Shown: positions 1 to 64,000 of the stretch, piece after piece
Layout: every line of letters starts with the position of its first letter
How positions within the stretch are numbered: the first letter of the stretch is position 1
Source: Stentor roeselii
Lineage: Eukaryota > Ciliophora > Heterotrichea > Heterotrichida > Stentoridae
Assembly (NCBI GenBank): GCA_006503475.1
Contig: RSEH01000082.1
Coordinates: forward strand, 1-64,000
DNA: 64,000 nt
Direction: 5' to 3'
Notes under the pieces: generated by a model
Database searches by the model: none
Seen by the model: only the letters and a program-made list of their open reading frames with translations
Told to the model about the DNA's origin: nothing
Program-made: the position numbers and the translations under genes

Positions 1-960
1 ATTTTATCAACAGAGAAAACACTGGGCCGAATTGCTGGTTTAACAAATCAGATTTCACTTCATACCATTCTGAATATATTCCATTATCAAAGCCTCGTTG
101 ACTGTGCATTAAATAAACAGTGTTCATAAAAGCAAGTCCGAGTTTAAAAGTATTTATTTTATCTTGTGGCTGCTGAATTTCCTCATCAAATTCATTTAAA
201 TTATTTCTGAGATTATTTATTTTTATAATCAGGATAGAATATCTTCCACTCATAACAACATCTTCAACAATAGGGAATAGCTGCAAACTACTCTGTATTT
301 TTATGCTCCTAAAGTCAATTTTCCAATTAAAGCTGCTGTTTGAGCAAACTCGTTAAGTTTAATGTTTCCCCAGTAAAACTTTTTAGTAATTTAAGGCAGT
401 ATCACTCAAATACAAGTAAACTTCTGTTACTTAGAATATTTTCTGAACTTTTAACAATTTTTTTCTCATCCTTTCTTAAGTCTGAAGGTTTTTTCCAAAT
501 AAATTTTTAAAGTATGCTCAAATAGTCGTTAGTTCTGGAAGATGCTACTAGTAAATTCATTTTATTTTCTATATTTATAGGATTTTCAATACAGTCCATA
601 TATTTTTTGCATGCTTTTTCACAGTTTTCTAAATATATATTGAATTCCAAATATTGAGTTTGCTTCCGAGAATTGTAAAAAATTCCTAATTAAAATTAGA
701 GTTGTTATGCAAAAATTTTGTTTTGAAATGGAAATTATAAATTTCAGTGTCTCTATAGATTTGCATGATGTATTAAAAAAATAAGTTTCGCTTTTCAGGG
801 CTGAGCTTAATGATGAATTCAAAATTTTCGATTAGTAATTCTTAATTTATAATGTTGTTTGATATTTTCCTGATAAACTCAAATGCTTTTTTCAGATAAT
901 TTTCATTCTTTTTGTCCCTTATCAGCTCCATCAAGATATCACTCTCTTGAGGAATAAACT
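1..960 (-). pseudogene. decayed protein-coding gene, runs off left edge
   Basis: The minus strand reads like old coding sequence broken by stops and frame changes. The last 350 bases (about 350 down to 1) stay open for more than 110 codons, including a stretch reading SIQSSLQLFPIVEDVVMSGR and, further on, LAFMNTVYLMHSQRGFDNG. Upstream of it, other frames give coding-like pieces such as MELIRDKKNENYLKKAFEF near 930-870 and YLENCEKACKKYMDCIENP near 640-580. Stops and frame changes separate the pieces, and no 15-nt GT..AG intron joins them. I do not recognise the family. It is a relic of a host gene, or a living 3' part whose 5' half is lost; the gene continues past the left edge, so its state there is unknown. 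Confidence 0.5.
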
Positions 961-1359
961 ATCATATTCTTAATTAAAATTAACAAAAATAATATAAGTT
1001 AAGTTAAACCATTTTTATGTTACAATATAAAATAAAATTATCCTGTATGATCATCAGATGGCCTTCGCTTATTTTAATCAAAATCTCAAAATAAGGTTGA
1101 TTTTTATAATTAATTAAATAATTTTTCAAGTATTATATATTTCAATAATATCTTATTCAAACATGACGATATTAAAATAGATTCTTATCTTTCTTCTATA
1201 TCTCTAAATATTTTAAATTGATTTCTTTAAATGTTTTAGAAGTATATTTGATTCAAAGTATTTTATTACCAGATTCAAACAAAATCTATAAATACCTAAA
1301 TCTAAATTTTCAATCTCTTACAATTTATATATTAAACACTTCTAAATATATAAAATACT
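961..1359. other. AT-rich spacer, nothing recognised
   Basis: Very AT-rich with stops in all frames. It lies between the left-edge relic and the 3' end of the large surface-protein gene, so it probably holds the terminator of that gene. No RNA gene or repeat was seen. Confidence 0.5.
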
Positions 1360-4300
1360 CTATTTAGATAAACCACTTGGAGATCTAGCTTCAATTTTAG
1401 AAATATCTACACTCTGCAAATTTGGAGACTCTCCTTTAGTCTCTTCATTATTCGTAAAATAGTTATCTGAGAATAATTTGCAATTTTTCTCTAAAACTTG
1501 ACTATTCCCTTGATTTTGACAAGTTTCATTATTAAAATTCTCAGATAATTCTGAAATGCTTGATTTTTCAGATTTATTAACAGACTGATCAAAAGAAGTG
1601 AAACTATTCACATCAACAACCTTAGCATGTTTTCGTTTGCAGAGCTTCAAAGCAATTTTACTAGATAAAAGACTGACGCCATACAAGATGTTAAGTCCCC
1701 ATGCCACAGTGATGATTCTGGTTATGTATTTATTCACATTGAACGCTGAAATAGGGTTTTCAATGAGATACAACATCAAGACTATAGATGCTGCAAGTGC
1801 CAGAGCCTCATTGACCATCATGTAAATATTTGAGATGTTGTTTTTAAAGCATCGAGTAAAAATTATGTAAAAAAGCATCAACAAAGAAAAAATAAAAGAA
1901 ACCATCACTTGAATCATCCCTTCATCAACAAACACTGCAAAGCTAATCAAGAAAACTCTTCGAATCAAGTAAAGCAGGTAAAAAATCCAAAAAGGCATTC
2001 CATAATTCTTAAACTCATCGAAAATCACCCCAAACGAAATAATAAAATTTCCAATATTGTCCTCATCAACTTTACTTCTTTTAACCATAATAAATCCCAG
2101 CAATAAAACTCCAAATGACTGCAAAACCTAAATTTTCCTTACAATTAAAACAACTCCTAAAAAAAAATCAAAAATTTCAATGGAAGATGAAAATTCATTG
2201 AACTTAACAGAAAGTAATGACCCTAAAAATAACTCAAGAAAAGACTGTATCCAAAACTTGATAAAAATTCCATATTCAAACATATGTCTGACCTTTTTGA
2301 CATAAGGTTTGATCTTCTCACTGTAACTAGCTAACTTGATCAGTGCCATTAAAAAAATAAGGATAAGGGCAATGGAGAGGTTGACTCCTGTATTGATCAA
2401 CATGATATTGCTCTTAAATCCTAATCTTTTAAACTTTTCAGGAATCCTCGACCCTGAGTCTATTCCGATGCCTAAAGCGAAAATGTTAGGCATCATTGAC
2501 TGAACCCTCAAAGATGCCAAAAAAGCTGACAAGTCTTCAGGCAGGTCACAAGAATACAACGACAACGGGTAATACATTTCAGCTGTGCTTAAAAAACTGA
2601 AAAATGAAGTCGGGTCAAATGCTAAAAAACTTGAACCTAAAGCTGCTGAAAGTCCTGCTGATACTCCTTGCTTAGCAACAGTTTTCGCTGCTAATACCAG
2701 GACTTTCATATCATCATTTCCTCGAGGAAAGAGAATTGCTGTTAACTCAAAGTTGCTGAGTGATGAGTTGAAAATTGATTTTAAGGGACTCAAAATGATT
2801 AATTTTACCTTGGTTCCTTTTGAGATGACCTTAGGCAATTGAATCTCGATGATGTATTTAATAAGACTCGATTCTTTTAATGAAAAACTTGCAGCAGTAG
2901 ATTCGAGTGTCACGTTAATTACTTCTTTTTTCAATGATTCTGAGAGTTCTTCTGAAAACTCTAAACTTACCTCGTTTTCTGAAGTCACTTTCATCCAAGC
3001 CGTGAAGTTTCTTGGAATAAATGAGCAGAAGTTATCAGGATCGTAACCTTTTTTGCAAAGACATTTGAAATTCTGCTGATGAATTGCATTCTCGATGCAG
3101 CTGGTGCATTTTGATTGTGACTCGCAGGTTGAGCAGAGATCGGGGCAATTTTTACATTTTTTTGAATTTATGTCGAAGAACTGGTGTTGTGTGCAAATCA
3201 CACATTTTTCTATGGAGGGGTAACTGCCTATGTCGCAGAATATGCACTTTTTTTTGGTTGAATCGAAGTAGTAGTCAGTTCCACAGGCGACACAAGTGGA
3301 ATTTATTAATTCATAGTTTGCTTCGCATTCGATGCATTCACTGTAAAAACTTTCACAGATTTTGCAGTATGGGTCATTGCATTGAGTACATGAGAGAGTA
3401 CTTCTGCAGCTTGTATCACATATTTTATTGCATGGAAAACATTGCTTTTTATCGAAATCATAGTAAAAGTTTAATTTACATGAAGATAGACAGTCCGTCG
3501 AATTAGACACCTCACAAAAAGATTCTTCTAATGCCAGATTGTCAAAGTTATCAAATTCATTAAAAATAGCAAATAAGTAAAGAAATCCTTTAAAATAATC
3601 TTTGTTTTGATAACCAATCATCATTTGTGAATATATAGGTTCCTCATAAGGAAATGGTGAAAGTGAGACCAGTTTGTCCTGCTGATCATTTATCAAAATA
3701 GTTGATTCAGTATAGTTAATAAACCTGAACTTAATGACTAAATTATTCCAAGCTGAAATATTGACTTTGAAGTTGGATAAAAACGAATAAAAGTTTTTTC
3801 CAAGCATAATCGAAATGTTTACTTGCTGATTCACAAATGATAATAAAAAACTTAAATTTTTTCCTAGAGATTGAGTTAAAAATTTATCATTAGATTCAAA
3901 AGGAAACATCCAAAAGGCTAAAGAAAACTCATAATTCAGCAATGAAATATTTAAAGGCTGTGAAGGAAATTTCAGATAGTTTGAAACACCGTTAAAATAA
4001 ATTCCTCTTGATAAGAGTGAAGCAGGAGATTTGCTTTTTCTTCCTTGTGATTCAGAGCTTCCACTGTATTCGATTCCGATGTTATTAATTTGATCATTTT
4101 CAGGTAGTTTAAGCTCATCAAACTTTAGCTTAAATATACCTTGACTAGACTGTAATTTTTCACATTTTCCATCCTTGATTTCGAATCCAACTGTACAGTT
4201 ATTTCTACACATCTTAAAATTAAGTATTCTCAAGCAACTCAAACATTCATATGAATGAATCCCTGAACAAGTTAAACAATTTTTATGACAAGGCAAACAT

Positions 4301-7300
4301 AAATCGTTAGTCGAAACAAAGCCTTCATTGCAAATGCAAGTGTTATTGATAAGTGCGCTATTTTCAGGGCATTTGCATTTAAAATAACTGCTATTTACAA
4401 TCTTATCCTCAATAAATGTATTAAAACACTGACAAGTATTGTTAATCAATTCGGAAAAGTTTCCACATTTTGTGCAGTTTTTAACAGATATACTGCATTC
4501 AAGACAATTATAATCACAAGGTAAGCAGGTATTATTTACCATAACAAACCCTTGAAAGCAAACACAAGAATTATTGATAAGTGCACTATTTTCACTACAT
4601 CTACATTGAAAAGAACTAAAATTTCCAGCCTTATCTTCAACAAATCCTTGAAAGCACTGACAAGTATTATTAATGATTTCAGAAAAGTTTCCACATTTTG
4701 TACAATTTTTTGAATTAATGCTACACTGAAGACAATTATAATCACAATCATAGCAGTCCAAGTCATATTCCATATATTTCCTCTGCGCACATCCACAACT
4801 TGATTTCTCCAAAACATAGTCTTTCTCACAATTAAAGCACAATCCTTGAAACTCACTACAGTTCTTGCAATGTTTATCAAGACAAGGATTGCAATGCTTT
4901 TCCGTATTGCATCCATAGGAACAGTTGTTGCATGGTGAGCAGTTCGAATTATTAAAAAGAAACTCATCAAATTGACAGGTCGAGACACAGTTCGACTGAT
5001 TTGAAAGCGAACACCCTGGAACTGAAGGGGCAGTATATAGATATAAGTTGGAATAAGTATAAATTGAAAGCTGGTAAATGAATCCAGTGAAAGAATCATG
5101 TCCTCCTAAAATAATACTGCTGAGATCGTCTATAAGCCACTTATTCACTATACCAAAATTGCTTGATTTTCCATTTTCTTGAATAAGTAATGAGTTAGTC
5201 CTTGTCAAAGTTGTTTTAAACCCTAAGCTCAGCCTGACCCATTCATTTTTATACAATGAGGCGAAAGTACTAGAAAAAAAATCAAGAGTAACTTTGAACT
5301 CCGTAATATTAAATGAAAGACTTAAATTTGACTTCGTGAAAATCACCCCAGAATCCAAGATCTTTATATAAATCTCAACTATGAAATTACCAGGAAAAAC
5401 CATCTTTTCACTAGAAATTTGTTTTGATTCATTAAAAAACAGCCCTCGTTGAAAAACAGGAATCGGGTGATTTTTACTGAAAGTTGTGAAAAAATCTCCA
5501 ATTTCACCAAAAGTTTTTAAACTAATGTCATCTGTGAAATTTCTGATAGGCTTGTTGAATTTAACATATAAAGCCTTGTTATATTTCCTTGTACACTTGG
5601 TGCTTAAAATAGATTGAATATATCCCAAAGGACACTCATCTAAGCAGAGCCCATCAGCTAAAAATTTAGAACCATTGCAGACAAGACAATCAACAACAAA
5701 CATTCCAAAACACTCAAGACAAGCAGAATTACAACATTTTCTGTTATTTGAAAAAATAAGGTCATCTAAACAAAAGCTGTTATTTGATATTGTATTATCA
5801 GATCCTGCACTTGTATTCAATTCGGTGCAGTTAGAGGTGAAACTAGTGCAGTTCTGGCAGTCAGCATATTTGCACACGTTGCATCTTCCCCATTCAGCAC
5901 AACCTTCAGTGCAGCTTTTATGACATTCTTCATTCACCCCCTTCACAGAATTATAATAAAATCCAAAATCGACTGATAAGGCACAGTTTTCATTGAGACT
6001 GCTGATGCAAAAGTTTAAACTGTTTATTGTTAAAATGAAAGGCGAGTTCCAAATCGCAAGTTTAAAAATGAAGCCGATTAAATTCTGAGCTCCTTTTCCG
6101 ATATAAACTATTGTTGGAGAGTTAAAGTGAACTTGGCCTTTTAGGGAAAGCATCTGCTCGTTTAATGAATTTTGAATTAGGATAGCATTGCTTGTTTTTG
6201 AGACTGGGTCGAAATTTAGAATGAGAGAAACTAGCTTCCAAGTGTTTGAAGCGGAATTAGTCCCCAAAAAGCTTCGACAAAATACGGAATAACCGTCGGT
6301 AAAGCAGATCTTTCCTGATGCGTCTTGTTTCAGTGAGAGATAGTCACTCATCCAGATGGTTGAACTGTAACCAGCTGATGATGTAACTTTTGTCCAGAAA
6401 GCTAAAGTAAATTCGATGTTCAGGGATATTGGGATTATTGATTGAAGATATGAGGAACCATTAAAGAACATTCCTCTCCCCTTAACTGGCAAGGGATCAT
6501 CAATTTCAGGATTATTAAAAGGAGCGAAGGTTTCAATTTTTGAGCCAGACTGAAATATTCCTCCAATTTTCTCGTCGAAAGTTGTAAAGTTTACCACGAA
6601 TGAAGGAAGCGAAATAGAAGAAATCATAGGAAAAGTTGACTCATTAGCACAGATAGACTTGTTTGAAATCAATACTAAAGGTGAACTGCAATCAGTTCTA
6701 GAAAAGAAGTCATCATCGCAACTAGGAGACAAAGAAGTGTTAAAGCATTGTTCACATGTGCCATAATAGAACCCGAAGCAAGATTTGCAACTGTTGGAAT
6801 TACAATAAGAGTCCTTTTTGGTGCACAGAGCAACATCTGTGAAGTTCTGAGAAAGATAAACTGATAAAGTCAGGCCAGATGTCTGAACGAAAGTTGTTGA
6901 CTGACTTTTTATTGAATCCGAGCAAGCCTCACAAACATTTATCAGGTAGTCATAGTAGTACCCAAAGTCACAATTAGTAAACATGTATAACCTTGTGTAA
7001 AATAAATCTTGCTGATTGTTCATTGAAATTTCATATAAAAACCCTTCAAATCCTTTAGTTTTCTTACCAATTGTAAAATCAAGACCATTGATTTGAGGAA
7101 GGAAGTCATTGTAAGAAAAAAATGTGTATGCAGATGACGTAATTTCTGTATAACGATATATATAAATTTGTGAATAGGGCCTCAATTGAATAACTTTCAG
7201 TGATACAATGCTCCATTTATTGTAAGTTATTGCAATACAAAGACTTTTATTACTCATAGATTGAAAGACTCCATATAAATCTGTAGTGTTCAAGAGTAAC

Positions 7301-7776
7301 GATAAGCAAATAGAACCTTTCGAAACACTGAGATTTAAATAGTACTTTTCAAGATCTGAAACTTCAAATATAGTCCCCTCTGTCATGGGCTTTAAAGTCA
7401 ATCCCAGGTAAACATTCGGCGCCAAGATCCATGATTTTTTACTCACAATGAAATCTCCAGTTCTAAAGTAAAATCCTCGGTCTTTAGTAAAAATCGGAAA
7501 ACTCGCTTGCCCAGAGTAAAAACTTGACTCAAGACTGAATCCTCCCATTTCTTTCACTGAAAAATCCCAATAGTCAAAGAACTTCAAAGAAAATAAATTC
7601 ACTGAAGAATTCGAGTCTTTCTCACAACTGGAATTTGCTTCGATGTACCCTGTTGGACATATCTGAACACATGTGATGTTCAAGTAGTTTATAGTAGAAT
7701 TGCAAGGGCAAGGTAATGTAAAACAAGAATTGAGAGAATTCACGACGGGTAAACTCAGAAGAAAAAGACCCAGCAT
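1360..7776 (-). CDS. giant cysteine-rich surface protein with LamG-like modules and seven-helix tail
   Basis: The spliced protein is about 2133 aa. It joins two reading frames across a 15-nt intron that contains an in-frame TAG. A signal peptide (MLGLFLLSLPVVNSLNS) opens the protein. Several beta-sandwich, LamG/concanavalin-like stretches follow, each preceding a cysteine-rich block (furin/EGF-like CxxC spacing, many NxS/T sequons). After the last cysteine block comes a domain of about 120 aa, then seven hydrophobic helices from about residue 1770 on, and a polar cytoplasmic tail rich in Ser and Asn. This architecture is common in ciliates: a large extracellular Cys-rich array on a polytopic anchor. 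It should sit at the plasma membrane as an adhesion or sensory protein; that role is inferred. The start is the first ATG and is followed directly by the signal peptide. Genes of this type are often multicopy. Confidence 0.85.
2128..2142 (-). other. 15-nt spliceosomal intron
   Basis: On the minus strand this reads GTAAGGAAAATTTAG, with an in-frame TAG at its end. Removing it keeps the frame and fuses the long ectodomain to the remaining membrane helices (GVVLI then VLQSFGVLLLG inside one hydrophobic segment). Confidence 0.9.
4291..4746 (-). repeat. tandem 228-bp in-frame duplication of an EGF-like unit
   Basis: Two adjacent 76-codon units (4519-4746 and 4291-4518) encode near-identical Cys-rich modules, each beginning CDYNCL(Q/E)CSI and containing ENSALINN(S/T)C. 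The reading frame is kept, so this is a recent unequal-crossover type expansion of the ectodomain. Confidence 0.85.
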
Positions 7777-7899
7777 TTATAACCTTTGGTTAAATGGCTG
7801 GAAATTAGATTCAAAAGTTTGATAGGGTTAAAGGGTCTTTTAGGTGAATTGGATGAGTTTGGCTTATGGTTAATTTTTTTCGATTTTGGATCAGTTTTA

Positions 7900-8800
7900 T
7901 TATGGGAAAAGATCGTAGAGGAAATTCAGAGAGACGAATTTTTTTTCCGGACTTGTTAAACTGTTTTAATCATTTGAGCTCCTCACTCGAAAGTACATTA
8001 GGTAGTTTATTGTAATGGCTTATTCACTCTGTCAAATTATTTTGATTAGGGTCAGCACCTTGATTTAGGAAGTATTTGAGATTTTTATCGTAATAGTTTA
8101 ATAACTATACAATGTTTATAATTTCAGTAGGATAATCATCTTTATCTTCATTTTCAATTAATCTCGGTTCGAGTAGAGATCAAAGACCTTTTTTATATCG
8201 TTTTGGTTGTTCTCTAACTTTGGTCAATTTTAATGCGTGTTAGTAACAGTTGAAGAATTTAATTAATTATATTTAAATTATTATATTGATAATCATTCTA
8301 GCTAATTACATGAATCAATAGTATATCTCTTGAAAATTTTCTCTTATCATTGTCTAGCTAGGTAATTATCCGTCAGTTAAAATGTTTTCGGCATATAATC
8401 GTAACAAGAGAGGCCAATAAGAGACGGTTTAGGCATGCTTTTCTTTTCCTCCTTTATTCTATTCATCAATTGCTTCACCTTCTTATTGATTTTTAATCAT
8501 ATCTTCGTGATTCTCCTATTTAACCTAAAAAATTTACCTTGAAAATAAAATCTTCAGTATATTTTAATTATGAGTTGTTTGAGTTTCTATGTCAGTCTGT
8601 GATTTTTTTATAATTCTAATCTTTTAATTATTCTTATTTAAAGGCGATCGGCTTCATCAATATCTTTGAGCCCTTGCCAAGTATTATTTCTTTAGAAATT
8701 ATGCTTTCATTAAACCCTATTTCAAAATCTTGCAGTTTTATATTCTAGAAATGCAGTGATTTCTTTAAATTTCTTGAAACGAAGAAGAATAATAATTTCT
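7900..8800 (-). pseudogene. relic of an ankyrin-repeat-like gene
   Basis: On the minus strand short coding-like pieces survive between stops. The clearest is YYDKNLKYFLNQGADPNQNN near 8105-8045, with the typical ankyrin hairpin GADPN. HYNKLPNVLSSEELK follows near 8010-7965, and NTWQGLKDIDEADRL lies upstream near 8690-8640. Stops and frame changes are too many for a living gene and no intron explains them. It lies just upstream of the giant surface-protein gene and is unrelated to it. The ends are approximate. Confidence 0.5.
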
Positions 8801-9405
8801 TTGTTTTGAAAATCGGTAGAAAAATGATTTATATTTTTACCTTTAAATAGTTTTAATAGGGTAGTCAATAATTTCAGCTTAGCTTGATTATAATGAAGTG
8901 TCTGAACTTTTAAATTTAATTTTCTTTTCCTTTTTACTTAAATGAACTTTAATAACAATTATCTGACTTTTTATTGTCTTACTGATTTAATAAAGTTTAA
9001 TGTTTGACCTTTGTAGTTTACTTTGAAGGATTAATTTATATTAGTATTTCAATGTTAAAGACTCAATATCAATATAAATCAGATTTGCGTAGAGGCTACC
9101 ACTTAAGTTTTACAATTTTGAGCTTTATAATATTAGGATATATAGTAGAATGGTTTGTGAAGCTACCTCTAACTAAGTACTTTTAATTAAGTTGAGGATT
9201 TTTTTTATATGAGAATTAGATAAAATAAGGCTTACATTAATAATAAAAATTTCGAATTCTAAAAGATTTATATGATTTTAAGTCAACAGCTTTGATTCAT
9301 TCCAAAAATTTTAATTTCTGTTTGATTCTTAACTGCTAAATAGAGAGTTTTTCATCATTTCCAGCAATAAAGTTCCCTACAAAAATCACTGCAAATCTTA
9401 TAAAA
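8801..9405. other. AT-rich spacer upstream of the peptidase gene
   Basis: No convincing coding sequence. The only open stretch, 9004-9186 on the plus strand (60 codons), has no family features. The promoter of the peptidase gene must lie near the right end. Confidence 0.45.
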
Positions 9406-10814
9406 ATGAACCCTGACAACTTAAGAACTTACATCAGCAAGCATATCGATGAATCATTAATTCCCTGCCTAATGTCCTTCGTGCGCATTCCCAATCTCTC
9501 ACCAGATTTCGACCAAGATTGGGAATCAAACGGTCATATGCTATCAGCAATGAACCTGATAATAAACTAGATTCCTTAAAACTTCAAGGATTTTCCCACA
9601 GGGTGTTAAAACTGACTGGCAAGCCATGGCTTTTCTTCGGAAGTCTGGAAGCAACCGATGCTTCTTTGCCAACAGTCTTGATGTACGGACATTTCGACAA
9701 GCAGCCTCATATGGAAGGGTGGTCCGAAGGACTGGGCCCGACGTGTCCAGTGATCAGAGGCAGCAGACTCTACGGCCGAGGAACCACTGACGACGGGTAC
9801 GCCCTGCCAACCTCCGCCTTGATATTAAAAGCCTTGCAAGACCACTCAATCCCTCACGGCAAAATAGTCCTCATCGGTGAAAACGAAGAAGAAAGTGATA
9901 ACAGCAGCTTAGTTGAATATATCAACATCCTAAAGCCTGAAATAGGAAATGTTGACATTGTTGTTTGTTTTGATGCAGCGATTCTTACATATGACCGACT
10001 TTGGACCACTACTAGTCTGAGAGGAATAATGAATCTCGATCTTACTGTAAAGGTTTCAAAAGCTCCAGTTTATTCAGCTGAAGGAATCGTTCCCTGTCCA
10101 TTCAGAGTCTTGCGCATTTTGATTAACAGGGTGGAAGACGAGCAGACTGGCCGCATCTTGATCCCTGAACTGCACTCGAGGATCCAGCCTCAGAACTATA
10201 TCGAAAAGGCCGAAACAGTGGCAGTCATCGGAAAAGCTCTTCACGAACTCATCCCACTTGAAGCAGGGGTCGGGACTGTCACTGATGATTTGGTTCAGAT
10301 GTACATTCAAAACACTTTTACACCTACTCTGGTTGTCACTGGCATTCAAGGCATTCCTAGCATTAAAAAAGCTGTCAATGTTGTCATTCCTGAAATCACG
10401 GCAAGACTTTCAATACGGGTACCCCCCGGAGTTGATTCGGTTTCTGCCTTGGAAGCTGTTAAGAAAGAACTATTAAGAGACCCTCCTTATAATTGTTCGG
10501 TGAAGGTTGAGGCATCTAGACCAGATGATGGCTGGGCTCAAAAACCGAATCGACCTTGGCTTGATCAGGCACTTGACCTTGCTTCTGAGAAGTTCTTTGG
10601 GAAGACTGCTTTGAAACTTGGGGATGGAGGCACTATTCCTTTTATTGAATTCTTGGATCAGACTTTTCCTTCTGCACAGTTTGTGGTAACTGGATTACTT
10701 GGAACTGATAGCAATGCTCATAGTGCTGATGAAAATTTAGATATTCCTTATTTGAAAAATCTCACTTGTTGCATGGTTGAAGTGTTTAAGTTAATCGATA
10801 ATAATAGGATTTAA
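9406..10814 (+). CDS. M20-family metallopeptidase (dipeptidase-like) with one frame break
   Basis: A cytosolic di-zinc peptidase of the M20 carnosinase/CNDP-like group, expected to hydrolyse dipeptides. Visible family residues are the metal His in MYGHFDKQP, the bridging Asp in LYGRGTTDDG, the catalytic Glu pair in GENEEES, the Asp in CFDAAI and the C-terminal His in DSNAHSADE. From ATG 9406 the N-terminus reads MNPDNLRTYISKHIDESLIP and on to AMNLIIN, then hits TAG at 9568. The rest of the enzyme continues in the -1 frame from CTA at 9567 (LDSLKLQGF). No 15- or 16-nt intron can bridge this. Both sides fit the family, where a Trp usually follows the helix, so a loss of about 4 nt is likely. 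It may be a real lesion, an allele or an assembly error; the rest is intact. About 468 aa in total. Confidence 0.75.
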
Positions 10815-11926
10815 CTGGGATTAGAAAGTTAGGTTATTGAGATTAGCTTGTTTTATTAGTAGGAATCTTTAGAAGTGAAATCTGAGTATTTAACATGTTA
10901 TCACAAGAGATAAATTTCAAGGTAGTAATTAAATCATTAACTTTGGATAAATTACTGAAAAATCATTAAGTACTTTAATAGCAGGGTAAAACTTTGGATA
11001 AATATTAGATTATATTTTATGTCTTCAATCTTAAGCATTCTTATTAAACTATAAATATAAAAAATAATCCCAATAGATGAAATTTTGATTTTGTATACTT
11101 TAACAAATCAATGCAGAGACCATAATCATAGAGTCCACAACCTATAATTATTCTTCAGAGTATTATGTTTATTATTACTGAATTTTTAGGATCACTCGCT
11201 CTCCTATCTCGTAATTTTTGACAGAGTAGTTAAATTTTAATCAGAGCTGGCCCGCGAATATTAAAAAATCGAATTTTGTGATATATGAATCTATATTCAT
11301 AATATTGCAAGACCAATGAATATGTGATTAAGGTCTTTAAAAATTTTTGTTTGGATCAAGTTCCTATTTCTTATGTATATTAAAAAATTCTTTCATTAAG
11401 TTTGAATATCAAATCTATCATTTCAAGGAATTTATGAATCCGCTGATTGATAAATTAGACTTCAAATACGCAAAATATAACATATCAAATAGGTCTATTT
11501 ATCTATGCCTTTCTATCTTAATCCTACAAGTTCTTCGAATAACAAAATCAATAATAATATAGACTTAAAGGAAGGTTAAGAAAGATCATAATCTGAATTA
11601 ATCAAATCTTTAGGGCTCTAAAACTACTTCCACTGAATAATTAGACAAAACATAAATCTTAAGTTCCATATTACCCAAGGTGGTTTCAAAACAAAAATTT
11701 CAAATTTCATCCTAACCCAATTCGAATATCACCTAAAGCCTCTTAATTCTAATAATTTAAAGTAAATCCTAAAATAAAATCTTTAATATTCTCTCTAGAC
11801 CAACTTATAAATTTTATCGAAGTCTGAATCTAAATCCTTAGTTAAAATTATTAACCTTATATATACTTATATTTGGTGAATTATATCTAAATAACTATCA
11901 GATATGGTTATAAATATCAAAAAAAC
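10815..11926. other. 1.1-kb AT-rich spacer
   Basis: No gene was recognised. An open frame at 11347-11562 (71 codons) has no family features. A short coding-like piece on the minus strand near 11690-11610 (TLGNMELKIYVLSNYSVEVV) may be a gene remnant but is too short to name. Confidence 0.4.
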
Positions 11927-12682
11927 ATGGAAGCTAAAAATGAAACAACCGAGGTCAAGGCTAACTGCTCATCAATCGATTGTGAGGCAGTCTCAGTGGA
12001 AAAATTTTGCAGGATTTGCTTCGAAGTCGAAACTAACGAAGTTCCAACGATTTCTCCCTGTGAATGTAATGGATCTATGAAGTACATCCATGAGGAGTGT
12101 TTAAAGAAATGGATACTCACTCGTACTGATAATCCTTCGACTTTCATTTGTGACATTTGCAAAAGTCCTTTAGAGATGGAAATGGATTCAAAATTGGCCT
12201 TTTCATGCTCTCAGATGAAAAATGAACTTTTCAAAATTATAGTATTTCCGATCGTTATCATAGTGATCACTACAATAATCGTCTTGATTTTCATATATTT
12301 ATGCACTCCAAAGAATACCTCAAAGATATCGACAGGCGCCAAAGTTTATTTAGCTATTGTGATGACTACTTGTTTTTCAATTGATAGTGCCTTGATTGTT
12401 ATGTTGTACAAATCTTTTAAGATAGGGTGCTTTCAGTATCGCGTTTTATCCTGGAAGATATTGAATAGTAAACATAAAGAAATCAATACTACTGAAATAA
12501 TTGAAATCAGGGAACAACTTGATGAGATAATTGAAGGAGTTAATTCATTTAGCTACTTTGATGAAAGTTTTAACAAACTAAACAATAGTAGCAATGCTAA
12601 AATTTATCCTGCTAGCTTATCTGAGCGGATCATAAGAAGTGTTCAACAAAATGACTTAACTGTTGAGGAAACTAATCAATAA
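11927..12682 (+). CDS. RING-CH (MARCH-type) membrane E3 ubiquitin ligase
   Basis: A 251-aa protein with a RING-CH (C4HC3) finger at residues 28-79. Its ligands appear in CRIC (28-31), CEC (45-47), the His in IHEEC (55-58) and CDIC (75-78), and a Trp sits in KKWI. Two transmembrane helices follow (about 103-127 and 140-163). This is the MARCH layout: a cytosolic finger that recruits E2, and membrane helices that choose membrane-protein substrates for ubiquitination, usually in endosomes, ER or plasma membrane. The C-terminal 85 residues are cytosolic and polar. The ATG at 11927 is the only one before the finger that leaves a sensible N-terminus. The gene is isolated, with spacers over 1 kb on both sides. 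Confidence 0.9.
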   Translation: MEAKNETTEVKANCSSIDCEAVSVEKFCRICFEVETNEVPTISPCECNGSMKYIHEECLKKWILTRTDNPSTFICDICKSPLEMEMDSKLAFSCSQMKNELFKIIVFPIVIIVITTIIVLIFIYLCTPKNTSKISTGAKVYLAIVMTTCFSIDSALIVMLYKSFKIGCFQYRVLSWKILNSKHKEINTTEIIEIREQLDEIIEGVNSFSYFDESFNKLNNSSNAKIYPASLSERIIRSVQQNDLTVEETNQ

Positions 12683-14365
12683 GTAGTACATTAAATAATT
12701 AAATTAGGAAAATTTTAGTCTTTCTTTTATTGGTATTATTCTTTAATGTAACATGAAAGACTTTCAATTAAACAATTGTAATTTATCTTTATATAACGAA
12801 AATATTGTATATTTATGAAAATAAATTTATTAGCTATAAGAAGTTTATTATTTGATAATTGACTGATTTCGAATCAATTCAGATCCCTTATTATTTCTAT
12901 GCAATCAAGTATTCTAGTGAATAAGATAGCAAGCCTATTATGCTTAATAATTATAATAAGAAAGCAATTATTACAGGCAATTAAAAAATTTGAAAATAAA
13001 CAAGGATTGCATTGAAATTTTCACCATTAACTTCAAATTATTCAACTTATAAGGATATTCAATGATATTGAATCCACTAAATATTTGAGCATAGTTTTAA
13101 TTTAAGAAAGATATCAAAAATTAAACTTCAGGCCAATAATATTTTTGAATCTCTTTTTTCATGGATTTCTTCGGTTTTGGCTTCAGATAAACATTAAAGT
13201 TCTATTCGCAACTTCTCTAAGCCTAAGGATTTATTTGTTTGAAGATTGATCTGAATTTTTTTTTTTTTTCACTCATTCTTCTCATAATTTTGTTAAACTT
13301 TACATTTGAGAGTTGCCTGAAATTTCTAATAATATATCTGCTTCACAAGCGATAAAAAGATAGAGATTCAAGTAAAGTTGAAAAAATCAACAAACTGTTC
13401 AGCACTCTTTTTAGCAAATTCAAAGAACAAGGTAAATTTCATGTAGTTTTATTTTTCTTTTTTTGTGAAGAGTTTCGATAGTTATTTTTTATTACTTTAT
13501 TGACGATATAACTTTCAACTCTCATTTATTTTGCGGTTTCCTTTTTGGTAAGATTTATGAATAACTTTTATATTTGGCCTATTCGAGATGCTTCAAGTTT
13601 ACAATTCAAAGCAGGTATCATATTTTGAGTGAGTTGATGATTTTATTTATTCAGCTATTTCATTCTTTTTTGGATTAATCTGCTGATTCTGAGAAACTTT
13701 CTTATATTTTCTATCACTTTCGTCGTTGTTTATTGAGAATTAAATGCATTCTTTAGCATTAGTCTTATGATAAAGAAATTGTTACGTTAAAAATAAGATT
13801 GGTAGTAGAGTGAGAGTTGACTAAATCGAAATGCAACATTAAAAATAGCAATTGAATACATGGAATCTAAAATAGCAGATTATAAAACACTTCAAAAAAT
13901 ATCTGGGAAACCTTTTAAATCCAATTTTCAGGCTAACCCAGTTTAATAATTTCATTTAGTTCCAAGAATGAGTAAATAGCCTCAGCTCATTTTCTTACTA
14001 GAAGCGCCACCCGCGACAATTCAAATATTCACAATTTAATCCCTGCAACAACCAAATATTTTCAAACTCATCATCCAGAAAAATCTGTATTAAAATGCTT
14101 CAACCACATCAAATATTTTTAAGTTTAATCCTTAAATAAATCGGCCATCTTTAGAGTTTAATATAAACTTACTAACAATACAATAAAAAAATAACAATAT
14201 TCCAGGCCTTTAATATCTTTTCTTAAAGTTAAATAATAATTGAAGTAAAATAATAATAAATTTAATAAACCTGCAACACCCATTTTACCTGATACCTCCC
14301 CATAAATATCTCTAAAAATCCTTAAACTCATTAAAACTTTCCCCTTTCCTATAAAATTCATTAAG
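12683..14365. other. 1.7-kb AT-rich spacer
   Basis: No gene was recognised. There is a T-run of 14 near 13260. A minus-strand open frame at 14158-14430 could encode a short hydrophobic peptide, but it overlaps the 3' end of the kinase gene in another frame and no 16-nt intron links them, so it is not called. Confidence 0.4.
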
Positions 14366-15769
14366 CTACCTAAGTAAATGCCCAGAATGCAGCAATAATT
14401 CACACCTTTTATGAATATCATTTTTCTCATTCAAGCAAACAATACAAAACTGTTGATTTCTAGAAGTGCAAACAAAAGCATTATTATTTCTGAAATCAGT
14501 TCCACAATATCCACAAATCATTCCTTGATCCTTATCCTCATCATGAGGAAATTCGAGTTTAATCAAACACGACCCTTCATGTTTCGCAAGTTTGCAATAA
14601 AAGCATCTTTCAAGAATACATTCACATGCCAAGTCAGCCATCAAGTAACAATTGCACCTCAAGCAAGTCCTACTTACCTCTTACAAACTATCATCCTTAA
14701 AAAGCACGACGCTAGTCAAGCAGCTAACACAAGCAGCGTCTCCATTTGCAGAAAGCAGCTCTCGATACCTAAAAACTCCATTACAAACATGGCAATAAAC
14801 CTCAAAATTCATGAAACTTTCATAGCAACTTCGACACATCTTTGAATTCTGATAAGCCACAAGCTCTTCATCACTTGTGGCCTTTCTACATCGAGAGCAA
14901 TAACTCGGCTGTAGAACAATCAAATCATTCAGAGTCTCTGATAAAAGCTTGAAGTCAGCTCTTTGGTCTTCATCTACTTCAAGCATCATGGAGAGAAGCC
15001 TCACCATTTTCGGGTAGCTATTTCGGAAACTATCTAAAATTCTTTTCAAATTTTGAGAAAGATTGTTCAAAGTTTTGAGTTCGTTGGAATAGTTCAGGCT
15101 CATCATAAAAAGAAAAACTATTCCGAGGGAATAAACGTCTGACTTGAAAGGGTTGTGTTCTGCAACCATCACGCCTGTTAAGATGGATTGATTGAAGGCG
15201 TATCGTAACTTTGGACTCAAGAAACTTGGAGTCCCCGCGATGGTGAATTCGCTGCGATTTAAGTCGTTTGCTGTGACTAGCCTGGCTGAGCCCAGGTCGC
15301 TGAGTTTCAAGACTTTTCCTTGGTCTTTGACAAGAATATTCTTAGCCTTCAAGTCACGATGACACATATTTTTTTCTTGCATATATAAAAGAGGTGAAAT
15401 CAACTGCCTCGCATATTCCAAAAGCTCTAAATCTGACCATGGAGCATTTCTCAAGCGACGGTCTCTCACAAGTGATTCCAAGTCACCCTCTGGGTAGTAG
15501 TCCATTATGATGATCACTGAATCAATTGTTTGATTCGGACCATCAAATAAACAGCTCCTGACTTGAATGATGTTCGGGTGCTCCAGGCGGCTCATTGAAA
15601 TGATTTCCATCTGAAGGTCACTCGCTTCTTGAGTTGATCCCACGTAAAGTCTTTTCACGCAAAGGATTTCATTTGTCCGTCGGTGTCTGGCAGTGTAGAC
15701 CTTCACGAGGTTTTGGTTTTGGTAAATTGTTTGAAGCTCTTCCAGGTCTTTCAAGGTGATTCTCTCCAT
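14366..15769 (-). CDS. protein kinase with C-terminal zinc-binding tail
   Basis: The spliced protein has 462 aa. The kinase domain covers residues 1-290: ATP-binding Lys39 in LCVKRL, Glu55, catalytic HRDLKAKN (Asp139, Asn144), and a DLG (Asp158) in place of DFG. GTPSFLSPK stands for the APE region, and SDVYSLGIVFLF is helix F. The N-lobe lacks a clear Gly-rich loop. After residue 290 come repeated CxxC pairs (SYCSRCRKA, KMCRSC, YCHVCNG, ACVSC, RCNC, RCFYC, ICGYCG, FCIVC), suggesting several treble-clef or zinc-ribbon folds. The kinase should be active, because the catalytic residues are present. The substrate is unknown. The tail probably binds a protein partner. A 15-nt intron joins the two frames. 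Its promoter is shared with the divergent E2/U-box gene. Confidence 0.85.
14670..14684 (-). other. 15-nt spliceosomal intron
   Basis: On the minus strand it reads GTAAGAGGTAAGTAG and contains an in-frame TAA at its 5' end. Its removal joins KDDSL to TCLRCNCYLMAD and restores the Cys-pair pattern of the kinase tail. Confidence 0.9.
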
Positions 15770-16090
15770 TATTTTATCATGGAAATGTTTTTTTAGATAA
15801 GGGTTTCGGTAGGGTTGAGGGATTATCGGTCTAGTGTCGATTTTATGGGATTTGAGGAAGTTTATGAAAGTTTTTTAGGAGCTGATAAGGGTGATGGTTT
15901 TAAAGTTTTTAGTTTAGTTTTTGAGAACTTTTAAGGATTTTTATTGGGAAATTGTTGAAAATGATTGAAAAATACTAGTTTATGATTAGAGATTTGAAAG
16001 AAATCAAAGAAATTGAGAAGCTTTAAACAAAAAAAATTGACATATTAGTTATATTAAGATTTGGTCTTGAAATGTAGACACTTATAATTT
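15770..16090. promoter_or_regulatory. divergent intergenic region (kinase / E2-U-box)
   Basis: A 321-bp AT-rich spacer between two genes transcribed away from each other, so it should hold both promoters. No known element was recognised. Confidence 0.5.
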
Positions 16091-19000
16091 ATGAGTAACC
16101 CTAAGCTTGAATGTGCTGTTTTATATCTTTCTCAGAAAAAGACTATCTTTGCAGAATCTTTTGAAAAGCTCTGCTTACAAACAAAGCAGAAATTTTCAAT
16201 AGATCAAAACACTTGGCTGATCTTTAATATCGAAGGCAGTGAAATCGACGAAGACAGTTTTGAAGAATACAGAAGTATGAGAATAAAAAGAGAAATCATA
16301 GTCACAACTCAAAATCTTCACTCATCAACAACAATAGAAGAAATGATTTTTTTCACAGTCCTACCAAATAACAACAAGCGAAGTCTAAGCATCTCCTCAT
16401 TAACCTACTTATCAGAATTATCATTATCAATAATCCATCAACTCGGAGAATCCCCTTCAAAACTAACCTGTTTCCTTTATTCTAAAGATGGACAACCTCT
16501 ATCTCCTAGTTTTGAATCATCCCAATTTTTGAAGATTAAAGAGACAATAGAGGTCGAATCAGAAATTCAAGTAGTTCTAACCCGAAACATTTATGATAAT
16601 AAAAAACTTTCAATTCCCGATTACCAAAGACGAGATGTTGTCTCAGTTATTTTTAAATATAACTTGAATCATAAAAATATTCTTACTAATCAAGCAAAAG
16701 ATAATAAAAAGACTTTAAAAGATCTGATTGGGCTGAAGTTTGGAATACCAAGCTCATCGATTCAACTGGAGTCTGAATATGAAAGTCGTGACATAAGATT
16801 TTCAGTTATTGACCATAAACCTAAATTAAAGCTAGATGAATATAACACTTTAACTCCTCAAACAGAAAAAGGTCTTAGAATCTTCGTGAATTTCTTATAT
16901 TGTCTTCAATTTCACTATCATCAAAAAAAAGATAAGCTACTTTCATGTATCAGGTATTTAATTAACCACAACCCGTTACTTTATGGACTAAATACTCTTT
17001 TGATTCCACAAACTTTTATGGAATCAGAACTAGTTGCTATTGAAGAAGGGTTTTTTGAGCTTTTCAAGTTTCTGGCACAATTTCTTCGTCTTGAAATTCC
17101 AGAAGATCAATTATTTGAGAATACTTTAGAGTTTTTTTCATACCTTTTTGATATTTGTGAACATGAAAATTTCAATAAACATGAGGAAATTGAAACTAAA
17201 GTGATTCATGTAACTTTTAAAATAAGAGACCCAGTTATCAGGTTTAATAATGGTCAAGAAGAAATTTTTGATAAAACAGATGAAGATAATTTGAGAAATG
17301 AAGGAATTGATAACTTGAAAATTATCAGTAATAAAGAATTGAAAATGCAAATAAATCGGACGTCTGGGGTGGAAAGAAGTGAATTGAGTGTGTTTAGAAC
17401 TGTCTTTGACCCAGATTATAGCATTAGTCATATTCTTCGAGATCTACCTTTGATAACTAGTATTCAAGATCTTTATACTTTAAGGAAAAAAAGGATTGTT
17501 ACGCAATACACAAGCTACTTAGACTTAAAAGTGAAACTTCGATACAAAACTCTTACAATTAATAGGCAAAGCATGATAGTTGTCAACTGTGGACAACTTC
17601 AATGCTCAAACGCTATTCTACTCAAAGACTACTTTAAATCCAAAGATTACGATCCGATTCCTTCCTCTTTATCATCATCCCATAACGATAATTCAGTTTT
17701 TTTTCCAGAATTACTTAAAAATTCATTTCTTTCCAATGTCCAGAAGAACTTTTCAAGAAATCCAGAAGAGGCAATCGCAGTTATAATCGATTCAAGCGGG
17801 TCAATGTTAGAGCCATTTCAAGAAAGCGGAAAAAATCGACTAGCAGTGGTAAAAGACTTATTTAATTCTTTTGTAAACAGGACAATTGGGTATAACTTGC
17901 CCCAAGTGATTTCTTTGGCAACTTTCAGCGATTCAGTAGTTAAAATCTCAGATTTCACAGAAGATGTTTACAGATTTTGCGATACTCTTGATAAAATTGA
18001 TGCTTCCGGACGAACTTCTTTATATGATGCAATTTTTTCAGCATGTGAAAATTTAGTAGTTTTACAGAACAAGTACCAGCAGGCAAAGTTAAGAATTATT
18101 TGCTTTAGTGATGGGTATGACAATAATTCTTCAATAAATGAAATGGAGCTTTTAAAGAATTTGATTGAAAAAGGTATTGTTTTGGACAGTGTCAATATTG
18201 TGAATAATTGTTATATTTTGAAAAATTTGTCTTTTGCTTCAGGAGGTTTCGCGTTTTGCTTTGATAGTATTGATCAAGGATTCTCGATATTTGAATCTGA
18301 TGCTTTTATCTCACTTTCTTTTCGACATCCTGCAGAACTTTTAAAAATAAATTCAGCTAATGAAATAAGACTTGATTGTTTATGTCCATTCACGGAAATA
18401 CCTCCTCCAATCAAGTACCCAGGCCAACTCAATCTTGAAGTATCTGAACTAATTGCTTCTTTGATGACTTTTAATATCATCAGGTCGAAATTTAGCAGCT
18501 CTTTGAGTTCACTTCGATTCAAAAGAATTAATAGAGAAATGGTAGGAATCCATAAAAATCCGCATCCAGATATTGAAATCTACCCTTGCGACCTCGACAT
18601 CCAATTTTGGAACGGAATCCTTCACGGTCCTTGCAAAACAGCCTACGAATCAGGAAACTTCCAATTTTACATTCTATTTCCTGAAGAATACCCTTACAAG
18701 CCACCTGAAATCCGTTTCGTAACCAAATTATTCCATTTAAACATAAACTCATCAGGAAGAATCTGCATATCAGTGCTAAATAACGACTACAGTCCTGAAT
18801 ACTCAATTCGAAAGCTTTTAGATTCCATTTACGGTTTGTTCATGAATCCAGAAGATGAAGACTCGATTGAGACGAATTCTGCGAATTTGTATCGAAATTC
18901 AAAAGAAAGGTATTTTTTAGTTGCTCAAGATTGGACTAAAAGGTTCGCAGGGAAAAGTGTTGAAGAGATATTGAGAGGTGTTAAACAAAAAGAAGTTCAA

Positions 19001-19237
19001 AGTCAAATACCGAAAGAGTTTTTATGCTCACTTTCTCATAAGATTATGGAAGACCCTGTCACTGTTGTTAGTTCGAAAATTACTTATGAAAAATGTGAAA
19101 TCGAAAAATTTATTAGGCAACATGGGATTGAGCCTTTTACTAAACAGCCTGTTAGTTTAAATGATCTTTTTCCGGAAAAACACCTGCTTATCAGGATACA
19201 AGAGTTTAAAAAGTATTGCAGTGGAAGTGATTATTGA
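16091..19237 (+). CDS. single-chain E2-E3: ubiquitin-like N-terminus, vWA, UBC (E2) and U-box
   Basis: A 1048-aa protein. Residues 1-75 and about 80-165 look like ubiquitin-like or CIDE-N-like folds (for example IEGSEIDEDSFEEY), and a third may follow near 175-265; this is inferred from pattern only. A vWA domain starts near residue 562 with an intact MIDAS motif (DSSGSM, Asp567). A full E2 domain covers about 810-965: FPEEYPYKPPEIRF, then HLN for the usual HPN (Asn kept), then catalytic Cys892 in GRICISVL. The usual Trp after it is Tyr. A U-box covers about 973-1040 (IPKEFLCSLSHKIMEDPV, PFTKQP). E2 charges and U-box ligation functions thus lie on one polypeptide, with vWA as a likely metal-dependent binding arm. 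It ends in TGA. A decayed copy of the E2/U-box end lies downstream. Confidence 0.88.
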   Translation: MSNPKLECAVLYLSQKKTIFAESFEKLCLQTKQKFSIDQNTWLIFNIEGSEIDEDSFEEYRSMRIKREIIVTTQNLHSSTTIEEMIFFTVLPNNNKRSLSISSLTYLSELSLSIIHQLGESPSKLTCFLYSKDGQPLSPSFESSQFLKIKETIEVESEIQVVLTRNIYDNKKLSIPDYQRRDVVSVIFKYNLNHKNILTNQAKDNKKTLKDLIGLKFGIPSSSIQLESEYESRDIRFSVIDHKPKLKLDEYNTLTPQTEKGLRIFVNFLYCLQFHYHQKKDKLLSCIRYLINHNPLLYGLNTLLIPQTFMESELVAIEEGFFELFKFLAQFLRLEIPEDQLFENTLEFFSYLFDICEHENFNKHEEIETKVIHVTFKIRDPVIRFNNGQEEIFDKTDEDNLRNEGIDNLKIISNKELKMQINRTSGVERSELSVFRTVFDPDYSISHILRDLPLITSIQDLYTLRKKRIVTQYTSYLDLKVKLRYKTLTINRQSMIVVNCGQLQCSNAILLKDYFKSKDYDPIPSSLSSSHNDNSVFFPELLKNSFLSNVQKNFSRNPEEAIAVIIDSSGSMLEPFQESGKNRLAVVKDLFNSFVNRTIGYNLPQVISLATFSDSVVKISDFTEDVYRFCDTLDKIDASGRTSLYDAIFSACENLVVLQNKYQQAKLRIICFSDGYDNNSSINEMELLKNLIEKGIVLDSVNIVNNCYILKNLSFASGGFAFCFDSIDQGFSIFESDAFISLSFRHPAELLKINSANEIRLDCLCPFTEIPPPIKYPGQLNLEVSELIASLMTFNIIRSKFSSSLSSLRFKRINREMVGIHKNPHPDIEIYPCDLDIQFWNGILHGPCKTAYESGNFQFYILFPEEYPYKPPEIRFVTKLFHLNINSSGRICISVLNNDYSPEYSIRKLLDSIYGLFMNPEDEDSIETNSANLYRNSKERYFLVAQDWTKRFAGKSVEEILRGVKQKEVQSQIPKEFLCSLSHKIMEDPVTVVSSKITYEKCEIEKFIRQHGIEPFTKQPVSLNDLFPEKHLLIRIQEFKKYCSGSDY

Positions 19238-20099
19238 GAATGTTTAGGATTAGTTTTATAAAGATTAGGTTTTTGAGGTATATTAAAGATAAACTTACTC
19301 TTATTGGAATATAGTTCAATAAATCATTATTTCTTCTTTTCTTATATATTTCAAATTTATGGCTTTATTTATTTTAAATCTGGAATCTTTAAATCTTAAG
19401 TTTTAGCTAATCTTAGGCCATCAAATTTACATTTGAGAACTTCAAATTTAATACTGGAAATTTGATATTATCGATAAATAAACAAAGAGCTGAAGTTCAA
19501 TGTTCCTCCTTAAAAATATTCCTATGATATCAAATTTTTAAACTACTCTCACCACCTTTAAAGCAAAAGTTCAATCTTTCTAAAGAATCCGAGTTCAAAA
19601 TCTCAGAGCAAGGTAGTGAAACTGACCAATATAGTTTTAAAATAATACTAACTAGAAAACGATTAGACTGTTGAACCAAATTCGTGCATCCAATTCCATC
19701 TTGAACAAAAATAGTTAATCTGCTAAATTAATATAAAGAAATATCTAAAAATTCCCTCTTATCTTTCATATTTATCTATTTGCATCAACTCTCAATGGCT
19801 TTAATCCAACTGACTACTTCGCAGTGCTTATTCAAGAAATGGTCAGTCTTATCTCCAAGTACCAAGGTTTTTTCAGTTTCAAGATAAACGAAGTTCTTGT
19901 TCTGGATGATGAGATTGAGATCATTTTACAAAAAATATCTTTTTGATAATCTTTTGAAATTTGAATAGAGTGAAAGAAGTGAAGTTATCAATTCTCGATA
20001 TTTAAAGAAATAATTGAAATATTTGTTTAATTAGATACTGCGATTAGAGAAATCTTGAAGTTTTTAAGGATTTATTTGGCATTCATTTAAAAGAAATGA
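19238..20099. other. spacer with uncertain coding remnants
   Basis: AT-rich with no intact gene. A plus-strand piece near 19795-19940 reads FNPTDYFAVLIQEMVSLISK and stays open for about 50 codons. It could be part of the relic that follows, but I could not match it to the intact gene. Confidence 0.35.
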
Positions 20100-21180
20100 A
20101 GATAAGTGATGAGAGCGTCAAATTTTTTAGAATGTTTGGAATGCCCAGTTTCAAATCTTTTATGAAGACCAGTAGTTTACTTGGAAATGATTAAATCAAC
20201 TAGTCGGTCTATCAGAAAAAGATTGGATTTTATTTATTTTATTAACTGAGTGATAAGGTTTCACACTATTGTACTACTTTCCAGACTCTTTTTTACCATC
20301 TTATCCTAACAGAGTCAGAGCTTATAATATTAAAATAATTATTTTACCGAATATTCCACAACTTATACTCCCAAATAACTAAACTATAAAAGACAAGCCT
20401 ATTGAGTTCACTTAATAATTCTTCGCTTTCCTCTTGAAGGTTTCAAAAGAACTCTTCCAATCAAGTATCTTCACCAGTTCAACATAATCTCCTATAAATA
20501 TATCCTCTCTCTTCCTATTCACCCTAAAGACTCCAAATCAGCAGCCTCAAAGTTGTCTCATTCAAAGAATAACCGATGATAGATCTGATGTTAAAGATCA
20601 TTGATGAAGTAAGGTATCCAGTTCTGAAAATAATTCTTATAAATCTTCAATACCTCCTAAAAAAGACAACTTCCATTTTTTCATATCATTCTCTGAAGAA
20701 TACCTTGAAAGCCTGGTAAAATTCGCTTTATGACCAGGACTGACCCTCTAAAGATCAAGTCTTCTGGAAATATCTGTATTTCTGTTGTAAATAGAATTTA
20801 AGTCTTAAAATTACCATAAAATAATTTAGTTTGATTTTTTACTGCTTATTCTCACTGAAGAAGATGCTGAATTCATTCAAAGTACCACTGTTGAACTTTT
20901 GAAGTCACAGAGAAAATGATGTTGTAGAAGTGGACTGGGTGATTTCAAGGTAGACCTGTTGAGGAATTGATTTTTGGTATCAAGCAGTGAATTGTTGATC
21001 ATTTTTCTGAAGATGTAGTGTTTCAGTTTATTAGATAGATCGTGGATACCTTCTTGTTGTTTTAGAATAGAGCCAGTTAGGAAAGAAAGGAAATTGAAGA
21101 ATTTATTAGGATTTGCCATAATCCTTGTCGATATTAAACAACCAGGACCTAACTCTAAATTCTCACCCCTTTCAAAAACT
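20100..21180 (+). pseudogene. decayed second copy of the E2/U-box gene
   Basis: Pieces in shifting plus-strand frames follow the order of the intact gene upstream. LPIKYLHQFNI (about 20458) matches PPIKYPGQLNL before the E2. FISFSEEYLESL (about 20680) matches FYILFPEEYPYK. KIKSSGNICISVVN (about 20752) matches INSSGRICISVLN around the catalytic Cys. EDAEFIQSTTVELLKSQRK (about 20861) matches EDEDSIETNSANLYRNSKE. EIEEFIRICHNP (about 21088) matches EIEKFIRQHGIEP in the U-box. Many stops and shifts lie between. It is a tandem duplicate that has lost function. A minus-strand open frame at 20877-21191 is its antisense shadow. Confidence 0.8.
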
Positions 21181-21299
21181 CCAATAACCATAGATGAAAA
21201 TCAATCCGCTAAAAAAATCCCTTAATTCTCTAAAATGCCCATGATTCATCCAAATCATCAATAAAACCCAATCTTTCTAATCCTTAACCAACTCTAACT

Positions 21300-22334
21300 C
21301 TAAATGACTAAAAAGAACACATAAGCCTCAAGTATCAAAGTAACCGGCGAAATAATATAAATCCACAAGACCACTTTCCTCACCTCCTCGACCTGAATCC
21401 CAAAATCCTTCATAACACTCATCAAAACAAAAGCAGGTTGTGCAGAAAGTCCAATAAAAACCGTGAAAGCCATGACTTTATCTCCATAAAAAAGTCCATA
21501 ATTCCAAAAAACAACAACAAAACTCAAAACAACAGAAGCCACTGCCAAGTCGCGACTAATGACGAGCCAAGCGATTTTTCCTTTAGATATCTGAACTTGA
21601 TTATTGATATCAACAGAGATGCTGCTTCCGACAGTAATCTGAGAAAACATGATGCCACAGTACCCGATAAGTAAAGCAGAATCAGTGAACATGAAGCCGA
21701 TGGAGTCCTTGTCATAAAGAAACCAATAAGCCCCAGGGATGAGCCCGATGAGGTTGGCGGCCATGGCCGCCACGGGGACTGGGACAATAAAATATTGCAA
21801 AAAGACTGGAAAGAAAGGCTCTTGGTCCTTTCCAGAGTCTTTTCGTAGTCCAGGAAGAAGAAGCAAGTACATTATTAAGTTGAAGGGCAACCACATCATG
21901 CAAATATAACCGATTATCTTGTCGCAGTTGCTTTCACCGTAAAGCGCGCCGAATGGCGCGCAGGTATTTTTGACCATTAAAATGCCGATGTTTCCGATAC
22001 TTGCGAATGAGTAAATACTTGTTAATGAATGAATTAGGTTTTTCGGAACACCTGCTAATTTCACGCTTAATAAACCGAGAAGGTAGAGAACTGGAACTAT
22101 TAGTAAGGGACATACTAATAAGGGCCATACTTGCCATAGGTCTGACCTGCTGTAGACTTGAGGAACTGTGAAGATTAGGTAAATTGGAAGCATGATGTCA
22201 AGGGTTGCTTTAAAAATCTGGGTAATTAGGTGAGCGTCAAACCATTTCTTATAAGAAATAAAAGCTCCTGAAGCCGTCAGCAAAGTGGGAGACACAACCG
22301 AAGCAATACAATGCAAAAACACATTCACCGACAT
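21300..22334 (-). CDS. auxin-efflux-carrier (PIN-like, AEC) family membrane transporter
   Basis: A 344-aa polytopic protein with about ten hydrophobic helices in two groups of five, separated by a short polar loop (LRKDSGKDQEPF, near residues 158-169). This is the AEC/PILS layout. The N-terminal half has the family-like GNIGILMVKNTCAPFGALYG, where plant PILS and yeast homologues have GN.G.LP. The C-terminal half has ISRDLAVASVVLS. Members move small organic anions across ER or plasma membranes down gradients; the substrate here is unknown. Family assignment rests on topology and the conserved GN-x-G loop, so it is likely but not certain. It shares an 81-bp divergent spacer with the patatin-like gene. 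Confidence 0.75.
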   Translation of the reverse strand: MSVNVFLHCIASVVSPTLLTASGAFISYKKWFDAHLITQIFKATLDIMLPIYLIFTVPQVYSRSDLWQVWPLLVCPLLIVPVLYLLGLLSVKLAGVPKNLIHSLTSIYSFASIGNIGILMVKNTCAPFGALYGESNCDKIIGYICMMWLPFNLIMYLLLLPGLRKDSGKDQEPFFPVFLQYFIVPVPVAAMAANLIGLIPGAYWFLYDKDSIGFMFTDSALLIGYCGIMFSQITVGSSISVDINNQVQISKGKIAWLVISRDLAVASVVLSFVVVFWNYGLFYGDKVMAFTVFIGLSAQPAFVLMSVMKDFGIQVEEVRKVVLWIYIISPVTLILEAYVFFLVI

Positions 22335-22415
22335 TTTCCTTTATATATCCAAAAACTCTAAAATCCATCAAAAATCTTTCCCTGATGCCTAAAAAAAAAA
22401 ACTCCTGTTGAATAA
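22335..22415. promoter_or_regulatory. 81-bp divergent promoter region
   Basis: This separates the ATG of the transporter (minus) from the ATG of the patatin-like gene (plus). It must hold both start regions. It contains an A-run of 10 bases just before the second ATG. Confidence 0.5.
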
Positions 22416-23360
22416 ATGTGGTTAAGTCTCATAAGTGTCTTACTCGTAAGCCGAGTATCAGCGATCAACGGTAAATGCCGAGCCTTGGTATTAGGAGGCA
22501 GCACCGACAAAGGCGCCTACGAAGCCGGAGCAGTGATCGGTCTAATCAACAGCCTTCCCACAGGAGAAGCCGAATGGGACGTGGTGGTCGGAACAGGTGC
22601 AGGTGCTTTAAACGGAATGTTCCTGTCACAGTACAGCCAAGGCGACGAGTTAAGCGCTGCAAGCGCTTTGAATTCTTTTTGGTCTTCATTCACCACAAGT
22701 CAGTTTTACACTGACTGGGTCGGCGGGTACGTCACAGGTCTTTTCCTTCAGTCAGGGCTTTACAACAGTGCACCGATGAAGAAAGTGATAAGCAATATCA
22801 GCAAAAACCCAAAACGCTTTTTAGGAGTTGGAAGTACTGACTTGATCACCAGCAGTTATGTTTTCTTTAACTCGAGTGGAACGAGTCTTGCTAATTTGAA
22901 TGTCGGGATTCTGGCTTCGGCTGCTGATTACTTCTTCTTTCCTTATGTCAAGTTTTTGAATTATAAACTGACGACTGGATCGGTGAAGTATGTTGTTGAT
23001 CTTTATAGTGCTATTAATGCCTGTGAAGGAATGGGGTATACTGAGGATCAGATTGTTTTGGATATTGTTTTGGGAAGTGGGAAAACTCTTGAAACTGTTG
23101 ATGCTTCGAAGTATAAAACTATTCAAGTTGTTTTGAGGACTTTTTCGCTTATGTCTTATTATGACTCTAAGCTTATTATTGATAATGCAAGGGATAACTT
23201 GGAAAAAGTCACTTTTAGGTCTGTGATTAACCCTTCTCAGAAGATTAAGGACCCTTTTAATCCTTATGATTATTCTGCTCAGGAACTTGCGGATCAACTC
23301 GCTCTTGGACAGAAAGATGCTAAAGCTGCGGTTTCTATTGTAAATGAAGAAACTCAGTAG
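22416..23360 (+). CDS. secreted patatin-like protein lacking the catalytic serine
   Basis: A 314-aa protein starting with a signal peptide (MWLSLISVLLVSRVSA), so it enters the secretory path. The patatin fold is seen in the oxyanion-type loop LGGSTDKGAYEAG (residues 27-39) and the helix-turn VVVGTGAGALNG (57-68). The segment LASAADYFFFPYV (168-179) corresponds to the family ASxAIPxxFPP, and VVDLYSA (194-200) holds the likely Asp of the dyad (Asp196). In active patatins the elbow reads GxSxG. Here it reads GTGAG, with Gly61 where Ser is expected (codon GGT). The gene is otherwise intact, so it looks like a pseudoenzyme or a protein with a changed role. It ends in TAG. The next gene on the same strand starts 38 nt later. 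Confidence 0.82.
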   Translation: MWLSLISVLLVSRVSAINGKCRALVLGGSTDKGAYEAGAVIGLINSLPTGEAEWDVVVGTGAGALNGMFLSQYSQGDELSAASALNSFWSSFTTSQFYTDWVGGYVTGLFLQSGLYNSAPMKKVISNISKNPKRFLGVGSTDLITSSYVFFNSSGTSLANLNVGILASAADYFFFPYVKFLNYKLTTGSVKYVVDLYSAINACEGMGYTEDQIVLDIVLGSGKTLETVDASKYKTIQVVLRTFSLMSYYDSKLIIDNARDNLEKVTFRSVINPSQKIKDPFNPYDYSAQELADQLALGQKDAKAAVSIVNEETQ

Positions 23361-23398
23361 TTAGGTAGTTAGAATTACTTGGATTTTATATTACTAGA

Positions 23399-23875
23399 AT
23401 GGCGAATGTGCCAACCTGGATCATTGACCAAGTCAGGTTCAGGAGTTTCGACTTCTCATCCCATCTGCCAAGCATAAAAAAGTCAATAAACCTAGAAAAG
23501 TCTCGCGTAAGTCGACTAAGACTAAGTTCCAAGCTCCAAATCCACAACAGAAACAGCAGCGTATTAGAAAGACCCCCAAATCCTTTACTATACCACCTGG
23601 AGTTCAACGAAAGATGCCAGAACCTTTGGTCGAAATTCGATTCCAAAGCGTCTCCAGTCTTCAAAAAAAGCAGTTTCCAGTCATTCCAAAGATAAAAAAA
23701 CCAAGAAAGGATCTTAGGAAAGTTTAACAGAATAATAAAAAAAAAGGCTAAAAACAAGCCTTTCCACCCAAAGTTCAAAACAACGGTCGAGGTCGATTTA
23801 GGCATTCAATGCGAGTTGAGCAGTGAAAGTTCATATCTCGACATAGACCTAGAAACAACTTTTCTATTTAAATAA
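23399..23875 (+). CDS. small basic protein, frames unresolved
   Basis: Not recognised. The plus strand carries coding-like sequence in three pieces. It opens MANVPTWIIDQV (ATG 23399), continues in another frame from about 23470 as a Lys/Gln/Pro-rich stretch (KTKFQAPNPQQKQQRIRKTP, then KSFTIPPGVQRKMPEPLVE), and after a TAA at 23725 ends in a third frame as KTTVEVDLGIQCELSSESSY to the stop at 23873-23875. No 15- or 16-nt intron fits either change. A 14-nt GT..AG piece (23432-23445) and a 25-nt one (23722-23746) would restore the frame but are unlike the other introns. It may be a decayed gene, or one with unusual introns. The minus strand holds an uninterrupted 139-codon frame (23386-23805) that competes for this interval; its Trp/Phe-rich make-up suggests an antisense shadow. 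Confidence 0.45.
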
Positions 23876-24949
23876 ATGAAATTAGAAGAAATATTAAAAC
23901 AATGTGAACTTCTCGATTCTCTAAATCACATCAACCGCGCTTTGAAATCACGAAAGGCAGACCAAATCACAGAAGTTCATCTAAAAAAATTCTCAAATCT
24001 TCTGAAATCCTCTTTTTTTTGCATAGATCTCAAGACCTACCCAGTTCTTTGTGAAATTTGTCAGGCGGAACCTGCGAGTGACTCGATGATTTTAAGCTGT
24101 TCACATGTTATCTGCTCTGAACAGTGTCTTCTTGCATGGCTTGATCATCAACTAGAAGGCAACTATCACTTATTCGATAAAGCTCAGTGCATTTGTGGAG
24201 AACTGATAAACAGAGCGATAGTGATTAAAGTTCTATCGAATATTGAAGGAATTGAATCGAAAAAAAGAGAATCTGCTTTTAACTCCGAGCCAACAAGTAG
24301 CTGTGCGATTTGTTATAAAATTAAGAAAATTTCAGAATTTATCACATTGGACTGCGACCATCGCTTTTGTAAGGACTGCATTGAGAACTATGTTCAAGAA
24401 AATATTAGACAAGGGGTCTGGGGTGATCGACTTGGGTGTCCGAGCTGTTCAACACCCATTGACTTCAACATCATTAACAGTCTTCTTGATAACTCTCTTC
24501 AAAGCTTGTATCATCGACTTTCCCTTCGTGGTCTAGAACTGAAAGATGAGATTTTGTTTCAATGTCCTCAGGGCTGTAAATTCGCAGAAGTCGTTTCAAA
24601 GGATTCTGAAACTTCAAAATGTACTGAATGTAAAATAGTCTTCTGCATTTCGTGTAAAGACCAGGAACACCCGAATCAATCCTGTGAGAAAAACAGAAAA
24701 CTTAAAACTTTCATCTCTGACCCACTTTTAAAAGAAAAATTCGAAAATGGACTGTTAAAATATTGTCCTTGGTGCATGGCTGGAGTAGAAAAAGACCCTC
24801 GAGGCTGCAAGTACATGACTTGTCATAGTCCTGAATGTAAAGGAAAAAAGTACTTTTGCTTTGATTGTCTTGTTAAACTCAACAAGTTTCATGAGAAGCA
24901 TGAATGCAAAACTCCTGAAGTACAGACAAGGGAATGCCGAATTTTTTAA
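23876..24949 (+). CDS. RBR (RING1-IBR-RING2) E3 ubiquitin ligase
   Basis: A 357-aa protein. RING1 begins at CAICYKIKKISEFITLDC and holds HRFCKDC and GCPSC (about residues 142-202). The IBR follows (CPQGCKFAE, CTECKIVFCISC, HPNQSC, about 228-272). RING2 (about 299-345) reads CPWCMAGVEKDPRGCKYMTC, and in this family the Cys of the GCxxMxC motif forms the thioester with ubiquitin, so the enzyme should be active by the RING/HECT hybrid route. An extra Cys/His block before RING1 (CEICQAEP, SCSHVICSEQC, CICGEL, about 61-118) looks like a degenerate additional RING. No auto-inhibitory ubiquitin-like domain is seen. The ATG directly abuts the TAA of the preceding reading frame. Confidence 0.9.
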   Translation: MKLEEILKQCELLDSLNHINRALKSRKADQITEVHLKKFSNLLKSSFFCIDLKTYPVLCEICQAEPASDSMILSCSHVICSEQCLLAWLDHQLEGNYHLFDKAQCICGELINRAIVIKVLSNIEGIESKKRESAFNSEPTSSCAICYKIKKISEFITLDCDHRFCKDCIENYVQENIRQGVWGDRLGCPSCSTPIDFNIINSLLDNSLQSLYHRLSLRGLELKDEILFQCPQGCKFAEVVSKDSETSKCTECKIVFCISCKDQEHPNQSCEKNRKLKTFISDPLLKEKFENGLLKYCPWCMAGVEKDPRGCKYMTCHSPECKGKKYFCFDCLVKLNKFHEKHECKTPEVQTRECRIF

Positions 24950-24955
24950 AAATAA

Positions 24956-25759
24956 ATGGACGATGATAAGAAGAATTCCATCGAAAATTACGAAAGCTGT
25001 GGCAAATGTGAAGCGATTTTAAAACAGCTAGATGAGCAGAAAGCACTTGTGAAGGACTTTAAAAGTAAATTTGAAGCACTTTTCACAGATTTTAATTACA
25101 ACGTTCAGCTGATATATGATCGTGATCAAGAAATCGATGGTTTACATGGACGTATTGATGAACTCACTTTGAAAATCAGAGAAAAAGACCTGGAAATCAT
25201 TAACTTGCAGAAAATTTGCAAGAAAGTTAAACAACTTGAAGCTGATAAGTTGGTGATGGCGAAAAGACTTGAAGCTCTTATTTCTGCTAATTGTTCATTT
25301 CCTAAAGCAGGGCAAAAAAAAGCTTGTTCTCGTCAAGATGTAAGAAATTCACCTTTTTCTAAGGGAATTTCGCATCATAAGGGCAGTGCTACTGACAGGC
25401 AGAAGTATGAAGAAGAGCCAGTGCCTTTAACTAGGATTAACTCGGACTTAGAAAAGAGAATTAAAGCTTTAGAAGATGAAAGTTATGCTAAAAAAGGATC
25501 ACTTCTTACTGCACAGGTATCAAATCGTGATAAAATCACGCTGAAAGAAAAGGAAATCTCTGAGCTTATCAAATCTTTGTCACCGTATAAAAAAGACCCG
25601 AAACATAAAAGTTTCGCATCGGTGGATCTTTCAAACAACTACTTTATCAAAGATGTTCAAAGAATTAAAGTCTATGCTGACCGGCCTGGGTCTCGTCTAG
25701 TTGTCGAGACCGATGAAAGTTCAGTCCGATGCATTTCGTCATTAGGACAAGGTGACTAG
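24956..25759 (+). CDS. coiled-coil protein
   Basis: A 267-aa protein of unknown function. A coiled coil runs over about residues 20-110 (DRDQEIDGLHGRIDELTLK, REKDLEIINLQKICKK). A Ser/Lys-rich linker and a second short helical stretch (about 160-210) follow. A CGKC pair lies near the N-terminus. It starts 6 nt after the stop of the RBR gene and ends 19 nt before the next ATG, all on the same strand. A structural, possibly ciliary or basal-body role is a guess from composition only. It ends in TAG. Confidence 0.7.
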   Translation: MDDDKKNSIENYESCGKCEAILKQLDEQKALVKDFKSKFEALFTDFNYNVQLIYDRDQEIDGLHGRIDELTLKIREKDLEIINLQKICKKVKQLEADKLVMAKRLEALISANCSFPKAGQKKACSRQDVRNSPFSKGISHHKGSATDRQKYEEEPVPLTRINSDLEKRIKALEDESYAKKGSLLTAQVSNRDKITLKEKEISELIKSLSPYKKDPKHKSFASVDLSNNYFIKDVQRIKVYADRPGSRLVVETDESSVRCISSLGQGD

Positions 25760-25778
25760 CTGTTTAAGTATAATTAAT

Positions 25779-26261
25779 ATGCAGTACTTGCAAAGCGACA
25801 GTAAGATCTCCAGCAAAGACGATGCCCGTTTCCTCCGAAGTTCAACTCGCAGTTCAAACAATTCATTTCAACTCTTGTCACCTGCCAGTTCACCGAAAAG
25901 TTCCACTTCAATGAGTCACTTTTCGTTTATCGAGAAAGCAGAGGCCATCGATGAGAAGACTTCAAATCGATCAGTCAACAAAGTGAAAAACTTCCAATCG
26001 GCTTATCTGGCAGAAGGCATCTGGCCTGACATCGAAGGGAAGGACCAGGCGAAGTTCAAGGCTGAATATCGCGGGATGAGAGACAGGCTTCATATTAAGA
26101 GTGAAAAAATCAGAATGCTCAAGAAAGAAATCGTCAGGAATAAAGAGGAATGCCCGAATTGTTTGGAGTGGAAGAAAAAAAATGAAAGTACTCAGAATGC
26201 CTTAAAACAAGCAATTGATCTCAGCAACATGCTTTTGATTGAGATGAAGAAAAAAGGTTAA
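25779..26261 (+). CDS. small Ser-rich protein with C-terminal helix
   Basis: A 160-aa protein, unrecognised. The N-terminal 60 residues are Ser-rich and disordered. Then comes an ordered motif (AYLAEGIWPDIEGKDQAKFK) and a C-terminal helix with a CPNCLEW pair. I take ATG 25779 as the start, since the upstream in-frame GTG overlaps the stop of the preceding gene. No intron of allowed length fuses it to the preceding gene, but the 19-nt gap is too small for an ordinary promoter. Confidence 0.6.
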   Translation: MQYLQSDSKISSKDDARFLRSSTRSSNNSFQLLSPASSPKSSTSMSHFSFIEKAEAIDEKTSNRSVNKVKNFQSAYLAEGIWPDIEGKDQAKFKAEYRGMRDRLHIKSEKIRMLKKEIVRNKEECPNCLEWKKKNESTQNALKQAIDLSNMLLIEMKKKG

Positions 26262-26458
26262 TAATCAATTATGGAAAAACTAGAATTCACTGGAATTTAT
26301 TTGGATGTGATGAGGATTAATGATTTTTTTAGTGATTTTGATTTAGTGTTTATATTCAATAATTGATGGGATTTTTTTTTATGAAAGACTTTTGATTACT
26401 GTTATGATAATTAAGAAATTATTCCAGTTAATAAAATTTATCATTACAAACTCGAAAA

Positions 26459-27283
26459 TTACTGAACAGTGCAAAAAGAGCCACATTTCCCAGCATAAAT
26501 ATCTAGTAATAAATCTTGAAGTCCTTTAACAATTGCGATATTTTCACGAATTACATTCAAAAGGTTGTCCTTGGTGATATCATCGCGGTCACTTGGAAGA
26601 CATTTTAAAATAAGTTCAATACTCGAGTCTTCCTTTGTAACTTTCGCGATAACATTCCGAAACCGACTGATCGAGTCGACTAAAACCGCGACTTCAAAGC
26701 AAGTATCTTTCCATTCCTTCTCATTTTCCTTCCACTTATCTTTAAAAACTTGTCCATCACAATCCTTCAATCTTTTCAAAAGACTTTTATTTTCCTTTTC
26801 CGTACTTTTCAAGATTTTCCTCAAATTTTCAATTTCCTTTTCCTGTCTCTTAAGCAGGTCAAAACTTTCAAAAGTTTTAAGTTGTCCTTGAAGATCTTCG
26901 AAAGATTTTTTAAGTGCATCAAGTTCAGCTTCTTTTTTCCCAAGAATCAAGTTTTTTTCAATTTCCTGATTTTGAAGTATTTTTTTAAACTGTTCTTCTC
27001 TGTCTCTCACCATGGCCGACATAGAAAAAATGATATCTTCTCTTTGTTTAAGTTCCTTTTGAAAGATCTCTGCCGTAGTTTTAATCTTAGACCGAAGATG
27101 TCTATTTTCACTTCTGACTTGATCCAACTCATAATTAAGCCGAAGTGACTCCGAATGACTAGAAAGGTTCGAAAAGTGATCAGAAGGTTTTAAAGTCAAC
27201 ATCGAAAGGTTTGACTTCTGATGTTTAATGATCGTATTTGAGTACTTATGCCGTGAAGAGTCTTGATTAGAGAAGCCTTCCAT
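26459..27283 (-). CDS. coiled-coil protein
   Basis: A 274-aa protein, mostly helical, with heptad-type sequence from about residue 45 to 180 (YELDQVRSENRHLRSKIK, KRQEKEIENLRKILK). A more globular C-terminal region follows (about 185-265; CFEVAVLVDSISRFRNVIAK). It ends KCGSFCTVQ. Unknown function. It starts 51 bp from a divergent coiled-coil gene, which may indicate shared regulation. Confidence 0.7.
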   Translation of the reverse strand: MEGFSNQDSSRHKYSNTIIKHQKSNLSMLTLKPSDHFSNLSSHSESLRLNYELDQVRSENRHLRSKIKTTAEIFQKELKQREDIIFSMSAMVRDREEQFKKILQNQEIEKNLILGKKEAELDALKKSFEDLQGQLKTFESFDLLKRQEKEIENLRKILKSTEKENKSLLKRLKDCDGQVFKDKWKENEKEWKDTCFEVAVLVDSISRFRNVIAKVTKEDSSIELILKCLPSDRDDITKDNLLNVIRENIAIVKGLQDLLLDIYAGKCGSFCTVQ

Positions 27284-27334
27284 ATTAACTTATAACTATT
27301 CTCGTAGAGACTCTTATCTCAGTAGTTAATAATC
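27284..27334. promoter_or_regulatory. 51-bp divergent promoter
   Basis: The shortest head-to-head spacer in the window, between two coiled-coil genes. Both promoters must fit in 51 bp or extend into coding sequence. No recognisable core element. Confidence 0.45.
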
Positions 27335-28768
27335 ATGTCAGAAGACATAAAATCTCAATTAAACAAGCATATCAACTCGAAACTCTTCAAAAGATTCTGG
27401 GATCGAGAAGCCGCTAAGCAAGAAACCTCGCGTCCTGAACGTTCCTTAAGAATCCCGAGCCGAGTATCGCCCAGAGGAAGGAGAAGTCTTGACTACTCAA
27501 GCGAGGAAGAACCTGAACATCGTTTAAACAAGTCGATTTCTCAGAGATCTTTGAAGTACCCTGGGTCTTCTCGACAAGTCTCACCTTTGAAGAACCCTTT
27601 CATGACACATGAAGACTACCCTGACACTGTACTTGACACTCGAGTCTCATGGAAAGAAGAAAGACGCCCTTTCTATCAGGTAATCGCCCCTGAAACAGTC
27701 AGAAACTACGAAGAAAGCCAGATAAGACTAAAAAACGAACTTATTTCAGTAAAGGACAAATACGAAGGAATCATACAGAAAAAAAACTCAGAGATAAAAA
27801 ATTTATTAAAAAATTCAGAAAATCTTAAAAAACAAGTCAATGAACTTCATTCACAAATCGCGATTCTTGAGGAAAAAGAGAAAAAACTTGAAAATTTCAG
27901 AAGTTTAAATGAAGTTCTTAATAGAAAACTTTCGGTAATTGAAGCGGAATGTGAAGGGTTTAGAAGACAACTTGAATATGCAAGGGAAACTTGTGAAACT
28001 TATAAGAATAAAATTGATGATCATGAAAGAAGCTTCAGGAATAGAACACAAGATGTCGACAGGGATGTCAGAAGTTTGAAGGACAGGGTTGAGGAACTGG
28101 AAAGACTTCTGGAAAGGGAAAAAAATCGTGCTGGGGAAATTGAGAGAAGATTTGATAAAAGCAAAGAAAGAATTTTTGCTTTGGAAAATGATTTGGCTCG
28201 AGCTGATGAAAGAAATAAGAGACTTGAAAAAGAAGTTCTTGATAATAAAGATCGTATTCATAGGGAATCAACACAACAACTTAGGGAAACTGAGTATTTG
28301 AGGAGGAAAATTGAAGATTTGACTCAGGAAGTCATTCGCAACCCGAGAAGCAGTTTGTATGAAGCTAAACAACCAGAGTTTTTCGAAAATGCTCAGTTTT
28401 CAAGAACGTTTTCAGAAAGGCCGAGAGAATTTAGAGAGTTTAGTGATTTTAAGGACTTTCGGGAATCAGGACATAGAGAGTTTCGCAACTCAGATTTGAC
28501 CCGAAGACCCGATGCAGAAATCTCACAAATGAAAGAAATCCTAAGCCCAAAGCCCTCAAGCCAAGAAAACGTAAAAAGTCTCGAAACCAAATTAATGCAC
28601 CTCCAAATCGAAAAAAAGCGTTTAGAAGACGACTTAAATAAAATCCCTCCTTTAGGTCGAAAGCTAGCTCAAATAAAGCGTCAACAAGAAATCGAGTTAG
28701 AACTGGAGATAATAACCTCGAACATCCAATCAGTAAAAAACCGTCTCCGTCATTTCAACATCTACTAG
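27335..28768 (+). CDS. coiled-coil protein with Arg/Ser-rich head
   Basis: A 477-aa protein of unknown function. The first 130 residues are basic and Ser/Arg-rich (RSLRIPSRVSPRGRRSLDYS), likely disordered and phosphorylated. A long coiled coil covers about 130-340. A linker rich in Phe, Arg and Glu (REFREFSDFKDFRESGHREF) follows, then a last short coiled coil (about 410-475). It is likely cytoskeletal. Its stop lies 10 nt from the stop of the convergent tetraspan gene. Confidence 0.72.
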   Translation: MSEDIKSQLNKHINSKLFKRFWDREAAKQETSRPERSLRIPSRVSPRGRRSLDYSSEEEPEHRLNKSISQRSLKYPGSSRQVSPLKNPFMTHEDYPDTVLDTRVSWKEERRPFYQVIAPETVRNYEESQIRLKNELISVKDKYEGIIQKKNSEIKNLLKNSENLKKQVNELHSQIAILEEKEKKLENFRSLNEVLNRKLSVIEAECEGFRRQLEYARETCETYKNKIDDHERSFRNRTQDVDRDVRSLKDRVEELERLLEREKNRAGEIERRFDKSKERIFALENDLARADERNKRLEKEVLDNKDRIHRESTQQLRETEYLRRKIEDLTQEVIRNPRSSLYEAKQPEFFENAQFSRTFSERPREFREFSDFKDFRESGHREFRNSDLTRRPDAEISQMKEILSPKPSSQENVKSLETKLMHLQIEKKRLEDDLNKIPPLGRKLAQIKRQQEIELELEIITSNIQSVKNRLRHFNIY

Positions 28769-28778
28769 CTTAACTAAC

Positions 28779-29468
28779 CTACTCTAAAACGAGATGCTTC
28801 TTCCAAACCCCAGTCGTGTAAGAGGCGACAAAGAGACCCACACAATTCGCTATTCCAAAATAAGCCGTCATCAAATAAAGTGAATAACTGCAATTCAAAT
28901 GTTCTCTTGATACTCCCATGCCCAGGTCAATATCTTCAGTCCAGTTACACAAGAAAAAGTTATCAATTGTTGAGTCATTTATCGCAGAATAGTCGAAAAG
29001 AGCGGAAATTCCAAGTAATAGACCAAAAAAGTAAGAAGCGCTTATTGTTAGCTCTGCTAAAGACTTGCTTTCTTTTAAAAGAGATGCTATTCCTGCTAGA
29101 TTTGTTAAGAAACAACCTACGATGAAACAAATTCTTAGCTCTGACATTGCGTTTTCCCATGGACAGATTATTTCTGCTGATGCTTTTGCCTCTGATTGGA
29201 TGTCGAGAATTATTTCGGCTCTTAAAGGACCTTTTAGGTTACGGCATGATGCGGATTTTAAAAGTCTTGTGCAGATTATGTCGTGCTTGGAATCTAGCTG
29301 GTCGATCTCGCAGGACCAGTCGGTCTCTGTGCCGACGAAACTTAGGATCAGGTGGGTGAAGGCTACGATTGTGCTTATTACTAATACGATGGCAGCCTTT
29401 CGTGTGTAGTCAGGAGATTCTAAAATCAACTTCTTGGCCTGGTCAGTAGAAGTAGCAATAGAGAACAT
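28779..29468 (-). CDS. four-helix membrane protein
   Basis: A 229-aa protein with four hydrophobic helices, near residues 24-45, 110-130, 138-160 and 196-222. The first loop is large and Cys-containing (WSCEIDQLD, CTRLLKSASC, ICPW), and the second loop holds NWTE and NCS sequons. This is a claudin/PMP22/tetraspan-like topology, but no diagnostic motif is present, so I call only the topology. It is probably at a cell-surface or vesicle membrane. Confidence 0.65.
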   Translation of the reverse strand: MFSIATSTDQAKKLILESPDYTRKAAIVLVISTIVAFTHLILSFVGTETDWSCEIDQLDSKHDIICTRLLKSASCRNLKGPLRAEIILDIQSEAKASAEIICPWENAMSELRICFIVGCFLTNLAGIASLLKESKSLAELTISASYFFGLLLGISALFDYSAINDSTIDNFFLCNWTEDIDLGMGVSREHLNCSYSLYLMTAYFGIANCVGLFVASYTTGVWKKHLVLE

Positions 29469-29637
29469 ATGTTAAATTATAAACCTAATTTTAAGGACTT
29501 TCCCTTAATAACATGAAAAATTACAATCCTTGATAAACCCACCAAAAAACTAGAAAAATCCTAAAACTCAACATCTAACATCAAAAAATTCCCCCAAACC
29601 AATTAATCCACCCTTCTTAACTTAATGATTATCATAC

Positions 29638-30267
29638 TTAAAGAAAACCAGGATAAAACATTCTATCATTCGGGTTAATCATAGAATTTCCCAGAATCCC
29701 ACAATAAACATTTTCCATTCCACTCGGAAATTCCTTTACCTGATTCACAAACGTCACTAAAACCTGCTCCATTTTCCCCTGTCTTTCCAAGCACTGAGAA
29801 ATCTGTTCAAGTAAAACACGATTATACTCAGAAATGTCTTTCATACTTTTTTCTAATGAACTAATTTTCATCTGAAGAGTTTTTTGCTTGCTTTTGATGC
29901 ACTTTAACTTTTTTTCTTTAGAGTCACGAGTTTTTGACTCAAGAAGAGCTGACTTTCGGTTGAGATTTAAAAGTTTTTCTGGAGAGCCTTGAATAAAGTC
30001 TGGATGTGAATAGACCAGCACTTCTCCTGTGTCCCTCATCTTGTGGAACCCGTACATGTTCAATTGTCGGATGAAACTTGCAGCGTTTTTATGCTTGAAA
30101 AACTTCGGAAGGACTTTGGAACTGAGCTCCGTCTGGTTAAATATCGCGAAGGACTTACCGGACTCGGTCCATGAAATGATTTCAGAGATGGATTGATCGT
30201 TCATTATTTCGTAGAGAGTGAGGATGAACTTCTTGGGTCTGTTGAGCTTTTCTTCTGAGACTTTCAT
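29638..30267 (-). CDS. heat-shock-factor type transcription factor
   Basis: A 209-aa nuclear DNA-binding protein. The HSF winged-helix domain covers residues 9-100: KFILTLYEIMND, SWTESGKSFAIF, LPKFFKHKNAASFIRQLNMY (recognition helix) and GFHKM. A leucine-type coiled coil (about 105-165) that would trimerise the factor follows, then a short tail. It binds inverted nGAAn repeats and switches on chaperone genes under stress. It is short for an HSF, lacking a long activation domain, which is usual in protists. A TTCTAGAA dyad lies 24 bp before its ATG. Confidence 0.92.
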   Translation of the reverse strand: MKVSEEKLNRPKKFILTLYEIMNDQSISEIISWTESGKSFAIFNQTELSSKVLPKFFKHKNAASFIRQLNMYGFHKMRDTGEVLVYSHPDFIQGSPEKLLNLNRKSALLESKTRDSKEKKLKCIKSKQKTLQMKISSLEKSMKDISEYNRVLLEQISQCLERQGKMEQVLVTFVNQVKEFPSGMENVYCGILGNSMINPNDRMFYPGFL

Positions 30268-30584
30268 TCAAAAATATCTAAAATTATAATTTCTAGAAAA
30301 CGTCCATGACCATTTATTCTACTTATATTGAATTAGAATATTATATTTGAAACAAAATCAGAAAAATACCAAGTCCAGCACAAACCTTTTCAAAACCCTT
30401 TCCTAGATTTCGTAAAATTTTCATCAAAAAAAAACTTTTTTTCTTAAGTTTTTTTTAGTCGTTTTCATGAATATTCAAGTGAATCGATGAACACTTGAAT
30501 GAAAACCTGAGACAATCATGAGAAAAATCAAAGAATCCTCAAGAGTTTCATATACTATCTATCAGTAAATTAATTATTTCGAAA
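30268..30584. promoter_or_regulatory. spacer holding the HSF promoter
   Basis: 317 bp. At 30291-30298 a TTCTAGAA palindrome matches two inverted units of a heat-shock element, but a third unit is not visible. There are also poly-A/T runs near 30420-30460 and the 3' end of the LITAF-domain gene. Confidence 0.4.
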
Positions 30585-31115
30585 TTATGCCGAAATTTCT
30601 CTTTTACACCTAAAGCATCGATGACTCAGGTCTTTACAGTCGTTTAGGACGTAAGGTAAAGCAAAACAGCCACAGACCCCGCCGGCAAGAAGGATCCCTA
30701 AAGATGTCCAAAAGGTTTTCGAAGAGTTTTTATAAAAGACTTCAGTGCACACCTCTTTATTGCAAAAAGCACACCATTTAAGCGTTGGGAAGTTTTTGTT
30801 TTCATCTTCGATACTGAACTCGACGGTTGCCATGTCAACACTTTTTCCATCATCTTTAGACTTGTTTAGAGTATCATACAAAGCAAGTCCATCAATTCCA
30901 TGAGATAATGATGAGAACTGAGTCCTAGGTGTCAAATAGGAATATCCTCGAGAAGAAAAAATCAACTCTTTTTGTGGACTTTCTGAGGATTTTCCATTTT
31001 TTTGTCCAGGTTTTCGAGGAATTTCAGAAGTTTGTTCAAGAATCGAACTTTTCAGCGAGGTCGACGCGAATGAATTGATTTGAAATGACGGGCGGGTCTC
31101 ATCGAAATGATCCAT
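30585..31115 (-). CDS. LITAF-domain protein
   Basis: A 176-aa protein. The C-terminal 65 residues form a LITAF zinc-ribbon: WCAFCNKEVCTEVFYK gives the first CxxC, then a hydrophobic hairpin (TFWTSLGILLAGGVCGCF) that dips into the membrane, then HRCFRCK gives the second CxxC. LITAF proteins are monotopic proteins of endosomal or lysosomal membranes and act in sorting. The N-terminal 110 residues are Ser-rich and disordered; in animals this part carries PPxY motifs, which are not seen here. Confidence 0.85.
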   Translation of the reverse strand: MDHFDETRPSFQINSFASTSLKSSILEQTSEIPRKPGQKNGKSSESPQKELIFSSRGYSYLTPRTQFSSLSHGIDGLALYDTLNKSKDDGKSVDMATVEFSIEDENKNFPTLKWCAFCNKEVCTEVFYKNSSKTFWTSLGILLAGGVCGCFALPYVLNDCKDLSHRCFRCKREISA

Positions 31116-31327
31116 TTTAAGTATTTGTATTACCGGGTGATTTAAGGTAATTAAATTAGAAGAATAGGCGGTTTATTAATCATCACAATGAAAAAACTTG
31201 AAAAGAAAAACAAAAATTTCTTGAAAATTTTAGAAAAACATCAGGAAAAGTCCTCATCAATATCAGCTAATGTAGATAAGGTTAATTTCTCATCATTTTA
31301 TTATTATAATGGAAGATTTTATTGAAA

Positions 31328-33232
31328 TTATTTAAATTTAGAATTTTTTTCGCTACACCCTGACCGATTCAAGCCACTTCTCTTAGAGCTCCACATTTTT
31401 TCTGCTGAATGAAAGGAACTCAGCGGGTTTTCATTGATAAAAATTTCTGAATGGTCTGAATGAAGACTGTCTTCATACATTTTATTATACAGGACATCAT
31501 CAAGAATGATGTCTTTCGATTCTTCTTTCAAATCAACAGACGAAAACTTTTTCGAGTCATTAAAATAATTGAAACTATTCGATTTCTTCATGTTTTTAGG
31601 TATTTTTTCTCTTTGAAGTTCGGAAAATGTCAGGTTTTTACTCAAGGCTTTGATTTTTCCTGAAGATTTTAAAGATTTCGGAGCTTTTAACATCTTGCTG
31701 AACAAATTTACTGCTGAAAGCTTTGATGATGTGAGTTTTAATGAAGGTACTTTTGGTTGAAAGGAAGATTCTGCCTTTTCCTCATTTTTTTCTTTGGAAA
31801 GATTGAGAATTCTAGGTTTTATTAAAGTTTCTTGCTTTTTTACTACGGGTTCTGAACGTTCGTAGAAAATCGTGTTTTTTTTTAATGGTTTCAGCTGAAG
31901 CAGGTCCTTTTCACGGTCTTCAGCAGGAAAAAAGGTTTTTTTTGGAATCACGATGTCGAATTCTTCAAAATCTTGAACTTTTTCTGTGTTTTCTTTGAAA
32001 ATCCAGGGATTTTCTAGTTGTAAGTCGATGCTTTCACATCTGAGGTCTTGTTTCTGAGATTTTTCTTGTTTTAGTTGAAAATTTGAGATTTTTATTTCAG
32101 AGGTTTTTTTGTTTTCCTTTTTTTTATGTTTTGTTTGAGTTGACTGTGAAACTTTTTGAATTTTTTCTTCACATTTTCGACATTTTTCTAGTTTTTTTGA
32201 AGTTTGGCAGGACTTTTGATGAAACAATTTTTTTTTTCTTTCCTTTTTCACGACGACCTCCTCGCCTCGAACGATTTGAAAGGCACAAAACCGGCACTCA
32301 TAAAAAACCTTAAAAAACTCATTTTTTTGCACTTCAAGTTTAAGTTGAACAACTGAAGCTTCTTGTTCTTCAACTTTTCTCCTCAAATAAGAAATTTCAC
32401 TTTTAGAGGCAAGTTCTAATTCACTAAATTCTTTCGATTTTTCCATAAATCGATTTTTTAGCTTTAAGTTCTCATCAACAAGTTTCACGATTTTTTTTTT
32501 GTTCTTTTTTGAGACGTGATTTTTTATCATAGGATCTTCTTGAGGTAAAAGGTTTTTCTCGTCATTCATGACTTTTTCTAGCTTTTCACGAATTTTTCTG
32601 TTTTCTTTTTGCAAGTCTTCAAAAAGAATAAGCTGCGACTTGATTTTTGCTTCAACTTCACCTTCTTGACCTGAGTTTTCTTTAAGAATCGACTGAAGTC
32701 GAAGACATTCTTCTTTATAAGTGTTAAGTTCTTGTTTAAGTTCATGAATCTGAGAGTACCTCAGGTCTTTTTTCAAATGTTTCAATTCTTCTTCTTTGAT
32801 TTTTACTTCGTTTTGAACGGATTGGACTGAATTTTTCAATTGTTCTGTTTTTTTCACGTATTTATGTAGAGGCGATTTCGATTTTTTCGTAATTTCTGAG
32901 ATTATTTTAGAGTTTTCACCAAGTTTCTTGTGAAGATACTCGACTTGGGTGGAAAGTTTTAGTTTTTCATCAGTTAAAATGTGCAGCTTTTCTTTTAGGT
33001 CAAGATTTTCCATGTATAAGGTTTCTTTGCTTTGAGTTATTTTTTTAGGGACTAGGTGCTTCTTGTTGGAAATGCCTGTCAATGAACGACTGTCCGACCC
33101 GTCCTCATTTCCGCTCGGATTTGATGAGAACTTTACGAACTGGTCGTAAAGTTCGTCTTGGTCTAGGATCATTTCGACTTTGCTTGATTGGAATTTTTGG
33201 TGAACGGGGTCGGCAGAGGAGGACTTTTTCAT
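31328..33232 (-). CDS. large coiled-coil protein
   Basis: A 634-aa protein, highly charged, with Lys and Glu dominating. Coiled coil runs from about residue 65 to 320 (ENLDLKEKLHILTDEKLKLS, KQELNTYKEECLRLQSILK). A Cys-containing segment (FYECRFCAF, SCQTSKKLEKCRKCEEK, about 322-375) might bind zinc. The C-terminal 250 residues are disordered, Ser/Lys-rich. Probably cytoskeletal or ciliary; no family recognised. It lies 106 bp downstream of the kinesin gene on the same strand. Confidence 0.7.
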   Translation of the reverse strand: MKKSSSADPVHQKFQSSKVEMILDQDELYDQFVKFSSNPSGNEDGSDSRSLTGISNKKHLVPKKITQSKETLYMENLDLKEKLHILTDEKLKLSTQVEYLHKKLGENSKIISEITKKSKSPLHKYVKKTEQLKNSVQSVQNEVKIKEEELKHLKKDLRYSQIHELKQELNTYKEECLRLQSILKENSGQEGEVEAKIKSQLILFEDLQKENRKIREKLEKVMNDEKNLLPQEDPMIKNHVSKKNKKKIVKLVDENLKLKNRFMEKSKEFSELELASKSEISYLRRKVEEQEASVVQLKLEVQKNEFFKVFYECRFCAFQIVRGEEVVVKKERKKKLFHQKSCQTSKKLEKCRKCEEKIQKVSQSTQTKHKKKENKKTSEIKISNFQLKQEKSQKQDLRCESIDLQLENPWIFKENTEKVQDFEEFDIVIPKKTFFPAEDREKDLLQLKPLKKNTIFYERSEPVVKKQETLIKPRILNLSKEKNEEKAESSFQPKVPSLKLTSSKLSAVNLFSKMLKAPKSLKSSGKIKALSKNLTFSELQREKIPKNMKKSNSFNYFNDSKKFSSVDLKEESKDIILDDVLYNKMYEDSLHSDHSEIFINENPLSSFHSAEKMWSSKRSGLNRSGCSEKNSKFK

Positions 33233-33338
33233 TTATTAGTTGCTGCTTATTGGAAGTTATATTAATGCAAATTGTTTTAACACACCTGAAATCAATTCAA
33301 GTTTCTCCCAAAACCACAGAACCCCCATTAAAATTGAA

Positions 33339-35672
33339 TTAACTTACAATATTTTTAAACAAAGGCAAAAACCCTTTCTTTTCATTATAATCCTGCAATC
33401 TACTCTGTACTTTCCTAGTAGTAGCCTCCCAGTTCCCAACTCCACTAACATTCCTATTCAAGTATCTTTCCCCATCCCCCTCTTTATCCTCTGCAAAAAT
33501 TCTTTGCCCCTCATCCTCATCCCCTTCATAAAAATTTCCAGTCCTCTGAAATACCAAAGTTTTATTCTTAACTTCAGCAAAAACATTATCAGCGACCTGA
33601 GCCTTGGGCAATTTCGGAAAAACAGTTTGTTTACCCTGAACGACAAAAGGTTTCAAAGTCCATTCACGATTATTCTCATCCCATTTCGACACCCTCTTGA
33701 TTCTCTGAACTTCCTTCAAAGGTAAGAAAAATTCAAAAACTTTCAAAAAAAAAATATTTTCCTTATCTTGTTCACGAATAGTTTCAAGTAGTTCTTCTTT
33801 TTCCCTTTCATGTTCTTTAAGTAAATCATCGATTTCAGCGAGACAAGCTTTGTACTTTCCTCGAAGATTTTTCAAGATTCTTCTTAAATCTTCGACTTCT
33901 TCTTGAAGATTTAAGTACTTTTCTTTTTCTAAGTCTTGGTCGGGAAGAGGTTTTTTTGATGGTTTTTTACGCTTTTTTATTAAAGCTGCTTTGGAAAGAC
34001 CTCCGCGCGGATCACCTCCTGAGATTAATTTTGAGTTAAGGTCTTGAAGAGCTGCTAAAAGGCTCTCTTGTTTAAAAGGCTCGGATTGGGAATTGTTTTC
34101 TTTTGGTTGAAGAATTTCTTGAAATTTGGGATTTAATTGCTTTTGATGAAGGTCTCGCTGAAGAGAGGCACGAAGGTGGATCGGCGATTGACTTGATTTT
34201 TGAATGGGGAGCTGAGGGTTTGGAGAGGTTTGAACAGGAGGCTTTAAGGAAAATGGACTGATTAGGACTTGCTCGTGAAGGTCTGAGGGCTTTTTTGGAA
34301 GAAGGTCACTTTTTTTGGATATACGACTGTTGACTCTTTTAGGATTCGGGATATACTCTTCATCATCATCAACTTCAACCCTAACAGTTTTTTTCAACTC
34401 ATCACGATCATCAATTTTTTTTTTCTGCCTTCTATGAGTTTGAAAAGCATCCCTTTTCAAAAAAAGCGGCTTCTCAACAAAAACTTCCTTCTCAACAAAA
34501 ACTTCCTTCTCAACAACTCTTTCCTTCTCAACAATTCTTTCCTTCTCAACAACTCTTTCCTTTCCACTAATTTCCCCAACCGAATTTTTATTCTCTTCAA
34601 TCATTTTCTTAAGTCTTTGAATTTCTTCAAAATATTCCCTAATTAAAGTATCCTTCGGGTCTTCATTAACTTTCGGTTTATTCTGAATGAACTTTGCCCT
34701 GCTAGCATATCTTAAAGTACTAAGACTTTCATCATAATTATAATCAGCAGGAGAAACAACAGCAATCATGACAGTTTTCGTATTTCCACCAAGACTATCC
34801 TGAAGAAGCCTTGTAAGTTTCGAGTCACGATAAGGAACATGAGAAGAATTTCCATCAACAAGAGCACTGATGACATTTCCTAAAGCACTAAGAGACAAGT
34901 TGATTTCAATCGCTTCTCTCATACGTTCTCCTTGCGCTCCTGTTTTTTTCTGTCGTTCAGAGCCTGCCAAGTCGACAAGGTTGAGTTTTCCTGCTTTGAC
35001 AACAGTTCCTCTTCCGTCATTTTGAGAGGTTTCAATGTTTAAGGTAAAGACCGCATGGGACCTGGAAGACTTTTCATTCATGTTCGTTTCTTTTGTTATT
35101 CGATGAGAGGAACCGACAGTCATCGCAAGTTGGACTTCAGAGATACTTTGAACTAGTTTAGATGATAAGTTTTTAATGAACACGCCTTTTTCTTTAGTTT
35201 CTTTCAAGTCCAGCTTGTTTTTCGAGTTTGGATTGAGAAGGTCTCGGATTTCTTCATTGTAGATCTCGAGGTAAGAACAACTTACTAGAAAGACTTGCGT
35301 CGTCGATGACGACGCGATTGACTCGAAAATATGTGAGAAGGAATTTGGGATTATTCCAGGATGCTCTGAAGACCCTGACATTGTAAAAGTCTTACCACAA
35401 CCAGTTTGTCCATAAGCGAAGATGGTTCCGTTGTAACCTTCTAAAACGCTTTCAACAAGGGAAAAAGCTGTTTCTTCGTAAAGGTCTTTTTGGGAGGTTT
35501 GAATGTCGAATACACTGTCAAATGTGAATGATTTGGGAATTGAGGTCTTTGGGTTTTGGATTGAACAACTGTTCGAGTCTTTTTCGAGATGGACTATCAC
35601 TTGGCTTCCTTTGCTTTTTTCTAAAGAATTTAATGGACGCATCCGGACTACGACCTTTACTGATTCTGGCAT
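33339..35672 (-). CDS. kinesin motor, kinesin-2 like
   Basis: A 777-aa protein with an N-terminal motor domain (1-345): P-loop GQTGCGKT (88-95), switch [12 protein letters not shown], switch II DLAGSE, and [19 protein letters not shown]. The neck linker region resembles kinesin-2 ([20 protein letters not shown]), the family that drives anterograde intraflagellar transport. A short tandem run of VEKE units (residues about 371-405) follows the neck helix, then a disordered Pro/Ser-rich linker. A coiled coil lies near 580-640. A conserved-looking tail starts at [17 protein letters not shown]. Homodimeric (KIF17/OSM-3) is more likely than heterotrimeric because of the single chain architecture, but this is inference. 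Confidence 0.9.
34465..34566 (-). repeat. 18-bp tandem repeat in the kinesin neck
   Basis: About five units related to TTCTCAACAAAAACTTCC on the plus strand encode VEKE(R/V)(V/I/F) hexapeptides. The array stays in frame and would extend a charged helix. Unit number could vary between alleles. Confidence 0.8.
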
Positions 35673-35755
35673 GATAAAGAAAATCGAATATAAACTATTG
35701 AAAGTTAATAGATTAATAAAGGAAAAAATATTTAAAAAAAAGAGTTTTAAGGATT

Positions 35756-36499
35756 TCAGGTAGGTTTATTTAAGTCTATTCTTGAATTCTCGATTTGGAT
35801 ATTCACGATTTCTGTTCTTTCCCATGTTTCATTTCTAGGAATTATTTTTGTTTTAGCGTTTTTTTGAACCACGAACTGAAAAGTACTGATCCCTTTGTAA
35901 GTGATGTAAAGGTGGAAGTTTAAAATATACCCCAGGTACCAAAAGACTAGAAAAGAAAAAGTTCCGATTATTATGATGAAACAAACGTAGCCGATTTCAT
36001 GATTCGCGTTGAATTCAAAGATGTTTATCGTGTTTTCTAAAGCGATTGAACAAGAAATCGTTATTATTCCTGATAAACTTGTACTGCAGGTCACTAGTCC
36101 AATGAAATATTTGTAGTTTTTACCTCCGATGCAGTTGTTTACCCACCTGCAATGATGGTCGTATTTTGAAATGCATTTGTTGCAGTAGCTGCAGTGCTTT
36201 GAAAATAATTGAATGGAAGAGTTGCAGATTGTGCATTGTAAAGGGCTTGGATTGTCTGATGTTGAGTTTGGATTTGATAGGTTTGGGTCCGCTGGGTTTA
36301 TTAAACTTGTAGTTAAATGAAAGGCGAGGCTTAGAAAAAGTAAAATGTTGAATGTACTGAATAGTAAAGGCTCGTATTCTGATTTTGCGTGGGGAAAAAT
36401 GAAGATATTGCATAAAACTCCGTATGATAAGAACATGAAATATGAAAGCATTTGTTTCAAGCTCCAAGGAAATTCTAATCCGTTCTTTCGTTTATTCAT
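35756..36499 (-). CDS. DHHC palmitoyltransferase
   Basis: A 247-aa integral membrane S-acyltransferase. Two helices (about 18-35 and 46-66) come before the Cys-rich domain at 89-138, which contains [12 protein letters not shown], and the catalytic DHHC (114-117) in [17 protein letters not shown]. Two more helices follow (about 140-165 and 172-198). It attaches palmitate to cysteines of membrane-associated proteins at Golgi or plasma membrane. The chosen ATG overlaps the last codons of the upstream gene by 8 nt on the same strand. A later start at Met17 would remove the overlap but would begin right at the first helix. Confidence 0.9.
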
Positions 36500-37484
36500 T
36501 ATTAATATATTCTATCTCAAGTATATAAGCAAAAAAAGTGACATCATGTGAATTCAAAGTAATAATTACCGTTTTCGACTCAACCTTCATGTTCGGAAGA
36601 CAAATGAACTTAATATAATCACTATTCTTCGGAAGTAGAGTAAGTTCAGGAGTCTTTACAAAAACTAACTTGACGTCATTCGCTTCAACCTGCACAGTTT
36701 TAACTTCATCAGATTCATTAAAAACCTTAAATTTTTTATGAACTTCCTGATTTACTAAGATTTTCAATACAAATGTTTTAAAATTCTCATCTTTTGGAAA
36801 TTTGAATTTTTTCCTTTCTGAAACTTCAGAAATCACTGAAAAATTCGATTTATTCGATTTCAAAGAAGCTTGACTAGTTGACTGTAAAAGTCCAGGTGTT
36901 AAAAATTTCAACTTTTTTTCTTTCTTTTTGATTTTTTTAGTTATTTTGAGGTCTTTTGCAGAATTTTTTGATGTAAGGATCGACCTGTTCGCTGAAGCCT
37001 TGACTGAAAGTCTTTCACTTTTACATTTACTCAGAAAAGAACTGGGTCTAACGTCTTTTAATTTCAAGTTCCTGATAACGACCCTTGCCCCAGTTGATTC
37101 CGTGTTAGTCCTTAAAATTCTTGAGTTTTTCACATCAGAACTAACCAAATACTCGATTTTTCCTAAAATATTCTTTAAATTAGGCCAACTTCTACGAGAA
37201 ATCTTAGAAAAAACCAGAAATTCATTCAAATAAATCTCAAAAGATCCAAGTCTCGGAAAAGTCTCATTAAAATTAACCTCTTGTTTAAAGTAGTAAAGTT
37301 TCGCTAGAGCCAAATCATTGATTTTAACGAAAATCTGAGGAAATGACTTTTCCACATTTTCTTTCACCTTTTGGCTCCAAAGTAAATATTTTTCTTGATC
37401 ATGATTAGTGCACCATCGATGACTATTACAATGAACACTAATTTTTCCTTACCAATGTTCAATTAAAAGTAAATTTCTTTCCAT
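36492..37484 (-). CDS. SelW/Rdx-like thioredoxin-fold protein with long C-terminal extension
   Basis: The spliced protein has 325 aa. A 32-nt first exon adds [11 protein letters not shown], giving a beta strand followed by a CVHC redox motif (residues 11-14), then a helix and [19 protein letters not shown]. This order (strand, CxxC, helix, Gly-x-Phe-Glu-x hairpin) is that of the SelW/Rdx family, but both positions are Cys, with no UGA selenocysteine. The match also includes HRWCTNH, not typical of the family. Residues 100-325 are a Lys/Ser-rich linker and a beta-rich C-terminal domain of unknown type. It overlaps the DHHC gene at its 3' end. Redox role inferred. Confidence 0.7.
37438..37452 (-). 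other. 15-nt spliceosomal intron
   Basis: The minus strand reads GTAAGGAAAAATTAG. It splits the first Cys codon of CVHC (TG|T) and joins the ATG exon to the long frame; without it the long frame lacks an ATG and starts only at a GTG. Confidence 0.88.
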
Positions 37485-37514
37485 TTATCCAGTTTCCATT
37501 CTTAATAAATCTAC

Positions 37515-38420
37515 CTACTCTTCAGCCTGTGACTTTTTATAAGCAAGTCTTTGATATCTGGAGGCGGAAGCAGCAGAGACCACCCCAGAGTGTTCAATAA
37601 CATTTTTCAATATAGCCATTAAGTGACTACCAGCGACACAATAAGTAAAAAGTGAAGGTTCAAGTAAATTTTTTCTTTTTCTTAGTAAAACTTCGATTAT
37701 GTCCAAGTTTATCATTCCGAAGTCGAATTTGTTCCTCATCTGGAAAAATGCTTCTTCCAGTTTACCGAAATTTTCCTCGATGAACACCTGCCAGGCTTTT
37801 ACTGCTCCTTGATGGTCATATGATTGACCTTGAACCTGCCAGAAAAGTTGAAGGATCCAGCGAATCTTTGGTGGAGGAGATGGGATTAATAGACTTATTT
37901 TGTCCATTTCTGCTAAGGAAGCTATTGCTCCTAGCGCCTGGTCGGAATAGTAAAAGTCTGGAATTTGGGATGAGTCGAAGTCTCCTAATTGACTGAGTTC
38001 TATGTCGATTATTTGAAGCTCTTCTTCTTTGTCGATCTCGTCTTCAACTTCAGATTCAGGTTCTCCAGCCTGCAACGACTCTTTTTTTTCTTCAGTCATG
38101 TCGAGTGGCTTGAGTTTGCTAATTCCAAGCGAAAAGGCTTTCTTTATTTCTTGCAGATCTGCTTCTTTTTGCTTTTCTTCACGTTTTTTCATCTCTTCAA
38201 AGCGCTGAATGCTAGACCTGCGAGTGTCTGGCTTACTTGTAGAAGGCCTATTTGAGATAGAGGCTTCGCTTACGGTAAGAATTTTCGTTAAAGACTCTAA
38301 AGATTGGGTGAGCTCTGTTATAATGAGTGACTGAGCTTCCAATTGTTTTTCAAGAGGAATGATCCTTTTTAGAAGGACTTCAATTATGGCTTCTTTATAC
38401 TTGCCTAGCTGATTATCCAT
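37515..38420 (-). CDS. unknown protein with N-terminal coiled coil
   Basis: A 301-aa protein. An N-terminal helix (1-50; KRIIPLEKQLEAQSLIITEL) is followed by a Ser/Thr and acidic linker (EVEDEIDKEEEL near 125-136). A folded C-terminal helical domain (about 150-290) contains PPPKIRWILQLFWQVQGQ and FDFGMINLDIIEVLLRKRK. No family recognised. It lies 30 bp before the start of the SelW-like gene on the same strand. Confidence 0.65.
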   Translation of the reverse strand: MDNQLGKYKEAIIEVLLKRIIPLEKQLEAQSLIITELTQSLESLTKILTVSEASISNRPSTSKPDTRRSSIQRFEEMKKREEKQKEADLQEIKKAFSLGISKLKPLDMTEEKKESLQAGEPESEVEDEIDKEEELQIIDIELSQLGDFDSSQIPDFYYSDQALGAIASLAEMDKISLLIPSPPPKIRWILQLFWQVQGQSYDHQGAVKAWQVFIEENFGKLEEAFFQMRNKFDFGMINLDIIEVLLRKRKNLLEPSLFTYCVAGSHLMAILKNVIEHSGVVSAASASRYQRLAYKKSQAEE

Positions 38421-38588
38421 TAATAACTAATCTCTTCAAAAAGAACTCCAAATCCTTCTCCTGATTAAATCATCCAAATCCAAAAAAATCCAAAATTCCC
38501 CAAAAAACCTCCTAAAATTCTTCCAACTATAATCAACCTTCCAAAATCCCGCTAAACTCTTCAATCCTATTCCAATATCTCTAATCTA

Positions 38589-39140
38589 TTACTTCTGAAT
38601 AGTCTGCACAAGCCATTCCATTCCTTCCTGCAGTCCTTCTCCAGTCTTAGCAGAACTGGCCATGATGCTCCAAGGTCGATCCCTAATAAGATGAAGATTA
38701 AGAGTATCACTGATTTCATCAGCAGGAAGTGCCTGAAGCAAGTCCTGCTTATTTGCGAAAATAAGAGTGGGCACGCCTGCCAACTTATCATCTTCTAGCA
38801 AAGTCTGCAGTTCTTGGCTGGACTCGTTGAGACGGTTCCTGTCGGCACTGTCAATGACATAAACCAGTCCATTAGTATGCTCGAAGTAGTTCCTCCAGTA
38901 TGGACGAATCGTGCTTTGACCACCGATGTCCCAAACATTCAGCTTGAACCCTTCCTTGACTAATGATTTTATGTTGAAACCTTGAGTCGGCATGATTTGG
39001 GTGATGTCCTCTTCAGACAATGCCTTCAAGATCGTCGTTTTCCCTGCATTGTCTAGTCCTAGTACCAGGATACGCGCTTCGCGTTCATCTCTTTTCAAAC
39101 TTCTGAGCAAAGAGAGTAAACCCTACTTGGAACTTACCAT
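38589..39140 (-). CDS. ARL3: ARL3 small GTPase
   Basis: The spliced protein has 178 aa: [20 protein letters not shown], then G1 GLDNAGKTT, switch [10 protein letters not shown]3 WDIGGQ, G4 NKQD and G5 SSAKTGEG. The sequence around [31 protein letters not shown] and [11 protein letters not shown] is closely that of ARL3, the ciliary GTPase that releases lipidated cargo from UNC119 and PDE6D carriers inside cilia and interacts with RP2. The first coding exon is the ATG alone. After a 15-nt intron the next codons restore the family N-terminus GLLSLLR, which is the amphipathic membrane helix. One family difference is Ser-Thr for Arg-Lys after GGQ. Confidence 0.95.
39123..39137 (-). other. 15-nt intron directly after the initiator ATG
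   Basis: The minus strand reads ATG, then GTAAGTTCCAAGTAG, then GGT. The intron carries an in-frame TAG. Splicing gives MGLLSLL, matching the ARL3 N-terminus. Confidence 0.93.
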
Positions 39141-39230
39141 TTGAAATTATCTGAAAAATCCCAGCCGCACATCAGATTTTCCATGACCAAAAAAAAAGAC
39201 AACAAAACATAGAACTATTGCTTTAATTAT

Positions 39231-40490
39231 CTAGAATTTCGATTTTTTTATCTTTTCCAGACAGTTAAGCACATGCCGTCCATAAGGGTACCCGCGTATG
39301 ATAACTGATTTTTCATTCACTTTATTTACAAGGTCAGCCTGGAGACGGCCAGTTGTTTTTTCCAAGGCTTTTTGAATGACGAAGTTCGCGAATTTGTCAG
39401 TCATCAGCTCGACCAGTCTAGAAGAGTCGAAGATTTCACTTGCAAAAGCATGGACCTGCTCTTGACTACCCACAATGAAGCATTTTTCAATCACGTTACT
39501 CGCGAATTTATGCTTACTTAGTTCGAAGAGGGTCCCAAGGAAGCTGTTGATTAATTGTTCTTTTTCAGCAGGGCCTCCTTTATCAAGAATATGTTGAATA
39601 ACATAGTTTCCGTAGTTTTTTTTACTGATTTCTACTGAGTTCTGAATTATCAAATCAAAGATTTGAATTATTTTGTCTTTAGGGCAGAATTCGATTATCT
39701 TTTGGATTACGCGACAACCGTATTGGTGCTCGGACCAGTATACGGTTTGACCTTTCAGGGTGTTAACTATGAAGGCGATGTCATTGTAGGGAAGAATTTC
39801 GATGCACTTTTGGATCACGTGATTACCGTTTTGGTCTTCTACTGCCTTTTCAACGTTTCCTTTGAACTCTAAAGCGATGCTTCTTCTTTGGTCTATTTCG
39901 ACTGAGTCGAGAACCTTTTGTAGTACACGACATCCATACATATGCAAAGACAACTCAAGTATTTTCCCATTCATCTGCATAGCAATCGCTCTTTTCTGTT
40001 CCTTACTTCCAAATTCAAACACTTTCTGCACAACATAATTTCCAAAAACATCTAAAATAAGACTAAAGCTGTTTTCAAGAATTTCTTCAAATACCATCTG
40101 TTTATCCTCATGAGAAGAATTTTCATATTTTTGTTGCAAAAAACGAGAACCACTCTGATCTCGGGCGAGTTCCAAGACTCTTCCTCTTATTTCACCGAGT
40201 TCAGACTTCTTGTTTTCGCTTGGAAGGAAAGAAGGAATAAATTCAGGGGCTGCTGTATTCAAATTCGCACTTTGGCTCGGCTTCGCCTCGAATGGCTTGA
40301 AAACTGCGTCTTTCGGCAGGTATGGGAAAAGCGCGATGTCTGCTGGGGCTGATGTCGAACGTTCTAGAAGGTGGCTCAACTCGTCTTTGTTAAATAAAAC
40401 TGTTCGTTTTGTTGTTGTTACTCGTGTCAAGGCCTCGTCGTCTGAGTCGTCTTCTAGTAAGATGTTCCCGATTAGCTTTCTTTCGATCAT
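39231..40490 (-). CDS. Pumilio (PUF) RNA-binding protein
   Basis: A 419-aa protein. The C-terminal part (about 100-415) is a Pumilio homology domain with eight repeats. The base-contacting trios read, repeat 1 to 8: S-R-Q (SGSRFLQ), N-Y-Q (FGNYVVQ), C-R-Q (YGCRVLQ), N-H-Q (NGNHVIQ), C-R-Q (YGCRVIQ), N-Y-Q (YGNYVIQ), S-N-E (FASNVIE), N-F-Q (FANFVIQ). By the known PUF code this predicts UGUAUAUA, the same as animal PUM1. Such proteins bind 3' UTRs and repress or destabilise mRNAs in the cytoplasm. The N-terminal 100 residues are disordered. It shares a 193-bp divergent spacer with the C2 gene. Confidence 0.95.
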   Translation of the reverse strand: MIERKLIGNILLEDDSDDEALTRVTTTKRTVLFNKDELSHLLERSTSAPADIALFPYLPKDAVFKPFEAKPSQSANLNTAAPEFIPSFLPSENKKSELGEIRGRVLELARDQSGSRFLQQKYENSSHEDKQMVFEEILENSFSLILDVFGNYVVQKVFEFGSKEQKRAIAMQMNGKILELSLHMYGCRVLQKVLDSVEIDQRRSIALEFKGNVEKAVEDQNGNHVIQKCIEILPYNDIAFIVNTLKGQTVYWSEHQYGCRVIQKIIEFCPKDKIIQIFDLIIQNSVEISKKNYGNYVIQHILDKGGPAEKEQLINSFLGTLFELSKHKFASNVIEKCFIVGSQEQVHAFASEIFDSSRLVELMTDKFANFVIQKALEKTTGRLQADLVNKVNEKSVIIRGYPYGRHVLNCLEKIKKSKF

Positions 40491-40683
40491 TGTATTAATG
40501 GCTAACAGAAATATTTGATCTGTGAGGAATCTTTAGGGGTTCAGGTTACCAAAGAAAACCAATCATGAAAAATACCAAACCCACTTCCTCCCCCCACAAC
40601 CAAATCCAAATCCCTTAACCCACAGAAACTCTTTTCTATTAACCTCAATCACTAAAACCAGATATTCAAAAAGAATAATAAAA
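40491..40683. promoter_or_regulatory. divergent promoter region (PUF / C2 gene)
   Basis: A 193-bp head-to-head spacer with a C-rich plus strand stretch near 40580-40600. No known element recognised. Confidence 0.4.
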
Positions 40684-41751
40684 ATGCATCAAACCGACCC
40701 ACCAAAAATAATGATCCTTCGACTGAAAGTATTCGAAATTTCTCTTTCCCGAAACATAGCAAAATTCGGAAGCATGAATCCATTTGTTGAAGTGACCTGG
40801 AATGACGAGAAGTGGACTTCACAAGTGAAGTCCGGAGGTCATCTCTCTTGTGCGATAAACGAAAGTCATATTTTTGAAGGAACTGAAATAGCGCCTGTGA
40901 CTTTGAAAGTATTTCACAGCGGACTTTTGTTCACCAGTCAAGAAATCGCATCATCAGTTATTTCTTCAGAAGAACTTTCAGCTGGTAAGACAAAAGATTG
41001 GATTGAACTCTATTTTGAAGGAAGTTCTTCAGGAAAAGTAATGGTTTCAGCCTGTATGTATGAAGAACGAAGGTCAGAGCAAAGCACGCATACGACAAGT
41101 TACGCCTCTGCCAACCTCAAAGAAGAATTTCTAAGAAAGCAAAACGAGCTAGAGCTCGAAAAAGAAGAACTTGAATTTTACAAAAGAAAATACAAAAGAA
41201 AACTCGAGAAACTCAACCAAGAAAAGAGAATTTACAAAAGCAAAGTAAAAGAAATAGTAAAAAAAGCGACTCCAAAGCACACTGAAGAGACTTCGAGTGA
41301 TGAAAACTGTGACCCTAATCCAAGTCACCTTCTTCAAGACGACTGCTTGAAAGGGAACTTGTCAGGAAGCCGAGATAGTGACTTACGATGCAAAAGACAT
41401 CAAAAGCAAAGAACAACTGCTTCAAGGATCTGGGATAAAAGTCAAGGCAAGTTGAATGAAATCGCGAAAAGTATGGACTTGGCAAAAGTTCCTATCATGA
41501 CTATGAAAAAATCGACTAGTGAAGAAAAAGTTGTTCAAGGAAAAGAAAGGCAAAAGATGAGTGACTGGCAGGAAGTTGAGGAAATTAAAAAAAGACTTCT
41601 GAGTAATGATGAGGAAATTGAACTTAAACTTGATATGAGTCGGCCTTTTACTTGTCCGAGACGCGCTGGAACTCCTAAGGAGGATTTTGATGGATTTAAT
41701 GAGCAGACGGAAAATCAGTGTATGACAGGTAAGTTGGTATTATATGACTAA
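40684..41751 (+). CDS. C2-domain coiled-coil protein
   Basis: A 355-aa protein. Residues 8-125 are a C2-like beta sandwich (MILRLKVFEISLSRN, NPFVEVTWND, GTEIAPVTLKVFH, SGKVMVSACMYEER). The Ca-binding Asp residues of classical C2 domains are mostly absent, so a protein-interaction type C2 is likely, as in several ciliary transition-zone proteins. A coiled coil (about 145-195, KEEFLRKQNELELEKEELEF) follows, then a disordered region. The function is unknown. Near the 3' end a GTAAGTTGG follows ATGACAG but no AG lies 15 nt on, so no splice is proposed. Confidence 0.75.
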   Translation: MHQTDPPKIMILRLKVFEISLSRNIAKFGSMNPFVEVTWNDEKWTSQVKSGGHLSCAINESHIFEGTEIAPVTLKVFHSGLLFTSQEIASSVISSEELSAGKTKDWIELYFEGSSSGKVMVSACMYEERRSEQSTHTTSYASANLKEEFLRKQNELELEKEELEFYKRKYKRKLEKLNQEKRIYKSKVKEIVKKATPKHTEETSSDENCDPNPSHLLQDDCLKGNLSGSRDSDLRCKRHQKQRTTASRIWDKSQGKLNEIAKSMDLAKVPIMTMKKSTSEEKVVQGKERQKMSDWQEVEEIKKRLLSNDEEIELKLDMSRPFTCPRRAGTPKEDFDGFNEQTENQCMTGKLVLYD

Positions 41752-42187
41752 TTTTAACTTAAACACTTAGTTGAAGGATGTAATTTAGGATGAGAAGGTT
41801 TTGTTAAGTTTTTATGGTTTTGGGTTTATTTAAAAATCATATAAACGATCCAGAAATTTATTCGATAGAAAAAATTAAAAACTTTAATATTTTGTCTATT
41901 AAAACATATCAATATAAAAATTGGTAACTTCTTTGAACCCCAAAACTTAATAAAAAAATTTCATTTTCTGTCCACTATCCAAATCAAATATAAAAATAGT
42001 TAACTTCTTTAATATTTAACCTTGAAAAATACTTAAACAAACCCATATAGAAATATTAATAATCCTAACTTAACGTTAATCCTGCTCCTCCAAGAGAAAA
42101 ATTCAAAATAAACAGATACCATCCACATAAACCCTAAAATAAATTTCAACTCTTCCCCTAACCCTTCAACCCAATGAGAATAAAGAT
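41752..42187. other. AT-rich convergent spacer
   Basis: 436 bp between two convergent genes. It should contain both 3' ends. Nothing else recognised. Confidence 0.5.
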
Positions 42188-43414
42188 CTAGTTAGCCTTA
42201 TTATTCTTTTCATCATCAGCCTGAATTTCATCATCAGCCTGAATTTCATCATCAACCTTAATTTCATCAATAACCTGTTCAGCAATCTTCCTCCTCTCAG
42301 AGTCTTCCGAGCTATCTCCTTTTTCAATATCAATAATATTCGCAAACTCATAAACTTCTTTAACTTTTCTTTCAGTTTCCTGCCCAATTTCCGTACTCTT
42401 AGAAAGAATGGAAAAATTAAAATTTCTAACCAATTCCTTAAGTTTTTCCTGATCAACATCAATACTCTTCATATCCTTTTCAACGATTTTCTCAATACAC
42501 CTTGTCAAGATCTTTTCATTGAATTTGATTTCAGCAGCGATTCTAAGCTGATCAACAGCAAAAACATTTTTTAAGTTTTCAACCTTTTCGATTTCTTTTC
42601 TTGCTAAAATGATTTTCGAGATTTTATCACGTTCTGCTTTACTCACACTTTTTCCCATCAATATATGAGAATGAGTCCGAGAGACTCTTATTCCGATTTT
42701 ATATTGGACCAAGCCGTTAATGAATTGTCCTAAAAGGTCAAAATAAAAAAACCCCGAAGCGTAGCTGAGGGTAGTGGCCGTTAAAGCAACAGTATATGAT
42801 ACTAATGATCCGATGTTTCCAAAAATAACTGTGTCTTGCACTGAGCCGATACTTGAAGAATTTTTGTAAATTGATTTGGAAAGTAAAATTCTGGTTTTAA
42901 GACGTGAAAAGAAAGGAAGGTCTTTATCTTCACTGATATCTTTGAGGTTTTTGTAGAACAGGTAAAACTCTCCAATGCCAGAAAACGCGATTGCCTAAGT
43001 GAAGGTTACTGAGAGAGAGTAGATGTTAAGGTCTAGAACTGGAGGGCTTATTATAAGCATTCCTATCACAGGACTTATCATGTTGTAAAAGGCTGAAACC
43101 ATGAATATGTTGCCTGGAGTCATCAATGCCAAGTGATGAGATAAGGAATATCCTGAATAAAAAGTACCGTAGTTGAAGCGATCATCTGCTTTCTTAGATG
43201 ATTGTTGACTCGCTGATATACGGAATACGGGCGATAGCAAGTTTATTACTGATCGGATAAAATCAGCTTTCATTGCTTGTGAACTTGAGACGCTGTAGCT
43301 GAAAGCTTTTATACCTGACTGGAATGTGCCCACAAGCATTTCTCGACGAACCATGCTTAGCTTTAAATCTCGGTCATGCTTCATCAGATGCTTCACCTGG
43401 TTGAAAAGCTTCAT
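42188..43414 (-). CDS. cation-diffusion-facilitator-like membrane protein without metal ligands
   Basis: The spliced protein has 403 aa. Six hydrophobic helices match the CDF/SLC30 layout (closest in feel to SLC30A9). Helix 2 reads KADFIRSVINLL and is followed by SSKKADDRFNYG, the usual ..RPAD..HPYG loop. Helix 5 reads VIFGNIGSLV and helix 6 YFDLLGQFINGLV, followed by ILMGKSVS for the family LLG. In active transporters helices 2 and 5 each carry a HxxxD-type zinc pair. Here they read RSVIN (54-58) and VIFGN (191-195). This suggests a protein that kept the fold but not zinc transport. The C-terminal tail is acidic with an 18-bp tandem repeat. A 15-nt intron joins the halves. Confidence 0.72.
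42213..42266 (-). repeat. three 18-bp tandem repeats in the CDF-like tail
   Basis: Unit TCATCAGCCTGAATTTCA (plus strand) occurs twice exactly and once with changes; it encodes (D)DEIQA-type hexapeptides in the acidic C-terminal tail. Confidence 0.85.
42995..43009 (-). other. 15-nt spliceosomal intron
   Basis: The minus strand reads GTAACCTTCACTTAG with an in-frame TAG. Removal joins NIYSLS to AIAFSGIGEF and restores a membrane helix. Confidence 0.9.
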
Positions 43415-45698
43415 TTTGTTATTAGGGATTAGTTTTGTTTAGTTCGTTGGATTGATTTTTTAAGGTTTTTTATTGATTGAGTTTTTTTATTGGGATCTTT
43501 TTTGGGATTATTTTAGGATTTTAAATGATGAGGTTTGTTTCGGCTTTGAGGGTTTTGGTTGGAATTAGTGATTTAGGAATTTTGGGATTTGAGGAAGGGA
43601 TTTTTGAATAGGGATTTTTATGAATTGATAAGGAATATTTTTATTATGGAATTTTTGTCACTTGGGTAGGTGAGCAGTTCTAATGAAATTTGTTTAAGAA
43701 AAGATTAGGTGCATTTAATATCTTTATTTTAGTTTTCATCAAATAATGTGTCTTGTTGTTTCAAGAAGTAAACTATTATTCCTATCATTGGTGATATAAT
43801 AATCTCAAATGAATTAAGATCATATTTTAGAGGTTTAGATCTAAAATTTTAAATTGGTTCATAAAATACATCAATAGAAATTAAATAGTAATCAAGTTAC
43901 TATCAGCTTAACTGATTTACAGGATTTTATGTTTTGTTGATATTTATTATATGTTAGAAACATTTATTATTCAATTATCTATGTTTCCGTTTTGGAGTCA
44001 ACACATACACTAATAATAAGCTAATAACCCGGTGTTTGTAAAGCTAGATCCATTTCTGAGAACTTTTTATCTTTTAATATAGTAAATAATGACTTGCGTT
44101 ATAATAATTTGAATGTATTTGCCACGTTCAACTAAAGGATCTTTGTATTTTATTCAGCATACCTTCAACAAAGTTAGTTTGCATAATTTAATCCTAAGGT
44201 TGCTGTTTCATTTTTACTCGATTATTAAATAAGTATTTATCCTAAACTCAATCTCCGATTTTCGAGATTTTACTGGAAGAAAAAAGGACAAGTTTCATAA
44301 ATTAACTTTATTTCTTGTGGGAGTATAAATTTTAAGTAATAGATAAAAAGTTTTGCAAGGTTTATCAAAAGAAATTTTTTATTGATCTAAGTATTAAATT
44401 ACTCAGTTTAAATGCTTCATTTGAGTATTTTGGTAACCTACTGAGAATTAAATTATAATCCTAAAAATTGGATTACTTCTTATTAATCTATCTGAAACTG
44501 CGTTTTAAATGGATGCTTTCAAATTTATAATAAATTACTTACTAGAAATATCTTGGAATAGAGTTGAAATCATTTATCTTTTAATTATTAAAGATTTCAG
44601 GATTAGATTTTTTTTAATGACTGCGTGTTTCTTTTCTTATCATAGATGCACCCTTAGAATAAATATTCTAAAAAAAGTATTCAATCTTCAGGTTAAATTC
44701 CTTATTTCAATCCAATATGAAAAAGTATTGAATAAAATTGAATTATTACCTATCCTCGGTAATTATCTAAATTTGTTTTAATGAAAATCTAATTCTAACC
44801 TTAAATAATATTAAGCCTATATAAAAATCATTATATTCAAAGCTTAAAGGCTAGAATTTGTGAAATTATTACTTTTAAAGGAATTAAACTTACCAATATG
44901 ATATAGCAGAGAATTTCACTCTATTCAATGAAAAAAATTAGCAATTTTCAAGAAAAGTAAAGGTCTATCGATCTCTGAAAACTTAAATGCTTACAAAATC
45001 AATCAATTTATTTATTACTAATGAAAAAAATGATATTCTGAAGAACTTGATGATTGATTTAAGGGAAATTTAATTATTAAATATTTTATATCATAACCTG
45101 TTGAAATTTCCTATCTTCTGACATTTTTATATAAGACTCAATCAAAATTATAATTATTGAATAATTAGAAATGGCAACTCCGAAAAGGATTCAAAAATTA
45201 CATAAACCCATTCCAAAAATTACTCTTATGCTTAATAAATCTAAAAAGTTCAAGTTTTTATGTTTCACGTTCAGCGGATTGCCTATAAATTTTAATATAT
45301 GAACTATAATCCCACAAAACTTTAAATCCTCTCTGTCTTGATCCTGGAAGCTCAGCTTATGACTGAAATCAGTTTTTCCTAAAACATGACGAATAATTAA
45401 ATTTCATTCAATAATACAAATAATCTTTCCTTATTCCTAGAATACTTTAAGGAACTTAACCTGTATTCCATACCTAGAATAAACTAAAATGCAAGATTTA
45501 CTTTTTCCTTTAAAAATATTGAATTTGATACTAAATTTCCTAATTTTAACCAAATTAACTATAGAATATTAGAAAGTAATAATTAATTTATTAAATTTAA
45601 GTGCATATCCTTTTGACAAAGGCCTTTATTCTAATATATTTCGCCTGAAATTTAAAATTTTGGTATAAGTTTAAGCCATTTTAATTAACCAACCATAA
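43415..45698. other. 2.3-kb AT-rich spacer
   Basis: The longest gene-free stretch. An open frame at 44509-44781 (90 codons, hydrophobic) has no family features. A minus-strand piece near 44180-44070 (NFVEGMLNKIQRSFS) looks faintly coding. No RNA gene seen. The 5' control region of the first receptor gene lies at the right end. Confidence 0.4.
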
Positions 45699-48600
45699 AT
45701 GTTTTTGAGTCTTTTGATCAAATTCCCTTTATTTAGAGCTTTCAGCATAAATGATTCATGCATATTGATTAGTGACTCAACGCCAAGTGATCTCCAACTG
45801 TTCTTTCCATCACAACACAAAATGAATCTTGAAAATATATCCCTTGAAAACGCGGTCGAATCCCTTTCATCCAAAAATTTCTTATTCCTAATAGATCTTA
45901 CCTTCAAAAGAACCTTTACCCATATGATAAACACTCTAAGTTCCACACTTGAAGTATCATATCTTTCCCTCTTCGAGGTTGATTCCACATCTAAAAACCG
46001 TCAAGAAGTCCACATCTCTTCAATTCAAGAATTCAATCAAATCATGTCTCTTTTCCATCATTTAAATATCGACTCATTCACAGTCCTTTCATCTGCAAGT
46101 CATTCAGATTCAAAACTTTCTCAAAAATTTGAATCGATTCCAAAAGTAAAGATTTTTTATTACTCAGACCAAATCACTGAAAAAGCTGCAGAGAGCCTTG
46201 TAGTAAAAATACTGAAAACTCAAGGTTTGAAATACGTTCTTATCATAGACAGTTCTCCTTCTTTTCAAATAATTGAGTCAACTATTAAAAAAAAACATTG
46301 GGATAAACCTGGAGTTGTTTTGGTTTATTCAAGTAAATGCATCAGTTTTTCAAGGGTACTGGGAACTTTGCAAGTCACTGAGGAAGGGACAGAGGACTCG
46401 AGAAGTGAAAGTGAATTTCATTATAAGGCTATTTTGAATTTAGTGAAAATAATCGACTCGAAACTGAAGAAGATAGAAGATGAAAATAAAATATCAAGAA
46501 TGAATATTTTTCAAGTCATGAAAAATTTGACTTTTCCTTCAGTTAAATTAGTAAATTTCAAACCTGAATCAGAGATAGTTGGAACTTTCGACATATCAAA
46601 CTCATTATTAACTGTTCATTCCACGATTCTTTTCCCTGGGAACACTTTTAGTTTGACATTGAACCCAAGATCAACGATAAAATTATCAATGGCGAATGGT
46701 ACCAATGAGCCTTATTACTTTACAACGATTTCTTACATCGGTTTGTTATACCAAGGAGCGAACTACGCAGTGTCTTTATTCAATAAAAAAAATGAAATCC
46801 CAAACTTCGACCTTCAACTAAACCCGACTGATTGCGGAATTTTTTGGTATGAGCCGAATTGGTATTCTTCATGTTTCGCTCCTTTGATAAGTGACTTCGG
46901 TATCGGATTTATTACTACAATTTTTGGAGAATCTTTAAAAGGAAATATTTTTACTTTGAGGTCATTAAATAAGGTAGTTCCTCATGTTTCACCTTTGGGT
47001 GGAAGTATCGAAACTGATAATAAATCTGTTTATCCAGAGCTAGTCAAACTTGAAGCGACTTTTGAAATTTTTACATCTTCGATGATTGTAACGTTAATGT
47101 CATTAGGATATAGAGATATTATTTTTATAGCTTCGAATGATACTACTGTGTTTCAAAGATATAAGAATTATAAAGAAATTATTGAAAAGAATGGCATGAA
47201 AATCGTGAATGATGAAGAAAGTAGGTTTTTGAACTGGCTTTATCATAGAGATAATTTCACCTTGTATGAAGAGATGTTTAAAAGAATAAAAAAGACGAGA
47301 TGTACTTTGGTGTTCATTGATATCAATGATCCTGCTATGGCCCTTGAAGCTCTTTATGATGTCGGATATAGAACTGGAGAGATTCTTTACTTTGGATACT
47401 CTTTAATTCTTAACTTTTTAGAAAATATCAATGAACCCTATCGAAGTAAAAGAATCGAAATGGTCTCAGGGTCTCTTATATTCGCTTATAGAGAATATGT
47501 AGGCATGTATGGATTAGAAATAAAAAAAGCACTACTTCAAATTTCCTCAGAAGTCGGTTATATGTGCATGACTTTTGATACTGTTTCTGTATTTAAAGAA
47601 GCGATTAATTACCTCTTGGCTGTTGGATCGGATTTTGAAGACTATCAACAGTTGATTAAGTCTATTAGGATGAATCGATTTGTAGGATGTGTGGGAAATG
47701 TTTTTTTTGATTCGGATGGAAATACTCGAAGCTCGGCACAGGTTCTTATTCAACAAGTTCATTATAACTTAACTGTTGAAAAACTTCAATCAACTGATAT
47801 TGCATTTTATGATCGATTCAGTACAGTGCTGTATAACCAATTCCATGAATATGATTGGCCAACTGGATCGATGCCTCTAAATTTTATACCGGTTGTAGAA
47901 TGTTTTTCAGATTCTAAAAATGATCATGAGTCAGATGAAGGAAAAAAACTATTGTATTATTTGAGCATGGGTTTATTCATAACAACTTTATTATCTGGTT
48001 TTTTCTCTATTTTAAAAAACAGATCTTCATTTCAAGAACTAAAAGAAAAATCAGTTATATCATTTGAAGATATGATCTGCTATTCATTCTTTTTTCTTGA
48101 ATTTTTACAGCTAGTAGCTATGGGGCCAGACCAAGATGTATATAAAGAAATAACAAATAACATAAACTTACTATTTTCCTTCGATTGGGATCAATACTTT
48201 TCCTTTGAACACGAAAAGTTTTGGCTAATGTTTTACTCAATTTTAACCCTTTGCATTTTATGGGTAATTGTCTCAGTAATTAAATTGACACATGCTGATT
48301 TTTGTTTTCCTGAGTCAATTAGAAGCAGGTTTACAAGTCTTTTAAACCTGTATTTATATTTAATCGGTCATCTTTTATTCCTTCCTTGCACATCAATGAT
48401 CTTTAACGTATATTCCTGCTATCGTGCAACAGAAACTACCCTTGAAGATACTTATCTGAAGCAAGATTGTCGAAAGCACTGCTATAAAGGTAATCATAAA
48501 GACTTTGCAATATTATCCTATGTTGTTCTTACATTCTTTTTAGCTTTGGTAGTCTATACCCGCCCAAAACTTCAAGATTTTTTTTCTTTTCTTCACATAA

Positions 48601-49079
48601 AAACAAAGCCTTTTTTTCTAATAATCGAAACTTTTTTACATGTTGCATTAGTGATCTTGAATAAAACATTGAAAAGAGAAAATCAAATAACTCATGGAAT
48701 CGTCATGTGCATTGTTCTTAGTCTTTTTTTAGGTTTTACTTACTTTTATAAACCTTATAACTTCAAAAGGCCTTTCATTTGCCATTGTGGATTCATTATT
48801 GCAAGTATTTGGGCTATCCTTACTTCAGTTATATTTCACAGAATGGATCAACTTAGGGTATGGATAATTGTGGAAATGATAGGATTGATCATAATATTTA
48901 TCTTAATGTTAATCGTCATTAAGAAATACCCAGAAATTTTGTACTCGGAAAAAGGGACTGAGATTTCAAGTTTGTTCATTTTTCAGTTCTGTAGAGACTA
49001 TGAGAAGCGCTTGAAAAGTCTTGAAGACCTTGATTTTTTAGCTGAGAATAAGTACGCTATACCAGAATCAAGTAGATAG
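45699..49079 (+). CDS. receptor-like protein, periplasmic-binding ectodomain and nine hydrophobic segments (copy 1)
   Basis: A 1126-aa protein with a signal peptide (MFLSLLIKFPLFRAFS). The ectodomain (about 20-750) shows alternating beta/alpha segments like type-I periplasmic-binding or ANF-receptor ligand domains. The clearest is the second lobe (SLGYRDIIFIASND, KIVNDEESRF, TRCTLVFIDINDPAMALEAL, MCMTFDTVSVFKEAI). The membrane part (about 755-1085) has nine hydrophobic segments, including LYLYLIGHLLFLPCTSMI, a CRKHCYK loop and the segment THGIVMCIVLSLFLGFTYFY. It ends in a short cytosolic tail. It probably senses an extracellular small molecule or peptide at the plasma membrane; the ligand and output are unknown. 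It is a tandem paralogue of the next gene, about 60% identical by eye. Confidence 0.8.
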   Translation: MFLSLLIKFPLFRAFSINDSCILISDSTPSDLQLFFPSQHKMNLENISLENAVESLSSKNFLFLIDLTFKRTFTHMINTLSSTLEVSYLSLFEVDSTSKNRQEVHISSIQEFNQIMSLFHHLNIDSFTVLSSASHSDSKLSQKFESIPKVKIFYYSDQITEKAAESLVVKILKTQGLKYVLIIDSSPSFQIIESTIKKKHWDKPGVVLVYSSKCISFSRVLGTLQVTEEGTEDSRSESEFHYKAILNLVKIIDSKLKKIEDENKISRMNIFQVMKNLTFPSVKLVNFKPESEIVGTFDISNSLLTVHSTILFPGNTFSLTLNPRSTIKLSMANGTNEPYYFTTISYIGLLYQGANYAVSLFNKKNEIPNFDLQLNPTDCGIFWYEPNWYSSCFAPLISDFGIGFITTIFGESLKGNIFTLRSLNKVVPHVSPLGGSIETDNKSVYPELVKLEATFEIFTSSMIVTLMSLGYRDIIFIASNDTTVFQRYKNYKEIIEKNGMKIVNDEESRFLNWLYHRDNFTLYEEMFKRIKKTRCTLVFIDINDPAMALEALYDVGYRTGEILYFGYSLILNFLENINEPYRSKRIEMVSGSLIFAYREYVGMYGLEIKKALLQISSEVGYMCMTFDTVSVFKEAINYLLAVGSDFEDYQQLIKSIRMNRFVGCVGNVFFDSDGNTRSSAQVLIQQVHYNLTVEKLQSTDIAFYDRFSTVLYNQFHEYDWPTGSMPLNFIPVVECFSDSKNDHESDEGKKLLYYLSMGLFITTLLSGFFSILKNRSSFQELKEKSVISFEDMICYSFFFLEFLQLVAMGPDQDVYKEITNNINLLFSFDWDQYFSFEHEKFWLMFYSILTLCILWVIVSVIKLTHADFCFPESIRSRFTSLLNLYLYLIGHLLFLPCTSMIFNVYSCYRATETTLEDTYLKQDCRKHCYKGNHKDFAILSYVVLTFFLALVVYTRPKLQDFFSFLHIKTKPFFLIIETFLHVALVILNKTLKRENQITHGIVMCIVLSLFLGFTYFYKPYNFKRPFICHCGFIIASIWAILTSVIFHRMDQLRVWIIVEMIGLIIIFILMLIVIKKYPEILYSEKGTEISSLFIFQFCRDYEKRLKSLEDLDFLAENKYAIPESSR

Positions 49080-49981
49080 ATATTATTAGATTAAATAGAT
49101 TTAGTTTTTAGAGGTTGCATGAATCATAGAAAGATCATATCAATCTACATCAAAATATTCATGGAAATTTGTTTGAGTAATAACTATCTTACATGCGTCA
49201 TTTCAAACTAAAATCTCATATTTTATCCGACTAAAAATGATTTCATTCAATTTATAAGTTTACTTCAATACGGAAAAATCGAAAACCAAATAAATGAATA
49301 CTTCAAGCAATGAAAGAATATTAGAACTTACAGATTTTAAAAATTTTGGAATTCTAAACAATCTATTTGTTCAACATTTATAAGTATCATTCTTAGGTAT
49401 TTTCTTTCCAATCCATACTATTAGAACTTAGACTAACCCTAAAGTTTCTTTAAAGAATGAAAAATCTTAATGATGAGTCAAATGATTATTGTTTAGGTTA
49501 AAATTAGCCTAAACAAGAGATTATATACAATCTTATTAATTGTTGAATTCAGCTGATGAAAAATATCTAAAAGTGATTATCTTGACTATATTCATGAAAT
49601 TCCTTTGATTATTTCTTTGGAATATATAATAGACTTTGCCATCGTGTTGAATATAATCTAGCATGGTAAGAGACATATTTAAACATTTAAAACTAATACT
49701 ACTGAATCTAAAAAAACTTGATTTAGGCTGCTTAACTAAGGAATTAATTTTTAAAAATCCAAAAAAAAGTGTGAATTTAGTTTATCATCAAATTAAAACA
49801 AAAGAAAGAGAGTGTAATTTAGTTTTGGCAATTAAAGTAAATAATTTCCTAAAATACTTAAAATAATGAATGAAAGGCTAATTAATTGGAAGAAGTTTGA
49901 CTTTCATTTCAAATTGTAAAATAATTTTACAATGAAGCTAAATTTGTTTTAATATGCATCACACATTCTTTATCCTTATAA
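49080..49981. other. 0.9-kb spacer between the tandem receptor genes
   Basis: AT-rich. A 67-codon open frame at 49663-49866 has no family features. Nothing else recognised. Confidence 0.45.
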
Positions 49982-52900
49982 ATGCGCCTAGAAATCTTTC
50001 TCAAACTACAGCTAATTGTTGCCTTGAGTATAAAAGATTCATTAGTTCTCACAAGCGATTCAACTCCAATGGGCCAATTGTTACTCTTTCCAGCGGAGCA
50101 GGTACACAACATACAAAATCTTTCATTTGAAAATGCAGTTAAATCTATTCCATACAAAAACTTCTTGTTTCTCGTAGATTTGACCTATTCCCAATCATTC
50201 AACCATCTAATCAATTCAATTTCCTCATATTTCGAAGTAGCTTACCTTTCCCTCTTCCATATTGACTCAAAATCAAAAAAACGCTTGGAAGTTCACATGT
50301 CTCCAGATCAAGAATTTGAGTTGATTTTATCCCTGATAAGTTTTTTAGGACTTGATTCATTCACAGTTCTTTCTTCCTCTGACTGGAATGACTCAAGACT
50401 AGCTGAAAAATTTAAATCAAAAAAAAATGTAAAGATTTTTTATTACTCAGACAAAATAACTGAAACAGCTGCTGAAAGTTTAGTTTTAAAAATTTTGAAG
50501 ACTCAAGGTCTCAAATATGTCGTTTTAATTGACAGTTCTTCATCTTTAAATAGAATTGAGAAATATATGGAAATGAAAAGATGGGATAAACCAGGAGTAG
50601 TTCTTATTAGGACCAGTCGATGCACTAGTGACTCTCAGATAATCGGAACTTTGCAAATATCAGAAGAAGGGACAGAAGGTTCTAAAACCCTTTTCGAATA
50701 TCACTATAAGTCAATCCTTAACTCAATAAATCGAATTGATAATCAACTATCAACCACCTTCAAAAGCAAGATTTCCCAGTCAAATATATTAGAAACCCTT
50801 CAAAAGCTTTCTCCAATATCAGTAAATTTAATCAATTTCAAACCTGAATCTAAAAAAATCGGAACATTCAACCTTTCAAGTTCCTCATTAAATATAAATT
50901 CAGATATTTTATATCCAGGAAACACTTCAAGCTGGACATTGAACCCAAAGTCAACAATAGTTTTATCAATAGCAAACGGAACCCACGATCCTTATTACTC
51001 AAGTACCAACACCTACGCTGCTTATTTGATGAATGGGGCGAATTATGCAGTTTTAAGAAGCAACAAACAAGAAGAAATTCCAAAATTTGAAATAAAGTTA
51101 AACCCGAATGACTGCGGACTTTTCTGGTATGATGCAAGATGGTACACCTCATGTTTCTCTCCTTTAGTCCATGATATAGGCATAGGTCTTATCACTACTA
51201 TGTTCAGCGAATCACTTAAAGGAAATATTTACAGTTTAAGAAGTTTAAACAAGATAGTCCCTCATGTTTCTCCTTTAGGAGCCAGTCCTGAAACTAATAA
51301 TCAAACAACTTTTCCAGAGCTAGTCAAACTTGAAGCGACTCCTGAAATTTTTTCTTCTTCTCGAATAGTATCAATGATGGCTTTAGGATATAGAGATATT
51401 ATTGTTATTGCTACAAATGAATCAGCGTTGGTTTCCAGGTATGAACTTTATAAAAGTATTATTGAAAAGAATGGGATGAGAATTGTAAATGACGAGAACA
51501 GCAGGTTTTTGAACTGGAATTACCATAGAGATAATTTTAGCTTATATGAAGATTTGTTTCATAGAGTTAGAAAGACTAGATGCACCTTAGTGTTGATTAT
51601 GACCTATAACCATGGCATGGTCCTTGAAGCTCTTTATGATGTCGGATATAGACAAGGCGAGATTTTGTATTTGGCTGATACCGGCACACTTAACATCTTA
51701 AACAATATTCCTGAACCTTTTCTCAGCAAAAGAATTGAAATGGTTTCAGGAAGTCTGATATTTGCTTATCGAGAATTTGTTGGTGATTATGGAATGAAAA
51801 TAAAAGAAGAACTTTTAGAGATGTTTCAAGAAGTTACTTTTATGTGTATGACTTTTGATACTTTTTCTGTATTTAAAGAAGCGATTATTTACCTTTTGAA
51901 TGTCGGGGCTGATTTTGAAAATTACGAAAAGTTGATGAAGACTATCAGGATGAATAGATTCACAGGATGTCTTGGAAATGTTTTTTTTGAATCGAATGGA
52001 AATACTCGAAGCTCAGCTCAAGTTTTGATTCAGCAAATAATTTACAATTCAACTGATAAAACATTGAGAACGATTGATATCGCTTATTATAATCGGTTTA
52101 GTTCTTTATTATATGATCAATTCAATGAATTTGAATGGCCTAATGGCTCCATGCCTCCGAATTACATTCCAAACCCGAATTGTTTAGCTGAGTCAAAAAA
52201 TGAACAAGAGTCTGTTGAAGGTAAAAAAATTTTGTACTTATTGAGTTTTGGGTTATTTTTAACTACTGCCTTAAGCGGAATTTTTTCTTACTTTCGAAAT
52301 CGGGAGACTTTTGAAGTTTTAGAACGAAAAATCATCATTTCGTTCGAAGATATGATTTTTTACTCGTTTTTCTTTCTGGAGTTTTTGCAGGTTATCGCCA
52401 TGGGACCAGACCAAGACGTTTATAAGGTTCTCACTGATAATATAAACTTGTTTCTTTCTTTTGATTTAGAGCAGTACTTTACATTTAAATTTGAAAGATT
52501 TTGGTTCATGTTTTACGCTATTTTAACACTTTGTGCTTTTTGGATACCTTGTTCTGTTATAAAGTTAACAAAAGTAGATGAATATGTTCCTGAAATAATT
52601 CGAGATAATTTTAAACTTTACTTGAATCTCTTTTTGTATCTTATCGGACATCTTCTGTTTTTGCCCTGTACTTCAATGATACTAAATATTTATTCTTGTT
52701 ATCGAGGAACAGGGGATGATATTCAAGAAAGTTACCTGAAACAAGACTGCCATAAGCACTGTTATAAAGACTATCACAAAAATTTTGCAATAATCGCCTA
52801 CGTTATCTTAAGTTTCTTCTTATCCTTAGCAATTATAATCCGGCCAAAGTTTCAACATATCTTTCCATCACATCACATAAAAATAAAGCCTTTATTTCTG

Positions 52901-53365
52901 ATAATCGAAACCTGTTTACATGTCACTCTGGTGATCTTGAATAAAACCTTAAAAGAAGAAAATCAAACAACTCATGGAATAGTTTTTTGTATCATTATTT
53001 GTTTATTTTTAGGTTTTACTTTCTGGTATAGTCCTTATAACTTTAAAAGACCTTTGGTATGTCATTGTGGGTTTATCGTTACTAGCTTGTGGGCTATCTT
53101 TACTTCGACAGTGTTTCATGGAATTGATCAGGTTAAAATTTGGATTGTTGTTGAGGTTATAGGGTTGATGGTCTTACTTATTTTAACGATTATCATTTTC
53201 AAGAGGTGTCCTGAAGTGCTTTACTCGGAAAAGGGAACTCATATCTCGAGTTTGTTTATTTTTCAATTTTGCAAGGACTATGATAAAAGATTGAAAAAAC
53301 TTGAAGAGATTGATTCTTTACCAGGGAATAAGTATATCATTTCAAATTCTCCTAGATATAGATAA
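49982..53365 (+). CDS. receptor-like protein, periplasmic-binding ectodomain and nine hydrophobic segments (copy 2)
   Basis: A 1127-aa protein, collinear with copy 1 over its full length with almost no gaps. The signal peptide is MRLEIFLKLQLIVALS. Shared blocks include ILKTQGLKYV, NYAV, LKLEAT-type ELVKLEATPEIFSSSR, FLNW.YHRDNF, EALYDVGYR, VSGSLIFAYRE and RMNRF.GC.GNVFF. The membrane part keeps HLLFLPCTSMI, CHKHCYKDY and THGIVFCIIICLFLGF, and the tail keeps LYSEKGT.ISSLFIFQFC. Differences are densest in the first ectodomain lobe, as expected if ligand choice has diverged. It has the same orientation as copy 1 and is followed by a decayed third copy. Confidence 0.82.
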   Translation: MRLEIFLKLQLIVALSIKDSLVLTSDSTPMGQLLLFPAEQVHNIQNLSFENAVKSIPYKNFLFLVDLTYSQSFNHLINSISSYFEVAYLSLFHIDSKSKKRLEVHMSPDQEFELILSLISFLGLDSFTVLSSSDWNDSRLAEKFKSKKNVKIFYYSDKITETAAESLVLKILKTQGLKYVVLIDSSSSLNRIEKYMEMKRWDKPGVVLIRTSRCTSDSQIIGTLQISEEGTEGSKTLFEYHYKSILNSINRIDNQLSTTFKSKISQSNILETLQKLSPISVNLINFKPESKKIGTFNLSSSSLNINSDILYPGNTSSWTLNPKSTIVLSIANGTHDPYYSSTNTYAAYLMNGANYAVLRSNKQEEIPKFEIKLNPNDCGLFWYDARWYTSCFSPLVHDIGIGLITTMFSESLKGNIYSLRSLNKIVPHVSPLGASPETNNQTTFPELVKLEATPEIFSSSRIVSMMALGYRDIIVIATNESALVSRYELYKSIIEKNGMRIVNDENSRFLNWNYHRDNFSLYEDLFHRVRKTRCTLVLIMTYNHGMVLEALYDVGYRQGEILYLADTGTLNILNNIPEPFLSKRIEMVSGSLIFAYREFVGDYGMKIKEELLEMFQEVTFMCMTFDTFSVFKEAIIYLLNVGADFENYEKLMKTIRMNRFTGCLGNVFFESNGNTRSSAQVLIQQIIYNSTDKTLRTIDIAYYNRFSSLLYDQFNEFEWPNGSMPPNYIPNPNCLAESKNEQESVEGKKILYLLSFGLFLTTALSGIFSYFRNRETFEVLERKIIISFEDMIFYSFFFLEFLQVIAMGPDQDVYKVLTDNINLFLSFDLEQYFTFKFERFWFMFYAILTLCAFWIPCSVIKLTKVDEYVPEIIRDNFKLYLNLFLYLIGHLLFLPCTSMILNIYSCYRGTGDDIQESYLKQDCHKHCYKDYHKNFAIIAYVILSFFLSLAIIIRPKFQHIFPSHHIKIKPLFLIIETCLHVTLVILNKTLKEENQTTHGIVFCIIICLFLGFTFWYSPYNFKRPLVCHCGFIVTSLWAIFTSTVFHGIDQVKIWIVVEVIGLMVLLILTIIIFKRCPEVLYSEKGTHISSLFIFQFCKDYDKRLKKLEEIDSLPGNKYIISNSPRYR

Positions 53366-53699
53366 ATCAATTTAATAAGAACTTATCTTGTTAGAATTTT
53401 TATATCTTATAACTGATAATTACAGAATTATTGCAGATTAAGTTGATATTGATTATCAATAAGAATTACACTTTTTGAAGGTTAGGTGCTAAAATTAAGA
53501 CCTTATAGTAAACATTTCTTATTGATTATGTGACAGGATAATTTTTCAATTTAATACTTAAAAGTTTCTAATTTACTCCGAGATTTAGTCGTTGTTAAAG
53601 CCAGTATAAAATTCAATGCTTACTAAGTTTACAATGTAGCTAACGAAACCATAAAATGAACCAATACACACCTTAGTAATAATTTTCAATTCACCAATG
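53366..53699. other. spacer before the receptor relic
   Basis: AT-rich with no clear coding sequence; may hold unrecognisable 5' parts of the relic. Confidence 0.4.
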
Positions 53700-54470
53700 G
53701 GAATACTAACTTGATGCAATTTTAACGATTTTTATAACTTGGGTCTTTTCGCTGTTGTTAAATTGCATGGATTGAGAATTTCCAGAATTAAGTCATTAAG
53801 CAAGTTTAGGCCACTTTGAACAACTTTTTATATTTATTTGGCATCATTTGTTATTCCAGCACTTCAATGATTTTCAACATTTTTCCTATAGAGCCATTGA
53901 GGTAGGCTTGGAAGATTATTTTTGAGGCTGGATAGTCGAAAGCATAGCTATCTAGATATAGAAAAAATTAAATAGCTTCTTAAATCATTCTCACTTTTAT
54001 ATAGTAAGAATAACAACACCTTTCATTATGATTTCAAATTAATCAAATCTCTTGCTTTAGTGGTCTGGACAATTTTAGTTTTTTTTACATTTTCAATAAA
54101 ACTTAAAATTTAAAATCAGACATCGCATGGAATTGTTCTTTGCCTAATTTTAGCATTTTTTAGAGTTTAATCACTTTTATAACCTAAAAATTAAAAGGCT
54201 CTGATTTGTGCCTGCAGATTAATTAAAGAAAATATTTTGGACTATATGAAAAAATTCAGATATGGATTATTGAAATACTATGACTGTTATTTCGTGATTA
54301 TGTTTAATATTTCGATATTGTCCTGAAATTCTTGATAAAAAATCGAAATTTCTAATCTTATCATTTTTCAGCTATCCAAAAGTATAAAAACACTTGAATA
54401 AAGTTTAGATATGCACTAATTATCAGAAAATAAGTATGTTATTCAAGTATTTTCGGAAGAATGAATAATT
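53700..54470 (+). pseudogene. decayed third receptor copy (membrane region only)
   Basis: Plus-strand pieces follow the order of the C-terminal third of the two intact receptors. AVVKLHGLRISRIKSLSKF (about 53750) corresponds to SVIKLTHADF and on. FYIYLASFVIPAL (about 53828) corresponds to LYLYLIGHLLFLP. RLDSRKHSYLDIE (about 53927) corresponds to KQDCRKHCYK. NQTSHGIVLCLILAFF (about 54113) corresponds to NQTTHGIVFCIIICLF. LSENKYVIQ (about 54420) corresponds to LAENKYAIPE at the very C-terminus. Many stops and frame changes intervene and the ectodomain is gone. Confidence 0.82.
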
Positions 54471-55035
54471 AGAATTAGATAATAGTTGAAATTTTTATTT
54501 TTAATCTAAACAAGATTACTTTAATAGGTTTTTTACTTAGAAATCTTGGAGTTTTAGAATAGAAATATAAACTTACTATAAAATTCTTGAATTTGTATCT
54601 GATATTTCGAAGTTCTTGAAAGAGGTAAAATTTACTGCCAGACTATTTGAAATCAATTAATTATCACAAAAAACATATCCTCTCTATTTCAAGACTTTAA
54701 AATCCAGAGAAAATCCTTTGATTTACCCACCAAAATGATATTTCCATAATCTTAATTTAAGTCTTTTAAAATGCATTTTCTTACAAATTGAATAAAGCAT
54801 TATTATACTAATTAAAATCCATCGTTCTATTTCCCCTTATTTCAAACCTTCTAATACCAAATTTAAATCTAAAACCCCCAAAACTTTATAAAAAAGATAA
54901 AAAATTGCATTCTATCAAAAATAATTTTATCCAAACTTCCAAAAATTATCTGCAAAAAAAGATCTTATCTCAAAGCTCGAAAATCCCCTTTTTTTCCTCA
55001 TCAACACTAAAATCTTCTAACAATTCAAATAATTA
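54471..55035. other. AT-rich spacer
   Basis: 565 bp without recognisable genes; the promoter of the first four-helix gene should lie at the right end. Confidence 0.45.
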
Positions 55036-55701
55036 ATGTCTGAAAGCCTTCTATGCTAGTATTTTCTACACAGTTTCTCCCCACAAGACTATTTATTATC
55101 CAAGATAATGTACGACACATCAAGACTCTTTGTTCTCCTTATAATGATCTACTTCAGCACAATGGTCTCTGAAGGTCCTTTGCTTCTTATTCACTACTAC
55201 CTGAGTAATCTTTAAAAAGATTTAGTGTTTTTTACGATACCCTTTTTTTTCTCTACCAAGCTGATTCTCCAAATACGTTTCGATATAAACTGCAAGGGAA
55301 GTATTAAGAATATGCTGAAATTTCAATACGGAATCTTAATCTTTTGGCCACTCGATATTTTGACTTGTGTCATTTGCACTTGGGCCTTGGGCCAGAGTCT
55401 CATTAGGATCTGTGTTGATGTTTGTCTTGTATTCATAGGAATGGTCTGGGAACTTTTCTTTACTTTTATGGCTCGGAAACTTGTAAGGATTGAAGAAACT
55501 GGAGTTTTTTATAGTCTTGAAAATCAGGGAGTCAAGATTGAAGATAGTAGAGCTATTCAAGGAAATGATAATGTTACTTTTGTCATTGAGACAGTTTTAG
55601 CACAAACTGTTGAAGGATGGCCGGTGAAGAGCTCACAAGAAGCTTATTGTGAAGAAAACAAGGTCGAAGTTCAAGATTTCACGGGAATCCCTAAAGAATA
55701 A
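55036..55701 (+). CDS. four-helix membrane protein (tandem copy 1)
   Basis: Three exons give a 211-aa protein: MSESLLCYFSPQDYLLSKIM, then hydrophobic segments near residues 22-40, 52-68, 88-106 and 110-130. A soluble C-terminal half follows (KLVRIEETGVFYSLE, and a final VEVQDFTGIPKE). The ATG at 55036 is chosen because the 22-codon-early start is conserved in the neighbouring paralogue together with both intron positions. No family recognised. It is probably a small membrane protein of ciliates or heterotrichs only. Its neighbour is a tandem duplicate with the same exon lengths (23 and 131 nt). Confidence 0.78.
55059..55073 (+). other. 15-nt intron 1 of four-helix copy 1
   Basis: GTATTTTCTACACAG, splitting a Tyr codon (TA|T). 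The paralogue has an intron at the identical position. Confidence 0.88.
55205..55219 (+). other. 15-nt intron 2 of four-helix copy 1
   Basis: GTAATCTTTAAAAAG, splitting an Asn codon (A|AT). The unspliced frame reaches a TAA inside the intron. Confidence 0.9.
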
Positions 55702-56417
55702 AGATAAATTAGTTTTAGTTTATAGGCTTATTTTTTTTAATATGATCACAGTAGTATTGTTATTTTTCCGTTTGTAACAACAAAACTATATAAGTGAATA
55801 AGATTCACTTGCAAATCTTTAATTGAATCATAGAATGATTTCAACAATAAATACTTTAAGAGATATTAAATTTTGAATCCATTATTGATTAAGCAATTTA
55901 GATTAGTTTAAAATATCACCTATCCAGATTATAAAAAAATAAACAATTTTCCCATAGAAATTTTCGTAAGATTATCCAAGAATTCACAATACATGATTTA
56001 ACCTAAAGCGAAAAATTTGAAAGAAATAATTATTAAATACCTAATCAAATAAGAAAACCATTTAAATTTTTATATTTTTGATACATAAGCCTAAAGCTAT
56101 AACAAAACTAATAAAGACAAAAATATAAAATTCCATATTTTCGAAGTTCTTTTGAAAAATGATCTAATAAATATAAATTGTAGATGATCATGTTATGAGC
56201 TTTATTAAGCTTGAATTGTATTCCTTTGATAATTTTTAGCTTATTCTTCAAAATTTAGAAAGGAAATAGTTTAAAGCCCCAGCTTCATTAATAAAAATCA
56301 AAAACTTTTTTTCAATAATTCATGTCTTGCTTTAAAATCATAAATACTCCAAATTAATTTGTATTTTTCTAAAAAATCATAGAAATTTCAATATCGATGT
56401 CTTCCGATTAGCAATAA
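55702..56417. other. 0.7-kb spacer between the tandem four-helix genes
   Basis: AT-rich with stops in all frames. Nothing recognised. Confidence 0.5.
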
Positions 56418-57089
56418 ATGTCAAACTTCTTCCTATGCTAGTAAAGCTTACTTAGTAAATCCCCTCAAGACTACCTTGAGTCTAAAATCCTGTTCGATTC
56501 TTCAAAGATATTTTTCTGTTCAGTGTTAATCTTCATAAACACAAAAATTTCGATAGACTTTGTTCAGATCGCCCACTACAGCATAAGTAACCTAAAAATA
56601 GACTTGTTTTTTTTTACTCTGTCAGTTTGCTTTTCATCTAGAATGGGCAGATTGATTCGATCAGGAAAAAAATGCGAAAAGTCTTTAAAATATTTTCTTC
56701 TACACCAATATTTGTTGTTTATCTTCTGGGCTGTCGACATTCCACTTTATTTATCACTGATCTGGATTATTCAAAGAGACGTAATTCGCTTTACCTTGGA
56801 AGCTGGACTCATTGTTTTGGCCTGTCCTTGGGAAGTCTATTCCCTATTCCTTACTCGAAAAATGGTAAAATCTGAGAAAAGTGGAGAATTTTATGTTTTT
56901 GATCGACCTGGGCAGAAGATAGTGCAGGGACAAATGCCTAATCCTAATTTAAATATCACGACTTATATTGAATCTGTCTTTGTGGAAGAAAAACCGGCCT
57001 GGCCTGCGAAAGAAGTATGTCAAAATTCTACAAATGTCCCACCTCCAAATTTAGAGATCGAGATTCAAGACTTTAGTCAGGTTAAATAG
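56418..57089 (+). CDS. four-helix membrane protein (tandem copy 2)
   Basis: Three exons give a 213-aa protein: MSNFFLCYKSPQDYLESKIL, then helices matching copy 1 (LIFINTK, HYSINLFFFTLSV, LLFIFWAVDIPLYLS, LEAGLIVLACPWEVYSLFLTRK). The soluble half keeps KMVKSEKSGEFYVFD and ends EIEIQDFSQVK. Exon 1 (23 nt) and exon 2 (131 nt) have the same lengths as in copy 1. The second intron contains no stop and is a multiple of three, so an unspliced transcript would add five residues (SNLKI/D region). Function unknown. Confidence 0.78.
56441..56455 (+). other. 15-nt intron 1 of four-helix copy 2
   Basis: GTAAAGCTTACTTAG after CTATGCTA, the same split Tyr codon as in copy 1. Confidence 0.9.
56587..56601 (+). 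other. 15-nt intron 2 of four-helix copy 2 (no in-frame stop)
   Basis: GTAACCTAAAAATAG. It lies at the same position as intron 2 of copy 1, but in the reading frame it spells sense codons only, so it is invisible to an open-frame search. Confidence 0.82.
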
Positions 57090-57406
57090 TTATTTTTTAT
57101 TCCTGGATTAATAGACTTTGAATTTATGAAAAGGCGAAGAATTGAATATTTTAAATATAAATAATTTTTTAGACATGAATGACATGAAAAAATTAAAAAT
57201 ATCTAGATCTCTATATAAAAAATCACGAATTAAACGTGAATTTCTAAAAACTATTAAAATTTATCATGATGCATGATCTCCCTATTCCCAAACAATAAAA
57301 ACCTTCTATTCACTAAGATAAAATTAAAAGATCTAACACCCTGAACTCTTTTTCTAATTAATCCCAACACTCTCTAAAATAATCCAAAATAAAAACCATT
57401 CCCAAA
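57090..57406. other. AT-rich spacer before the scaffold gene
   Basis: 317 bp; terminator of copy 2 and promoter of the Ank/EF-hand gene expected. No recognisable element. Confidence 0.45.
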
Positions 57407-60400
57407 ATGCAAGATCCAGAATCCTCCAAACGTCACGTGCTCGAAAAATTCAAGAAAAAAGGTCTGCACCACCTAACCCTCGAAGAGCTTGCAATAACCC
57501 AGATCTCTCCCAACTGGTCAGAAGAATTCAAAGCCGCCACAAATGAAGACTGGTCCACCTACCAAGAAAAGGTCTCAGACCGTCTATCCCGGGCAAAGTT
57601 TAACTTAAAGTGGTTAAGTCGCGAGCAGTCCTCAAGTTTCAGCAACTTATTCTCAGTAGTCCTTCGCGGAGACCTAAAGATGTTAGAAGATTACATCAGG
57701 ATCAACGACCTTAAAGCTTGCAAGCAAGCAGTAGACGACTCTAAAAAAACATGTCTTCACATCGCCTGTCGTGAAGGCCATTCAGACATCGTCGAGTACC
57801 TCGTAAATCACGGCTGGTCCTTAGAAGCCCGGGACAAGCTTCTTTCAACTCCATTGCACTTGGCCTGCACTTCAGGACATTCGCACATCACAGGTTTCTT
57901 GCTTTTAAAAGGTGCTGACCCTCGCGCTCGCGATAGTCTTGGAAGAAACTCTTTACTTTTCGCGGTTTGTTCTCAGTCCACTGAGACTGTCGAGGTCCTG
58001 TTGAAGAAAGACCCGAGTTTAATTGAGTCAAAGGACTATTCAGGGCGAAGTGCTTTGCACTTCGCAGTTTTCAATCCACATCAACGACAGGTGGACATTT
58101 TAAGGACTTTGCTCGAAGCGGGAATACCTGTCGACGTCCCTGACACTGAGATGAAGACCCCCATGCACCATGCCTGTGAAGCTTCAAAGCCGAGAGGCAT
58201 CAGACTGTTGATCAAGTGGGGAGCGAACTTGTCAGCACGAGATAAAACAGGAAAAACGCCGTATGACCTGGCTTCGAATCCTAATATTAAACAACTGGTC
58301 AGTCTTTATTCAAAAACAAAGGCTGAAGATGCGAAAGCTTCAAGATTATCTTCGGAAAAACTCCCTATGATCAAGACGAAAGTTTCAGAAAATCGACAAA
58401 ATACGCCCGTCATGCCTGCATCTGCAGGGGAAAATCAAAGTCAAATATTTGGACAGAGTCAAGTCGGCTTTAAGGAAAAATTGTTGGCGCTTTTGAGAAA
58501 GGTTCAGGAAACTGGAGTTCAGGCTAATCAACATATTAAGAAACCAAGTCTTTACTCGGGGTCTTGGGTGGAAGGGGTTTTGACTACTGCCGCCTTGCAT
58601 AATGAACTTTCTTCTGTTCCTTCTAGTGAAGCTGTGATAAAGGTCTTTAATGTTCTTTTTCCTTACCCGAAAACACTTCCTAGTCCTCAAGAAGATGAAA
58701 TGGCAGGACTTGATTTCTTCGGTCCTGGAACTTATAAAACTCCTCGGCAGGAAGCGATTTATATTCAAGATGATGGAAAAGTCATTCGTCTTCAAAATCA
58801 ACTGGATTCTGCAGAACAGAATATTAGAGACTTGCAACAGATGCTCATGGGAAAAGACTCAATTATACAAGAACTACAAAATGCTTTAAAAGGAAAATCT
58901 AATGAATTAATGATTTCTCAAGAATTAGTTCATGATCTGCGAGACAAGCTCGCAGATGCACTTCGACAAGCACCTACTGTTGAAGAGGTCCGTGCAAGGG
59001 AAATGGAAAAACAAAGACTCATTGAAACTATCAAAAGTCTTCAGGTGAAACTTGAGGAAGGGGAAAAAAGAGCGAAAGACTTGAAAGGACTCTCGGAAAG
59101 TCTTAAAGTTGAATTAGAGGCAAGACCTAATCGAAGTGAAGTGGAAGCGTTGAAGGAAAGTATCAAAATTTTACAGGCTGATGATAGAAACTTGAGGTTT
59201 AAAGCTGGGCAAATATTTTTAAGTGCTCTTGAAAGTGAGGACCTTGAAGACTCAGCTGCTCCTCAGGGACATCTGCAGGATGATGAGGTTTTGAAGAGAC
59301 TTGAAAGAGCTCTTAGCAATAATCCACCTTCTTTTAAACAGAGACTTGTTGATGCTGATGGGAATAAGGATGGGAAGGTTACTAAAGGTGAACTTGCTAA
59401 GGTTGTTGGAACTCTTATGCTACCTCCTCAAGACATTATAGTTCTCCTTCGAATTTCCGGTTTTCGTAAAGGAGTAGCAAATGTAAGCATCGAGTCAATA
59501 TCAACGATCTACTCCTCACGTGAGCAGCGTAAAGAAAACCTCGAAAACTTATTATTCGGTAAACTAGTTGAATGTTTCGCAAAGAGCAACATGACGATAG
59601 ACCAAGCATTTGACTACCTGGACGTGAACGACGACGGTCTAATAAATTTTCAGGAACTTTCATCAGTCTGCGAAACTCTTCACCTGAACTTAAACCGAGA
59701 AGACCGGCACGCATTATTCGCAGTTCTCGACTCGGACCACAACGGGACGATTTCCTTAGAAGAGCTGAAAAGTCGACTGGAAAGCGCTCCACAATTGCCG
59801 AAACAAGCAAGAGTGAGTAGAACAAGTTTATCTGGAATAGCAGCACGACTTCCAAACAGTAGATATGATGAAGGAAAAGATCCGACTCCAGCCTCTTCTG
59901 TCATCGAAGAGCCAGCCGATTTAAAAACAAATCCTCAAAAGCCTTCAAAGCCATTAGAATCCGAGACCAGAACAGACCCTCAAGAAAAGTCCAAAACCGT
60001 GAAAAGACTAAGCGGTAGTCTCGTAGTCGGTCTAGTGAGAGGCAAAGGTCTAGGTCCAGGTTCTATTTTCTGCCAAGTGCGTATCGAGGGTGCTGAAAAA
60101 AGTTTAAAGACTCCAGCCTTGCAAGGTCCAGACCCAGACTGGAAGTACAAAGGAAGACTAAGACTCTACGACACAAGCACCACCCTTGTCGGCACTGAAG
60201 TAGTCGTCGAGGTCTTCAACGACAAAGGTCTTCAAGGCGCTGCCCATGCGGGGTGGACCTCAACTTTAGACTTCCCAAACTCCTGGGCAGTGAAGTCCGA
60301 ATTCCCAGTGCAAGAGCCAAACGGGCGAAAAAAAGGTTCAGTCTTCGTCCACCTGATGTGGTGTCCGAAAGACTCTGTCCGTGTAGAAGGCGCAGGAGTT

Positions 60401-61651
60401 CTTTCAGTCCAAGTTGAGTCCTTTGCAGGGTTTCCAAAGGCGCTTTTACAGTTTTCCATTTCTGATTTGAATGTTTTCACACCTTTAGAAAAGCAAGCGG
60501 TTACCTTGATTAAGGACTTGACTTTGAAGCCGAATGAACCTGTGCCTAGTTTGAAGTGCTCGATTTTAAATGCTAGTACTCGAGAACTTATTTTATGGAG
60601 AAACCTTAGCATTGAAGTCGCACTTGCGCAAAAAGGATGGACTAATGCTCTTAGTGTTCCTTTGAATGGAGGGTATTCTCTTGCACTCAAGTTTTTGTGG
60701 ACTCCTCAAACAGCAGAGGAAGAAAATAGACTGAAAGCTGTTATTAAGATTCAGGCTATGTTTAGAGGGATGAAAGCTAGGAAGGACTTCCCTCTTATGA
60801 GGAAAAAATCAAGAGTTTTAGCGAAAAAAGTACTGAAAAGAGATAAGGATTATTTTTTTGTTAGTCTTCTGGGAAGAGATGATGATTTTTTGCTTCAACT
60901 TCATGAAGTCTCTAATGAACTTCCTATGTATGAAGTCATTTCTGAACTTCCTGTTCAAAAACAACCTGTTAATGAACTTCTTGAAAATCTTTCAGTAAAT
61001 GAGGCAAAAGAAATCGTTTTACAGTCGGTCTTACCTGAAACAACCGGTTCTCTTGGAATAGAAATCGTTTCTTGCAGTACAAGTTTCAAATGCTTCACCC
61101 GAATCGAACACGGCAAAGAATATGTTCATACAAAAGCTGGACCACCTTGGGGAATGAAGGTCATGATGCCAGCAATCACTTTTTCTCAGTTCAAACCTCT
61201 GAAGTTCACAGTGATCAGTGTAGAGAAAAGAGAAGAAGTCGCCATGGGACTCGTCGACTGGCAGGAAGCTTTAAAAAACAATGAAAAATGGACTAATGAA
61301 AAAATTTTTGATATTGGGAAAATTTCAGCTTGTCTTAAATTTTTCTGGACAGGAAAAAAACAACCGCAAGTTGTTCAGCTGGAAAAAGTGGAAGAAGGGA
61401 TTAAGAAAAAAAGTGTCAAGAAACTTGTTGGGCGAAAAGGGATCTGTAGGAATAAAAAGTACTTCTTGCTTAGTTTGTTTGAAACAGCAGGAATTGTTGA
61501 GATTCAACTTCATTCTGCGTCGGACCCGAAGGTTCCGATGTATCAGGTTATTGATAGTGTTAGCTTGAGACCTGGACAAGATTTGCAGAAGGTTATTCAA
61601 ACTTTGCAGGTGAGTAGAGATAACAAGTTGATTATAGAAAAAGGATTTTAA
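57407..61651 (+). CDS. large scaffold: ankyrin repeats, coiled coil, three EF-hands, C2-like, IQ
   Basis: A 1414-aa protein. About six ankyrin repeats cover residues 77-290 (KTCLHIACREGHSDIVEYLV, STPLHLACTSGHSHITGFLL). A long coiled coil follows at about 465-600. EF-hand loops start at about 650 (DGNKDGKVTKGE), 739 (DVNDDGLINFQE) and 777 (DSDHNGTISLEE). All three have the residues for Ca binding. A C2-like sandwich covers about 868-990, with a second related fold after it. An IQ motif lies near 1112 (IQAMFRGMKARK). The C-terminal 270 residues carry two diverged copies of a module (RDKDYFFVSLLGRDDDFLLQ and NKKYFLLSLFETAGIVEIQ). A Ca2+- and calmodulin-responsive scaffold, perhaps at the cortex or cilia, is inferred. 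Confidence 0.88.
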   Translation: MQDPESSKRHVLEKFKKKGLHHLTLEELAITQISPNWSEEFKAATNEDWSTYQEKVSDRLSRAKFNLKWLSREQSSSFSNLFSVVLRGDLKMLEDYIRINDLKACKQAVDDSKKTCLHIACREGHSDIVEYLVNHGWSLEARDKLLSTPLHLACTSGHSHITGFLLLKGADPRARDSLGRNSLLFAVCSQSTETVEVLLKKDPSLIESKDYSGRSALHFAVFNPHQRQVDILRTLLEAGIPVDVPDTEMKTPMHHACEASKPRGIRLLIKWGANLSARDKTGKTPYDLASNPNIKQLVSLYSKTKAEDAKASRLSSEKLPMIKTKVSENRQNTPVMPASAGENQSQIFGQSQVGFKEKLLALLRKVQETGVQANQHIKKPSLYSGSWVEGVLTTAALHNELSSVPSSEAVIKVFNVLFPYPKTLPSPQEDEMAGLDFFGPGTYKTPRQEAIYIQDDGKVIRLQNQLDSAEQNIRDLQQMLMGKDSIIQELQNALKGKSNELMISQELVHDLRDKLADALRQAPTVEEVRAREMEKQRLIETIKSLQVKLEEGEKRAKDLKGLSESLKVELEARPNRSEVEALKESIKILQADDRNLRFKAGQIFLSALESEDLEDSAAPQGHLQDDEVLKRLERALSNNPPSFKQRLVDADGNKDGKVTKGELAKVVGTLMLPPQDIIVLLRISGFRKGVANVSIESISTIYSSREQRKENLENLLFGKLVECFAKSNMTIDQAFDYLDVNDDGLINFQELSSVCETLHLNLNREDRHALFAVLDSDHNGTISLEELKSRLESAPQLPKQARVSRTSLSGIAARLPNSRYDEGKDPTPASSVIEEPADLKTNPQKPSKPLESETRTDPQEKSKTVKRLSGSLVVGLVRGKGLGPGSIFCQVRIEGAEKSLKTPALQGPDPDWKYKGRLRLYDTSTTLVGTEVVVEVFNDKGLQGAAHAGWTSTLDFPNSWAVKSEFPVQEPNGRKKGSVFVHLMWCPKDSVRVEGAGVLSVQVESFAGFPKALLQFSISDLNVFTPLEKQAVTLIKDLTLKPNEPVPSLKCSILNASTRELILWRNLSIEVALAQKGWTNALSVPLNGGYSLALKFLWTPQTAEEENRLKAVIKIQAMFRGMKARKDFPLMRKKSRVLAKKVLKRDKDYFFVSLLGRDDDFLLQLHEVSNELPMYEVISELPVQKQPVNELLENLSVNEAKEIVLQSVLPETTGSLGIEIVSCSTSFKCFTRIEHGKEYVHTKAGPPWGMKVMMPAITFSQFKPLKFTVISVEKREEVAMGLVDWQEALKNNEKWTNEKIFDIGKISACLKFFWTGKKQPQVVQLEKVEEGIKKKSVKKLVGRKGICRNKKYFLLSLFETAGIVEIQLHSASDPKVPMYQVIDSVSLRPGQDLQKVIQTLQVSRDNKLIIEKGF

Positions 61652-61710
61652 TGTATTAAAGATATAGTAAGTTTTTGGGTTTAGTTTATTTTCCATTCGT
61701 TTTAGATAAA

Positions 61711-62166
61711 ATGTACATGTTTCAAAAGCCTTCGCTGAAAAGCCCACAAGTCAGCTACTCGCGTTCAAAGGAGCTATCCAGTACCTTCCACCACCGACTT
61801 CAAGACAAGACCTTATACAACTCCGCGAACTACAACGTGTTTCTCTACAAAAATGCTCCAAACCGAGGACCGACTCCAATAAAAGCTCCAACAAACAAGT
61901 CAACCGGTGGTTTTCTCAGTCCCGAAAAGACCGAAGAAGTGAAAATGTTAACCCGGATCGCAAAATCCTACTCAAACATTCCTTTCCCCAAGCGTAAAGA
62001 GCTTATAAACGAAGGTTCCCGAGCTCCAATCCGTCTACAAACGACCCTTCCCCAAATGACAACATCCAAAGTGCGTAAAATTCCTTTTATCCTAAACGAC
62101 TTCCACATTCGCGAGACAAACTCAGGCTTCGCACGAAACGACTTAGGAGGTTTTTTCACTAGATAA
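61711..62166 (+). CDS. small basic protein
   Basis: A 151-aa, Lys/Arg/Pro-rich protein without clear secondary structure. It begins MYMFQKPSLKSPQVSYSR and ends FHIRETNSGFARNDLGGFFT(R), a tail resembling short motifs of ciliary microtubule-inner proteins; that resemblance is weak and only suggestive. ATG 61711 is preferred; an in-frame TTG lies upstream at 61675. It is 59 bp after the scaffold gene and 17 bp before the next gene. Confidence 0.6.
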   Translation: MYMFQKPSLKSPQVSYSRSKELSSTFHHRLQDKTLYNSANYNVFLYKNAPNRGPTPIKAPTNKSTGGFLSPEKTEEVKMLTRIAKSYSNIPFPKRKELINEGSRAPIRLQTTLPQMTTSKVRKIPFILNDFHIRETNSGFARNDLGGFFTR

Positions 62167-62183
62167 GCGGATAATTCTAAAAA

Positions 62184-63134
62184 ATGAGTAAAAAAGTCTT
62201 CAGCATCAGCTCTGCTCCAACTTCCATCCAGTCAAAATGCTCCAGTTCATCAATTTCAGTCGTAAGCAGCCCTTCTTTCAAATCTCCATCAGTCAACGCC
62301 TTGCAAAGGTCTTTGTCAAGTAAGCAGCTACGACTAACAGAATCACTTATTCTTTATTCTCAGGAACTTTCAGCGAAAATTCCTAAAATCGCTCAAAAGT
62401 GGACTCTTCAAAACGCGAGACTTAGAAAAATTTTAAACAAAAAGAAAGTTTTGCAAAAGCTTTCAAATAAAAAACACAGACAACGGGAAAAAATTGATAA
62501 GGAAAAAGACCGGGTGGGGAAAATAGAGGATTTGGTTTTTAATGAAAAAAAAGACTTGTTGGAAATCAAGAAGAAAGTTGAAGGGTTGGGTGTTAAATGC
62601 AAGGATTATGGAGTTATTGAAAGGGTTTTAAATGACTTGGAGATTAAACGGGTTAGGACTTTAGACAGGATTACAACTTTTAGTAGGTATAAGGATCTTA
62701 GTAGAGAACAGCTAATGACGATTCAAAGTAATGCTAAAAAAATTGAGAAGTTGCAGGATAGGATTGAGATTAGGAGGGAAGAGGTCCTGGTTTCAAAGGA
62801 AGATGTTCAATTTCATTGTTGTTGTATTCAAAAAGGGATCGAAAATATCAGGAATGATTTGAAAAGTTTTATGGATCTAAAAGGTGTGAGGGATAAAAGT
62901 TTTAAAAAGGAAATTTTAACGTTGAGGGAAAGATTTCAAAGTATTTATAGAGATAATCAGGCGAAACGGCAGCATTTGAAAAATTTTAAAGATAAGATTG
63001 AAGCTAACTTGGCACTTTTGAGACTTGAAAATAAACATGTTGATAATCGGAGGAAAAAAATAAAGGAAGTCTCAGAATGGATAAAAAATCAGCAAAATCT
63101 CATAAAAACTTCTAAAGCTTTCGTATTAAAATAA
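62184..63134 (+). CDS. coiled-coil protein with Ser-rich head
   Basis: A 316-aa protein. The first 55 residues are Ser-rich. The rest is a continuous, very basic coiled coil (NKKVLQKLSNKKHRQREKID, KKIEKLQDRIEIRREEVLVS). A CCC triplet (HCCCIQKG, near 213-215) is odd in such a helix. It is likely cytoskeletal; function unknown. Its stop is 31 bp from the stop of the convergent neighbour. Confidence 0.68.
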   Translation: MSKKVFSISSAPTSIQSKCSSSSISVVSSPSFKSPSVNALQRSLSSKQLRLTESLILYSQELSAKIPKIAQKWTLQNARLRKILNKKKVLQKLSNKKHRQREKIDKEKDRVGKIEDLVFNEKKDLLEIKKKVEGLGVKCKDYGVIERVLNDLEIKRVRTLDRITTFSRYKDLSREQLMTIQSNAKKIEKLQDRIEIRREEVLVSKEDVQFHCCCIQKGIENIRNDLKSFMDLKGVRDKSFKKEILTLRERFQSIYRDNQAKRQHLKNFKDKIEANLALLRLENKHVDNRRKKIKEVSEWIKNQQNLIKTSKAFVLK

Positions 63135-63165
63135 TGTGAATTAAAATTGGATTTCAATAAAAAAT

Positions 63166-63960
63166 TCAGTTATTTACTAATTTCTCAACCTTTCTTAGTT
63201 CTTTTTCTTTTTCAAGAGCGTTGTGGACCAGTTCGCTGATCCTTTTTCTCCTACCTTCCAAATTAAACTTAGGACTGTCACTTTTGACTTCCTTATCGAT
63301 TTCAACCAGAACCTGGTTGAGTTCTTCTTTTTTCTTCACATATTCAACTCGATCACAAACTACCTTCTGCAACTCTTCCACCTTCTCCTTAAAAGCCTCT
63401 ACTCGAAATTGCCTAAATTCAAGACTTTCCTTTAAAATCGCAACTTTTTCTTCTTTTTCCTCGATTTTCACTTTAAAAGCTTTTAAATCAACCCAACTTC
63501 TAAAAAATTTATTCTTCAATTCTTTGATTTCCATGAAAATTCCATCATTTTTCACTGAAATAATTTCAACTTCTTCAAAAATGATTTGATTTCTCTTAAC
63601 AAGTTTTTCAGTTTTTTCTTTTTCTCTTAAAACTTTCTTTTTAAACTCGTCGAATTTAATTTGAAGCTGAAAAAATGCTTCGAGTTGTACTTCAAAGTTT
63701 TTTTGTTCATTTTCAAATTTTTCCCTAAGTCCGAAGATTGCATCTTTTTTGTACTTTGCAATATTTGAATGCCGGAACAAGGACTCTTCTTTTTCGCCTA
63801 TTTTTGAAATTGTACTTTTAAGTAGAGTTATTTGCATCGATTCTTTAACAAGGGAGCCCGTTTGAGTACTGTCTGAAGAACGTGAGTCAAAACTTAGGTC
63901 GGGGTCTTTTAAATTAAGTTCTTGTTCTGCATCTTCCACTTTTCGCTCATTTACTGCCAA
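63166..63960 (-). CDS. coiled-coil protein
   Basis: A 264-aa protein. The N-terminal 40 residues are acidic and Ser-rich. The rest is coiled coil (YKKDAIFGLREKFENEQKNF, FKEKVEELQKVVCDRVEYVK). The ATG at 63960 leaves only 40 bp to the edge, so its promoter is outside the window. Its size and composition resemble the convergent coiled-coil gene, but I see no clear alignment. Confidence 0.65.
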   Translation of the reverse strand: MAVNERKVEDAEQELNLKDPDLSFDSRSSDSTQTGSLVKESMQITLLKSTISKIGEKEESLFRHSNIAKYKKDAIFGLREKFENEQKNFEVQLEAFFQLQIKFDEFKKKVLREKEKTEKLVKRNQIIFEEVEIISVKNDGIFMEIKELKNKFFRSWVDLKAFKVKIEEKEEKVAILKESLEFRQFRVEAFKEKVEELQKVVCDRVEYVKKKEELNQVLVEIDKEVKSDSPKFNLEGRRKRISELVHNALEKEKELRKVEKLVNN

Positions 63961-64000
63961 ATATTTAAACCTTTCTATGAGTTTTTTGTAATATAAGAGA

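Follow-up and report, generated by a model that had tools for sequence, protein, structure and literature searches.

A ciliate gene family that joins a vWA domain, an E2 ubiquitin-conjugating domain and a U-box on one chain: a candidate single-chain ubiquitin ligase

As a rule, contact between ubiquitin-conjugating enzymes (E2) and their RING or U-box ligases (E3) is brief, because E1 and E3 use overlapping faces of the E2, which must be recharged in between. Several proteins have been described in which these functions, or parts of them, reside in larger chains. UBE2O is described as carrying E2 and E3 functions in one chain, and E2 domains inside large proteins were reported for BIRC6/BRUCE and for fungal PARPs (PMC2964712, PMC11354881). 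The combination of a vWA domain and a U-box on one chain is on record for Mb_UBOXa of Monosiga (PMC3087547) and a CrPUB of Chlamydomonas (PMC4378952). An engineered chain in the PDB (8v0d, UbcH5B-RING3(MIB1)) consists of a UBE2D-type E2 (residues 2-147 of 237) followed by a RING domain, which shows that an E2-RING chain can be made.

The window, i.e., the whole stretch of 64,000 nucleotides analysed here (contig C507), contains a gene which brings together an E2, a U-box and a vWA domain on a single chain. This fusion, originally predicted from the DNA letters and their open reading frames, was confirmed: translation with the standard code gave zero internal stops across 1048 codons, and VWA_2, UQ_con and U-box, in that order, were the three Pfam domains above their curated cut-offs in the window protein. 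From the N- to the C-terminus, a poorly matched N-terminal half is followed by the vWA domain with an intact MIDAS, the UBC (E2) domain and the U-box (Table 1). If TGA were read as tryptophan, the protein would gain 8 residues; TGA as a stop is favoured, because one E2 gene of the genome, which we would call UBE2H-like, terminates in TGA.

Table 1. Positions in the window of the fusion gene and of the parts of its product
Feature	Positions	Strand	Basis
Whole fusion gene	16091..19237	+	one ORF, 1048 codons + TGA stop
Residues 1-75, possible beta-grasp (CIDE-N/PB1-like) domain, unproven	16091..16315	+	sub-threshold CIDE-N
Residues 85-165, conserved segment around (F/L)YSxDGxPL motif	16343..16585	+	four-paralog alignment
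Residues 255-370, conserved middle region, family-specific	16853..17200	+	genome searches
Residues 370-425, site matching zf-Nse/U-box-like segment of L005; eroded in window copy	17198..17365	+	
Residues 560-745, vWA with complete MIDAS	17768..18325	+	VWA_2 1.6e-10
Residues 805-955, UBC (E2): Cys892, Asn884, Tyr900, Glu903	18503..18955	+	UQ_con, UBE2D structures
17-residue linker, UBC to U-box	18956..19006	+	
Residues 973-1041, U-box	19007..19213	+	Pfam U-box 5.1e-14

The genome (44.4 Mb, 522 contigs) was searched with the window protein, and at least 38 places were obtained. Among the matches listed were four full-length loci (the window locus, C207 with 47%, C112 with 45% and C152 with 31% identity), a fifth copy on C124 in two pieces (L004), 29 places with mainly the UBC part and 2 with the U-box part alone. 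Uninterrupted frames, 1069, 1070 and 1113 codons long, were also read at the other three full-length loci, each on a different contig, and vWA, UBC and U-box each scored over the Pfam cut-offs in all three of these paralogs (L002, L003 and L005). With the N-terminal half alone of two paralogs as query, only family members were returned from the genome (5 of 5 and 4 of 4 places). The C124 copy appears broken, since no N-terminal half was found at C124 and its UBC part is split by a stop-containing stretch, which is flanked by repeated CAAGG. Another decayed E2 fragment lies upstream (L004, 300-784). The window itself also contains a decayed E2 fragment at 20653-20813 (+), given as 20670-21110 by the genome search, which shows about 70% DNA identity over 129 bases to 18656-18782, with stops present; it is probably what is left of a tandem duplicate.

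In a tree of 30 E2 domains of the genome (26 non-fusion domains and those of the four intact fusions), the four fusion E2s formed one group with a support of 90/89, found in 90% of the bootstrap trees and just below the 95/80 mark; when the C124 row was added, the same grouping had a support of 95/90. The fusion clade was placed apart from the UBE2D of the same genome, to which the fusion UBC is about 33% identical; deeper forks of the tree were weak. One fusion, followed by duplication, would be the simplest history. Substitution ratios were calculated by NG86 for L003 and the C124 pieces, which are the closest pair, other pairs being saturated or not computable. Values of dN/dS were 0.133/0.741 = 0.18 over 418 codons (the part preceding the vWA, the vWA itself and the beginning of UBC) and 0.075/0.81 = 0.09 over 196 codons (remainder of UBC, and U-box), which mostly reflect L003 and the past of C124, since the latter copy is probably broken now; YN00 ratios were lower. 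These ratios show purifying selection on this pair. Scans of viral and prokaryotic contig collections yielded no relatives; other ciliates lay outside their scope, and the viral scans were of small reach, because they returned no viral E2.

The vWA domain was recognized as VWA_2 at residues 563-675 (1.6e-10, over the Pfam cut-off); NCBIfam gave weak vWA matches only, far under their cut-offs. The residues D567, S569, S571, T642 and D674, which we take to be the five MIDAS positions, do not vary among the four intact paralogs, in agreement with the intact MIDAS upstream of UBC that had been proposed. VWA_2 matches in the genome numbered 34; in six other vWA proteins which were scanned with Pfam, two of them cut by the fetched stretch, neither a UBC nor a U-box domain was detected at E up to 0.001.

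A UBC fold, expected near residues 810-965, is present: UQ_con matched residues 812-946 with 8.5e-35 and 119.8 bits (cut-off 27), and among the best 60 of 327 matches to the whole protein the closest solved structures were those of UBE2D/Ubc4 over the UBC part (8e-32). The catalytic Cys892 (codon at 18764-18766) and the Asn884 of the HPN motif are intact, as had been read from the window copy, and are the same in all four intact paralogs, as are H882 and the helix-1 residues K811/R812, which presumably face E1. For a comparison of altered positions, numbered after UBE2D (Phe62, Asp87, Trp93, Ala96) and assumed to have the same roles as there, a table was compiled from five fusion rows (the four intact copies and C124) and 26 non-fusion rows; the latter came from the 29 UBC places, of which two were not fetched and one was the weaker of two at a single locus. 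Cysteine and asparagine were retained in all five fusion rows. Trp93 is replaced by tyrosine in the window protein (P0001, Tyr900), L002, L003 and C124, compared with tryptophan in all 26 non-fusion rows and in L005; the exchange noted after the active cysteine is thus real. In the same four rows Ala96, which we assume to lie in the E3-facing loop, is changed to glutamate (Glu903 in the window protein), a residue found there in none of the 26 non-fusion rows. Phe62 is tyrosine or serine in these four rows, likewise in 4 of 26 non-fusion rows, and Asp87, after the active cysteine, is serine, as also in 6 of 26. The glutamate for Ala96 and the serine for Asp87 are oddities beyond those listed in the original prediction. 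L005 has kept phenylalanine, tryptophan and alanine, with HCN for HPN and alanine for Asp87. The change of HPN to HLN in the window protein is also real, but as a sign of specialised chemistry it is weak evidence and appears unremarkable, since the proline is absent in 7 of 26 non-fusion rows. A separate observation concerns five of the 26 non-fusion E2-like rows (L038, L044, L045, L050 and L051), which are without the catalytic cysteine and have retained the tryptophan; the last four form one clade. From their sequences, these five are candidates for inactive E2 variants.

The U-box scored 52.6 bits (Pfam cut-off 21.4), and its structural relatives were LubX, Ufd2, plant U-boxes (PUB) and CHIP, with values of 1e-8 to 1e-6 for LubX, Ufd2 and the plant proteins. 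A hydrophobic residue is kept at position 981 (L981; isoleucine in L005), presumably the place where U-boxes contact the E2. Position 983 is histidine in the window protein, lysine in L002, L003 and C124, and glycine in L005; Pro1020 is present in all but L005.

Less could be assigned in the N-terminal half. Residues 14-57 matched CIDE-N below the cut-off, with E = 0.04 for the whole protein and 0.0019 for the fragment (18.6 bits; cut-off 23.5), and L002 gave a sub-threshold match at the same place (E = 0.0086); Pfam scans of the N-terminal fragments of L003 and L005 showed no CIDE-N match. In the segment around the conserved motif, Y130, S131, D133, G134, P136 and L137 are invariant across the four intact paralogs, and a fragment scan of residues 85-172 with Pfam gave no match. 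Profile searches of the N-terminal half against PDB sequences returned nothing useful (one chance-level match, E = 0.12), and AlphaFold without alignment was uninformative for residues 1-300 (pLDDT 35). Since AlphaFold without alignment failed also on domains that are certain from sequence (pLDDT 32 for the vWA-UBC-U-box part), its result for the N-terminus is no evidence against a beta-grasp fold. The ubiquitin-like folds that were suggested for residues 1-270 are, with these data, not established, and mimicry of ubiquitin by them finds no support: the CIDE-N match is weak, and the window protein had no ubiquitin match in Pfam at E up to 1, for which reason a ubiquitin precursor at the N-terminus was also rejected. 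A ubiquitin-family match in L005 was below the cut-off (E = 0.015). Oligomerisation through a CIDE-N/PB1-like domain is a guess. L005 (G000:C152) has in addition, at residues about 430-480 before the vWA, a zf-Nse match below the cut-off (E = 0.0012; hhalign probability 18%). This zf-Nse/U-box-like segment is eroded in the other three intact paralogs, and a Pfam fragment scan of the window copy gave no match to it; the second segment of L005 may be the mark of an ancestral layout with two U-boxes.

Other genes in the window were noted in passing. A kinase gene on the minus strand carries a 15-base GTAAG...TAG intron at 14670-14684; when it is skipped (read by hand), the frame is restored and continues, past what at first looks like a stop, into a Cys-rich tail. 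Very short introns and stops of the standard code are consistent with a heterotrich ciliate such as Stentor, as far as the account in PMC9505925 goes. The genes at 23876-24949 (+), with RING plus IBR (IBR 2.7e-8, RING 2.9e-8), and at 11927-12682 (+), with RINGv (1.8e-14), are possible further ubiquitin-ligase genes by their domains. A tandem pair at 45699-49079 and 49982-53365 (+) encodes proteins of 1126 and 1127 residues with an ANF-receptor ligand-binding domain (1.6e-8 and 2e-10).

With regard to function, we favour, with moderate confidence, the notion that the fusion protein is a single-chain E2/U-box ubiquitin ligase, whose vWA domain binds a substrate or adaptor and whose N-terminal half serves for oligomerisation or for placing the chain. 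If known E2/U-box enzymology applies, Cys892 would be charged by E1; the U-box, tethered 17 residues downstream, would then dock on the UBC domain of its own chain or on that of another copy in an oligomer and promote the transfer of ubiquitin to lysine. The vWA domain might hold the substrate or adaptor via its metal site, the recruitment of substrate that the original prediction gave to it being an inference, and the N-terminal half might set the oligomeric state or the placement of the chain. Arguments for a single-chain ligase are the three domains scoring over cut-off within one frame, the single group formed by the fusion E2s in the tree, the same order in four full-length loci with invariant catalytic and MIDAS positions, the invariant K811/R812, the hydrophobic character of position 981, the dN/dS values of 0.09 and 0.18, an N-terminal half confined to the family, and the precedent of an engineered E2-then-RING chain (8v0d). 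The self-contained conjugation unit of the original prediction therefore stands as the best reading of one chain, four intact loci of the same order and a low dN/dS in the closest pair. Against a ligase, the exchanges Ala96 to Glu, Trp93 to Tyr and Phe62 to Tyr or Ser in the window clade could weaken docking of the U-box, and Asp87 to Ser could alter or reduce transfer to lysine; L005 has a canonical E3-facing loop but lost the U-box proline at position 1020.

These altered residues bear also on other explanations. An active E2 could be merely co-localised with a U-box which serves other E2s, the UBC domain working with other E3s; the intact cysteine and E1-facing residues, a U-box canonical enough for a free E2, and an E2 loop that may misfit a U-box would be compatible with this, yet UBC and U-box are adjacent in 4 of 4 intact loci and the lowest dN/dS was obtained there, so that we regard mere co-localisation as unlikely. 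The UBC domain could also be a modified or pseudo-enzyme, one that carries another modifier, prefers acceptors other than lysine, or serves chiefly as a scaffold. Tyrosine at the position that is tryptophan in all non-fusion rows, serine for Asp87, leucine for the HPN proline, and the loss of the catalytic cysteine in five of 26 other E2-like rows of the genome point in this direction; cysteine and asparagine in 5 of 5 fusion rows, the tryptophan of L005 and the low dN/dS make such a change of function rather improbable. That adjacent genes were read as one, through an error of gene model or assembly, could be considered since no transcript was seen and an adjacent gene has a 15-base intron; this candidate was rejected, with hardly any probability left to it, on account of the 1048 codons without a stop and the same order in the longer frames of three other contigs. 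A variant of the single-chain ligase, which we put forward as a doubtful possibility, is that the E2 loop (Tyr869, Tyr900, Glu903) and U-box position 983 have co-changed in the window clade so that the two domains pair only with each other; the E2/U-box pair would then ignore the free E2s and E3s of the cell. Pairing of Glu903 with His/Lys983 is a suggestion derived from a single branch.

Should the single-chain ligase prove correct, a natural chain of this kind, its linker short and several of its copies retained, would allow tests of how a tethered E2 is recharged and of whether an E2/E3 pair can be isolated from the remaining ubiquitin system. The protein could perhaps become a one-piece ubiquitination tool.

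Compared with the known systems, the fusion UBC matches UBE2D structures along the whole domain and has retained cysteine and asparagine, but unlike UBE2D/Ubc4 it lies within a chain of 1048 residues and has tyrosine for tryptophan, glutamate for Ala96 and serine for Asp87. As predicted for the fusion protein, UBE2O and BIRC6/BRUCE combine E2 with E3 functions in a single large chain (for BRUCE-like proteins, as outlined in PMC2964712), whereas the combination with a U-box and a vWA domain is not matched by them; neither the window protein nor its three paralogs gave a BIR match in Pfam at E up to 1, and no Pfam match appeared for the UBE2O regions outside the UBC, for which Pfam may hold no model. 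Fungal clade 6A PARPs likewise possess a C-terminal UBC domain within a larger enzyme, but with a PARP catalytic domain instead of a vWA, and the part of PMC2964712 dealing with them does not mention a U-box. For Mb_UBOXa and CrPUB, the portions of PMC3087547 and PMC4378952 that treat these proteins do not mention a UBC domain. The chain in 8v0d differs in being man-made, with a RING in place of the U-box and without a vWA. Word searches of open-licence literature, with eukaryotic sequence and domain databases outside their scope, found no natural chain of E2 and U-box; it would not surprise us if the order vWA-UBC-U-box were already listed in InterPro or UniProt for other ciliates. We would place the fusion with the multidomain E2/E3 proteins.
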